Source: Candidatus Gastranaerophilales bacterium (GTDB lineage: Bacteria > Cyanobacteriota > Vampirovibrionia > Gastranaerophilales > Gastranaerophilaceae). From it: a stretch of 44,147 nt of DNA. The stretch lies in the NCBI GenBank assembly GCA_947630535.1, contig CANRHZ010000013.1, positions 1 to 44,147 on the forward strand, read 5' to 3'. The translations under genes and the position numbers were made by a program. This document shows, piece after piece, positions 1 to 44,147 of this stretch. The notes beneath the pieces were generated by a model. It searched no databases, was not told the origin of the DNA, and saw only the letters and a list, made by a program, of their open reading frames with translations. Numbering within the stretch: the first letter of the stretch is position 1; each line of letters opens with the position of its first letter.

Positions 1-258
1 AAACCGGCTTTAAATCGTGCAGGTATTGAAGAAATAAGATTTCATGACCTAAGACATACATACGCAAGCCTTCTTCTTGCAAACGGCGCCCCGATGAAAT
101 ATGTTCAAAGTCAATTAGGTCATGCTTCTATAACTATGACAATGGATTTATACACCCACTTGTTGCCTGAAGTTAATGACAAATGTGTTAATCTTTTGAA
201 TAGCATAGTAAATACAACAGTTGAAGCACATGAAAAAGTTGTGAGATTTGGAACTTAA
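1..258 (+). CDS. Tyrosine recombinase/integrase, C-terminal fragment (cut by window edge)
   Basis: The first 85 codons visible are the end of a phage-type tyrosine recombinase catalytic domain. The HDLRHTYAS box (the HxxR pair) is followed by LGHASITMTMDLYTH, which supplies the second conserved histidine and the nucleophilic tyrosine; a short tail ends in TAA at 256. These residues are the strand-cleavage core of the family, so the visible part looks intact; the N-terminal arm-binding region lies outside the window. A hairpin terminator follows directly. A tRNA-Arg gene with broken copies lies about 560 bp downstream, the sort of target integrases use, but I see no clear attachment core. It marks the edge of an integrated element, most likely to the left of this window. 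Confidence 0.9.
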   Translation, partial: KPALNRAGIEEIRFHDLRHTYASLLLANGAPMKYVQSQLGHASITMTMDLYTHLLPEVNDKCVNLLNSIVNTTVEAHEKVVRFGT

Positions 259-288
259 AATTAAATTAAATGACCATTTGTTTAAAAT

Positions 289-315
289 GTCTGCTGATTC
301 AAGCAGACTTTTTTT
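289..315 (+). terminator. Rho-independent terminator after the integrase gene
   Basis: A perfect 7-bp stem (GTCTGCT at 289-295, AGCAGAC at 302-308) with a 6-nt loop is followed by seven T. It lies 31 bp past the integrase stop. Confidence 0.85.
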
Positions 316-316
316 A

Positions 317-627
317 TTTTAAATCTTTCCACATCATTTTCAGCTACTTCTGTTATGTTTAGCAAATTGATAAGGGCTAAGACAGGATATTAAAAGTAAA
401 ACTACAAAAAAATATAAATTCATAAAACTAATGACTTAAAATGAATGCGAGAGTGCCGCAAAAATCAAAACAATCAGTTTTGATTTTGAGGTACACATTT
501 AGCTCGGACGTCCATAATCGCACAATTTTACATCAACGAATATAAATACATATAAAAAAGATTTTATAAACCTTAAAACTCGCTACACAAAAGGACTGTG
601 ATTTAAATGTGATTCAAAATAAAAATG
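317..627. other. Intergenic stretch without a recognisable gene
   Basis: I see no protein or RNA gene here. There is one perfect 8-bp hairpin (ATCAAAAC at 464-471, GTTTTGAT at 477-484, then TTTTG) that could act as a weak terminator, and a GGACGTCC palindrome near 505. The stretch lies between the integrase and the repeat-rich tRNA-Arg region, so it may be integration scar. Confidence 0.5.
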
Positions 628-785
628 TGTCTTGAATTTTCCTCTCTCTCGGGCAAGCCGTTTGCTACGCTATCGCTGTCGCAAACTATTGCCCTCACAT
701 TTTCGTGCTGGGTTTGCTGCGGTAGCGGGTGCAGCTTGCTGCATAGTCTACTGAGCTCACACGGCGCACTACGGAAAATCCGCAA
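628..785. repeat. Structured repeat, copy 1 of 3
   Basis: This GC-richer block shares its ends with copies at 1004-1107 and 43643-43760. It begins TGTCTTGAATTTTCC and ends GGAAAATCCGCA, so the ends form an inverted repeat with one mismatch. Inside are further potential stems, for example GTTTGC with GCAAAC (about 660-687) and GCAGC-TT-GCTGC (about 731-742). The open frames across it have no protein character. It could be a palindromic repeat of MITE or REP type or a structured RNA; function unknown. Confidence 0.5.
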
Positions 786-820
786 CTTTTTTGCAACTTT
801 GGCAATTTTGGCACAAAAAA

Positions 821-894
821 TACGCCCGGCGCGATTCGAACGCGCGACCCATTGCTTAGAAGGCAATTGCTCTATCCAGCTGAGCTACGGACGC
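821..894 (-). tRNA. tRNA-Arg (anticodon UCU)
   Basis: On the minus strand a full 74-nt cloverleaf can be drawn: acceptor GCGTCCG with CGGGCGT (ending in G-U), D-stem GCTC/GAGC, anticodon stem ATTGC/GCAAT around loop CTTCTAA (anticodon TCT), variable GGGTC, T-stem GCGCG/CGCGC with loop TTCGAAT, and discriminator A. CCA is not encoded, unlike the tRNA-Val at 43039. A run of six T follows closely. Two damaged copies lie just upstream in the same orientation. The G1-U72 pair is unusual but the remaining stems are sound. Confidence 0.93.
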
Positions 895-934
895 ATAAGG
901 TTGTTTATTTAATTGTCAATTTTTTGTTATTTTC

Positions 935-992
935 AACGCCCCTGACCCTCTGCTTAGAAGGCAGATGCTCTATCCAGCTGAGCTACAGACGC
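935..992 (-). pseudogene. Truncated tRNA-Arg(UCU) copy lacking the T arm
   Basis: The minus strand repeats the tRNA-Arg gene from its first base through the variable loop: GCGTCTG, D-arm, and anticodon arm TCTGC-CTTCTAA-GCAGA with anticodon TCT. The T arm is missing: GGGTC is followed by AGGGGCGTTG, resembling the 3' acceptor strand joined on. The anticodon stem differs from the intact copy but stays paired. The copy starts 98 bp upstream of the intact gene. Without a T arm it should not be a normal elongator tRNA. Confidence 0.75.
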
Positions 993-1003
993 ATGGTTTA
1001 TGT

Positions 1004-1107
1004 TGTCTTGGATTTGCTCCACACTCAAATAGTTTGATTTTCGGCACTTTGTGCCTGTCAACTCAATCTGTTCGCTATCCGGCAAGAATGCCGTCCGCAA
1101 ATCCGCT
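1004..1107. repeat. Structured repeat, copy 2 of 3
   Basis: It shares the TGTCTTGGATTT...CTCCAC start and the GTCCG...AAATCCGC end with the copy at 43643. The closing inverted repeat is GGATTTGC (1010-1017) with GCAAATCC (1097-1104), perfect. Internal hairpins include GGCAC-TTT-GTGCC and CGGCA-AGAA-TGCCG. It separates two tRNA-Arg relics. Function unknown. Confidence 0.55.
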
Positions 1108-1181
1108 ATTTAATTGTCATTTACATATCTATAGTATCAGCAGATGCATTTTTTAACGAAAGCTATTGCTTTCTTGGACCG

Positions 1182-1197
1182 GCTGAGCTACAGACGT
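1182..1197 (-). pseudogene. Degraded 5' fragment of tRNA-Arg
   Basis: The minus-strand 16-mer ACGTCTGTAGCTCAGC matches the start of the truncated tRNA-Arg copy (935-992) at 15 of 16 positions, then diverges after the D-stem. It is the third, most decayed copy in a row and lies 205 bp upstream of the second. Confidence 0.5.
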
Positions 1198-1296
1198 ATT
1201 GTTTATTAATATCTCTATAGGCATACTGTATACACAGTACCAAATGCCATTTATTGAATTATATTATTATAAAAAATTTTTTTTATCAACAATTTT

Positions 1297-1566
1297 TTAT
1301 AAACCCAGAGTTGCAAGTAAAATTAAACATAGCCGCTGGAGAAGGCTTATTGCAATGAATGCAAAAATAGGTGAGATGTCGAGCATACCAATAGGCGGGA
1401 TAAATTTTCTAAAAGGCTCAAAAATGTAGTCCGTAAACCTTCTTAAAGAATAAATCGGCTCTTTATACCAGTTAATGTTTGGAATCCATGATAAAAGCAC
1501 TCTTACGAGCATAAGGAGCATTATTATATTGAAGAATTGGTATACCAGGTATGAAATTTTGTGCAT
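1297..1566 (-). CDS. YggT family membrane protein
   Basis: This 89-residue protein has two hydrophobic segments (about residues 9-27 and 62-85) separated by a short basic loop containing WIPNINWYKEPIYSL and FEPFRKFIPPIG. That is the layout of the YggT family, small inner-membrane proteins also found in cyanobacteria and plastids, where they are linked to envelope or division functions; the molecular role is unsettled. Start choice is supported by GGAG upstream of the ATG. It begins three bases after the mtnP stop, so it is the last gene of the decarboxylase-pilin-mtnP run. Length is normal for the family. Confidence 0.85.
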   Translation of the reverse strand: MHKISYLVYQFFNIIMLLMLVRVLLSWIPNINWYKEPIYSLRRFTDYIFEPFRKFIPPIGMLDISPIFAFIAISLLQRLCLILLATLGL

Positions 1567-1569
1567 TGA

Positions 1570-2373
1570 TTACGCTCCCGCATTTTTGCTTGTTGTGTGG
1601 CAAGCGCAACTGTAATCTTCAAAATCGCTAATGATTTGAACAAGTAATTTTTTTAAATTTTCTATATTATTCTTAAATACCTCTATAACGGCGCTATGAC
1701 TAACAGGGTCGCTATCAGATACAAGGCCTGCATCGTAATCCGTTATAAGAGAAATATTTAAGGGGCACATATCCATTTCTTTTGCAAGGTAGCTTTCAGG
1801 ATATTGAGTCATGTTAATGACTTCCCAACCTTGCGAAGTAAAAAATTTACTTTCGGCTTTGGTTGTAAATCTTGTTCCGTTAATAACAACGACTGTGCCT
1901 GTTTTATGATATGGCAATCCCAACTTTTCAGCCGAATTTATTGCAAGCTCTCTTAATTTGGGGCAGTACGTTTCTGCTGCACTAACATGTTTTACAATCG
2001 GACCTTCATAAAAGGTATCTTTTCTTTTCCCGAATGTCCAATCAACAAACTGGTCGCAAAAAACAATATCTCCGGGTTTAATATAAGATTGAAGGCTTCC
2101 TGCTGCGCATGGCGAAATTATATGTTTGCAACCAATTTCTTTCATAGCCCAAATGTTTGCTCTGTAATTAACATTTTCCGGGGTTATAGAATGGTTTTTT
2201 CCATGACGGGGCATAAACGCAACACTTTTGCCGTTAACTTTTCCTATTGCGATTTTATCGCTTGTTTTGCCGTATGGAGTTTTTATTTCGTATTCTTTAA
2301 CATCTTCTAAAAAGGAATAAAAGCCTGAGCCCCCAAATATTCCTATTGTTGCGCCGTTATTTTTATTAAACAT
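1570..2373 (-). CDS. mtnP: S-methyl-5'-thioadenosine phosphorylase
   Basis: The 267-residue product belongs to the MTAP branch of the PNP/UDP phosphorylase family. It splits methylthioadenosine into adenine and 5-methylthioribose-1-phosphate in the cytosol. Visible family motifs are GIFGGSGFYSF near residue 11, the phosphate-binding PRHGKN (55-60), GTRFTTKAES (166-175), NMTQYPE (187-193) and TDYDAG (211-216). Length is normal and a strong AGGAG-type site precedes the ATG. Methylthioadenosine is a by-product of spermidine synthesis, so location downstream of an Orn/Lys/Arg decarboxylase gene suggests a polyamine connection (inference). A purine-nucleoside-preferring relative cannot be excluded. 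Confidence 0.92.
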   Translation of the reverse strand: MFNKNNGATIGIFGGSGFYSFLEDVKEYEIKTPYGKTSDKIAIGKVNGKSVAFMPRHGKNHSITPENVNYRANIWAMKEIGCKHIISPCAAGSLQSYIKPGDIVFCDQFVDWTFGKRKDTFYEGPIVKHVSAAETYCPKLRELAINSAEKLGLPYHKTGTVVVINGTRFTTKAESKFFTSQGWEVINMTQYPESYLAKEMDMCPLNISLITDYDAGLVSDSDPVSHSAVIEVFKNNIENLKKLLVQIISDFEDYSCACHTTSKNAGA

Positions 2374-2393
2374 TTCCCCTCTCCTTGTGATTT

Positions 2394-3149
2394 TTATTGT
2401 GCGGACGGATTCATATTGTCTTCATCAAGCAGAGTCTGAAGTTTTGTGCCCACAATCATTTTACCGTCACGTCTTATTGCAAGCCCGAATTTATATTCGT
2501 CTTTAAGTTTATCATCGGTTGTAAAGCAAACAACATTATAAAAAGAAGGAGAAGTTATCCCGCTTACAACTACATTTTTATTATAGCTAAAATCCGTATT
2601 TTGAACATACCAAAGTACCCCGTCCGCCGTTTTAAAGTTGGGTGTTGTATCTTTTGTGGTGGCGGTGCAAATTGTATCTATGTCACTTTGAAAAGTAGCC
2701 ATATCAAGACGTGTATTGCTTGAAGTGCTTTGAATGCATATACCTTTTCTTTTGTCATTATCAGTGGCAAAACTATAGTCCTTTCCCGAACATTTATTTG
2801 AAGGTTTTTGGCCTACTAAAGTATTTATGGTATCTTGCGTACAGTCAGATTCTTTTACATTCAGTGTTTCAGCTAAATTGTTACAGAAAAACTGGTTAAT
2901 ATCATCCGCATCATCCAAACCGAATGTGGTTGATACAAAGTTTCCGTCTGAATGCGAGTAGACACCTGAATTTAGCAGATATTCTACTGCCCTTGTTATT
3001 GTATTATAAGCTTTTTTAGCCTTTAATTTATGATGGTCGGGAGATGCGTTTAAAAGTGCGGGGATTAATATAGCTGAAAGCACCCCTATCAAAAGAAAAA
3101 CTATCATAAGTTCTGTTATCGTAAAAGCCTTTTTTCTATCCAAAAACAT
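2394..3149 (-). CDS. Type IV pilin-like (pseudopilin) protein
   Basis: The 251-residue product begins with a short basic leader and the prepilin motif KKA|FTITELMIVFLLIGVLSA, where E is residue +5 after the cleavage point; the hydrophobic helix continues to about residue 30. The rest is a globular domain with four to six cysteines and no function I recognise. I start it at the ATG at 3149 because AGAGG lies six bases upstream; an in-frame TTG at 3173 would have no ribosome-binding site. It would be processed by a prepilin peptidase and assembled by a type IV pilus or type II secretion machine, neither of which is encoded here. It lies 20 bp upstream of mtnP. Confidence 0.85.
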   Translation of the reverse strand: MFLDRKKAFTITELMIVFLLIGVLSAILIPALLNASPDHHKLKAKKAYNTITRAVEYLLNSGVYSHSDGNFVSTTFGLDDADDINQFFCNNLAETLNVKESDCTQDTINTLVGQKPSNKCSGKDYSFATDNDKRKGICIQSTSSNTRLDMATFQSDIDTICTATTKDTTPNFKTADGVLWYVQNTDFSYNKNVVVSGITSPSFYNVVCFTTDDKLKDEYKFGLAIRRDGKMIVGTKLQTLLDEDNMNPSAQ

Positions 3150-3229
3150 ATAAAACCTCTTTTTATAAACCAATTCTTAACATATTAATTATAAAGTACT
3201 TTTTAGCCGTTTGCAATATTTTAAGAGTT

Positions 3230-3559
3230 TTATCTTGGTATATCCAAATACTGATATTCTATATTTAAATATTCAACCTCTTTCTCTTTTGTGCGGTTGA
3301 ACTCTTTTTTTCTCACGTCTAAATTCTTAATACCAAAGTTTTTTATTTTTTCATGCTCTCTTTTTGGGTGTATATGAGAAGTCTTTGTCGGCTTTTTTAA
3401 TTTATATGTGCCTAAATTCTCCTCATCTTTTTTATTTTCACTTTCTATAATCGTTGTTTCTTCGTTTATATCGTCATTTTGATTGGCTTCATCCATGGTT
3501 TCCGCATAACAAATACCGCAAAATAAGAATAATAAAAGTATAAATACCGCTTTTTTCAT
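3230..3559 (-). CDS. Small secreted protein of unknown function
   Basis: The product, 109 residues from the ATG at 3559, starts with a clear Sec signal peptide (MKKAVFILLLFLFCGICYA, cleavage likely after CYA). The mature part is highly charged, rich in Glu, Lys and Asn, without a domain I recognise. A TTG six codons upstream (3577) is possible and would overlap the decarboxylase stop; I prefer the ATG because the signal peptide starts there, though neither start has a strong ribosome-binding site. It sits between the decarboxylase and a pseudopilin gene in the same direction. Confidence 0.65.
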   Translation of the reverse strand: MKKAVFILLLFLFCGICYAETMDEANQNDDINEETTIIESENKKDEENLGTYKLKKPTKTSHIHPKREHEKIKNFGIKNLDVRKKEFNRTKEKEVEYLNIEYQYLDIPR

Positions 3560-3566
3560 TACAGTG

Positions 3567-5012
3567 CTATTCTTCAATTACTTCGATTTCCGTGTATTCG
3601 TTTAAATAAGGTATATGCTCTTTTGTAATAATTTCGCCGGGCAAAAGAACCGAAATCCCGGGCGGGCACAATGCAATGACTTCGGATGAAATTCTTCCTA
3701 TTGAATTTTCTTTTTTAATTTTAACCTTGTTTGAAAAATATGCTTCCCTCGGGCTCATTGCAACTTTTGGCTCGGTTAGCGGCATAAATTTAATATCTTC
3801 AAGGTGCGATAAATCAGGGTAGTTATTCTTTGAGATTATGTTTAATGCGGAAATCAGATAATCAAATTCGCTTTTTTTGTTGCCTATGTTTGAAAGAACT
3901 AATATACCTTCATCTGATGCCGATTCAATTTCTATATTAAAATCAAGTTCCAATACCGACTCAAGACGCTTGCCCGTAAGTCCTTTTACTTTTATAAATA
4001 TTTTTGTAACATCTGTATTTATTCCGCCGTTTTCCCCCAATATTGTAACGTCAGGAATTTTGGATGCTTGCTCTCTAAAGTATTCGGCATTATCTATGGC
4101 ATTTTGAATACTTTCATGCCCTTCTTTTGATTCTAAAAATGCTCTTGATGCATCTAAGCTTGCAAGCAAAGGAATTGAAGGACTTGTTGTATGTAAAAGT
4201 TTTAGAGCATGCTCAATTCTGTCAGCATCTATATTTGAATTTTTTCCGATATGAAGCATGGAACTTTGGGTAAGTGCGCCTCCCGTTTTATGAAGTGAGT
4301 GCACAACAATATCTGCCCCCATATTTAAGGCAGATTCGGGAAGTTTTTCATGGAAGTTCCATAAAGAACCGTGAGCTTCATCCACAATCAAAGGAACATT
4401 GTGTCTGCGGCAAATTTCGGCTATTAAGGCTATATCAGAAACTACTCCTTCATAAGTGGGGTTTGTAACCCAAACAAATTTGATGTTTTTATTTTGATTA
4501 AGTTTATCGTTAAGTTCAAACGGACTAATTGAGCCATATATTGCCCAATCGGTTAATTTTTTTGGCATAAGCCACTCAGGGTTGGCGCCTGTTATTATAG
4601 TCCCTGTTAAAACAGACCTGTGCGAATTTCTTGCCACTATGATTTTATCATCAGGTCTTAATGCACCGAATGCCACGGCCAAGTTTGAAATGGTTGAACC
4701 TGATGTAACAAAAAAAGTTTTCTTTGAATTATAGCACCTGCTTGCTAAATCCATTGCCTCTTTAATTGCACCTGTTGCGGGGTGCAGGGTGCCCAGGTTA
4801 TCAAATTCATCCGTTGTATCCGCTAAAAGTGCATCGGCTCCTATTATATCTTTAAATTTCGGATGAACCGCTGCCCCTCTTGTGTGCCCGGGTATATGAA
4901 AACCGATTGAAGGACTATTTTTGTATTCAAACAGTCTGTCTAAAAGAGGGGTTTTAATCTCCTTGGTCAGGTTTATTTGTTTATTTTTAAATGATATTAC
5001 CGCATTTTTCAA
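3567..5012 (-). CDS. PLP-dependent Orn/Lys/Arg decarboxylase
   Basis: The 481-residue product has the fold type I decarboxylase signature: FHIPGHTRG (38-46), TSGST (103-107), NSHRS (129-133), DEAHG (211-215) and the PLP-lysine motif SLHKT (239-243, K242). It matches the shorter Orn/Lys/Arg decarboxylase form without the N-terminal wing domain, seen in cyanobacteria and Firmicutes, often arginine decarboxylases; I cannot decide the substrate. Translation must start at TTG 5012, because an in-frame TAA lies three codons upstream and no Met occurs before the conserved domain; AGGA lies 11 bases upstream. A good sigma70 promoter (5055-5083) precedes it. It likely feeds polyamine synthesis together with mtnP. 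Confidence 0.9.
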   Translation of the reverse strand: MKNAVISFKNKQINLTKEIKTPLLDRLFEYKNSPSIGFHIPGHTRGAAVHPKFKDIIGADALLADTTDEFDNLGTLHPATGAIKEAMDLASRCYNSKKTFFVTSGSTISNLAVAFGALRPDDKIIVARNSHRSVLTGTIITGANPEWLMPKKLTDWAIYGSISPFELNDKLNQNKNIKFVWVTNPTYEGVVSDIALIAEICRRHNVPLIVDEAHGSLWNFHEKLPESALNMGADIVVHSLHKTGGALTQSSMLHIGKNSNIDADRIEHALKLLHTTSPSIPLLASLDASRAFLESKEGHESIQNAIDNAEYFREQASKIPDVTILGENGGINTDVTKIFIKVKGLTGKRLESVLELDFNIEIESASDEGILVLSNIGNKKSEFDYLISALNIISKNNYPDLSHLEDIKFMPLTEPKVAMSPREAYFSNKVKIKKENSIGRISSEVIALCPPGISVLLPGEIITKEHIPYLNEYTEIEVIEE

Positions 5013-5054
5013 ATTTTGTTATGTCCTTGATAATGTTAGGGTTTATAAAAATAT

Positions 5055-5083
5055 TATATAGCATAGTGTAAAATTCTTTACAA
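5055..5083 (-). promoter_or_regulatory. Sigma70-type promoter for the decarboxylase operon
   Basis: On the minus strand TTGTAA (5083-5078) and TATATA (5060-5055) are separated by 17 bases, and TGC directly before the -10 box makes it an extended -10. It lies about 43 bp from the TTG start. Confidence 0.65.
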
Positions 5084-5148
5084 CATTTATTAGTATTAAT
5101 GTGCAAAAATTATTTTTTTTGAGTTTTGTACTTTTGAAGATTACAAAA

Positions 5149-5177
5149 TTGCAACAATGCAAAAATAGTGCTACAAT
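5149..5177 (+). promoter_or_regulatory. Sigma70-type promoter for the 5214 gene
   Basis: TTGCAA (5149-5154) and TACAAT (5172-5177) are 17 bases apart, 36 bp before the ATG at 5214. It is divergent from the decarboxylase promoter. Confidence 0.7.
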
Positions 5178-5213
5178 TTTAAAAACATAGGATAAGGATT
5201 ATTTAGGTAAGTA

Positions 5214-5576
5214 ATGGTAGATAATCGTTCAGCAGGTTTTATGGGGCTCAACGGTTTCAATTTTAAGTCCGGTGATGCTTCGGGAATGGCAAATGCCATG
5301 TCTGATGAAAAAATGGGACAGGGCGGGGAATACTTTGCGCCCGAAGATGACGAGGAAGAAACCAACCCGTTTCAAAAAAATGAATATGTGGACAGATCTG
5401 CCCAGCTTACAGGCTCTCTTGATTCGCTTTCTCTTTTGAATGCTGCAAATATTGCACTTGCCAAAAAAGAGCATGACAAAAAGTTAAAAGAGCAAGAACT
5501 GGCAAGAAAAAATGCTCAAAAAAGAAGAAGCAAGAAAAATCTTAAACATTTAATTGATGAGTTTGAAAAAAATTAG
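5214..5576 (+). CDS. Small hydrophilic protein of unknown function
   Basis: The 120-residue product has a Gly/Met-rich start, an acidic centre (APEDDEEETNPF, about residues 42-53) and a basic C-terminal helix rich in KKEHDKKLKEQELARKNAQK. There is no signal peptide, membrane segment or domain I recognise. A clear promoter lies upstream and AGG sits seven bases before the ATG, so I take it as a real gene. It ends 12 bp before the pseudopilin gene at 5589, so the two are likely co-transcribed. It could be a pilus-associated cytoplasmic factor, but only the position suggests that. Confidence 0.6.
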   Translation: MVDNRSAGFMGLNGFNFKSGDASGMANAMSDEKMGQGGEYFAPEDDEEETNPFQKNEYVDRSAQLTGSLDSLSLLNAANIALAKKEHDKKLKEQELARKNAQKRRSKKNLKHLIDEFEKN

Positions 5577-5588
5577 GATAGAATTTAT

Positions 5589-6260
5589 ATGAAAAAAAAT
5601 TTGGCTTTTACCGTTGTTGAAATGTTAATTGCAACTTTAATTATTGGTGTTCTGGCGGCAATTATACTTCCCTCTTTGATTGAGCTTCAGACCGAGGCAC
5701 GATTTATTGCCGGACTTAAAAAAGCAACAAATGCGATTAATGATGCAATCTCGCTTAACATAACAAAAGGATACAGATCCGCTTTTTCAACAACGCAGGC
5801 TGACTATTCCAATTCAACAAATATGGGTTTTCCACTGTTTTTGTATCTGCAAAAGGCTATGGATGTTAACGAAATGTCCGAAGTTTCAAAAAGATCAAAG
5901 GCATCCAACAATTCGGAATTTTATACAAAAGATAATATGCGCTTTGAATTTCCAAGGGAAAATGGCGGAAGCTCCGAATTTTCGGGACTTAAAATCGGCG
6001 ATTCTTCAACCGGTTTTACCGCAAAAGAATACGCTTGCGGTACAAGCGGGCTTGATGTAAAGGGTGTTTCAACCGCAGTAAGAGATAGTGACCCGTGTGT
6101 TATCCTTGTTGACGTTAACGGTTCAAAACAACCAAATCAGCTAACCGACAATGTAAACGGAATTTCTGATATGTTTTTAATTATTGTGACGGATAAAAAC
6201 GCATTCCCGTACGGTGAAGTCGCACAAAAAGCATATTATGAAGCAAGAAAAACAGATTAA
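5589..6260 (+). CDS. Type IV pilin-like (pseudopilin) protein
   Basis: The 223-residue product opens with MKKNLA|FTVVEMLIATLIIGVLAAIILPSL: a two-lysine leader, Glu at +5 and the hydrophobic assembly helix (residues 7-30), followed by a globular domain with one potential disulfide pair (about residues 151 and 170). The -1 residue is Ala rather than the usual Gly, which prepilin peptidases tolerate in some pseudopilins. AGGA precedes the ATG. It is the second of three prepilin-like genes in the window; the three differ outside the N-terminal helix, so they are probably minor subunits with distinct heads. Confidence 0.85.
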   Translation: MKKNLAFTVVEMLIATLIIGVLAAIILPSLIELQTEARFIAGLKKATNAINDAISLNITKGYRSAFSTTQADYSNSTNMGFPLFLYLQKAMDVNEMSEVSKRSKASNNSEFYTKDNMRFEFPRENGGSSEFSGLKIGDSSTGFTAKEYACGTSGLDVKGVSTAVRDSDPCVILVDVNGSKQPNQLTDNVNGISDMFLIIVTDKNAFPYGEVAQKAYYEARKTD

Positions 6261-6325
6261 ATTTAAAAACTTATAAAGCGGGTTTAATAATGCCCGTATA
6301 TTTTATATTAAATGCGGCAATTAAG

Positions 6326-7333
6326 CTAGCTTATGTCCCATCTTCCGCATGTGCCGCCCCAACGAGCAATTATGTTTCCTTTTATATCGGTAATTTTATG
6401 TTCTTTATTCGGGGGCAAGGGTTCAATATCCCCTTCTACAATGGATATAACTTCGCAATTATTTGAACACCCTTTACATGTACAGGTGACTGAATTAAAG
6501 TGCATATCTTTTGTTTGCCAGCCCTTAAACTTTGTTTCTTTATTTGTATACTGGTGATTTTCCATAGCAAGGTATGCAGCCCCGATTGCACCCATTGTCT
6601 GATGGTTTGGCGGAACTACAATTTCTGTTCCGAGTGCTTCTTCAAATGCTTTTACCATACCTTTATTTGTGGCAACCCCACCTTGAAAGGTAATTGTAGG
6701 CAAGAGCTCTTTACCTAAAGCAAGGTTTGAAAGATAGTTCCTGACTAATGCTTGACAGAGTCCGTACAATAAATCTTCAACGGGATATCCCAGTTGTTGC
6801 TTATGGATTAAATCTGATTCGGCAAAAACCCCGCATCTTCCCGCAATTCTTGCAGGTGAAGATGATTGCAGAGCTATTGTTCCAAAATCTTCAATTCTTA
6901 CATTCAATCTTCCTGCCTGCTGGTCAAGAAAGCTTCCCGTTCCTGCGGCACAAACAGTATTCATTGCAAAATCTGTTACAATGCCGTCCCTTAAAATAAT
7001 TATTTTGGAATCCTGTCCGCCGATTTCAAGTATTGTTTGAACTCCCGGAACTATTATGGATGCAGCCACCGCATGGGCAGTTATTTCGTTTTTTATAATA
7101 TCTGCACCGACAAGAGCACCTGCCAAATTTCTGCCTGAGCCCGTTGTTCCTACCTGTGTAACTTCCCAGTCGGTTTGAGCTTTTTTTAGTAGTTCTCCAA
7201 GGCCTTTTTGAACGGCTTTTGTCGGTTGTCCCGATGTTCTTAGCATATAACTGTCAACATACTTGCCATTTTCATCAATAACGGCAAGTTTTGTTGTAAC
7301 CGAGCCTACATCTATACCCAAATAAACTTTCAT
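6326..7333 (-). CDS. Acyl-CoA dehydratase activase (BadF/BadG/BcrA/BcrD/HgdC ATPase family)
   Basis: The 335-residue product is an ASKHA-fold ATPase of the HgdC type. Visible features are DVGSVTTK (8-15, phosphate 1), IGGQDSK (104-110), CAAGTGSF with Cys128, Cys167 in RCGVF, and a GGVATNKG motif near residue 218. In HgdC two cysteines at equivalent positions bind one 4Fe-4S cluster between two subunits; the enzyme uses ATP to push a low-potential electron into a dehydratase or reductase. A C-terminal Cys-rich tail (CTCKGCSNNC) is typical of the larger fused activases. No dehydratase alpha/beta genes are near. It follows the rubrerythrin gene by 34 bp; the activase-related protein is at 13433. 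Confidence 0.88.
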   Translation of the reverse strand: MKVYLGIDVGSVTTKLAVIDENGKYVDSYMLRTSGQPTKAVQKGLGELLKKAQTDWEVTQVGTTGSGRNLAGALVGADIIKNEITAHAVAASIIVPGVQTILEIGGQDSKIIILRDGIVTDFAMNTVCAAGTGSFLDQQAGRLNVRIEDFGTIALQSSSPARIAGRCGVFAESDLIHKQQLGYPVEDLLYGLCQALVRNYLSNLALGKELLPTITFQGGVATNKGMVKAFEEALGTEIVVPPNHQTMGAIGAAYLAMENHQYTNKETKFKGWQTKDMHFNSVTCTCKGCSNNCEVISIVEGDIEPLPPNKEHKITDIKGNIIARWGGTCGRWDIS

Positions 7334-7367
7334 AATAAGTTTATTTTTGTATAAACATAGTTTGTTT

Positions 7368-7955
7368 TCAATAATTTTTTACATATATTTCAAAATAGGC
7401 TCTCGGGTGCTTGCAGGAAGGACAAATCAAAGGTGCCTCTTTTCCTTTATGGTGATATCCGCAGTTTCTGCATTTCCAGATTACTTCCGTATCCCTTTTA
7501 AATACTCTGTCGTTTTTTATATTATCCAAAAGGTCTAAAAATCTTTTTTCATGGACAACTTCAACTTCCGCTATCTCAAAAAAATTATCTGCTATTTCAT
7601 CATATCCTTCATCTTGTGCTATTTTTGCAAAAGAAGGATATAAAAGTGTATTTTCTTCATGCTCTCCGTTTGCGCCATAAAGCAGATTTAATTCGGTCTT
7701 ATCGCTTAAACCTGCCGGATATTTTGCATCCATAATATTTATATCAATATATTCTTCCCCTAAAAACTTTATAAACCTTTTTGCGTGTTCTTTTTCATTC
7801 TCTGCCGTTTCGCTAAAAATTGCGGATATTTGCTCATATCCTTCTTTTTTTGCAGCTTTTGCATAATATGTGTACCTGTTTCTTGCTCCCCCTTCTCCTA
7901 TAAATGCTTTCATCAGACACTCTTTAGTTTTTGAATTTTCTTTAAATTTTTTCAT
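7368..7955 (-). CDS. Rubrerythrin
   Basis: The 195-residue product combines an N-terminal four-helix ferritin-like diiron domain (EGGARNRYTYYAKAA, ETAENEKEHAKRF, later EIAEVEVVHEKRF with ExxH ligands) with a C-terminal rubredoxin-like knuckle, WKCRNCGYHHKG...CPSCKHPRAYF. This is the standard rubrerythrin layout; such proteins remove hydrogen peroxide in anaerobes using rubredoxin/NADH reductases. A purine-rich GGGGGG tract eight bases upstream serves as the ribosome-binding site. It is followed by the oxygen-sensitive activase, which fits a protective role (inference). Confidence 0.93.
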   Translation of the reverse strand: MKKFKENSKTKECLMKAFIGEGGARNRYTYYAKAAKKEGYEQISAIFSETAENEKEHAKRFIKFLGEEYIDINIMDAKYPAGLSDKTELNLLYGANGEHEENTLLYPSFAKIAQDEGYDEIADNFFEIAEVEVVHEKRFLDLLDNIKNDRVFKRDTEVIWKCRNCGYHHKGKEAPLICPSCKHPRAYFEIYVKNY

Positions 7956-7994
7956 TTTTGCCCCCCAATTGTTAACTTTTATTAACTTAAACTA

Positions 7995-8021
7995 TCAAGT
8001 TTTTTATACAATTGCCGATAA
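7995..8021 (+). promoter_or_regulatory. Sigma28/FliA-like promoter upstream of the CHAP gene
   Basis: TCAAGTTT (7995-8002), 11 bases, then GCCGATAA (8014-8021). Against the known E. coli FliA consensus TAAAGTTT-N11-GCCGATAA there is a single mismatch. It ends 34 bp before the ATG. Four more promoters of this type occur in the window. Confidence 0.65.
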
Positions 8022-8055
8022 TGTTAATTAAGGAAGGTAATCCTTAGGAGAAGAA

Positions 8056-9096
8056 ATGACTGAAATCAAACTTGGGAACTATTTTATTCAAACGGAAAAG
8101 CTTAAAAAAGCACTAAGTGATGCGGGTTTTAAAAATGATTCGCAATTAAAACCCATTGACAAAAATTCGGATATGAAAATAACCGAAGATGAATTACAAG
8201 AATTTGCCGCTGATAGTATAGACGCTGCTAATTCATCAACAAGTACTAATTCTTCTTCGGGCACTTCTTCTTCGGTTGCAACGACATCCGCTAATAATTC
8301 CGCTTCCGCCTCTCCAACTGATGTAAGCGATTCAGCGCAGGCAACCCAGCTTGATTCTTACAATCAGCAATTTGATGCACTTTATGAAAGACTTATTAAT
8401 GCGTCCTCTGTTATGGGAACATCTCCCGATATGGATTCTTATAACTCCGCATTCGATTCATTTAAAGATATAACTTCTCAAATGAATCAGATAAGATACA
8501 ACATGTATAATACTCTGTATTCACCCCAATATACAACAGAACCCTCTCAGATTGAAGCGGCACAGAGTGCAACTCCGATAAGTTCAAATGTTGATTATCT
8601 GAATCCGACTGCTGCAATTAAGGGCGGTTCTTCATTTGCTAACTCAATCGTTCAAATTGCAATGCAATACAACGGCCGTTCAGCCGCACAAATGAAAAAA
8701 ATTATAACCGCTAACGGCGGAAGTTTCCACGACGGTTTCTGGTGTGCGGACTTTGTCACATTTGTTGTAAAGGCTGCAAGTAAAGCAAAAGGTGTTTCCC
8801 TTAACGGATTTGGAAGCCCTTCCGTATCGGGGCTTATGGCATGGGGTAAATCTCATAACGCATACGTTGCACTTCCCGCAGTCGGGTCATCTTCACGTGC
8901 CCAAACCATTGCTACAAAGGTTAAAACAGGTGATATTATGATACAAAAAAATAATGCATCTCATACCGGAATTGTCGCAAAAGTATATTCTGACGGCAGT
9001 TTTGATACAATTGAAGGAAACACATCAAATATGTGCCACACAAGACACTACAGTGCAAATTCTTCTATAGTTTCCGGTTTTGTTAAGATGAGCTAG
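8056..9096 (+). CDS. EF-hand and CHAP-domain peptidoglycan amidase-like protein
   Basis: The 346-residue product has an EF-hand-like calcium loop, DKNSDMKITEDE (35-46), a Ser/Thr/Ala-rich linker (about 58-98), a helical middle, and a C-terminal CHAP/NlpC-P60-like domain (about 195-346). Catalytic candidates are Cys230 (FWCADF), His303 (SHTGIV) and Glu320/Asn322 (IEGNTS). Such domains cleave peptidoglycan peptide bonds. There is no Sec signal or membrane helix, so export would need another route. AGGAG precedes the ATG and a sigma28-like promoter lies 34 bp upstream. The same catalytic domain is fused to a coiled coil at 33308. The last four bases (CTAG, 9093-9096) also contain the stop of the opposing dGTPase gene. 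Confidence 0.8.
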   Translation: MTEIKLGNYFIQTEKLKKALSDAGFKNDSQLKPIDKNSDMKITEDELQEFAADSIDAANSSTSTNSSSGTSSSVATTSANNSASASPTDVSDSAQATQLDSYNQQFDALYERLINASSVMGTSPDMDSYNSAFDSFKDITSQMNQIRYNMYNTLYSPQYTTEPSQIEAAQSATPISSNVDYLNPTAAIKGGSSFANSIVQIAMQYNGRSAAQMKKIITANGGSFHDGFWCADFVTFVVKAASKAKGVSLNGFGSPSVSGLMAWGKSHNAYVALPAVGSSSRAQTIATKVKTGDIMIQKNNASHTGIVAKVYSDGSFDTIEGNTSNMCHTRHYSANSSIVSGFVKMS

Positions 9097-10346
9097 AAGT
9101 TTACGATTTCATTAAACATTTTTATTGCAAAACTGTCCGTCATTCCTGATATAAAATCAATGACGGCGGTTTTGTAATCTTTTTCTTTTTGAATATTATA
9201 AATTATTTTGTTAATAAATTTTTTATTTTTTCTTTCATCTCCGTCCGATACGTTTGAATATTTTATGAGCCAATCTCTAAAGGTTGAACATAAAATCGGA
9301 TAAAATGTTTCATCCACCCTTAATTTATATATCGTATTTTCTTTATCGTAATATTCAAGTAAAGTCTTACATATTGTATCAATGATAAGTTTTGCATAGT
9401 CATGGAATGTGGTTAACCTTTTATGGTTGTATATATTTTTATAGTTAAATTTTTTAATCAAATTCATAATTTCAAAGTATTCCTTTGAAAAACAAAGTCC
9501 TATATCGGGATTTGAATTTTTACATAAGTCAATCGTAAAAAGGTGCACAAGAGTTGAAGTATTAATATCGGTTAATTTTTTCTTTCCGAACAGGTCTTTT
9601 ATAATGAGCTCAAATTCACTTATTTGTTCTTCGGTCAGAATTTTTTTAGAGAGTGCATCTTCTATGTCCCTGCCTAAATATGCAATTTTATCCGCCACCT
9701 TAACAACAAGCCCCTCGTATGTATAGCTTTGATACTGGTTGGCATTTTCTATTATTTCAAGGTCAATGAATTCATCTCTGGGTTTTAATCCGTTTTCATC
9801 AACCTCTCCGCAATGGCAAACTATTCCGTCTCTGACACCATACGTTAAATTAAGGTTTCTTTCCCTTCCTTCATAGTCGCTTAGAGTTTCAATATAATCA
9901 ATAAACCTCAAGCTATTTTTTTCATGCCAGAAATTTGTACCGAGCCGAAGCTCTATAACTTTTTGCCTTATAATTCTCTCACCCGTATGCCCGAAAGGCG
10001 GATGACCGAGGTCATGCCCCGTTGCAATAGTTCTTATTAATTCCGTATTTAACCCTAAACACTTTGAAATTGTTTCTGCGGCTGATGATACATGGTTAAC
10101 ATGTTCAATTCTTGTGCATATATGGTCGTTGCTTGTTGCAAAAAATACCTGAGTTTTATGCTTTAATCTTCTGTAGGCATTTGAATATAAAATTCTGTGG
10201 TAATCCCTTTCAAAGGGGCTTCTTATATCGTCCTTTTTTGTGTAAATATCATCAAGCCTTGAAATACAGTTTTGGTATTTCGGGTTATCTTCCGACATTT
10301 GATAGTCGATAAAAAGGTTTTCCTCAATTTTTGATGCCGTTTTCAT
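9093..10346 (-). CDS. dgt: dGTPase-type HD triphosphohydrolase
   Basis: The 417-residue product starts with SPFERDYHRILYSNAYRRLKHKTQVF (about 43-68), typical of deoxyguanosinetriphosphate triphosphohydrolases. The HD-domain metal ligands follow: EHVNHV (H82/H85), the HD pair at 111-112 in TGHDLGHPPFGH, and a later Asp in KVADKIAYLGRDIED. The family converts dNTPs to nucleosides plus triphosphate, limiting dNTP pools. Length fits the shorter bacterial dGTPase-like class; substrate preference cannot be read. It lies 41 bp behind the large M16 gene, and its stop overlaps the convergent CHAP gene at the shared CTAG. Confidence 0.9.
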   Translation of the reverse strand: MKTASKIEENLFIDYQMSEDNPKYQNCISRLDDIYTKKDDIRSPFERDYHRILYSNAYRRLKHKTQVFFATSNDHICTRIEHVNHVSSAAETISKCLGLNTELIRTIATGHDLGHPPFGHTGERIIRQKVIELRLGTNFWHEKNSLRFIDYIETLSDYEGRERNLNLTYGVRDGIVCHCGEVDENGLKPRDEFIDLEIIENANQYQSYTYEGLVVKVADKIAYLGRDIEDALSKKILTEEQISEFELIIKDLFGKKKLTDINTSTLVHLFTIDLCKNSNPDIGLCFSKEYFEIMNLIKKFNYKNIYNHKRLTTFHDYAKLIIDTICKTLLEYYDKENTIYKLRVDETFYPILCSTFRDWLIKYSNVSDGDERKNKKFINKIIYNIQKEKDYKTAVIDFISGMTDSFAIKMFNEIVNF

Positions 10347-10387
10347 AGTTATAGTATTTTAACCTATTTATGATGGCATGGGTATCT

Positions 10388-13288
10388 TTAAATGTTAATT
10401 ACTTCCCCGAGAGAATTTATATAATCTTTTTGATTGTTTATCGTATCTTCGCTTGCAAGGATTGAATATACCGGTTTATTTGAAAAGACATGTCTTGCAG
10501 CATCCATAATATCTTGTTTTGTAATTTTATCAATTGCTTTTATGTATTCATCTATCCTTTTAATGCCGTAGGGCTGGGTTAAGTTCATGGATAAAAGCAT
10601 GGTTTTGCTTGACGGTAATTCCATTTCTGCCGCAAGATTTTGTTTTAGTTGTGTTTTTGCAGCTTCAAGTTCTTCATCCGTTACATATTCATTCATTAAT
10701 TTATCACTATGATATTTAAATCCGTCTATGCTTTTTTGTAGGTTATCGTATTTAATATCGTTTTGTTTTTTATCGTCTGTTGTCGATAAAATTTTCATGG
10801 TTAAAATACCGGAATTTTCAAAAGACTGTATTTGGCTCGATACGGTATATGCTAATTTTTGTTTTTCTCTTAAATCTTGGAACAGTCTTGATGAGGGGCT
10901 TGAACCCAGTATAGTATTTAAAAGTTCAAATTTAACCTCATCTTCAATATTCCCTGACATTTCAAAAGAATAGTTCTTAAATATTTGCGCCTGATTTCTT
11001 TCTTCACTGTCAAGAAGAACTACTTCTTTTTCATTTGGCACATAGGATTGCATTAATGCGGGCTTTGAATCTTTAAAGTTAACGTTTGGTGTGTTCATTT
11101 TATTTATAATTATGTTTTTTAATTCGGGGTGCTTGCTAAACGGTCCTGATATTACTACATTTGACGATGAATTGAAAATAAGATTGTTATAGTGCTGCAA
11201 AACATCATTGAGGGTTAAGGTTTCAAGCCCTTCTAAAATTTGCTTTGGAGAGGGGAAATATTTGCCGTACAATTTTGCAAGAAGGTTTGTAGATGCGTCT
11301 TTATCCATAGTAGAACAGTATGTTCTGACTTTGTTTACGGCAGCATCAAAATCTTCTTGTGTAAATCTTGGGGCATATATTGCCTCTTTCATTGTGTTGA
11401 TTGAATCTTCCGTATGATTATAAAGCGAGTTTGCATACGTTTGGATTTGAAAACTGTTTGCGTTTGTATCAAAGCTTACGGAATTTTTGTTTGCATCATG
11501 AGAAAAATCGGACTTCGATTTATACTTTGAGCCATCATTTAAAATTTGGGTTAATACGTATGAGCAGGCGGGGTTATTGGGGATTAAATCTTTTGAAGTT
11601 AATCTCCAATCAAAATAACAGTTCTCTGAATCGCTATCCGATAAAACCAAAATTGAATTATCGGGGAGTTTTATTTGTTCAATATTGTCGGTTGTAATTG
11701 TTCTTCCCGTAAATGAAAGATTGTTTGGTTTTTTTGAATAAATACTGTTTTGATAGTTTGCATTTATGGCTTCTTCCGTCATATCCTTAGGGTGTACAAC
11801 GGAAACCGACATTTTTGAAAAATCTATGTATTTATTTGCAAATTGAACAATATCATTTGGATTAAGGTTTTCTATTATTGTTTTATATTTTGATATATTA
11901 TCAAAAGAGCCCCCAAGAAGGGATGAACCTATCATATCGGTTATACTTTCGGTGGCTTCAAAACTTGATGAGAGCGCTTTTAGCATTGTGTTTTTAATTA
12001 TCGTCATCTCATCTTCCGTGGGGGGATTTGTATTAATTGATTTTATTGCATCGTAAAATTTGTCGATTGCTTTTGAATCGTCCCCGCCTTGTGTGGCAAA
12101 TTGAAAAATTAGTGCGTTAGGGTCTGTTTTTCTTAAACCGACTTTTTGTGTATCAAAGTCACCCATTGCATAAATCGTGTTTAAATCTTTAGAGAGTCTT
12201 GAACCGTTATTCCCGAGTAGCAACAACCCAAGCGCATTAAATACAATAGAATCTTTTGTTGATTCCGGGGTGTAGCCTGAAAAAGCGCAAAATACGCTTG
12301 TTGATGAACTGTTCGGGGAAATATAATCTGCCCTAACTGAAGATTGAATAGGAGTTAAAATTTCCTTTGTTCTTTGGCTATCAGGGTTATTAACAGGGGG
12401 TGTTGTGAAATTTTTGCTTATAATTTCGATTGCTTCGTTGGGGTCGAAATCTCCCGACAAAACCGTATACATATTATCGGGGGTAAAATGTTTTTTCCAG
12501 TGATTGTAAACATCATCCCTTGTTATATTGTTAACTGTTTCTATTGAGCCTGCCACAAGGTTGTCTGATTTTGAGTTTATTTGAAACAGATTTCTTATTA
12601 AATCGTTAATTGCTCTGTTAGAAATATCATCATTTACCATACTAATCTCAGAAGTAACGGGGCCCTTTTCTTTTTCTACCATATCAACGGGAAATAACGG
12701 ATTAACGAGCATATCGGAATGTAATTCGATAATTTCTTTTAAACTTTTTGAATCAACTATGGGGCTTGATATATAAAAATCCGTTTGTGCATAATCCGTT
12801 GATGCATTTGTGTCTGCACCAAGTTTACCTGTTTCTTTGAAGAATTTGCCCGCTTCAAGACGCTTTGAACCGTTAAATACATTATGTTCATTAAAGTGGC
12901 TTATTCCCCTGTTAAGGTCATTTTCATTCATTGAGCCCGCATCAACAAATGTTTTAATTATGGTTGTAGAATTCTTTTTAGGTGCAAGAACAACTTTTTG
13001 CCCGTTTTTTAGGGTATATAAATACATATTATCCCCGTAAGGTGTTTTTTCTATTTTGGTTAGAGTCCATGAACCATCAGCACTTGTTTGCTTTATGTCG
13101 CTTGGGCAAGCCGAATTATTAATCGGATTTGTTATGTAATATTGATTGGGGTAGGTGTAATTTAAAATATTATATTCACCATAAGGGCTCATACCAATAT
13201 AAGGGATATTTTGATTTCCCGTAATATTGCAGTATGAATTGTATGCATTAGTGTTATAAGTGTATATTGGAATTTGATAGTTATTCAA
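10388..13288 (-). CDS. Large M16 (insulinase/pitrilysin-like) zinc metalloprotease
   Basis: The 966-residue product contains two M16 halves. The N-terminal half carries the inverted zinc motif HFNEH (131-135) with the third ligand probably Glu214 (VTSEISM), 79 residues on, so it looks catalytically competent. The C-terminal half (from about residue 545) lacks the motif, as is usual, and ends with an RLFQDLREKQKLAYTVSS segment typical of M16 substrate-binding halves. The first 60 residues are an unusual Tyr/Asn-rich extension without signal peptide. Translation starts at TTG 13288: an upstream in-frame stop and AGG near position -11 leave no better start before residue 33. The window has three M16 genes in all. 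Confidence 0.88.
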   Translation of the reverse strand: MNNYQIPIYTYNTNAYNSYCNITGNQNIPYIGMSPYGEYNILNYTYPNQYYITNPINNSACPSDIKQTSADGSWTLTKIEKTPYGDNMYLYTLKNGQKVVLAPKKNSTTIIKTFVDAGSMNENDLNRGISHFNEHNVFNGSKRLEAGKFFKETGKLGADTNASTDYAQTDFYISSPIVDSKSLKEIIELHSDMLVNPLFPVDMVEKEKGPVTSEISMVNDDISNRAINDLIRNLFQINSKSDNLVAGSIETVNNITRDDVYNHWKKHFTPDNMYTVLSGDFDPNEAIEIISKNFTTPPVNNPDSQRTKEILTPIQSSVRADYISPNSSSTSVFCAFSGYTPESTKDSIVFNALGLLLLGNNGSRLSKDLNTIYAMGDFDTQKVGLRKTDPNALIFQFATQGGDDSKAIDKFYDAIKSINTNPPTEDEMTIIKNTMLKALSSSFEATESITDMIGSSLLGGSFDNISKYKTIIENLNPNDIVQFANKYIDFSKMSVSVVHPKDMTEEAINANYQNSIYSKKPNNLSFTGRTITTDNIEQIKLPDNSILVLSDSDSENCYFDWRLTSKDLIPNNPACSYVLTQILNDGSKYKSKSDFSHDANKNSVSFDTNANSFQIQTYANSLYNHTEDSINTMKEAIYAPRFTQEDFDAAVNKVRTYCSTMDKDASTNLLAKLYGKYFPSPKQILEGLETLTLNDVLQHYNNLIFNSSSNVVISGPFSKHPELKNIIINKMNTPNVNFKDSKPALMQSYVPNEKEVVLLDSEERNQAQIFKNYSFEMSGNIEDEVKFELLNTILGSSPSSRLFQDLREKQKLAYTVSSQIQSFENSGILTMKILSTTDDKKQNDIKYDNLQKSIDGFKYHSDKLMNEYVTDEELEAAKTQLKQNLAAEMELPSSKTMLLSMNLTQPYGIKRIDEYIKAIDKITKQDIMDAARHVFSNKPVYSILASEDTINNQKDYINSLGEVINI

Positions 13289-13432
13289 TTTATAAAACCT
13301 GCCCTGTTATATTTTTAAAAAATAAAAAAGATAATTTTCTTGCCAAAATTATTATTCTTTTTAAATTATGTTACAAAAAATTTTTTTAATGTATTATTTT
13401 ATTGTTAATTTACTTACACAAAAAGGTGTGCT

Positions 13433-14488
13433 ATGGTAATTGAAAAAAAAGTTATCGGTATCCCAAGAGCCCTTATTTATTATAACTATATACCCTTTTT
13501 ATCCGCTTTTTTTGATTACCTCGGGTTTGAAGTTATTTATTCCGATTTCACAACCAAAAAAACACTAACCGAAGGTGCTTCTTTAGTGGTCACTGAAACT
13601 TGCCTTCCGATTAAAGTTTATGTCGGACATGTTCTGAATTTAATTGAAAAAGGGGTAAAAAATATATTTGTTCCTTCAATTCAATCAACCGCTCCAAAAA
13701 TATACAATTGTTCTAAAATAAGAGGACTTCCCGATTTAATAAGAAATGTTGTTAAAGGAGAATATAACATTATTGAAGCCACTCTTGATAAATCCGAAAA
13801 AAATTTGAATTTAACTTCTTTTTTATCTGAAGCGGTGAGGCCCTTTGGAATTCTTGATTTTTCTTTAATTGATAAAGCAAAAAAGCATGCTTTTATTCAC
13901 TACAACAACTTTAGAGTTATGATACAACATAATATTCCCTACGATAAAGCACTTAAATACGCTAAAGAAGGAAAAGTTATAATAAATGAAAATGAAGTTA
14001 AGCATGATATAACGGTTGCCCTTATTGCTCATGGGTATAATATCTATGATAAAAGGGTTTGTATGGATGTTTTTGATAAATTAGAAAAACTTGGTGTTAA
14101 GGTTCAAAGTGCGTATTCTCTTACTGACGAACAATTAAAAGACGGACTTGACTATGTTAATGTGGAATTATACTGGGCAAATCAGCTTGAAATGTCCGGG
14201 GCAGCAGGTTATTATATGCGCTCTAATGATATTGACGGTGTCATTACAATTACCGCATTTGGTTGTGGGCCCGATTCTTTAATGATTGAGGATATTAAAA
14301 GAAAGGCAAAAAACTTTAATAAGCCGATTTTAAATCTCACAATTGATGAACATACGGGCGAAGCCGGTTTTGTTACAAGGCTTGAAGCCTTCTGCGATAT
14401 GTTATACAGGAAAAAAAGAGCAATTAAAGGGGGGAAATTTAAGGATGAAATTTCGCCCGTTGAAGATTACACCATTAATTTAAGGTAA
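13433..14488 (+). CDS. Acyl-CoA dehydratase activase-related protein (DUF2229/HgdB-like)
   Basis: The 351-residue product matches the DUF2229 / activase-related part normally fused behind HgdC-type ATPases: IGIPRALIYY (8-17), VTETCLPIKVYVGH with Cys57, Cys93 and AFGCGPDS with Cys278. These cysteines may ligate an Fe-S cluster, as in 2-hydroxyacyl-CoA dehydratase D components. The ATPase part is separate at 6326, so the module is split and about 6 kb apart. AGGTG precedes the ATG. The 3' end overlaps the opposing NagA gene by 22 bp. The substrate is unknown; related proteins act in amino-acid fermentation and other low-potential reductions. Confidence 0.8.
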   Translation: MVIEKKVIGIPRALIYYNYIPFLSAFFDYLGFEVIYSDFTTKKTLTEGASLVVTETCLPIKVYVGHVLNLIEKGVKNIFVPSIQSTAPKIYNCSKIRGLPDLIRNVVKGEYNIIEATLDKSEKNLNLTSFLSEAVRPFGILDFSLIDKAKKHAFIHYNNFRVMIQHNIPYDKALKYAKEGKVIINENEVKHDITVALIAHGYNIYDKRVCMDVFDKLEKLGVKVQSAYSLTDEQLKDGLDYVNVELYWANQLEMSGAAGYYMRSNDIDGVITITAFGCGPDSLMIEDIKRKAKNFNKPILNLTIDEHTGEAGFVTRLEAFCDMLYRKKRAIKGGKFKDEISPVEDYTINLR

Positions 14489-15345
14489 TCTGCCTGATTT
14501 TTATATGCCATAATTTCGGCTTCCGTTTCGGTTATTATCCCTTTTTTTATTAAATTTTGAACAATGTCCGAAAGTAAATTAACCGAGCCTCCAAGTGTTC
14601 CTTTTTCATCAAGCCCTGTTTTATATACTTTTTTGCCGCAAAATTCTGCATATTCAAGTTCGGATGCTGCAATCGGTAGGGAATCGGAGATTAAAAGTAT
14701 TTTATTTATAGGCCTTGTTTTAAAGGTTAATTTTAAAATATCTTCATTTACATGGATTGTATCTGCGATTAATTCCGTATAAATATTTTTATCCAAAAGA
14801 CATCTTACAGGTAATGTTGAATGTCTGTGTGACAGTTCATTCATGGCATTATATAAATGACAAACCCCGTCAAACTCCCTTAATTGATTTGAAATAGTGT
14901 GTCCTATATGAACTTTTATATTTTTTGATTTAAGATATCTGATTAAATCGTAGCATTCATTGTTTTCAGGTGCTATAACAACGATTTTTATAATATCTTC
15001 ATACCCTTTTGCGATTTTTTTAAAATTGTCTACAGTGGGCTCCATAAAGTTATCGGGGTTTTGAACCCCTGATTTTTTTGGGCTCAAAAAGGTTCCTTCA
15101 AGGTTTGCACCAATAATAAGTGATTCATTTTCTATGTTTTTTTGTTTTAAAATGCTTGTTTTTATATTTTCAAGCCTGTTTCTCATTTCATCAACGGTTC
15201 CGCCCGTTAGTGTCGGGCAAAAGCCAACTATCCCATTTTTATAGGCTAATGTTGCAAATTCTTTTATGGAATTTGCATCCGCATTATCAAAAGATATATT
15301 AAACCCGCCATGGGTATGGATATCTATTATTTTCATAATTTTCAT
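14467..15345 (-). CDS. nagA: Short N-acetylglucosamine-6-phosphate deacetylase-like amidohydrolase
   Basis: The product, 292 residues from the ATG at 15345, carries NagA motifs in order: DIHTHGG near the start, LEGTFLSPKKSGVQNP, GHT, HLYNAMNELSHR, ELIADTIHV and SDSLPIAA containing the catalytic Asp. The family deacetylates GlcNAc-6-phosphate to glucosamine-6-phosphate. It is about 80 residues shorter than usual: the N-terminal beta-sandwich is absent and the barrel begins at once. Some consensus glycines are replaced (LEGTF for LEGPF, ADTIHV for ADGIHV). A TTG at 15372 is an alternative start; no start has a clear ribosome-binding site. No nagB or sugar-transport gene is nearby, so substrate drift is possible. 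Confidence 0.75.
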   Translation of the reverse strand: MKIMKIIDIHTHGGFNISFDNADANSIKEFATLAYKNGIVGFCPTLTGGTVDEMRNRLENIKTSILKQKNIENESLIIGANLEGTFLSPKKSGVQNPDNFMEPTVDNFKKIAKGYEDIIKIVVIAPENNECYDLIRYLKSKNIKVHIGHTISNQLREFDGVCHLYNAMNELSHRHSTLPVRCLLDKNIYTELIADTIHVNEDILKLTFKTRPINKILLISDSLPIAASELEYAEFCGKKVYKTGLDEKGTLGGSVNLLSDIVQNLIKKGIITETEAEIMAYKNQADYLKLMV

Positions 15346-15454
15346 TATATATGTTTTGACTTTTTGGTTCAAATCATTAATATTTATAAAACCCTTGTAT
15401 TAGTGTGTTTTATGGAACATGGTTAACAAAAGTTAACATTTAAAATCAAAAACT

Positions 15455-15482
15455 TAAAGTTCAAATAAATTCCTGTCGATAT
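15455..15482 (+). promoter_or_regulatory. Sigma28-like promoter of coiled-ended paralog A
   Basis: TAAAGTTC (15455-15462), 12 bases, GTCGATAT (15475-15482). TAAA and the -10 box are 16 bases apart, within the range known for B. subtilis sigmaD (TAAA-N14-16-GCCGATAT). It ends 30 bp before the start codon and is nearly identical to the promoter at 16937. Confidence 0.7.
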
Positions 15483-15512
15483 ATATAATATCTAAACTAT
15501 GGAGTGACAATT

Positions 15513-16811
15513 ATGGGTATGGCTGCTTCGCAGGCAAGATTTTTATCTTTGACTGCAAGAAAATCAAATGTTGAATATGAAGGGCAACAGGTTAACCAAC
15601 AAAGAACCGCACTTGCAAATGAAAGTGCCAACCTTTATAACAGATTAACTTCAATTCCTGTTCCAACCCCCCCATCTACATCAGATTATTATGAAACCGT
15701 TTATACATTTACAACGGGTGAATTAGATAATTCTTCGCCTTCAGGGAGCACAGAATATACGCTTGATAATATCTATACAATGCCTGACGGCATGTATGCA
15801 AGATTATCTTATACCGCTTATGAATGGCAAGCTGCACTCAGCTCTGCTTATTCTGGTTCTGTAAATGTTGATGAAGCAAATAATAAATATTCCGTTAACC
15901 TTGCAAACGGTGCGGTTTATGATGCCGTTAAATATCATTATGAACCTGCTGAAGTTGAAGGCAAATTTACGGTTGATGAAAATAAAAAAGTAACAATCGG
16001 CAATATTGAATTTACGCTTGATGATGCGGGAAAAAATATTACAGGACAAGATAGTGAAGGCCACGATATTTCTTATCAGGTTACAGATAACGGTGATGGC
16101 ACATATACTATGAAACTTGCCGTTCAAAAACCTGTTGAACCGGATAGTCAAAATTATACGGTTACAATTGACGGAAAAACTTATAACTTAACTTTTGATG
16201 CAAATTCCGGTACTTATACATGTGCTGATATTACAGGTTTAACTTCAACCAATGTTGAAGGCAAATATGTTGATGATGACGGAAAAACAAACTCTTGCCC
16301 CGGATATTTTGATGATTCGTTTATGAGCGCAAACGGAAAGAAAAATCAGCCCATTTTAGCTTATACAATCGGAAATCAAACTTACTTTGTTTCGGCTCAG
16401 GAATTTTCTAACGGTTCATTTGCAAGTTCATCATTCGTTCAAAATGTCGGACACAAGGAATACGTTGATTATCCTTGCTCATATTCAACGGCCTCAACGG
16501 GACGTTATCAAACTCTTTATGTTACCGATAAAAACGGTGTCCAGCATACTTTTGATTTAAATGTTCAAACCGTTCAGGATGAAGAAGCATATAATCAGGC
16601 AATGCTTGATTATGAATACGAACAGGCTAAATACCAGAAAGAAGTTGAAGATATTAACTCTAAAACCGAATCGCTTCAACAACAAGACAGAACTCTTGAA
16701 CTCAGATTAAGACAACTTGATACCGAACAAAATGCAATTGCAACAGAAATGGATGCAGTTCAAAAAGTTATCGAGGACAATATTGAATCCACATTCAAAA
16801 CCTTCGCTTAA
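15513..16811 (+). CDS. Coiled-ended putative surface or filament protein, paralog A
   Basis: I do not recognise a named family. The 432-residue product (ATG at 15513, GGAG eight bases upstream) has a conserved helical N-terminus, MGMAASQARFLSLTARKSN, and a conserved coiled-coil C-terminus (about the last 75 residues, ending ESTFKTFA) shared with the neighbour at 17005. The middle (about 50-350) differs and is rich in Thr, Tyr, Asn and Gly, likely beta-structured. Conserved helical ends around a variable centre is the plan of flagellin, hook and other axial proteins, though I see no direct sequence match. There is no Sec signal. A sigma28-like promoter precedes it and a strong terminator follows, so it is a single-gene unit. 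Confidence 0.7.
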   Translation: MGMAASQARFLSLTARKSNVEYEGQQVNQQRTALANESANLYNRLTSIPVPTPPSTSDYYETVYTFTTGELDNSSPSGSTEYTLDNIYTMPDGMYARLSYTAYEWQAALSSAYSGSVNVDEANNKYSVNLANGAVYDAVKYHYEPAEVEGKFTVDENKKVTIGNIEFTLDDAGKNITGQDSEGHDISYQVTDNGDGTYTMKLAVQKPVEPDSQNYTVTIDGKTYNLTFDANSGTYTCADITGLTSTNVEGKYVDDDGKTNSCPGYFDDSFMSANGKKNQPILAYTIGNQTYFVSAQEFSNGSFASSSFVQNVGHKEYVDYPCSYSTASTGRYQTLYVTDKNGVQHTFDLNVQTVQDEEAYNQAMLDYEYEQAKYQKEVEDINSKTESLQQQDRTLELRLRQLDTEQNAIATEMDAVQKVIEDNIESTFKTFA

Positions 16812-16862
16812 AAAATTACTCAAAAATCACAAAATTCCATCTCCATAGTTAGATAATCTTTT

Positions 16863-16899
16863 GCAAACCCAATAATATTTGGGTTTGCATTATTTTTTT
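16863..16899 (+). terminator. Rho-independent terminator after paralog A
   Basis: A 10-bp stem (GCAAACCCAA 16863-16872, TTGGGTTTGC 16879-16888) with a 6-nt loop, followed by a run containing seven T. Confidence 0.9.
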
Positions 16900-16936
16900 A
16901 ATTGTAAACAAATGTTACAATATAACGCTTTTTTTC

Positions 16937-16964
16937 TAAAGTTTATGTACTAATCTGTCGATAT
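16937..16964 (+). promoter_or_regulatory. Sigma28-like promoter of coiled-ended paralog B
   Basis: TAAAGTTT (16937-16944), 12 bases, GTCGATAT (16957-16964); TAAA to -10 gap is 16. The -35 is a full match to the FliA consensus. It ends 40 bp before the ATG at 17005. Confidence 0.72.
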
Positions 16965-17004
16965 CTATTTCAAGATAAGGAAAAACGATAAGGAGACAAT
17001 AAAA

Positions 17005-18114
17005 ATGGGTATGGCTGCTTCACAAGCAAGATTTTTATCCCTCACGGCGAGAAAATCTAACGTTGAATATGAAGGTCAGCAAATTAACCAGGAAAGGACG
17101 GCGCTGGCAAATGAAAGCTCTAACCTTTATGCACAGCTTTCTAAAATGGATGTTCCTGCACCTCCAAATACAAGTGATTACTATAAAACTGTTTATTCAT
17201 TCAGCACATCACAACTCAATGCTGAAAAGTTTAATATCACATACACGCTTGATGATATTATGAATACACCTGAAGGACTTAAAGCTTATCTTAGCCATGA
17301 CGTCAACATTTTTGTTAATCAGGCTGCATCCGTAACAGGTAATGCTTACGTTGACCCAAGGTCCAACGAAGAAGGTTTTAGGCTTGGCGATCGTACCGAG
17401 TTTAAGAATTCCGAGGCTTCAACATACGATAGCGCATACAATGTAAACGGCGGCATGTTATCAGGATTATTATTCAATAACGGCCAATATTCACAATCCT
17501 ATGCCATATATCTTGAAAGCGCTACGGACAACAAAAGTACGCTTGATGTTTTAAACGGCGATAATACGGCATCTCAAGATTACGTTCATAAATTCGACGG
17601 CTTAGACGGTGATTATCTTGCATTTATAATGGTTGACGGTGTTAAACATTATCTTACCGTTGACCAATTAACAAAAGATGATAAAAATAATTATCCGAGT
17701 ATTGGTGGTCTTGCAACCGTTAAAAAAACCGAAAAGAGAATATCGGAAGAATTTGATGTTGTTACTTATGAAGAAGCTACAAACGGAAGAAAAACTTCAA
17801 TTACGGTTGCAACAGGCGATAAAGATGCTAACGGTAACCCTGTTCAATACACGTTTGAACTTCAATGCACATCGGTTCAAGACGAAGAAGCATACGAACA
17901 AGCAATGCGTGATTACGAATTTTATCAGGCTCAATATGAAAAAAATGTTACAGACTTAAATGCTAAAACCGAAGCAATTCAACAGAAAGATAAAAGCCTT
18001 GAACTTGAACTTAAACAACTTGATACAGAACAAAATGCAATCGCAACCGAAATGGATGCAGTTACTAAAGTTGTTGAAGATAATGTTGAATCTACATTCA
18101 AAACATTTGCATAA
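17005..18114 (+). CDS. Coiled-ended putative surface or filament protein, paralog B
   Basis: The 369-residue product shares almost its whole first 45 residues (MGMAASQARFLSLTARKSN then VEYEGQQINQ) and last 75 residues (QDEEAYEQAM to ESTFKTFA) with paralog A, while the middle is unrelated or strongly diverged. The C-terminal segment has heptad-like Leu/Glu/Lys patterning (ELELKQLDTEQNAIATEMDAV). AAGGAG precedes the ATG. It has its own sigma28-like promoter. The tandem arrangement and diverged centres suggest duplication followed by selection for different exposed domains. I see no enzyme motif and no Sec signal. It could be an axial-type subunit or a secreted adhesin; family-level function is unknown. 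Confidence 0.7.
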   Translation: MGMAASQARFLSLTARKSNVEYEGQQINQERTALANESSNLYAQLSKMDVPAPPNTSDYYKTVYSFSTSQLNAEKFNITYTLDDIMNTPEGLKAYLSHDVNIFVNQAASVTGNAYVDPRSNEEGFRLGDRTEFKNSEASTYDSAYNVNGGMLSGLLFNNGQYSQSYAIYLESATDNKSTLDVLNGDNTASQDYVHKFDGLDGDYLAFIMVDGVKHYLTVDQLTKDDKNNYPSIGGLATVKKTEKRISEEFDVVTYEEATNGRKTSITVATGDKDANGNPVQYTFELQCTSVQDEEAYEQAMRDYEFYQAQYEKNVTDLNAKTEAIQQKDKSLELELKQLDTEQNAIATEMDAVTKVVEDNVESTFKTFA

Positions 18115-18144
18115 AATAAAATTGACTTATCGTTTTTTATCATT

Positions 18145-18184
18145 AATAACCCTAATGAAAGCTTATTTCTTTAGGGTTATTTTG
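18145..18184 (+). terminator. Probable terminator after paralog B
   Basis: An 11-bp stem (AATAACCCTAA 18145-18155, TTAGGGTTATT 18171-18181) with a 15-nt loop and a short T-rich tail. The weak tail may let transcription continue into the 18264 gene. Confidence 0.6.
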
Positions 18185-18263
18185 TATCCTGTATTCGGTT
18201 GATTTTAATTTAAGCGATAAGGATTAAAATAATATTGGTTAGTACTGTTAAAAGGGTAATTAT

Positions 18264-19076
18264 ATGTCTTACAAAAATGACCATGAGTTGGTTATTGCAA
18301 ATAAATTCAGTGCGGCAAGCTCCCTTGCTAAGTCTGAATTATATGAAACTTATGACAGACTTCGTGATATAACGGTTTCAGGTTCTACTGCAAACGGTTC
18401 GGGGTTTGGTACCGTTGGCGGTTTTCTCTGGCAGCTGGCAAGCATGTTTTCACCGTCCTCATTTTCGCCTCTTTTTGGCGGCAATTCCATGATGAATATC
18501 CCCGGAACCTCATACTGGTCACCTGTTACAGGTGCTACATCATCTTTTTACGGTGCAAACAATTCTTTTGGTATAGGTTCTGTCGGTAATTATTCAGGAT
18601 TTCCATCTGGTGCGGCTCCTGCGTCATGGGGATTAGGTACTATAACGGGAGGTGCCGCAGGTGTTCCTACGGGATACGCAACAAGTGCATCAACCATAGC
18701 AGGCTTATCGTCTGCTGCATACGGCCTTGGGCTTGCAAGTACGGGATTTAATTTTGGTGAAACAGTAATACTGCCAACCGCAGGAATAATATCTGGCTTG
18801 GGCGGATTGATGCAATCTTTGGCACCTTATCTTGGAACTTCTGGATTAGCCGCTATTATTGCAGGCAACTTATTTGAAGGTACAGGCTCTGCCGCTCTGA
18901 GTGCTTATCAAAACCTGACAGGCAGAGTTACAACCAACGCTGATGCAATACTTTCCAATAAAGTAAGAAATATTGAAACGGTTGTTAAAATGCTTGATAC
19001 ACAGGCTGATATTGTAAGACAATCACTTAAAGACGGTATTGAAAGCGATAATGATGCTATTCAGGATATTAGTTAA
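18264..19076 (+). CDS. Gly/Ser/Ala-rich protein with helical ends, unknown function
   Basis: The 270-residue product has a charged helical start (about 1-38, MSYKNDHELVIANKF), a long low-complexity centre rich in Gly, Ser, Ala, Phe and Tyr (about 40-215) with moderately hydrophobic stretches, and a charged helical end (about 222-270, KVRNIETVVKMLDTQADIV). No Sec signal or enzyme motif is visible. AGGG seven bases before the ATG supports the start. I see no good sigma28-like promoter; an AGCGATAA sequence at 18223 lacks a matching -35. It lies between the paralogs and the two small genes and may be read through from paralog B. A structural or secreted role is inferred from context only. Confidence 0.6.
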   Translation: MSYKNDHELVIANKFSAASSLAKSELYETYDRLRDITVSGSTANGSGFGTVGGFLWQLASMFSPSSFSPLFGGNSMMNIPGTSYWSPVTGATSSFYGANNSFGIGSVGNYSGFPSGAAPASWGLGTITGGAAGVPTGYATSASTIAGLSSAAYGLGLASTGFNFGETVILPTAGIISGLGGLMQSLAPYLGTSGLAAIIAGNLFEGTGSAALSAYQNLTGRVTTNADAILSNKVRNIETVVKMLDTQADIVRQSLKDGIESDNDAIQDIS

Positions 19077-19109
19077 TTTATTAACATTTGTAACAAAACT
19101 TATTTATAT

Positions 19110-19137
19110 TAAAGAAGGCAGATTTTTCATCCGTTAT
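19110..19137 (+). promoter_or_regulatory. Possible sigma28-like promoter for the 19257-19852 genes
   Basis: TAAAGAAG (19110-19117), 12 bases, TCCGTTAT (19130-19137), again a 16-base gap after TAAA, but with two departures in the -10 box. A TATAAT at 19135 overlaps, so sigma70 use is also possible. It is 119 bp from the GTG start. Confidence 0.4.
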
Positions 19138-19166
19138 AATTTTTAAAGGTTGAGAAATCTGTTTTC
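19119..19166 (+). terminator. Possible terminator after the Gly-rich gene
   Basis: CAGATTTTTCA (19119-19129) can pair with TGAGAAATCTG (19151-19161), 11 bp with one G-U, followed by TTTTC. The large loop holds the possible promoter elements above, so the hairpin could instead be regulatory. Confidence 0.4.
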
Positions 19167-19223
19167 ATATTTCTTAATATTACCCTTAATTTAGCAATTT
19201 TTTTACCGTTTTCGTTTTTATAT

Positions 19224-19242
19224 GGTTAGGTTTACCCTAACC
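19224..19242 (+). promoter_or_regulatory. Hairpin directly before the ribosome-binding site of the 19257 gene
   Basis: A perfect 7-bp inverted repeat (GGTTAGG 19224-19230, CCTAACC 19236-19242) with loop TTTAC ends three bases before AGGAG. In the mRNA it would stand next to the Shine-Dalgarno sequence; no T run follows, so it is not a terminator. It may be an operator or a translation-affecting stem. Confidence 0.45.
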
Positions 19243-19256
19243 AAAGGAGTAAGCCG

Positions 19257-19526
19257 GTGCATGAAGTGATTTCTGCAAACATACAGAGAATAAAAAATTT
19301 CTTAACTTACACCAAGAATTATTTTGTTCGCCATAATCCGATAAAGGCTTTTCTTGATGATTCTGCCAAATCTATTAAAGAATTGCTTTCAATCAGAAAG
19401 AAGCAGAAATTGGTCAAGTACCGTTTGAATTACCAGATTGGTAAGCTCAAACAAATGGAAAAACTGATTGCGGCAAACAACGATCACGTTTTTCTCAGGG
19501 GCAGAAAATTTAACGAAACAAGGTAA
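19257..19526 (+). CDS. Small basic helical protein, unknown function
   Basis: The 89-residue product starts at GTG 19257, supported by AGGAG seven bases upstream. It is strongly basic and predicted mostly helical (SIRKKQKLVKYRLNYQIGKL), without signal peptide or membrane segment. I recognise no family. It ends two bases before the 107-residue gene at 19529, so the two are translationally linked. Size, charge and helix content would fit an export chaperone or adaptor for the neighbouring coiled proteins, but there is no direct evidence. Confidence 0.6.
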   Translation: MHEVISANIQRIKNFLTYTKNYFVRHNPIKAFLDDSAKSIKELLSIRKKQKLVKYRLNYQIGKLKQMEKLIAANNDHVFLRGRKFNETR

Positions 19527-19528
19527 AA

Positions 19529-19852
19529 ATGGGTCTTTTAATTGCAATAGCAAGAAAAGTTCAATTAAACAGTTTGCGCTTTGAAATGGAGCACAAACAA
19601 ATTCTTATTTCTCGTGCAAAAACCGACCTTGCATCAAAGATTTCTGATTATCAAATGATGCAAAATGATTACGATACCGATTCACCCGAATACAAAACAT
19701 TTAACCAAAGAATTGAAAGGTTAAATGAAGTAGATAAAAGGCTTCAAGAACAGTTAACAAAAATCCAAACTCAATTGCAGCTTATTGAGGCAGAATATTC
19801 GGGAATTGATCAAATGATTCAATCGAATATTCAAACAATGTATGCTCACTAG
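19529..19852 (+). CDS. Short coiled-coil protein resembling the ends of the paralog family
   Basis: The 107-residue product looks like the two conserved ends of the 15513/17005 proteins joined without the variable middle. The N-terminus MGLLIAIARKVQLNSLRFEMEHKQ parallels MGMAASQARFLSLTARKSN. The C-terminus, from EVDKRLQEQLTKIQTQL to IDQMIQSNIQTMYAH, parallels their last 50 residues. Similarity is low and rests on spacing and residue type, so I treat kinship as likely rather than shown. It would form a long helical hairpin. AGG within the previous gene's end serves as ribosome-binding site, and a strong terminator follows. Confidence 0.65.
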   Translation: MGLLIAIARKVQLNSLRFEMEHKQILISRAKTDLASKISDYQMMQNDYDTDSPEYKTFNQRIERLNEVDKRLQEQLTKIQTQLQLIEAEYSGIDQMIQSNIQTMYAH

Positions 19853-19853
19853 T

Positions 19854-19881
19854 AAAAAGACCTTAACATAAGGTCTTTTTT
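19854..19881. terminator. Bidirectional terminator between convergent genes
   Basis: A 12-bp perfect stem (AAAAAGACCTTA 19854-19865, TAAGGTCTTTTT 19869-19880) with an ACA triloop, A-rich on the left and T-rich on the right. It can end transcripts from both the 19529 gene and the opposing GerMN gene. Confidence 0.9.
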
Positions 19882-19884
19882 AGT

Positions 19885-20448
19885 TTAAAAATTAAGTTTT
19901 TCCTCGTTTAAAGGTTGTTCAACATACAATCCTTCACCCCCCAAGTATTCAACCTTTGTTCCTTCAATGTAAAGGTATATGGGTTTATTTTTTGAGTATA
20001 AATTTACGGTTTTTACAAGTTGAATAAGTCTTGATTGTATGGATTGCGTGCCTCCGCCGTCTTGAAACTCTTTTGAGAGATTAATTGCAATAGAATCGGC
20101 ATTTTCTCTAAAGGACAAAAGTCTTGTGCCTTTGGGTATTTCCGTATAATGTCCTTCGAGTCTTTCATCTCTTTTGGAACCTGAAATAAGTTCATTTAGC
20201 GCATTTTTAAGGCTATTTTCCTTTGCTTTTCTTTTTGTGAGGACAGGCTTATTATTTGAATCAATCAAATAAAAAGATACTTCTTCAACCTTATTTGTTT
20301 CCTGTTTGTTTTCAACCGCCTCATGAAAAGCGGATTGGCCGTTTGGAAGCAAGTTTGGCGAATAACTTTCTTTACCTATAAATGTATAAATAAAATAAGC
20401 CATACAAATCATTAAGGTTATTATAAAAGTTCTGATAAATATTCCCAT
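19885..20448 (-). CDS. Membrane-anchored GerMN-domain protein
   Basis: The 187-residue product has an N-terminal membrane anchor (about residues 4-24) and then a GerMN domain (about 55-175). Its typical landmarks are FYLIDSNNKPVLTKRKA, NALNELISGSKRDER, IPKGTRLLSF, AINLSKEFQDGGGTQSIQSRLIQLVKT and IYLYIEGTKVEYLGGEG. GerMN domains occur in envelope or spore-coat-associated lipoproteins; here the anchor lacks a lipobox. It begins nine bases after truB, with AAGGGGC as ribosome-binding site, and is the last gene of the infB-rbfA-truB run. Confidence 0.82.
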   Translation of the reverse strand: MGIFIRTFIITLMICMAYFIYTFIGKESYSPNLLPNGQSAFHEAVENKQETNKVEEVSFYLIDSNNKPVLTKRKAKENSLKNALNELISGSKRDERLEGHYTEIPKGTRLLSFRENADSIAINLSKEFQDGGGTQSIQSRLIQLVKTVNLYSKNKPIYLYIEGTKVEYLGGEGLYVEQPLNEEKLNF

Positions 20449-20457
20449 ATTTGCCCC

Positions 20458-21318
20458 TTATATAAAGTTTTTTTCAACCTTTATTATATTATCTGCAATT
20501 TTTGCAATTGATACAAGTTTGTTATTATACGTCAACATAATTAAACCATCTTTTGTGTTATCTTTTGTCTTAATTTTGTTTCCGTTTTTTATTAAATTGT
20601 ATTCTTCATTATTCAGTTTTGTTTCAGGCAGGTTGATTACATCTTTGGGGTTAATTTTATCTTTATTTATATCGACATCATCCGTTTTTATTGAGTTTGC
20701 AATTTCGAAGTTTCCTGCTTTTGTTCTGGTGAGCTTGGTTAAGTAGGCATCCGTATTTAATTTGTTTGCAATGTCTTTAGCAAGCGTTCTTATGTACGTA
20801 CCTTTAGAGCAAAATACTTTTATTGTTGCCATATTATGGTCAAAATCCAATAATTCAATATTATAAATTTTAACCTTTCTTTTTGGAGGCGTTATTTTTA
20901 TATCGGGATTTTTCCTTACTTCATCACACAGTTTTTTTCCGTTGACTTTAATTGCGCTATATAGTGGGGGGATTTGTTCAATTTCGCCTAAAAAATCTTT
21001 TAATACGGTTATTAATTCTTCCTTACCGAATTTAGGCTCATCTACCTTTGTAATTTCACCTTCCATATCCAGTGTGGTTGATTTATAGCCGAATTTAATT
21101 TGTGCTATGTATTCTTTATCCGAATTCAGATATTCAATCAGTCTTGAAGCGCTTCCCGCTCCCACTTGCATAACCCCGTCAGCCATAGGATCAAGAGTGC
21201 CCGAGTGTCCGATTTTTTTTATATTAAGCTTTTTTCTTAATTTATAAATAACATCAAAAGAGGTAATTCCCTTTGGTTTATAAATATTTAAAAAACAAAA
21301 AGGAATATTTTCGTCCAC
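20458..21318 (-). CDS. truB: tRNA pseudouridine-55 synthase
   Basis: The 286-residue product shows YKPKGITSFDVI (13-24), GHSGTLDPMADGV with the catalytic Asp43, KEYIAQIKFGYKSTTLD, PPLYSAIKVNGKKL and SKGTYIRTLAKDI, all TruB hallmarks. It isomerises U55 in the T loop of tRNAs. A short C-terminal PUA-like part is present (about 225-286). It follows rbfA by two bases, the usual infB-rbfA-truB order. Confidence 0.97.
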   Translation of the reverse strand: MDENIPFCFLNIYKPKGITSFDVIYKLRKKLNIKKIGHSGTLDPMADGVMQVGAGSASRLIEYLNSDKEYIAQIKFGYKSTTLDMEGEITKVDEPKFGKEELITVLKDFLGEIEQIPPLYSAIKVNGKKLCDEVRKNPDIKITPPKRKVKIYNIELLDFDHNMATIKVFCSKGTYIRTLAKDIANKLNTDAYLTKLTRTKAGNFEIANSIKTDDVDINKDKINPKDVINLPETKLNNEEYNLIKNGNKIKTKDNTKDGLIMLTYNNKLVSIAKIADNIIKVEKNFI

Positions 21319-21320
21319 TT

Positions 21321-21671
21321 TTATATTTCGCCTTTAGAAATTTTATCTATCAAGTTTGATATTCTTGCCCCACGCTCTATAGAGTCATCTAAAATAAAAT
21401 TGAGTTCGGGGGTAAGTCTTAATCTGACTCTTTTACCTATTTCGTATCTGATTTTGGGGGTGTTTTTTTTAATTATTTCCTGCACTTCATCTTTTTTGTC
21501 TTTATCCCCTAAAAAACTGTAAAAGACTTTGGCATAAGAATTGTCATGAGAAACTTCAACGTCTGTTACGGAAATAAATCCTGTGAGTTTAGGGTCATTA
21601 ATATCTTTTAAAATTATGTCTGAAATTTCTTTCATGAGGGTCTTTCTGACCCGTTCATTTCTTAAGCTCAT
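21321..21671 (-). CDS. rbfA: 30S ribosome-binding factor A
   Basis: The 116-residue product matches RbfA over its full length: MSLRNERVRKTLMKEISDII at the start, DPKLTGFISVTDVEVSHDNSYAKVFYSF in the KH-like core and RYEIGKRVRLRLTPELNFILDDS near the end. It assists late 30S maturation. It lies between infB (21 bp) and truB (2 bp). Confidence 0.96.
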   Translation of the reverse strand: MSLRNERVRKTLMKEISDIILKDINDPKLTGFISVTDVEVSHDNSYAKVFYSFLGDKDKKDEVQEIIKKNTPKIRYEIGKRVRLRLTPELNFILDDSIERGARISNLIDKISKGEI

Positions 21672-21692
21672 AAAATGCCCCTTATAACAGTT

Positions 21693-24227
21693 TTATTCTA
21701 AAGTGCTTCTTTCAACTTCTTTTGTGGTTGAAACCTCAATAATATCTCCAACCTGTATGTCATTAAATTTGAAAAATGATATACCGCACTCAAAGCCTGT
21801 TTGGACCTCTTTAACGTCATCTTTAAAGCGTTTTAATTGGTCGATTTCTCCCTTGAACACTTCAATGCCATCTCTCATAACAACTGCTTGTTTGGAGCGA
21901 ACAATTTTTCCTTCGGTTACGTAACAACCCGCTATTCTTGTTGTTTTACCTATCGTAAACACCTGTCTTACTTCGGCTTTACCCAGTTCAACTTCTTCAA
22001 TAACGGGAGAAAGAAGCGAGAGCATTGTTTTTTCAATATCTTCCAATACCTGATAAATTATATCGTACTTTTTAATTTTTACACCTTCACGCTCGGCAGC
22101 GTTAAGCGCATTTATATCCTCTTTAACCGTAAAGCCAAGTATTATGGCATCGGATGCTGATGCCAACATAACGTCCGCTTCTGAAATGTCGCCAACACCG
22201 ACATGAATGATTTTTGGTATGATTTTTGAGGATTTTAGGTTTTGGATAGCCTGAGATACGGCTTCAGCAGAACCGTTTGTATTTGCTTTTATTATCAAAT
22301 TAAGATTTTTGATTTCATCATTTGAAAGTGTTTCTTTTGTAACATGAGAAACCGCCATAGCTTCAAGTCTTGTTATTCTTTCTTTTTGTTTTCGTTCGTT
22401 GACTATTTGCTTCATTTCTCTTTCGTTTTTAACGGCTTCAAGTCTGTCACCGGCCTGCGGGACTTCATTTAACCCTAATATTTCAACAGGAGTAGAAGGC
22501 CCCGCAATTTTTATTCTTCTGCCCGAATCGTCAATAAGGGCTCTTGCTTTACCGCCAACATTGCCAACAACCACGGAATCTCCCACATGTAAAGTTCCGT
22601 TTTGAATTAAAATGTGCGCAACAGGCCCCTTTCCTTTATCAAGATTGGCTTCAATAACTATGCCCATAGCAGGACAATCTTCAACGGCTTTTAATTCCTG
22701 CATATCAGCAACAAGAAGAATATATTCAAGTAATTCGTCTATCCCCTTCCCTTGAAGTGCAGAAACCGGAACACAAATTGTTTGTCCGCCCCATGCCTCA
22801 GGTACAAGACCGTATTCTGTGAGCTGCTGAAGTACTTTATCGGGGTTTGCATCAGGCTTATCAATTTTATTTACCGCAACAATAATTGGCACTTCTGCCG
22901 ATTTGGCATGATTAATAGCTTCAATTGTCTGTGGCATAACACCGTCATCAGCCGCAACCACAAGTATTGCAATATCGGTTGATTGAGCTCCCCTTGCTCT
23001 CATTTGGGTAAAGGCTTCATGGCCGGGGGTATCTATAAATACAATTTTTTGATTATTTAAATGAACGGTGTATGCACCGATTGATTGGGTTATTCCGCCG
23101 ACTTCGGTCGATACGATTTTGTGTTTGGAAGCTCTTATTGAATCAAGAAGGGTAGTTTTACCGTGGTCAACATGTCCCATTATGGTAACAACGGGCGCTC
23201 TTTTTACAAGTTTACTTTCATCGGCATTTTCTATAATTTTTGAAACTTCTTCTTTTTCAATTTCTTCTTCTATAAATGAATCTAAATCTTCAGATAAGAC
23301 TTCTATTTCAAAGTGTTCCGCAACTTTTGTAGCCGTTTCAACATCTATTGGGGAATTTACGGTTACAAGTATTTTTTGCATCATTAAAAATTTAATAATA
23401 TCGGCAGATGATTTTCTGATTTTTTCGGATAATTCGTTAATCGTCATGGGGCGGTTAATAACAACCTGAGTAATATCTTCAAGTTGTGCGGTTGTTTGAG
23501 TGTGCTTTTTATGTTTTTGTTGTACTGCCTTTTCAAGGCTTATTCTTTCCTGTTCTTCTTCTTTATTTTTATAAGCCTTTTCTTTTTTCTTTTTCTTATT
23601 TCTCATATTCTGGTTTTGATATATGTCTTGAGAAATAATGTGCCTAACGATAGGAGCCCTGTTTTGCTCTTTATCGTTATTTTTTTCCTTACTCTTTTTT
23701 TCTTTCTCTTTTTCTTTCGGTTCAGATTCTTTTTCTGATTTATTGGTATCAACAGGTTTTTTCCCGAAGTTTTTCTTAATCATAGACGGAATATCGGGAG
23801 TTCTTTGAATTTCCTCTTTGGGTTTTTGGGGTTTTATTTCGTTAGTTTCTTTATTATTTTCTTCGTTTTTTATAACTGTTTTAACCGGCGCAGGACGAAC
23901 AATCTCGAGTTTGGATTTGAGTTTTGGTTGCTCGATAATTTTTATTTGGGGTTCTTTGGCTTCTTTTTCCTCTTGTTTTTGCGTTTGTTCAACTGTTTGA
24001 GGCGGATTTGCTTCTTCTTTTTTTTCTTTTGCTTTTTTAATGATAAATGCCTTTGGTTTAACCTTTTTTTCTTCGGGCTTTTGCAAAAGTGCTTTTATTT
24101 TGGAAACGGCTTCAGGCATAACGCTTGCACTGTGGGATTTAAATTTAATGCCAAGCTCGGCTTCGACACGTGTCATAAGCTCTTTTGGTGCTAATTTTAA
24201 TTCGTCTGCAAGTTCGTATACTCTCAT
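21693..24227 (-). CDS. infB: Translation initiation factor IF-2
   Basis: The 844-residue product has an N-terminal IF2-N helix bundle, then a low-complexity Lys/Glu-rich linker (about 50-245), a second IF2-N domain and the GTPase domain: GHVDHGKTT from residue 351, DTPGHE near 402, NKID near 456. Domains II to IV follow. It delivers fMet-tRNA to the 30S subunit. The charged linker explains the long phenylalanine-rich open frames on the other strand, which are not genes. nusA and rimP, often upstream, are absent here; mgtC lies there instead, 66 bp away. Confidence 0.97.
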   Translation of the reverse strand: MRVYELADELKLAPKELMTRVEAELGIKFKSHSASVMPEAVSKIKALLQKPEEKKVKPKAFIIKKAKEKKEEANPPQTVEQTQKQEEKEAKEPQIKIIEQPKLKSKLEIVRPAPVKTVIKNEENNKETNEIKPQKPKEEIQRTPDIPSMIKKNFGKKPVDTNKSEKESEPKEKEKEKKSKEKNNDKEQNRAPIVRHIISQDIYQNQNMRNKKKKKEKAYKNKEEEQERISLEKAVQQKHKKHTQTTAQLEDITQVVINRPMTINELSEKIRKSSADIIKFLMMQKILVTVNSPIDVETATKVAEHFEIEVLSEDLDSFIEEEIEKEEVSKIIENADESKLVKRAPVVTIMGHVDHGKTTLLDSIRASKHKIVSTEVGGITQSIGAYTVHLNNQKIVFIDTPGHEAFTQMRARGAQSTDIAILVVAADDGVMPQTIEAINHAKSAEVPIIVAVNKIDKPDANPDKVLQQLTEYGLVPEAWGGQTICVPVSALQGKGIDELLEYILLVADMQELKAVEDCPAMGIVIEANLDKGKGPVAHILIQNGTLHVGDSVVVGNVGGKARALIDDSGRRIKIAGPSTPVEILGLNEVPQAGDRLEAVKNEREMKQIVNERKQKERITRLEAMAVSHVTKETLSNDEIKNLNLIIKANTNGSAEAVSQAIQNLKSSKIIPKIIHVGVGDISEADVMLASASDAIILGFTVKEDINALNAAEREGVKIKKYDIIYQVLEDIEKTMLSLLSPVIEEVELGKAEVRQVFTIGKTTRIAGCYVTEGKIVRSKQAVVMRDGIEVFKGEIDQLKRFKDDVKEVQTGFECGISFFKFNDIQVGDIIEVSTTKEVERSTLE

Positions 24228-24293
24228 TTACTTTGATTTCCTTATTAATTTTAATTTAGCACAAAGCAAAATATTAGTACAGTCTTTATATTT

Positions 24294-25010
24294 TTATTCA
24301 TAAATTTCTTGAATATCAATTTTTTTAATATATGGAATTTCTTTAAAAATATTATTTATGGTAACAAGATTTTTTCTTGTTGTGACAAGGAGTTTAATGA
24401 CAAATTCATTATCACTTCCTATTCTTTTTTCAATTTTGGTTATGTTTTTAAAGTGCTCATCAATTATTTTGTTAACGTTATCTATTTCTAAAATATCGCA
24501 AGATATATTTACTTTTACATTTCTATACTTTTTGAGATGATCGGATAATACCTTTTTTTCAAATTTTCTTATAACAATTAAAACTACAAGCGTTAAAAGG
24601 GTTGCTAAGGTTGCAATCGAATATAAACCGCACCCGCATGACATGCCGATTGCGGCAGCCATCCAGAGAGTTGCAGCCGTTGTTATACCAAGAACATTTG
24701 AACCGTTTCGCATAATTGTACCGGCACCAATAAAACCTATACCGGTAATTATTTGCGCACCTATTCTTGCAGGGTCATTTACCCCGGAAAACCCTTCCAT
24801 AACATGCATTTTAAAGCCATATAACGATAAAAGTGTGAATACGCATGCGCCAGCGCAAACAAGAATATGAGTTCTAAGCCCTGCAACCTTTCCCGTCAAC
24901 TCTCTTTCAATCCCAAGCAATGATGCAAGAAAGATTGATGCAATAAGTCTTGCAAAGATAATAACGTAAAAGCCGCTATTTTGTGCCATCATATTATAAA
25001 TGTTTTCCAT
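24294..25010 (-). CDS. mgtC: MgtC/SapB family membrane protein
   Basis: The 238-residue product has the MgtC N-terminal membrane domain: ARLIASIFLASLLGIERELTGKVAGLRTHILVCAGA (about 21-56), PARIGAQIITGIGFIGAGTIMR (about 80-101) and three further helices to about residue 150. An ACT-like cytoplasmic C-terminal domain follows. MgtC homologues affect magnesium homeostasis and intracellular survival in pathogens; in others the role is unclear. It starts three bases after the oppC-like stop, with GGAAG as ribosome-binding site, so it is coupled to the permease genes. Confidence 0.88.
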   Translation of the reverse strand: MENIYNMMAQNSGFYVIIFARLIASIFLASLLGIERELTGKVAGLRTHILVCAGACVFTLLSLYGFKMHVMEGFSGVNDPARIGAQIITGIGFIGAGTIMRNGSNVLGITTAATLWMAAAIGMSCGCGLYSIATLATLLTLVVLIVIRKFEKKVLSDHLKKYRNVKVNISCDILEIDNVNKIIDEHFKNITKIEKRIGSDNEFVIKLLVTTRKNLVTINNIFKEIPYIKKIDIQEIYE

Positions 25011-25013
25011 AGT

Positions 25014-26084
25014 TTATCTTCCGATTTTACTTTTTGGGTCCAGAATATCCCTTATTGTATCCCCTATTATGTTATAAGACAAAACCGCAATAAAAATTAA
25101 AAAACCGGGAGCTAAAAGCCAAGGCCGATACATTATGTTTGCAAACTCCTGTGCTTCTTTTAGCATGTTTCCCCAGCTTGCATCAGGTTGTTGAATGCCA
25201 AGACCTAAAAAGCTTAAACCCGATTCAGCAAGTATAAACGAGGGTATTGAAAGTGCTATTGCGATTATGACATAACTTGATGTTTGGGGGAGTATATGTT
25301 TTGTAATAATTTTAAAATTAGTTTGCCCAATACTTTTTGCAGCTTTAACATAATCTTCGTTTTTAATTGATAATACCATTCCTCTTACAACTCTTGCAAA
25401 ACCTGCCCAACCAATAAAGGCAAGAATAACCGTGATTAGGGCAAACCTTTGTGCGCTTGTCATATTGGAAGGTAAAATGGCCGCCAGAATAATTAAAAGA
25501 TAAAAAGTCGGAACGGACATAACGGCTTCTGCTATTCTCATAAGAATAATATCAACTATACCGCCAAAATACCCTGAAATTCCGCCGTATAAAAGTCCGA
25601 TGGGAAACGAAATTAAAAGGGCAAGGAAACCTATTGTTAATGATATTCTGCCGCCAAACAACAGTCTTGAGAAGTTATCTCTGCCATTTATATCGCACCC
25701 CAAAAGATGAATTTCTCCATCCTTGTCGGTTGCAAAAAGATGCTTATTTGTTTTAAAAAGTCCTAAAAATTTGTATTCAAAACCATCTGAGAAAAAATAA
25801 ATATAGTGCCTTTGAGATCTGTTTTCTTCAAAGTCCATACTTAAAGTGTGCGGGTTATATTTTCTTATATAGTTATACGCATACGGTCTTGAAAATTTTC
25901 CTTCGGGAGTTATTGTATATATTTTGCTTGGCGGACAGTAACTGAGTTTTCTGTTTGAATAGTTTTTATCGTATGGGGACAGAAAACTTGCAAACGATAT
26001 GGCAAGATACATAATAACAAGCACAACCAGTGCAACAAGGCTTATTTTATCTTTTTTAAATTTTCGTATGTTTAAATCCGACAT
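25014..26084 (-). CDS. Peptide/nickel-type ABC transporter permease (OppC/DppC family)
   Basis: The 356-residue product has an N-terminal membrane helix (about 17-36), a long extracytoplasmic loop (about 40-125) larger than in OppC, and the binding-protein-dependent permease domain with five helices. The EAA loop contains AGFARVVRGMVLSIKNEDYVKAAKSIG, typical of the DppC group. It pairs with the OppB-like permease, starting one base after it with GAGGG upstream. The ATPase and the substrate-binding protein are not in the window, so the substrate (peptide, nickel or other) is open; the long loop recalls YejE-like subunits. Confidence 0.88.
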   Translation of the reverse strand: MSDLNIRKFKKDKISLVALVVLVIMYLAISFASFLSPYDKNYSNRKLSYCPPSKIYTITPEGKFSRPYAYNYIRKYNPHTLSMDFEENRSQRHYIYFFSDGFEYKFLGLFKTNKHLFATDKDGEIHLLGCDINGRDNFSRLLFGGRISLTIGFLALLISFPIGLLYGGISGYFGGIVDIILMRIAEAVMSVPTFYLLIILAAILPSNMTSAQRFALITVILAFIGWAGFARVVRGMVLSIKNEDYVKAAKSIGQTNFKIITKHILPQTSSYVIIAIALSIPSFILAESGLSFLGLGIQQPDASWGNMLKEAQEFANIMYRPWLLAPGFLIFIAVLSYNIIGDTIRDILDPKSKIGR

Positions 26085-26085
26085 C

Positions 26086-27048
26086 TTATTTTACCCTCGG
26101 ATCGACAATTTTAAGTAAGATATCGGATATTATATTTCCGACAACAAGCATAATAGAACCTATCATGAGTCCTGCCATAACAAGATTTATATCTGATTTT
26201 AGCACCGCTTCCAATATTAAACGGCCAAGCCCCGGATACTGAAATACAAATTCCGTTAGTGCCGCACCCGATAAAAGCCCTGCAAATTCAAACCCGAGCA
26301 TTGTGACAAGCGGATTAATCGCATTTCTTATCCCGTGTTTAATTATTACATAGTTTTTATTCAAACCCTTTGAAATTGCATATTTAACATAATCTGAATC
26401 CATAACATCAAGTAAATTTGCCCTCATTTGCCTTGATAGGCTTGCAAGAGAAAGGGTAGTCAGCACAAATACGGGAAGAAAGAGGTGGTGTATAATGTCT
26501 AAAATTTTGTGAAAAGCGGTGAGTGTATAGAAATTAGCGGATGTCAGTCCTCCTATTGGAAACCACCCCGTTTTTTGAGCAAATATTAAGAGTAAAACCG
26601 CAAAGAAAAATGACGGAATTGCCATGCCCGCACTTGAAAAAAGGGTTAGAAGCCTATCAAATGTACTTCTGTAGTTAAGTGCCGCAATTATGCCGATTGG
26701 CATTCCCAAAAGCCATGTACAAAAAATAACACATAAAGATAACAGAAGGGTATTCAACATTCTTTCTTTAATTTTGGACGATACCGACTCGCCTGTTGTG
26801 GTTGTGCCCATATCGCCTTTGACAAAATTTTTTGCCCAATAGACATATTGTACAATAATGGGTTTATCAAGCCCGAGCCTTTTGGTTTCATGTTCTATTA
26901 CCTGTTTTGATACGGCAGGATTAAGCCTTAACTCCGCCAGAGGATCGACGGGAGACAGTCTTATCAAAAAGAAACTTATTATGCTTACCAAAATTAAAAT
27001 CGGTATGCTTTGAAGTATTCTTTTAAATATGTAAGTCCAAATAGGCAT
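26086..27048 (-). CDS. Peptide/nickel-type ABC transporter permease (OppB/DppB family)
   Basis: The 320-residue product shows the OppB pattern: MPIWTYIFKRILQSIPILIL at the start, the first extracytoplasmic segment with DPLAELR, then KEWA-like periplasmic text VYWAKNFVKGDMGTT, and an EAA loop ANLLDVMDSDYVKYAISKGL. The end, GLLSGAALTEFVFQYPGLGRL, is also typical. Six membrane segments can be drawn. It is co-directional with the OppC-like gene. I see no clear Shine-Dalgarno sequence before the ATG. The partner ATPases must be encoded elsewhere. Confidence 0.9.
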   Translation of the reverse strand: MPIWTYIFKRILQSIPILILVSIISFFLIRLSPVDPLAELRLNPAVSKQVIEHETKRLGLDKPIIVQYVYWAKNFVKGDMGTTTTGESVSSKIKERMLNTLLLSLCVIFCTWLLGMPIGIIAALNYRSTFDRLLTLFSSAGMAIPSFFFAVLLLIFAQKTGWFPIGGLTSANFYTLTAFHKILDIIHHLFLPVFVLTTLSLASLSRQMRANLLDVMDSDYVKYAISKGLNKNYVIIKHGIRNAINPLVTMLGFEFAGLLSGAALTEFVFQYPGLGRLILEAVLKSDINLVMAGLMIGSIMLVVGNIISDILLKIVDPRVK

Positions 27049-27096
27049 AAATAAAATTCTATTAAATAAGTTTGATTTTTGTATCAGACGATTGAA

Positions 27097-28749
27097 TTAT
27101 TCAAACAGACTGTTTAATCTGTCTTGAATTTCGTTTGAATCCATTTCTTTTGTGATTGCATTAATATCAAGGGCCGTTCTATAGTATTTTGCTGCCTCAA
27201 CTTTTTCGCCTTTAATAGCAAGGCATCTTGCATAATTATAGTGCGCAAGTGCATAATTCGGGTCGTATTCAAGAGCGGATTTGAAGCATTCTGCGGCTTT
27301 TTGAATTTGCGCTAAATCATCCAAATAGATAACCCCAAGATTGTTATGAGCAATAGCATAATCGGGAGCATATTTAATTGATAGCTCGTATTCGCTTATG
27401 GCTTCGGTTAAATTACCAAGCCCCCAGAGTAAAAATCCAAGGTTGCAATGGATTTTTGCATTCTTTGGTTCAAGCTCTATAGCACGTCTGTATACTTTGA
27501 GAGCATTAACATAATCTTCTTTTTCATAAAATGCGGCACCAAGCCCCACATAAATTTCAAGATTACCCGTATCAAGTACATATGCCGTTAAAAAGGCCAA
27601 AACTGCAGCTTCGGTATTTTCTATGAAATGCTGCAATAAAAAGCCGAGAGTTTGAGCTACTTCAGGGGCTTTTTCATGTGCGGGGTTTAAAAGTATGGCG
27701 CTTTGATAGTGTGATACGGCTTTATTATGTTCCCCTTTCATAAAGTAAAGGTTGGCTATTTGACTGTGCAAGATGGGATTATTCGGATGAATGGTTATGA
27801 ATTTTTGATAGGTTTCAATTGCGGCTTCATATTCGCCCATTTCTTCATAGGCCTGTACAAGTCCGACATAGGCGGGAAGATAAAGGCTATCAATCCATCT
27901 TGCCATTTTGTATTCAATAATCGCTTCTTCATGTTTTCCGATTATTCTGTATACATCTCCTAAAAGACAATATAGAGTAGTAAACCCCGGCATTTTATCA
28001 ATTGCAAGAGAATAATAGTTAATGGCATCAATGTATTGTCTTGTCCTTGTAGCATGAGCAGCAAGATAAAGTTCTTTTGCTATGGAAAATATTTTTAATT
28101 TTTTAGCAACATCTTTTTTTGCTTCTTTATCAAAAGGAAGGGTTAAATAAGACATGAAAAGCTCAAACATGCTTTTTGATTTTGAGTTTTGATTGGAAAA
28201 AAATGCAATCCTAAGAAGCCTGTGTTTTAAGTAGTGTATTCTTGATGTCTTAAATTTGATTGATTTTAGTGCAATGTCTGCTTCTTCAAGGGCATCAGAG
28301 TACCTTTCTTTTTTCTTGTAACAGTTTGCCATCATATAGTGGCACTGTGCAACAAGGGCCTTATTAACTTTCTTTTTATTCTTTTTGTTTGTGATATTAC
28401 TTTCTAAATCATCACCAATTGTATGCTTCAATGCCATTTCAAAATAATTTTGTGCCCTGTCTAATTCGCCTTTATGGTAAAAAGCAAAGCCTATTTTATA
28501 ATATATTTCTTCGTTATCAATGGTGTTTTCAAGCGCTTTTTGATACTGAGTTATTGCTTCATCTATGTACTGTTTAGCCTGATAAACATCCAAGTGCCAG
28601 TCCATATAAAGGTCGCCAAGCCTTATATTTAATTCGGGATTAGAGGGCTCGTCAATAAGAATTGACTGGCAATATTCAATGGCTTTTTGAATTTCCCCTC
28701 TGTTTTTTAATTGATTTATTTTTTTGTTTATTTTTTTAAGGTTTATCAA
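27097..28749 (-). CDS. Tetratricopeptide-repeat protein
   Basis: The 550-residue product consists almost wholly of TPR helices, with recognisable repeats such as AIEYCQSILIDEPSNPELNI, EEAIIEYKMARWIDSLYLPA, ALKVYRRAIELEPKNAKIHC and AISEYELSIKYAPDYAIAHN, each continuing into the next helix. A basic region near 125-215 interrupts the array. No signal peptide or membrane segment is seen, so it is probably cytosolic and scaffolds a complex. It sits between the M16 pair (68 bp) and the permease genes (48 bp); partners are unknown. Confidence 0.88.
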   Translation of the reverse strand: MINLKKINKKINQLKNRGEIQKAIEYCQSILIDEPSNPELNIRLGDLYMDWHLDVYQAKQYIDEAITQYQKALENTIDNEEIYYKIGFAFYHKGELDRAQNYFEMALKHTIGDDLESNITNKKNKKKVNKALVAQCHYMMANCYKKKERYSDALEEADIALKSIKFKTSRIHYLKHRLLRIAFFSNQNSKSKSMFELFMSYLTLPFDKEAKKDVAKKLKIFSIAKELYLAAHATRTRQYIDAINYYSLAIDKMPGFTTLYCLLGDVYRIIGKHEEAIIEYKMARWIDSLYLPAYVGLVQAYEEMGEYEAAIETYQKFITIHPNNPILHSQIANLYFMKGEHNKAVSHYQSAILLNPAHEKAPEVAQTLGFLLQHFIENTEAAVLAFLTAYVLDTGNLEIYVGLGAAFYEKEDYVNALKVYRRAIELEPKNAKIHCNLGFLLWGLGNLTEAISEYELSIKYAPDYAIAHNNLGVIYLDDLAQIQKAAECFKSALEYDPNYALAHYNYARCLAIKGEKVEAAKYYRTALDINAITKEMDSNEIQDRLNSLFE

Positions 28750-28817
28750 AACAAATACTTCCTATTGTATTCAAATTTTACGATACTGTTTTAAATTATG
28801 CAAATATCTAATATAAC

Positions 28818-30041
28818 TTAAAATTTCAAGTATTCTTCAGGTGCCAAAACAACGGTTACGGGTTCTTTTAAAAGGTATTTTTTGCATACGTTAACAATAT
28901 CATCCTGATTTACTTTTTTAATATCTTCAAGAAGCCTTTCGTTGTAATCGAAGTCAAGCCCCGTTATATAGCACCACCCAAGATTACTTGCAATTTGAGA
29001 GTTTGTCTGGGTATAAAAATATTTATATTTGCCTATATGATTTTCAATTCCGCCGATTACTTCATCTTTGTTTGGCGGCTCTTTAATTATTCTTTCGATT
29101 TCATATTTAAATCCCTCAAGCGATTTTTTTATGTTAGAGGGTTCCGTTCCTATATACAAAACAAAACATGACGCATCTTTTAGCACTTTATACGTACTTC
29201 TTACGGTGTAGGCTAAACCTTTTTTATCTCTTAGTTCACTAAAAAGCCTTGAAGAAAGACCGCTTGCACCCAATATATTGTTTAAAACATTCAATGCAGC
29301 ACAGTCTTTACTGTTTATACCTTCTGTTAACCACCCTTGAAAAATTTGTGCCTGCTTTGCATCACTTTTGGCAATTTTGAATAGTTCGGGTTTAAATTGC
29401 ATATAGTTAACAGGTTTCATAATTACACCGAAAGATTTCATAAAATCGAGTTTGCTTTTAACCATATTAATAAGTTCGGATTCTGATTTTATGTCCCCTG
29501 CAACGGATACAATTTTACATCCGTTTATAAGGTTTTTATAGTGTTCTGTAATATGCTCTTTTTTTAAGTTTTCAATATTTTCAAGAATTTTAGTGTTTGT
29601 AATTCCGTATTTATGCTCTGAAAAAAGTTTTCTATAGAAAATATCGGATGCTTTTCTAACCGGAGAATCAAGCAGAGCTGCTGTTTCACCTTTAAATTTG
29701 AATATCTCTTTATCAAAAGTATCAAAGGTCGAATTAACCATAAAATCGTTCACTAAATCAAGCGCATGCGCCAAATCTTCATTAAGACAAACAATTGAAA
29801 CTTTGAGAAAATCTACCCTTGAATCAATCGTAACTTCAATTCCAAGGTTTTCTAATTCCGTTGCAATTTGCTCCGAGGTTTTATCTTTTGTCCCTTGTAA
29901 AAGTAAATTCCCTAAAAGCTGGTGTGCTCCGATAGAAGGTATTTCTTTATCGGAAGATAAATAAAGGTAAAGAGCAATTCTCGGTGTCCCCTCTACATTC
30001 CTCAGGGCTATATTAATTCCGTCACTGTTTATAAACTTCAT
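28818..30041 (-). CDS. M16-family protein lacking the zinc motif (partner subunit)
   Basis: The 407-residue product has M16 architecture (GAHQLLGNLLLQGT, RLFSELRDKKGLAYTVRSTYK) but the HxxEH motif is replaced by HQLLG, so it cannot bind the catalytic zinc in the usual way. The late RLFSEL...AYTV segment, which helps bind substrate in the second half of M16 enzymes, is intact. It starts one base after the active M16 gene, with AGGCGG upstream of the ATG. The pair resembles known two-subunit M16B proteases in which one chain is catalytic and the other structural. Confidence 0.88.
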   Translation of the reverse strand: MKFINSDGINIALRNVEGTPRIALYLYLSSDKEIPSIGAHQLLGNLLLQGTKDKTSEQIATELENLGIEVTIDSRVDFLKVSIVCLNEDLAHALDLVNDFMVNSTFDTFDKEIFKFKGETAALLDSPVRKASDIFYRKLFSEHKYGITNTKILENIENLKKEHITEHYKNLINGCKIVSVAGDIKSESELINMVKSKLDFMKSFGVIMKPVNYMQFKPELFKIAKSDAKQAQIFQGWLTEGINSKDCAALNVLNNILGASGLSSRLFSELRDKKGLAYTVRSTYKVLKDASCFVLYIGTEPSNIKKSLEGFKYEIERIIKEPPNKDEVIGGIENHIGKYKYFYTQTNSQIASNLGWCYITGLDFDYNERLLEDIKKVNQDDIVNVCKKYLLKEPVTVVLAPEEYLKF

Positions 30042-30042
30042 T

Positions 30043-31383
30043 TTATTCCGCCTCCCCTTTAGGCATAAGAATGCTGATTGATGCGTATTCTTTTTTTAAA
30101 TATTTATCAACAATTTTATAAAGATATTCTCTGTCTATTTCATCTAATATTTCTAAATACTTATCCGCAAGGGATAAATCTTTGAATACAATCATAAACT
30201 GTCCTATCATATCCCCAATATCGGAAACGGTTTCAGTTTCTTGCGCAAAATTAATTTTGGCAAATTTTTTAGCCTTTTTAAGTTCGTCTTGCGTTATGTT
30301 TGATAAATTGTCGAGCTCTCTGTTTATATCTTTTATAACTTCTTCTTTCTTTTTGGCATCAAAATTTATATCTATTAAGAAGTTGTCACCGTCTTTGAGC
30401 TGGTAATGCGAGCATTGCGCTTCATAGATATACGGCTCTTTAACATTTTCTATGAGGTTTGTATTTAGCCTTGAGCTTTTTCCTTCGCCCAAAATTGTGG
30501 TCAAAAGGTCAAGCGCTATGGTTTCTTTAAAGTTTTTCGGAGAGTCGGCCAAAAACCCGTACATCATATACCCCGTATTAATATCCGAATAATCAACTTT
30601 TATTTTAGGGTTTTTAATTCTTATCTCGGGAGTTTTATCGTCAGGTGTAAGCTTATCGACATTTGAATTATCTTTAAACTTAAATCCTTCCTGTACCTTT
30701 TTAATTACATAATCACGCTCGAAGTCGCCGACAACAACCGTTGTCATGTTGGATGGAGTATAAAAAGATTTGTAGTATCTCATAATTTCTTCTTGCGGAA
30801 TTGATGAGATAATTTTTGCACTTCCAATAACATTTCTTTTATAGGGGTGCTTTTCATACATTATATCGTTTAGCTGATTATATACTTTTCTCCAACTGTT
30901 ATCTTCGCCCATTCTGATTTCTTCGATAACAACGCATCTTTCTCTCTTGTCTTTAGGTTCTTCTTTTCCTATTTCAAACTCGGGTCCTATTTCTTCTTTT
31001 GGTAAAATCGGGTCAACCATCATATCAGAGTGCATTTTCATTGCAATATCAAAGTGCTCTTTTGGTATTGTGACGTAATAAAATGTGTAATCTTTCCATG
31101 TGGCGGCATTAATTATCCCGCCCTTTCTCTCCAGAGTCCTATCGAATTCTCCCGCTTTAAATGTATTGGTTCCTTTAAACATAAGGTGTTCCAAAAAATG
31201 TGAAACGCCGTTATTGTCTTTGTTTTCATTTATGGAGCCCGTATCAACCCAGGTTGATATATTTATCATGGTACTTTCTTTTTTTGCAAGCACCAGTTTA
31301 TGGCCGTTATCAAAAGTTATAATTTCAACAGGTTTAATCAAATAAGGATATTTTAATGTTTTTGTTTCTTTAATATCGCTCAT
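30043..31383 (-). CDS. M16-family zinc peptidase, catalytic subunit
   Basis: The 446-residue product carries HFLEH (62-66) and a downstream glutamate in VVIEEIRM (Glu155 the likely ligand), so zinc binding looks intact. The spacing is about 10 residues longer than usual because of a charged insertion (EIGKEEPKDKRERC, about 137-150). It directly abuts aroH and is followed by the motif-less partner. No signal peptide is visible, so processing would occur in the cytoplasm unless exported otherwise. Family members degrade peptides or process precursors; the substrate here is unknown. Confidence 0.9.
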   Translation of the reverse strand: MSDIKETKTLKYPYLIKPVEIITFDNGHKLVLAKKESTMINISTWVDTGSINENKDNNGVSHFLEHLMFKGTNTFKAGEFDRTLERKGGIINAATWKDYTFYYVTIPKEHFDIAMKMHSDMMVDPILPKEEIGPEFEIGKEEPKDKRERCVVIEEIRMGEDNSWRKVYNQLNDIMYEKHPYKRNVIGSAKIISSIPQEEIMRYYKSFYTPSNMTTVVVGDFERDYVIKKVQEGFKFKDNSNVDKLTPDDKTPEIRIKNPKIKVDYSDINTGYMMYGFLADSPKNFKETIALDLLTTILGEGKSSRLNTNLIENVKEPYIYEAQCSHYQLKDGDNFLIDINFDAKKKEEVIKDINRELDNLSNITQDELKKAKKFAKINFAQETETVSDIGDMIGQFMIVFKDLSLADKYLEILDEIDREYLYKIVDKYLKKEYASISILMPKGEAE

Positions 31384-31743
31384 TTATAAATCCTTTCTAA
31401 GTGCCTTTGCGCCTTTAAGATAGCAGTGTTTTATTTCATTCTGTTTTTTGTTCGTATTAACCGTAAAAAGTGCTCTTAAACATAAGGGCATGGAACCTGA
31501 TACATCCATTTCTCTGTAACACATCATTGGTACATAATCAAATCCGAATTCAAGCCTTGCATATTTTGCGGGAAAATCGGCATTTACGTCTTTTGTAACC
31601 GTAAAAATAATGAAGGCAATATCTTCCTTATTAATCGAATTTTTAGTCATTATTTCACTAACAAGCTCAATAACTCCTTCTTTAATTCCTTCTTTAGAGT
31701 TATCGCTAAGTGTGGTAGCGCCTCTTATTCCCCTTGTGAACAT
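31384..31743 (-). CDS. aroH: Chorismate mutase, AroH class
   Basis: The 119-residue product aligns along its length with monofunctional B. subtilis-type chorismate mutase: RGIRGATT (4-11, active-site Arg near the start), FTVTKDVNADFPAKYAR, YVPMMCYREMDV with the active-site Cys and Glu, CLRALFTVNT with the active-site Arg, and HCYLKGA with the late Tyr. It converts chorismate to prephenate for Phe/Tyr synthesis. Its start overlaps the fmt stop by 19 bp and it abuts the M16 gene, implying translational coupling. Confidence 0.93.
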   Translation of the reverse strand: MFTRGIRGATTLSDNSKEGIKEGVIELVSEIMTKNSINKEDIAFIIFTVTKDVNADFPAKYARLEFGFDYVPMMCYREMDVSGSMPLCLRALFTVNTNKKQNEIKHCYLKGAKALRKDL

Positions 31744-32687
31744 TTAATTATATCTCCCTGTTTAATTTTAGAGCCTAAAGACCAACTATAAGCCGACATC
31801 TCGTTTTTACCTTCGGGCTTAACCGTTGTTATTAATATTGCATTTTTTTTGCATGCAACAAGAAGCCCGTCTTTTTTTACGGAAATCACTTCTCCTGTTT
31901 TGTAGCAGGCAGTATCGGCTTTAATTGCTTTTGAACATATTGCCTTTATAATTTTACCCGAATATTCAAAATGTGCGGTATTATAGCCGCAATACGCCCT
32001 TATTTTATTATGTATTTCATCTGCGGTTTTATTAAAATTAATGTTTTTGTCTTTCTTTTCGGTTTTTTTTGTGAACGTAACCAAAGATGCATCCTGCTTT
32101 TTTGGAGTAATTTTTCTGTTATAAAGCCCGATAAGAGTTTCTTTAATTAAATCGGGTGAAAGCTTTGATATTTTATCGGTTAGGCTTCTATAGTCCATAT
32201 CCAACGGTAAATCTATTTCTTTTGAAAGGCAAATATCTCCCGCATCAAGCTCTAAAACCGTCACCATGGTTGTAATGCCCGTTTTTTTATCCCCGTTTAA
32301 AAGACATTCGCAAATCGGGTTTGCCCCTCTATACCTGGGGAGCAGGCTTGCATGGAGATTTATTGTTTCAAATTTAGGTATTTCAAGGACATCTTTACTT
32401 AATATCTGTCCGAATGCAAAAGTTACAAAAAAATCGGGTGAAAGTTGTTTTAATTTTTGTTTAATATATTCATCTATTGAGATTTTTTGGGGCTCTAAAA
32501 CCTCAATATTATTTTTTATGGCTTCAAGTTTTATTTTTGAGTCCTTGATTTTTTTTCCTCTCCCTGAAGGTTTTTGGGGTTGAGTTACAAGAGCTTTTAC
32601 AATAAAACGTTCGTCATTGATAAGCGAAATAAAACTGTTTAGTGCAATATCGGGGCTCGCAAAATAAACAAGGCTTATTTTATTCAT
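31725..32687 (-). CDS. fmt: Methionyl-tRNA formyltransferase
   Basis: Starting at ATG 32687 the product has 320 residues: MNKISLVYFASPDIALNSF, a loop with QPQKPSGRGKK, and the formyl-transfer core INLHASLLPRYRGANPI with the catalytic Asn and His. LELDAGDICLSKEIDL follows, then a C-terminal OB-like domain. The open frame extends 56 codons further upstream, but those lie inside def and lack family similarity; GGCAAG before this ATG and the 8-bp overlap with the def stop support the choice. It formylates the initiator Met-tRNA; def, the gene before it, removes the formyl group later. Confidence 0.95.
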   Translation of the reverse strand: MNKISLVYFASPDIALNSFISLINDERFIVKALVTQPQKPSGRGKKIKDSKIKLEAIKNNIEVLEPQKISIDEYIKQKLKQLSPDFFVTFAFGQILSKDVLEIPKFETINLHASLLPRYRGANPICECLLNGDKKTGITTMVTVLELDAGDICLSKEIDLPLDMDYRSLTDKISKLSPDLIKETLIGLYNRKITPKKQDASLVTFTKKTEKKDKNINFNKTADEIHNKIRAYCGYNTAHFEYSGKIIKAICSKAIKADTACYKTGEVISVKKDGLLVACKKNAILITTVKPEGKNEMSAYSWSLGSKIKQGDIIKCSQGE

Positions 32688-33264
32688 TGTCGCTTGCCTT
32701 TTCAAGTTCCGAAATTTTATCTTCAATTTCTTGTTCAACAAGGAGTTTATCTTCCTCAACAGGGGGCAGATTATTATCTTGAAGCGCTTTTGTAGTTTCA
32801 AATCTGTTTCTTGAATGGTCGATAAATAAAACTCCATCCAGATGGTCGTTTTCATGCTGCAAGGCTTTTGATAAAAGTGAACCGTCTTTTGCTTCCACTA
32901 TAAAAGGTTTACCCGATAAATTAAGCGCTTTAACTTTGACATAAGAATATCTTCTTACATCCACAAAAGCATTAGGGAAACTTAAACACCCTTCAACACT
33001 GTGGCTTGCGCCCTCCTTTTTAATAATTTTCGGGTTAATAAACACCATAGGGTTAAACGGTTCGTCATTTTCCGATACATCTATAACAAACATTCTTATA
33101 TTTTCGCCGACCTGAGGTGCAGCAAGCCCTACACCATTATTTTTGTACATGGTGTCTATCATATTCTCGGCAAGAATTTGTATTTTTTTAGAAATTTTAG
33201 TTATTTCTTTTGATTTTTGTCTTAATGACTTTTCGCCGTATTTAACTATCTTTAATATTGCCAT
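32680..33264 (-). CDS. def: Peptide deformylase
   Basis: The 194-residue product has the three deformylase motifs: GVGLAAPQVG (44-53), EGCLSFP (91-97, Cys93 metal ligand) and QHENDHLDG (136-144, His137, Glu138, His141). The C-terminal 25 residues are a Glu-rich extension. The start MAILKIVKYG is the family's usual one, yet no Shine-Dalgarno sequence precedes it and a TATAAT box ends only six bases upstream, which predicts a leaderless or nearly leaderless transcript. def, fmt, aroH and the M16 pair form a tightly packed unit. Confidence 0.96.
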   Translation of the reverse strand: MAILKIVKYGEKSLRQKSKEITKISKKIQILAENMIDTMYKNNGVGLAAPQVGENIRMFVIDVSENDEPFNPMVFINPKIIKKEGASHSVEGCLSFPNAFVDVRRYSYVKVKALNLSGKPFIVEAKDGSLLSKALQHENDHLDGVLFIDHSRNRFETTKALQDNNLPPVEEDKLLVEQEIEDKISELEKASDNE

Positions 33265-33270
33265 AAAAAA

Positions 33271-33299
33271 ATTATAGCAAATGTAGTTGCTTTGGGCAA
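33271..33299 (-). promoter_or_regulatory. Sigma70-type promoter abutting def
   Basis: On the minus strand TTGCCC (33299-33294), 17 bases, TATAAT (33276-33271) with TGC before it (extended -10). Only TTTTTT separates the -10 box from the def ATG, placing the expected transcription start at the start codon. Confidence 0.65.
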
Positions 33300-33307
33300 T
33301 TTTTATT

Positions 33308-34780
33308 TTATTTTTGTAATTTTACATAAGTGTTAACCGATTCGGGTTTTCTTATTTTGCGTGCAACCTGTCCGTTATTTTGGTATACATCGTTATCATC
33401 AGACGTGTTTCCTTCGATTGTGTTAACGGTACCATCTTCGTTAACTGAAATAACCAGTCCTATATGCATTGAGCCCCCGGGTACGTTTATTATAATGGCA
33501 TCTCCCGAATTTAGTTCATCCGAATTGAGGGTATTTCTGCCCTTTTCTTCGCCCCACTGTTTTATTCCTCTGCATGCCGAATACATTTCACAGGTATTTA
33601 AAAAGTCATCAGGTGTATTATCCTTGCCGTATGCTTTCGTCATGGTATATGTCACAAAATCGGCACACCAGAACCCGTCATCAAACTTTGCACCGTCCTT
33701 TGTCATAATATTTTTCATTTCATCATTTGTAAGGCCTTCAAATTGGGTCGCAATATTGGTCACTTCATCTGCTTGAACCTCATAATTATCTTTTTTATAC
33801 TGCTCGGCTTTAGCTTCTGAAATTTTTGCTTCGATTCCAGAAAGGTTTTTTTGGGCAGTGGCCACAGTTTTATTAGCTGCCTGAATTTCTTTTGCTTTTG
33901 CGCTATCAAAGTTTTTCTTTGCCTGGTTATAAGCATTTTGAGCGTCAATTGTGGCCTTTGATGCGGTTTCTTGTATTTGTTTTTGAATATCGCTTATTTC
34001 ATTTTCAAGTTGTTGTTTATTATTTTCAAGCTCCGATTTTTCTTTTTCTAAATTAGTTTTTTCTTCTTCCTGTCTTTTTAATTTGTCCTCGGCAAGCTTA
34101 ATTTCTTCTTGCTTTAGAGCTATTAAGTGATTGATTTTTTCTCTTTTTTCATCCAGTGCTCTATTTGATTCTTCGCTTCCTTCTTTTGTAGAATTTTTGG
34201 GAATAGAGGATAACTGACTTTTTAGAACATTTAGTTCGCCCTTAAAAGCTGATATACTTGTTTTTTGAGCCGTTATTTCCGCTTCTTTTGAACTTATTTG
34301 CCCCTCTTTTTGACTTAAATTTGTTTTAGCGGATTCAAGCTCAACCGTTTTTGTGTTTTCTTCTTCCTGAAGCCTTCCTAACTCGGGATTAGCCTGTACA
34401 TCATTTGACAGTGCCGATTGGTATTTATTGTACGCTTCATCAACCAGTGCGCTCAAATTTTTTAAATTCTCGCTATTTCCCGCTTGTATGTTTGCAAGGT
34501 TAGATTTCGCACCGTTAAGCGTTGACAGTGCATTTTCTTTTTTGGCATACAATTCGGACAAATTTATATCTTTTGATTTTTTATTTGTTGCAAGACCAAC
34601 AACCCTTTCAAGCCCGGTTTCATCAGAAAAATCCATGGCTTGAAGCTCGTCTTCTCCTGTTGCGGGGGACATTGAAATTTTGTTTGTATTAATAACATTT
34701 TTTCTGCTTACATTTTGTGAACTATTTGCCACTACACCCGTTGTACTTAAGTTTGGTAAAATTTTGTCTAAAAAACCCAT
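33308..34780 (-). CDS. Coiled-coil protein with C-terminal CHAP amidase domain
   Basis: The 490-residue product starts MGFLDKILPN, has a short unstructured region, then a long Gln/Glu/Lys-rich coiled coil (about 75-335), and ends in a CHAP/NlpC-P60-like domain. Catalytic candidates are Cys372 (FWCADFV), His439 (SMHIGLV) and Glu456/Asn458 (IEGNTS). The domain closely matches that of the protein at 8056, so they are paralogs with different N-terminal modules. Coiled coil plus CHAP is the layout of PcsB/CwlO-type wall hydrolases, but those have Sec signals and this has none. GGAAGG precedes the ATG and a sigma28-like promoter lies 30 bp upstream. Confidence 0.82.
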   Translation of the reverse strand: MGFLDKILPNLSTTGVVANSSQNVSRKNVINTNKISMSPATGEDELQAMDFSDETGLERVVGLATNKKSKDINLSELYAKKENALSTLNGAKSNLANIQAGNSENLKNLSALVDEAYNKYQSALSNDVQANPELGRLQEEENTKTVELESAKTNLSQKEGQISSKEAEITAQKTSISAFKGELNVLKSQLSSIPKNSTKEGSEESNRALDEKREKINHLIALKQEEIKLAEDKLKRQEEEKTNLEKEKSELENNKQQLENEISDIQKQIQETASKATIDAQNAYNQAKKNFDSAKAKEIQAANKTVATAQKNLSGIEAKISEAKAEQYKKDNYEVQADEVTNIATQFEGLTNDEMKNIMTKDGAKFDDGFWCADFVTYTMTKAYGKDNTPDDFLNTCEMYSACRGIKQWGEEKGRNTLNSDELNSGDAIIINVPGGSMHIGLVISVNEDGTVNTIEGNTSDDNDVYQNNGQVARKIRKPESVNTYVKLQK

Positions 34781-34810
34781 ATTCCTTCCTTTTTTTAGGT
34801 TTCAATAGTG

Positions 34811-34838
34811 TTATCGGACGTTTTGATTATGTTCTTTA
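34811..34838 (-). promoter_or_regulatory. Sigma28-like promoter of the coiled-coil CHAP gene
   Basis: On the minus strand TAAAGAAC (34838-34831), 12 bases, TCCGATAA (34818-34811); TAAA to -10 gap is 16. The -10 differs from the FliA consensus only in its first base. It ends 30 bp before the ATG at 34780. Confidence 0.68.
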
Positions 34839-34861
34839 TACTGTGTAAACTTTTATAAACA

Positions 34862-34890
34862 AAAAAGACGGGCATTTTACCCGTCTTTTT
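34862..34890 (-). terminator. Terminator of the GGGtGRT gene
   Basis: An 11-bp perfect stem (AAAAAGACGGG 34862-34872, CCCGTCTTTTT 34880-34890) with a 7-nt loop. On the minus strand it is followed by T residues and separates the Fe-S pair from the CHAP gene. Confidence 0.88.
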
Positions 34891-34907
34891 AATATTTAAT
34901 TTGATTT

Positions 34908-35906
34908 TTATTTCATTGCATTTTCAACCGCAACCGCAACCGCAACCGTTGCGCCGACCATGGGGTTATTACCCATACCGATTACACCCATCATCTCAAC
35001 ATGCGCAGGTACGGATGATGAACCTGCAAATTGTGCATCACTGTGCATTCTTCCCATAGTGTCCGTCATACCGTAACTTGCAGGGCCTGCTGCAACATTA
35101 TCGGGGTGGAGAGTTCTGCCTGTTCCGCCGCCTGATGCAACCGAGAAATATTTTTTGCCGTTTTCAATTGCCCACTTTTTGTACGTACCCGCAACAGGGT
35201 GTTGAAATCTTGTCGGGTTAGTTGAATTACCTGTTATAGAAACATCAACACCTTCTTTAATCATTATTGCAACACCTTCTGACACATCATCAGCACCGTA
35301 GCATTTTACTTTTGCTCTTTCAGAATCTGAAAAAGGTGTTTCTTTAACAACTTTTAATTCGCCCGTTTTGTAATCATATTCCGTTTCAACGTGAGTAAAG
35401 CCGTTAATTCTTGAGATAATGTATGCAGCATCTTTTCCAAGGCCGTTTAATATAACTCTTAGGGGTTCTTTTCTAACTTTATTTGCATTTCTTGCAATAC
35501 CGATTGCGCCTTCTGCCGCCGCAAAAGATTCATGACCCGCTAAAAAGCAAAAACATTTTGTTTCTTCTCTTAAAAGCATAGCGCCCAAGTTGCCATGACC
35601 CAAGCCGACTTTTCTTGAATCACCGACCGAGCCCGGGACCGCAAATGCTTGGAGACCTTCGCCGATTGCTTCAGCGGCATCAGCGGCATTTTTAACACCT
35701 TTTTTAATTGCAATGGCACAACCGAGCGTATATGCCCATGAGGCATTATCAAACGCAATGGGTTGAATACCTTTAACTATTTCATCAACATTTATTCCTT
35801 TAGATAAGCAAAGTTCGTTTGCTTCGTCAATTGTACTGAAGCCATACTGTGCAAGAACTTTTGCAAGTGATTTTTCACGTCTGTCTTGTCCTTCAAATTT
35901 TGCCAT
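34908..35906 (-). CDS. GGGtGRT family protein
   Basis: The 332-residue product contains the family signature ASGGGTGRTLHPDN (near residue 255) and GVIGMGNNPMVGATVAVAVAV at the C-terminus. A Cys-containing GHGNLGAMLLREETKCFCFLAGHESFAAAEG segment lies near 105-135. Family members occur in anaerobes beside an Fe-S scaffold-like gene, as here, and are presumed to act in metal-cluster or sulfur chemistry; the biochemical role is not established to my knowledge. It lies 33 bp after the scaffold gene and a strong terminator follows. Confidence 0.88.
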   Translation of the reverse strand: MAKFEGQDRREKSLAKVLAQYGFSTIDEANELCLSKGINVDEIVKGIQPIAFDNASWAYTLGCAIAIKKGVKNAADAAEAIGEGLQAFAVPGSVGDSRKVGLGHGNLGAMLLREETKCFCFLAGHESFAAAEGAIGIARNANKVRKEPLRVILNGLGKDAAYIISRINGFTHVETEYDYKTGELKVVKETPFSDSERAKVKCYGADDVSEGVAIMIKEGVDVSITGNSTNPTRFQHPVAGTYKKWAIENGKKYFSVASGGGTGRTLHPDNVAAGPASYGMTDTMGRMHSDAQFAGSSSVPAHVEMMGVIGMGNNPMVGATVAVAVAVENAMK

Positions 35907-35939
35907 TTTTATATTTCCTTTATATTAACTTCTAACTAA

Positions 35940-36641
35940 TTATTCAACCCTCGGGTCTACTTTTTTAACCGCATCATTAAATCTGCCGTATGTGCCGATA
36001 TTTTTTTCATATGCTTCTTTAATGTCAACACCTTTTTTAACGGCATCCATAAATTTACCAAGATTTATAAATTGGTACCCGATAATTTCATCATTCTTAT
36101 CCAACCCGAGTTTTAAAATATAACCTTCCGTTAATGAAAGGTATCTTGGCCCTTTTTGTTTTGTGGAATGAATTGTTCCAACCATTGAGCATAAACCTTT
36201 ACCAAGGTCCTCTAATCCTGCACCGACGGGAAGTCCGCCTTCAGAAAATGCGGTTTGCGTTCTTCCGTATACAATTTGCAAGAATAATTCCCTCATGGCA
36301 ACATTTATAGCGTCACAAACAAGGTCTGTGTTAAGGGCTTCAAGAATTGTTTTGCCGGGGAGAATTTCTCCTGCCATAGCGGCAGAATGCGTCATCCCGG
36401 AGCAGCCGATTGTTTCAACAAGAGCTTCTTGTATAATTCCGTTTTTAACGTTAAGAGTTAATTTGCAAGTACCCTGTTGAGGCGCACAACACCCGCAACC
36501 GTGTGTTAAACCTGAAATATCTTTAATTTCTTTTGCTTTTGTCCACAAGCCTTCTTGAGGAATTGGAGCAGGTTCGCCCTTAACCCCTCTTTTAATAGAG
36601 CACATCTGTTCAACTTCATGGCTTACTTGTATTGAATCCAT
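35940..36641 (-). CDS. Iron-sulfur cluster assembly scaffold-like (NifU-related) protein
   Basis: The 233-residue product has a Cys-rich N-terminal part, THGCGCCAPQQGTCKLTLNV (about 46-65), and the NifU/IscU-like core with VETIGCSGMTHSAAMAGEILPGKTI. DLVCDAINVAMRELFLQI follows, supplying further cysteines. It is longer than IscU, and it forms a conserved pair with the GGGtGRT gene. AGGAG precedes the ATG. Its upstream region holds four copies of an 8-bp motif (TTTGATAT) around promoter and leader, suggesting specific control. Confidence 0.88.
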   Translation of the reverse strand: MDSIQVSHEVEQMCSIKRGVKGEPAPIPQEGLWTKAKEIKDISGLTHGCGCCAPQQGTCKLTLNVKNGIIQEALVETIGCSGMTHSAAMAGEILPGKTILEALNTDLVCDAINVAMRELFLQIVYGRTQTAFSEGGLPVGAGLEDLGKGLCSMVGTIHSTKQKGPRYLSLTEGYILKLGLDKNDEIIGYQFINLGKFMDAVKKGVDIKEAYEKNIGTYGRFNDAVKKVDPRVE

Positions 36642-36657
36642 ATTTTACTCCTTTATA

Positions 36658-36822
36658 TTTGATATATAAGTCATATTTTTTAATTTATATCAAACAAAAA
36701 GGAATGTAAAATTATTATTTGATATCATATTCAACCGCATAAAAAATATTTTGCCCAAGTCTTTAATCTTTATTGTTGCATCTTTATCAAAAATAAGTTA
36801 AAATATATAGTGTAATATCAAA
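36658..36822. promoter_or_regulatory. Divergent control region with four TTTGATAT/ATATCAAA boxes
   Basis: Boxes lie at 36658-36665, 36687-36694 (inverted; with the first a perfect 9-bp inverted repeat 36658-36666/36686-36694), 36718-36725 and 36815-36822 (inverted). A candidate minus-strand promoter, TTTACA (36710-36705), 17 bases, TAAATT (36687-36682), touches the second box. The first and fourth boxes lie just upstream of the ribosome-binding sites of the scaffold gene and of the prepilin gene. This looks like an operator set; the regulator is not identifiable here. Confidence 0.5.
36776..36804 (+). promoter_or_regulatory. Sigma70-type promoter of the poly-C prepilin gene
   Basis: TTGCAT (36776-36781), 17 bases, TAAAAT (36799-36804), 32 bp before the ATG at 36837. 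One TTTGATAT-type box (36815-36822) lies between promoter and ribosome-binding site. Confidence 0.65.
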
Positions 36823-36836
36823 TAGGAGTTGATTTT

Positions 36837-37821
36837 ATGGATAATTTATTTGGAGCTTACCCCCCCCCCCAAGGGATTAGGCGGATTTACTTTAGCTGAA
36901 GTATTGATAACACTAACAATTATAGGTATCGTTGCAGCTATTACTCTGCCAAGTTTACTTGTTAATGTTAACGATAAAGCATGGAACGCTCAAAGAAAAG
37001 CACTTTATGCAAGAATGAGCCAAGCAATAGGAGAGATGGATAGTATTTCAGGTTATGGCTCATCAAATAATGAAACGGAAGATGAAATTAAAGATGGGGC
37101 AGCGGAAGCTTTCATAATCAACGGACTATCAAAAGTTTATAGGGTTCAAAACATTTGTAACTCAAATAATTTATCTGCATGCGGGATACCATCATCCATA
37201 ATTACCCTAAATGGCAGCACAATGCAATTTCCAAAATCCGTTAGCGAATTAGACAGTACATTAACTGATGCAAAAAATAAAGCTACGGATACTAAAGCGG
37301 CTGCCTTTGAAACGGTTAACGGTGAATCAATAGCGCTTTTTTATAACCCCAAATGTGAATCAGACCATCCTGATAAACTTCATTTTGCAGGTCAGGTATT
37401 TTGCGCAAATATGATATACGACCTGAATGGTCTAAAAGGCCCGAATGAAGTCGGAAAGGATGTAGGGTTTATAACGATACTTTACAGAGCAAACAGTGTC
37501 GTTGTTGCTCCGAATTTGTTTCCGGCAAACGCAGGAAAAGCCGCTTCCTATCCTAAAAGCAATGCATCGGGTGATGCCGCAAAAGATGCAGCCTCTCTAT
37601 GCGCTCAACAGGGAGATGATGCAAGGCTTCCTGACAGAGATGAACTTGTTTCAATGTATATAAATCGTTCATTGATTAATATACTGACAGACGGCTACTG
37701 GTCAGGTTCGGTAGTATCTTCGGGAGAAAGCGGGCGTGTATGGGTAATTGCCATGCATGACGGGGGCAGAGACAGGTATGACCGCACGGCCACCCTTAAT
37801 GTTCGCTGCGTAAAAAAATAA
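36837..37821 (+). CDS. Prepilin with Lcl/DUF1566-like C-terminal domain, frameshifted at a C11 tract
   Basis: The ATG at 36837 (AGGAG eight bases upstream) reads MDNLFGAYPPP and then leaves the frame at eleven C (36860-36870), stopping soon after. With ten C it would continue into GLGG|FTLAEVLITLTIIGIVAAITLPSLL, a canonical prepilin leader and helix, and on to the stop at 37821, giving about 328 residues. The only in-frame start as sequenced is TTG 36829, directly against the AGGAG and hence poor. The C-terminal 75 residues (ARLPDRDELVSMY, DGYWSGSV, VWVIAMHDGG, NVRCVKK) resemble the Lcl/DUF1566 lectin-like domain. So this is either a phase-off adhesin-type pilin or a sequencing slip. Its own promoter and terminator flank it. 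Confidence 0.8.
36860..36870 (+). repeat. Homopolymeric C11 tract in the prepilin leader
   Basis: Eleven consecutive C, striking in such AT-rich DNA, lie eight codons after the ATG. Loss of one C, or a change by any net one-less step of three, restores the prepilin frame. Such tracts are classical slipped-strand switches. Confidence 0.85.
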
Positions 37822-37844
37822 TTTTAAAATCAATTTCATATATT

Positions 37845-37877
37845 CTCGCAATTTTGTTATAAATTGCGAGATTTTTT
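37845..37877 (+). terminator. Terminator after the poly-C prepilin gene
   Basis: A 10-bp perfect stem (CTCGCAATTT 37845-37854, AAATTGCGAG 37861-37870) with a 6-nt loop, then ATTTTTT. Confidence 0.9.
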
Positions 37878-37947
37878 ATATTTTGAAAACAAAAAAACAA
37901 TCAAATAAGATTATATTAAGTTGAATAAAGATAAAAAAGTTTAATTT

Positions 37948-38052
37948 ATGATGCCTGATTGGGTGCTTTTTTTCTTTTTCATAATAGTTTTTATGAGCCC
38001 TGTTTTAATTAAGGCATTGATAACGGTTGTTACCATTGGTATTTTTGTCTAA
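37948..38052 (+). CDS. Possible 34-residue single-span membrane microprotein
   Basis: This short frame encodes MMPDWVLFFFFIIVFMSPV followed by LIKALITVVTIGIFV: two Met, a short polar start and an almost wholly hydrophobic remainder. There is no clear ribosome-binding site, and hydrophobic codons arise easily in T-rich DNA, so it may be chance. It lies alone between the prepilin terminator and the bioD promoter; the rest of that 343-bp gap holds nothing else I recognise. Confidence 0.3.
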   Translation: MMPDWVLFFFFIIVFMSPVLIKALITVVTIGIFV

Positions 38053-38122
38053 TCTTTTTTTATTAACCAAAAATTATAGTTAGAGTTTATTTATAGCAAC
38101 CCTTTTAAAACTTTCAAAGTTC

Positions 38123-38131
38123 TGGTATAAT
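38123..38131 (+). promoter_or_regulatory. Extended -10 promoter of bioD
   Basis: TGGTATAAT combines a perfect TATAAT (38126-38131) with the TGn extension. The -35 region (TTTTAA at 38103) is weak. The ATG is 33 bp downstream. Confidence 0.6.
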
Positions 38132-38164
38132 CAATAGAAAGAAGTTGTTAGGAAGGGGATTTAT

Positions 38165-38821
38165 ATGTATGTTTTTGTAACGGGAACCGATACTGATGTC
38201 GGAAAAAGCTATGTTTCAAGGGGAATAGCACTTGAATTATCCAAAAATGAAACCACGGGCTATCTTAAACCTTTTCAATCGGGCATAATTGATAATGTGC
38301 CAACGGATAGTGAATATGTATGTTCAAACGGCAAAATTCTTGCAAAGAGTTCTTATCTTACAAAAACACCCTCATGCCCTTTAATATCAGGTGAAATTGA
38401 TAATGTGGAATTTGACCTGAATAAAGTATTATCGGATTTTGAAACTTTGAAAAAAGAATGTGAAAACGTTATTGTTGAAGGTTCAGGGGGGATTTATGTT
38501 CCCGTTAAAAAAGGGGTTTTAATGATTGATGTCATAAAGAAACTCAATATTCCTTCAATTGTGGTTGCCCGTCCTGATTTAGGCACAATTAATCACACTT
38601 TAATGACAATAGAATGCCTTATAAATAACGGTGTCAGGGTTTTAGGGGTAGTCATTTCAAATTACCTCAATAAAACAACAGACCCTGTTATTACCCGTGC
38701 AAGAGAAATGATAGAAATGTTTTCAGGGGATATAAGGGTTCTTGATGTCATAAACAAAGACCAAAAAGACTTTTCCTGCCTGACATCAGAAATATTAAAT
38801 TCAATTACAATGTATGCTTAA
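38165..38821 (+). CDS. bioD: Dethiobiotin synthetase
   Basis: The 218-residue product has the BioD P-loop GTDTDVGKSYVS (7-18), the substrate loop KPFQSGIID (about 38-46), VIVEGSGGIYVPV near 106 and ARPDLGTINHTLMTIE, which contains the second conserved loop. It uses ATP and CO2 to close the ureido ring of dethiobiotin. AGGAAGG lies upstream. It stands alone: no bioA, bioB or bioF is in the window, so the pathway genes are scattered. Length is normal. Confidence 0.93.
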   Translation: MYVFVTGTDTDVGKSYVSRGIALELSKNETTGYLKPFQSGIIDNVPTDSEYVCSNGKILAKSSYLTKTPSCPLISGEIDNVEFDLNKVLSDFETLKKECENVIVEGSGGIYVPVKKGVLMIDVIKKLNIPSIVVARPDLGTINHTLMTIECLINNGVRVLGVVISNYLNKTTDPVITRAREMIEMFSGDIRVLDVINKDQKDFSCLTSEILNSITMYA

Positions 38822-38836
38822 ATTTTAAAATTTTAT

Positions 38837-39634
38837 TTAAGCGCCTTTATTCAATGCGGCATTATTATCAGGTTGTGCCTGAGGGGGGTTTTGGTTGGTC
38901 GGAGGAGCGGAAGCTTGCGCTTTTCTTCCGATTAATCCATAAGTATTTAAAATATTAAATATTAAAGCGCCGACAACTCCTATTGCAATTCCCGTGCCGA
39001 TTATTGCCCTATTTCTTAAATGTTTTGCGCCTTTTTTTGCTATTGATTCTAAATTTTCGTTTTTAAGATTTTTAATTATATCAACAAACTTTTCTTGATA
39101 TTCGCTAAATTTTTTTGATTGAGAGGTTAGAATTTTGTTTATTTTGTCGGTTTTGCTTTCGATTTTTTGAACAACGTTTGCTTGATTATAGCCGCCTTCT
39201 GGGATATTTTTTGCACTGTCTTTAAAGAAATTTTTAATTTGTGTTTGAATTTCATCAGAATTATATTCATTCGGTTTTACTTTTGAAAGGTTCCCCACAA
39301 ATTCAACAAGCTTGTTGTAGTAATTTTTGATTGTATTACTTTTAGATTTTATTTTTTGCCCTTTTGAAATCAGATTTTTTATATCATCCCCTGTATCTTT
39401 AAGACATTCGGGGATTTTATTTGCGTTTGTAGCTTTTTCAAACATATCGGCATATTGAAAATTAATAGCCGCTTCGCTTGGTTTATAAGGTACTAAAGTT
39501 CCGATTTTTCCGCCTATTGCACCGATTGTACCTCCGACAAGAGCCGTGGTTCCGACATTTATGGCGGAATTTTTAATATCAGAAAATATGCTTCTTTTTT
39601 GAGTTCCTGATGAGCCAAAGCTTACATTTTGCAT
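38837..39634 (-). CDS. Helical membrane-associated protein of unknown function
   Basis: The 265-residue product has a Gly-rich, weakly hydrophobic segment near the start (TTALVGGTIGAIGGKIGTLV, about 28-47). A long Lys/Asn-rich helical middle (about 60-205) follows, then one clear membrane helix (AIIGTGIAIGVVGALIFNIL, about 210-229) and a Pro/Gln/Asn-rich tail. No signal peptide or enzyme motif is visible. It is convergent with bioD and 91 bp downstream of the O-antigen-ligase gene, with no shared promoter evident. I recognise no family. Confidence 0.6.
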   Translation of the reverse strand: MQNVSFGSSGTQKRSIFSDIKNSAINVGTTALVGGTIGAIGGKIGTLVPYKPSEAAINFQYADMFEKATNANKIPECLKDTGDDIKNLISKGQKIKSKSNTIKNYYNKLVEFVGNLSKVKPNEYNSDEIQTQIKNFFKDSAKNIPEGGYNQANVVQKIESKTDKINKILTSQSKKFSEYQEKFVDIIKNLKNENLESIAKKGAKHLRNRAIIGTGIAIGVVGALIFNILNTYGLIGRKAQASAPPTNQNPPQAQPDNNAALNKGA

Positions 39635-39725
39635 ATTTAAACCTTCAAATTAAAACCTATATAACTAATAAAAACTAAAAAAAGACAATTATTGCTTAAT
39701 TGAATAATTTTTTACTTTACAAAAC

Positions 39726-41093
39726 TTATTTTAGGAGCCTGAGTTTTTTAAGTTTTTCCCTTCTTATTGTAAGAGCATGAAAAATTGCAATATTTGTCCA
39801 AAAAATAATTTGAATTTGCGGTCTAAAAAATATGGTATCAAAAAGCCCGTGGAACATAACACCTGTTATCATAAGAAGGATTGAAAACACGATTGTTCTA
39901 TTGATGGGAGAAATTGTAGGCTTTATAGTGTATCTGATTGCTCTTGTTACAATTAAAACAATAAAAGCGCCAAACGAAATTAATGCAAAAATTCCCGACT
40001 CAACAGCAATTTCAAGAGGAACGGAATAAGACCCGAGAGCGTCAAACCCCGTTTTCATATACAAACCGTATATTTCTCTGAAATTTTTGTTTCCGACCCC
40101 GATTCCTAAAAACTTGTTATCCAAAAACATTTGATAGCAAGCCTCATAGACATTCATTCTAAATGAAATGGAAGAATCCTTTCTGAATGAAAAAATAGAT
40201 ATGACCCTGTTTAAAAAAGAAGGCACAAGGCATATAACGCCCGCCAAAAATACAAAAGTTGAAGCTATGATTAGCTTATAGCGTTTTTTGATTTGAGAAA
40301 ATCCCCCGAAATATTTTTTCATAAAGTAAAGAGAATATATGAAAATAACCGCCAAAATGCCAAAAAGTCCAAGATATGCCCCTCTGCACCCCGTGACAAA
40401 AATTGCATACATAACAATTAAAAATAAAACTGATGAAATAATAAGCCCCTGTTTATGTTTATTAAAATAAGAAATTCCCAAAAATGTGAATATGGAAGAT
40501 ATTCCGGCTATTAAATATCCCGCAAGAAGGTTTGGATTGTATGGTTTTATTGTTCCGTATGCCCTTGAAATTGCATGCGTGGGGTCTATGTTTGATGTAT
40601 CCTGCCAGGTTGCAATTTCTTGTACATGGGAGATATTTTGCAATATACCGATAAAAGCTTCAAATGAAGTTACAATAGCAATTGTTAAGATAGTAGGAAT
40701 AATTCTTTTTTTGTTTGTGGATAAAAAATAAACGGATGCAAAATAAAATGAGATATAAATTAAAGTCTTTATTGTCCCAAAAAGGCTTAATTTAAGGTAA
40801 CTTGCACCAACGGCCGAAATTATTACGAATAAAAGATATAAAATTAAAACTTTATTCAAAAAAGAAAGCTCGGCCGCTTCTCCTTTTTTTATAAACATTT
40901 TAAATACACAGGCCATTACAAAAAAGCATGCCAAAATCCCGATTGCGCCCGTAGGCATAAAAGAGGTCGAAACAATGACCGCAATTAAAAGAAAAAAAGC
41001 GATATCGTCAATATATTCAAATATCAAACTGTCAGATAAAAATTTTGAAAACTTTGAATTTTGAACTTTTTCAATAAGGGTATTAATTAACAT
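39726..41093 (-). CDS. O-antigen ligase/polymerase-like membrane protein
   Basis: The 455-residue product has about ten to twelve membrane helices and, between late helices, the Wzy/WaaL-type periplasmic loop. This contains FVTGCRGAYLGL and SISFRMNVYEACYQMFLDNKFLGIGVGNKNFREIYG; that arginine-rich, G-x-G-containing pattern marks the ligase/polymerase family (PF04932). It joins or polymerises surface polysaccharide on the outer face of the inner membrane. Its start overlaps the DUF4330 gene by 11 bp. Ligase versus polymerase cannot be decided. Confidence 0.85.
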   Translation of the reverse strand: MLINTLIEKVQNSKFSKFLSDSLIFEYIDDIAFFLLIAVIVSTSFMPTGAIGILACFFVMACVFKMFIKKGEAAELSFLNKVLILYLLFVIISAVGASYLKLSLFGTIKTLIYISFYFASVYFLSTNKKRIIPTILTIAIVTSFEAFIGILQNISHVQEIATWQDTSNIDPTHAISRAYGTIKPYNPNLLAGYLIAGISSIFTFLGISYFNKHKQGLIISSVLFLIVMYAIFVTGCRGAYLGLFGILAVIFIYSLYFMKKYFGGFSQIKKRYKLIIASTFVFLAGVICLVPSFLNRVISIFSFRKDSSISFRMNVYEACYQMFLDNKFLGIGVGNKNFREIYGLYMKTGFDALGSYSVPLEIAVESGIFALISFGAFIVLIVTRAIRYTIKPTISPINRTIVFSILLMITGVMFHGLFDTIFFRPQIQIIFWTNIAIFHALTIRREKLKKLRLLK

Positions 41094-41649
41094 CGTGGTT
41101 TTTATTAACCTCGGTATCTATTTCTTTGTCTACAACATTGCCTTCGGCTTGTTTTGAGAGCGTAATGTTTGATACAACACCATTTAATTTATAATCAACA
41201 CCTTCCAATGTAACGGGCAATCCGATTTTTATTTTATTGCCGCCGACCACGGCACCGTCTTTGGTGATTTTTGCATCGTCCTCAAGGGTAACAAGGAAAT
41301 CATAATTAAAAGGAGAGGTTACATCCTCAACAACTTTGTACTGTGAAGAACCGTTTGGAACGATAATTTTTTTTCTTTCAAAACTTGTGTTTTTAATTCT
41401 TAATTTTGTATAGGGGACATTTCTTATTGTAATGAAAGCTTCTTCACCTTCTTTAAACGGTGAATTTTGGCTGGTTATTACAACACCTCTAAAGTAAACT
41501 TCTATATCTACTTTGGTTTCGGCCTCAATTTGTTTTGATGAGGTAATGTGCCCGCCGGTCTTTGTTGCAACAAAAACCATAACTGCGGCAATTATAAGGA
41601 CAATAACTATAATATCAAACGGTCTTAACTTTTTTAAAAATTTAAGCAT
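41083..41649 (-). CDS. DUF4330 family membrane-anchored protein
   Basis: The 188-residue product has one N-terminal membrane helix (RPFDIIVIVLIIAAVMVFVATK, about 9-30) and an extracytoplasmic beta-rich domain. Segments such as VDIEVYFRGVVITSQNSPFKEGEE and GNKIKIGLPVTLEGVDYKLNGVV fit DUF4330, a family seen in cyanobacteria and clostridia. The function is unknown. It overlaps both the upstream kinase gene (8 bp) and the downstream ligase gene (11 bp), so the three are translated as a coupled set and it probably serves envelope polysaccharide export or assembly (inference). Confidence 0.8.
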   Translation of the reverse strand: MLKFLKKLRPFDIIVIVLIIAAVMVFVATKTGGHITSSKQIEAETKVDIEVYFRGVVITSQNSPFKEGEEAFITIRNVPYTKLRIKNTSFERKKIIVPNGSSQYKVVEDVTSPFNYDFLVTLEDDAKITKDGAVVGGNKIKIGLPVTLEGVDYKLNGVVSNITLSKQAEGNVVDKEIDTEVNKNHDVN

Positions 41650-42658
41650 TTTGCATCTCCCTGATATTTAAAAGTTCGGCTTTTAGATCTCCAACCGTAG
41701 TTGTATGACACCCGAAATATCTTATAACAATACTGGCGGCAAGGTTCCCGACCATAGCGGATTCAACCGGAGAAAACCCCGCACATAATGCAAGAGTGTA
41801 TGCGGCAACAACCGTATCCCCTGCACCGGTTACATCAAAAACTTCTTTTTTATTAAACGCAGGAATGATTTTAACTTCTTTTTCTTTTTCAAAAACTGCC
41901 ATGCCGTTTTCCCCTCTTGTTAAAAGAAGGAAACCTAAATCCAGTTTTTGAATTAACTCTTTCCCTGCCTTATTTAAATCCTCCTCGGTTTTAATAAATC
42001 TTGATAAATACTTTTCACAATCGGGCTGATTGGGGGTAATTGAGGTCACCCCTTTATATTTATCCATATCTTTTTGGATGTCGGCAACAATAATTTTGTT
42101 GTGCTTTTTTGCTTCATTTATGGCGCATTTTATGACTTTATCCGTTAAGCACCCGAGATGATAATCGGAAAGTATCACCCCGTCACAATCTAAGATGGCT
42201 TTTTTAATGTTATCGGTAACTTTTTTCTCGATTTCAGGAGAGAGGGGGGTTTTTGTTTGTCTGTCTATTCTTACTATTTGCTGCGTAACGCTTTGAGAAC
42301 AAGAGCCTGAAATTCTGGTTTTTGTGGTTGTTTTTCTTGAAGAATCCAAAACCATATAATCGGTATTAATTTTGGCATCTTTTAGAGAATTAATTAAAAT
42401 TTTACCATGGTAATCATCCCCATAAACCCCTATTCCAATGACTTTACCCATATTTAAAGTTGAAACATTGTTTGCGGCATTTGATGCCGTACCGAGAATG
42501 ATTTTTGTTTCATTATGATTTAAAATTAAAACCGGAGCTTCTCTTGAAATTCTTTCGGTTTGACCGAAAATCATCTCATCAATTGCAAAATCTCCTATGA
42601 CAAGGATTTTTGGCTCTTTTAATTTATCCAGATTAACTTTTAAATTCTTTATATCCAT
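41642..42658 (-). CDS. PfkB-family sugar kinase, RfaE/HldE N-domain-like
   Basis: The 338-residue product is a ribokinase-fold enzyme. It has VIGDFAIDEMIFGQTERISREAPVLIL (about 20-46), GTASNAANNVSTL near 56, the DYHLGCL segment and the anion-hole/catalytic motif VTGAGDTVVAAYTLAL near residue 277. The first segment and ISREAPV are typical of D-glycero-beta-D-manno-heptose-7-phosphate kinase (RfaE domain I). The nucleotidyltransferase domain of bifunctional HldE is absent. It would make a heptose precursor for surface glycans, fitting the following ligase gene. Exact sugar specificity is not proven by sequence. Confidence 0.85.
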   Translation of the reverse strand: MDIKNLKVNLDKLKEPKILVIGDFAIDEMIFGQTERISREAPVLILNHNETKIILGTASNAANNVSTLNMGKVIGIGVYGDDYHGKILINSLKDAKINTDYMVLDSSRKTTTKTRISGSCSQSVTQQIVRIDRQTKTPLSPEIEKKVTDNIKKAILDCDGVILSDYHLGCLTDKVIKCAINEAKKHNKIIVADIQKDMDKYKGVTSITPNQPDCEKYLSRFIKTEEDLNKAGKELIQKLDLGFLLLTRGENGMAVFEKEKEVKIIPAFNKKEVFDVTGAGDTVVAAYTLALCAGFSPVESAMVGNLAASIVIRYFGCHTTTVGDLKAELLNIREMQNA

Positions 42659-42697
42659 TTCAAATAAATTTTAACATAAAAAATTTTTTATAGTGCC

Positions 42698-42725
42698 TTG
42701 ACAATAAAACTTGATTGGATAAGAT
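42698..42725 (+). promoter_or_regulatory. Sigma70-type promoter ahead of the tRNA-Val array
   Basis: TTGACA (42698-42703) is a perfect -35; TAAGAT (42720-42725, 16-base gap) is the best -10. It lies 31 bp before the first truncated repeat and more than 310 bp before the intact tRNA, so the repeats would be part of the transcript. Confidence 0.55.
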
Positions 42726-42755
42726 AATTAGAGTCCGTTTTAAATAAATTATTGC

Positions 42756-43038
42756 GGGCGTTTAGCTCAATTGCTGAATAAGCGGCAAGCTTATTCAAAA
42801 TAAAAAAGTCTCCCTGTAAGGGAGATGCTAAAAAAACTGAATAATGGTGCGGGCGTTTAGCTCAATTGCTGAATAAGCGGCAAGCTTATTCAAAATAAAA
42901 AAGTCTCCCTGTAAGGGAGATGCTAAAAAAACTGAATAATGGTGCGGGCGTTTAGCTCAATTGCTGAATAAGCGGCAAGCTTATTCAAAATAAAAAGTCT
43001 CCCTGTAAGGGAGATGCGAAAAAACTGAATAATGATGC
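42756..43038 (+). repeat. Three tandem 95/95/93-bp units carrying the 5' end of tRNA-Val
   Basis: Units start at 42756, 42851 and 42946, and the intact tRNA at 43039 starts a fourth. Each begins with GGGCGTTTAGCTCAATTG, the first 18 bases of the tRNA, then departs into a hairpin (GAATAAGC-GGCAA-GCTTATTC, 42776-42796 in unit 1) and a second hairpin TCTCCCTGTAAGGGAGA (42809-42825). On the opposite strand that second hairpin reads TCTCCCTTACAGGGAGA, 16 of 17 bases identical to the tRNA anticodon arm, so the arm is present inverted. There are no unique spacers, so it is not CRISPR. Confidence 0.9.
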
Positions 43039-43114
43039 GGGCGTTTAGCTCAATTGGTAGAGCGTCTCCCTTACAAGGAGAGGGTTGGGGGTTCGAGTCC
43101 CTCAACGCCCACCA
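43039..43114 (+). tRNA. tRNA-Val (anticodon UAC)
   Basis: A complete 76-nt tRNA with encoded CCA: acceptor GGGCGTT/AACGCCC, D-stem GCTC/GAGC, anticodon stem TCTCC/GGAGA with loop CTTACAA (anticodon TAC), variable GGGTT, T-stem GGGGG/CCCTC with loop TTCGAGT, discriminator A. A terminator follows after nine bases. Three truncated tandem copies of its 5' end precede it. Confidence 0.96.
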
Positions 43115-43123
43115 TTTATAAAG

Positions 43124-43146
43124 AGAGCCTTTCTAGGCTCTTTTTT
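43124..43146 (+). terminator. Terminator of tRNA-Val
   Basis: A 7-bp stem (AGAGCCT 43124-43130, AGGCTCT 43135-43141) with loop TTCT, then a T run to 43146. Confidence 0.88.
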
Positions 43147-43257
43147 AGTGGTTTTTTTAAGGTCGAATCTGCGTTTTAGACTTGTTTAAATTTTAAAGTA
43201 AAAATTTTAAAATCGTCAAAACGCATATATACCAAAAGGTTCAAAAGTTCGAGCCTC

Positions 43258-43416
43258 TTAACGGTCATTGTACTCCTCTAAAAAACTCTCTATAACTGTT
43301 TTTAAGAGTTCTTTTGGGATTTTTATATCTCTTGCTTCCGCTAAAATACTAAAAAAATTTTGATAAAGAAAAATAGTTTCTTCTTTTGAATATTCTTTGT
43401 TGTCAAAAGCGAATAA
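43258..43416 (-). pseudogene. Remnant of a small protein gene
   Basis: The minus strand holds about 52 codons without a start codon, ending in TAA at 43258. They encode a helical, charged sequence including LAEARDIKIPKELLKTVIES followed by FLEEYNDR. An in-frame TAA lies directly upstream of the readable part. The amphipathic end looks like a real protein C-terminus rather than random DNA, so I read it as a decayed gene. I do not recognise the family. The surrounding 43147-43477 holds nothing else I can name. Confidence 0.3.
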
Positions 43417-43477
43417 TTACTCCGATATCTTTTTTCTTTTTTATAAAGCCACCTCCAATTTAATGTCACCCTTTTTG

Positions 43478-43608
43478 TGTCACCCTGAATTTTGCAAAGC
43501 AAACAGGCGAAAAACGAGCCTTGTAAGTTTTGAAGTATGCATTAACAACATTACACTTTCCCTTGTCACCCTGAATTTATTTCAGGGTCTTACAAGCGCA
43601 AGAATATA
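43478..43608. repeat. Composite palindromic repeat, copy A
   Basis: This block and 43844-43974 share a long near-identical sequence starting TGTCACCCTGAA and containing ACAGGCGAAAAACGAGC and TTGAAGTAT. Each contains a hairpin ACCCTGAA/TTCAGGGT (43568-43575 with 43581-43588 here). It is non-coding in character. Together with the neighbouring GATGCTGAA...AGCATGAC block it forms a longer unit that is repeated. Confidence 0.7.
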
Positions 43609-43642
43609 ACATGGGATTTATGCGCTACTCAGATGCTGAAAC

Positions 43643-43760
43643 TGTCTTGGATTTCCTCCACGCTCGAACAGTTCCGCGATTGAACCTACGGTTCAAGTCC
43701 CTTTTATGTTCTCGCTATCCAAACTAGGCTTCGCCCTAGTCCGTACGGAAATCCGCAGTT
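43643..43760. repeat. Structured repeat, copy 3 of 3
   Basis: It shares ends with the copies at 628 and 1004; the closing inverted repeat is GGATTTCC (43649-43656) with GGAAATCC (43747-43754), perfect. Internal hairpins are TTGAACC-TAC-GGTTCAA and ACTAGG/CCTAGT. It lies inside an outer frame GATGCTGAAACTG (from about 43633) and CAGTTAGCATGAC (to about 43768). Confidence 0.55.
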
Positions 43761-43843
43761 AGCATGACATGTTGGGAAATTGTTTTCAAATAGTTCGGCA
43801 TGGCATTTATTAACTTAAATACAAAAATCCTTACCCTGTATAA

Positions 43844-43974
43844 TGTCACCCTGAACTTTGCAAAGAGAACAGGCGAAAAACGAGCTTTGTGAGTCTTGAA
43901 GTATACAATAAAAACATTACGCTTTTACTGTCACCCTGAACTTGTTTCAGGGTCTTATGATGTGAAGAATAGTA
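43844..43974. repeat. Composite palindromic repeat, copy B
   Basis: Direct repeat of 43478-43608, with the hairpin ACCCTGAA (43933-43940) and TTCAGGGT (43946-43953). No gene is visible in the flanking DNA. Confidence 0.7.
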
Positions 43975-44019
43975 GAAATAAGGTTGTAAAGATTTATTGA
44001 TATACCTGCAACATGATAA

Positions 44020-44147
44020 GATGCTGAAGCTCCTGGCAAATTCGCCCTTCGGGCAAGAATTTGAAACGTCGCCTATCAATAGCTCCGGCTCGTCCTTCAT
44101 CAGGACTCGCCTTGAGCCCTGGCTTACGCATTCTAGTTCAGCATGAC
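44020..44147. repeat. Palindromic block GATGCTGAA...TTCAGCATGAC at the window end
   Basis: The block starts with GATGCTGAAG and ends with TTCAGCATGAC at the last base, an inverted repeat closing about 128 bases. Inside is a stem AAATTC-GCCC-TTCG-GGGC...GAATTT (about 44038-44063). It takes the place that structured repeat copy 3 takes behind copy A, but the interior is different. It may continue beyond the window. Confidence 0.55.

Follow-up and report, generated by a model that had tools for sequence, protein, structure and literature searches.

At one locus of a Candidatus Gastranaerophilales genome, a well-formed translation start leads into a run of eleven cytosines, and the type IV prepilin sequence on the far side of this run lies in another reading frame. 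The question raised is whether the gene is misassembled, silent, expressed by slippage of the transcription or translation machinery, or captured in one state of a switch. The locus was analysed within a 44,147-nucleotide stretch of forward-strand DNA (the window), together with tract-flanking stretches and pattern searches of the rest of its genome (G000) and genomes of related bacteria.

Architecture of the locus

The features of the locus are collected in Table 1. The ATG at 36837-36839, read directly from the sequence, opens a frame that is assembled as MDNLFGAYPPPQGIRRIYFS and then stops, whereas FTLAEVLITLTIIGIVAAITLP begins at 36886 in a frame other than that of the ATG and stays open until the stop codon at 37819-37821. 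With 23 nt from the ATG to the tract and 15 nt from the tract to the TTT at 36886, FTLAEV is joined to the ATG frame when the tract length is 1 modulo 3, that is by C10 or C13 and not by C11 or C12. The preliminary description had reported that the gene runs from an ideal AGGAG site and ATG into eleven C and there loses the FTLAEVLITL frame, which direct reading of the sequence confirms; its statement that ten C would restore the prepilin frame agrees with the arithmetic, and thirteen C would do so as well.

Table 1. Sequence features at the prepilin locus (window coordinates).
Feature	Position	Strand	Remarks
Promoter-like box TTGCAT-N17-TAAAAT	36776..36804	+	putative; matched by eye
Shine-Dalgarno sequence AGGAG	36824..36828	+	8 nt on the 5' side of the ATG; GGGAG in paralogues
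ATG and leader as far as the tract	36837..36859	+	ATG frame MDNLFGAY
C11 tract, the proposed switch	36860..36870	+	read directly from the sequence
KGLGG, end of the prepilin leader	36871..36885	+	cleavage expected before F at 36886; N_methyl PF07963
Mature prepilin, 311 amino acids and stop codon	36886..37821	+	N-terminal helix, middle domain, C-terminal Lcl/C-type-lectin-like domain (predicted)

The spacing between ATG and tract is common to nearly all paralogues in G000. A TTG at 36829 shares the frame of FTLAEV, but it is an unlikely start because the Shine-Dalgarno sequence directly abuts it; alternative TTG starts that fall in the prepilin frame at some tract lengths were likewise rejected, having no properly spaced Shine-Dalgarno sequence. 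None of 100 dinucleotide-shuffled versions of the window contained a C11 run, and the Markov expectation is 0.002 per window. The locus thus has a pure short-unit repeat far above chance, as in contingency loci, and the repeat lies within the coding path, where a change of its length joins or breaks the frame.

The protein and the prepilin peptidase

The prepilin has the G|FTLAE motif and the hydrophobic helix of type IV prepilins (residues 3-50 in the structural model), and its match to N_methyl (PF07963) scores 23.1 bits, above the Pfam cut-off of 21.2. A prepilin peptidase gene is present in G000 (C2:9873). Elsewhere in the window, two prepilin-like genes at 2397-3170 (- strand) and 5589-6257 (+ strand) have no long homopolymer, and their whole proteins score marginally below the N_methyl cut-off.

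An AlphaFold model of the mature protein, built from 53 paralogues and homologues, has a mean pLDDT of 86.8. Its top Foldseek match is the C-terminal domain of Legionella Lcl (PDB 8q4e; E 1.3e-4, target TM 0.62, 20% identity), followed by C-type lectin-like proteins. The C-terminal domain is therefore predicted by the model to have an Lcl/C-type-lectin-like fold, which is what the preliminary description had proposed for it. A fold is claimed rather than membership of the Lcl_C sequence family (PF07603) because the Pfam match, at 22.3 bits, is below the curated cut-off of 34.9. The predicted C-terminal fold resembles that of Legionella Lcl, and here it is fused to a type IV prepilin.

Tracts throughout the genome

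The G000 assembly is fragmented (1.85 Mb in 72 contigs). C/G runs of at least nine nucleotides number 55 across it, against about three expected from a first-order Markov model of the window, whereas A/T runs of at least nine are absent from the window (1-44147), where about 16 are expected. Prepilin sequence directly follows 35 of the 55 runs, with leaders that are near-identical over the Shine-Dalgarno sequence, start codon and tract; the genome has 44 prepilin motifs in all, and 66 stretches related to the protein encoded at 36886..37821. Starts and states were scored by script and by eye. Fully assembled prepilin tracts range from C10 to C13 and are mostly C12 or C11, with C12 as the mode. 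Among those with both flanks assembled and a clear ATG, 19 of 20 are out of frame, and both OFF phases occur; the one in-frame tract is a C13 on contig C7.

In eight pairs of paralogues whose 105 flanking nucleotides differ at no more than two positions, tract length is unequal in seven, so the tract evolves faster than its flanks. Length polymorphism among close copies, as in contingency loci, is thus found between paralogues of G000; tracts of genus g7 (see below) are mostly C10. Contig ends cluster at the tracts. This might have pointed to length heterogeneity, but the clustering is accounted for by repeated leaders together with poly-G sequencing artefacts, and that reading was abandoned.

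Most of the non-prepilin tracts lie in or beside genes for glycosyltransferases (GT2, GT6, GT8, GT9, GT10 fucosyltransferase and GT11), NAD-dependent epimerases, an acyltransferase, a polysialyltransferase-like protein, a polysaccharide deacetylase and a methyltransferase; other tract-bearing genes encode a GDSL hydrolase and a few proteins of unknown family. The positions of these tracts vary: some are near the gene start, some internal and some at the 3' end, and one lies immediately upstream of its gene. The tract-bearing glycan genes belong to the usual classes of contingency loci. As assembled, and with several starts ambiguous, 9 of the 13 start or internal tracts of glycan genes are in frame and 4 are out of frame, compared with 1 of 20 in frame for the prepilins (Fisher p = 1.6e-4, with paralogues that are not independent).

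Selection on the out-of-frame prepilins

All copies with assembled upstream DNA have their own promoter-like box, Shine-Dalgarno sequence and ATG; the consensus of the box among paralogues is TTGAAA-N17-TAAAAT, at the same position as the box at 36776..36804. The frames of 20 tract-bearing paralogues are intact on the 3' side of the tract, and their median pairwise dN/dS is 0.18, with values of 0.04 in the N-terminal helix and 0.30 in the C-terminal domain. By these substitution ratios the out-of-frame prepilins are under purifying selection. Together with the promoter-like boxes, Shine-Dalgarno sequences and intact frames, this indicates that the genes are expressed and translated at least sometimes.

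Distribution, phase and loss of the tract among relatives

For a neighbouring gene in the window, the closest named relatives are Candidatus Gastranaerophilales genomes from animal guts. Synteny revealed no tract-bearing prepilin at the equivalent locus of named relatives, a search of genome contigs with the prepilin as query found no relative, and no tract-bearing leader of another strain was found among the viral contigs searched. Across the family, tracts of C10 or longer are present in 149 of 191 genomes, and their number in a single genome runs from zero to over 120. Tracts of C8 or longer within 28 nt before a prepilin motif were found in 33 of 383 family genomes, belonging to 6 of 41 genera, and a control with the reversed pattern found none. 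By this motif search, at least six genera of the family have prepilin leaders with poly-C or poly-G; one of these genera (g11) partly relies on contig-end runs.

Sixty prepilin tracts from 21 other genomes comprise 55 OFF (one of them, L257, with masked upstream bases), three ON and two uncalled (one of them, L249, possibly with a TTG start), counts that are not independent within genera. The preliminary description had suggested comparing tract lengths in related genomes, and the comparison gives two pictures. In genus g7, C10 in a single OFF phase is the state of nearly every tract across several species, with conservation of the leader in the ATG frame; this is more uniformity than hypermutable tracts would lead one to expect. 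In G143 (genus g10), which has 127 tracts of C10 or longer, almost all sampled tracts are poly-G (G10-14) shortly on the 3' side of a prepilin Shine-Dalgarno sequence and ATG. Runs of 20-52 nt of G/C at contig ends of G143 and G126 (L387, L394, L400 and L253), which are probably sequencing artefacts, inflate tract counts.

Twenty poly-G tracts before prepilins of G143 were scored as 14 OFF, four ON, one in phase but blocked by a stop codon, and one uncalled; the ON fraction, 4 of 18, does not depart from a neutral one third (p = 0.45). Between tract and prepilin motif lie 10-381 nt. In 19 of the 20 cases the prepilin frame is uninterrupted over this stretch (the exception being the blocked L385, with 66 nt), and 18 of the 20 lengths are divisible by three (the exceptions being 10 and 112 nt), as expected if translation passes through the tract. 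Repeat-like inserts (TGTCATCCCGAACTTGTTTCGGGATCTG and similar) stand between poly-G and prepilin motif, mostly in frame, in L379-L408 of this genome.

Within the genus of the window's genome, congener G008 has a prepilin leader with a G run, and in congener G007 the window prepilin has at least 109 homologues, at about 55% identity; many of these are paired or arrayed (L178-L193). The 53 leaders of G007 that were examined are short, in frame and free of homopolymers. Orthologues without a homopolymer, which the preliminary description would have counted against a switch, thus exist to this extent, and the tract-free leaders of G007 make the switch lineage-specific rather than an ancestral part of the gene. 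On the genomes compared, the switch is gained and lost between lineages.

Loss of mismatch repair was considered as a cause of the tracts. Among 20 genomes tested, MutS is present in all and MutL in nine, from genera g2, g6, g7, g10, g13, g38 and g41; MutL (PF01119) was not detected in the other 11, which belong to g1 (seven, G000 and six congeners), g36 (three) and g22 (one). Tracts are few or absent in the MutL-less relatives tested and many in MutL-bearing genera. Tract number does not track the absence of MutL in any simple way, and missing mismatch repair, which would not by itself account for the tracts, was set aside as an explanation.

Slipped-strand switching and its alternatives

The C11 tract is most probably a slipped-strand translational phase switch in the leader of a lectin-like type IV prepilin, captured OFF. 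Slippage during replication would add or remove C in the tract at 36860-36870, and changes of length would join the prepilin to the frame set by the Shine-Dalgarno sequence and ATG (ON) or part it from that frame (OFF); the assembled C11 would be an OFF length, and switching in cells would be reversible. The roughly 35 tract-bearing prepilin leaders and the putatively phase-variable glycan genes would together make up a phasome of many loci, and similar leader switches may operate in six or more genera of the Gastranaerophilales family that was searched. The prepilins may be assembled into pili and bind glycans, and cells may benefit by evading host immunity or phage. As first proposed for this gene, a phase-variable adhesin in its OFF state is the best reading, and it has more support than the sequence of the locus could offer: the putative leader switches of dozens of paralogues, the tracts in glycan genes, the differences in tract length, selection and the predicted fold.

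The main rival is programmed slippage, which is unlikely: tract length in DNA would be stable, and RNA polymerase or the ribosome would slip on the C run to give a low, constant in-frame output. Length and phase should then be constant between orthologues, which is nearly so in g7, where the ATG-frame leader is conserved as well, but not in G000 or G143. Since the near-identical leaders suggest that the g7 genes were duplicated, their uniform phase may be inherited and their counts not independent; poly-G tracts of Campylobacter also usually concentrate at lengths of 9-10 (PMC6321876). The predominance of OFF phases among prepilins of several genera, and the purifying selection on out-of-frame genes, are likewise in keeping with programmed slippage. 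Against it, the tracts of G000 span C10-C13 and are unequal between near-identical flanks, and those of G143 span G10-14 with about a quarter ON. G000 holds both OFF phases, so that opposite shifts would be required, and the same tracts occur in glycan genes, which are classic targets of DNA switches. The functional slippage reported in PMC1088944 concerns A/T runs.

The bias to OFF deserves separate comment. It is strong among prepilins, with one of 20 ON in G000 and three of 60 in the 21 other genomes, and it weighs against slipped-strand switching, as do the uniform tracts of g7 and the large tract-free family of G007. In all five poly-C lineages examined, the usual tract length is an OFF length, which at two-thirds odds each is expected by chance in 13% of cases, and a default-OFF design is for this reason no more than a suggestion. 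As strong evidence for a programme the bias was downgraded, because duplication passes a phase on within a genus and the counts there are not independent. A tentative extension of slipped-strand switching is that the prepilins constitute a library of lectin-tipped pilins with lineage tract set-points at OFF, in which most cells would express few pilins or none and rare switchers would try each pilin, giving near-exclusive expression with no dedicated regulator.

It is very improbable that a homopolymer error of sequencing or assembly has disrupted an ordinary gene whose true tract is in frame. Such errors could be suspected from the contig ends that cluster at tracts and from the artefact-like G/C runs of 20-50 nt that end contigs in other assemblies, but contig-internal tracts are flanked on both sides by unique sequence, and the pattern repeats in assemblies of many species. 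Within the same assembly, moreover, glycan tracts are mostly in frame and prepilin tracts almost never; error would not separate gene classes in this way.

Hardly any weight attaches to the proposal that the copies are decaying pseudogenes or silent cassettes, a pilS-like archive for recombination. The copies are numerous with conserved 5' ends, their median dS is lower in the N-terminal part than in the middle part (0.70 vs 1.47), which is compatible with gene conversion, and the near-duplicate prepilins L016 and L018 (dS 0.28) have unlike leaders and differ in their tracts, one an in-frame C13 and the other an out-of-frame C11, which suggests leader exchange; yet prepilin copies of G000 with assembled upstream DNA keep the promoter-like box, Shine-Dalgarno sequence and ATG, unlike pilS donors, which lack promoter and 5' end, and the intact frames and low dN/dS speak against decay.

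Comparison with known systems and significance

Helicobacter pylori switches fucosyltransferases by poly-C tracts, and G000 likewise has one GT10 fucosyltransferase gene with poly-C (L033), but its tract is near the 3' end of the gene and the main targets in G000 are prepilins. In Neisseria, poly-G tracts switch individual accessory pilus genes, pilC among them, and pilE/pilS conversion varies the pilin itself, whereas G000 has dozens of prepilin genes, each with its own tract, promoter-like box and Shine-Dalgarno sequence. Neisseria also has type IV pili and homopolymer switches in surface genes, and its phase-variable repertoire includes pilus-associated genes (PMC5084427, PMC1097732). A further close likeness is to the Campylobacter phasome of poly-G/C contingency loci (PMC6321876): in both, long G/C runs of around 9-12 nt stand out in an AT-rich genome, lie mostly in open reading frames of surface-structure and glycan genes, and toggle the frame by their length. 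The present system differs in that most of its tracts appear to control one amplified prepilin family, in that its mode is C12 and its switching is presumptive, and in that it belongs to an uncultured gut bacterium related to Cyanobacteria.

No description of phase variation in Gastranaerophilales was found in the literature searched, most subscription journals being outside its coverage. To our knowledge, this lineage related to Cyanobacteria has no pathogenic member. Poly-C/G tracts of the Campylobacter and Helicobacter type are spread genome-wide in an uncultured gut lineage, reaching more than 100 per genome, and they focus on an amplified family of lectin-like pilins where examined, and in G000 also on surface glycan genes. 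Their distribution suggests that these gut microbes may shuffle sticky surface fibres and sugars through random slips of DNA, as some pathogens do.
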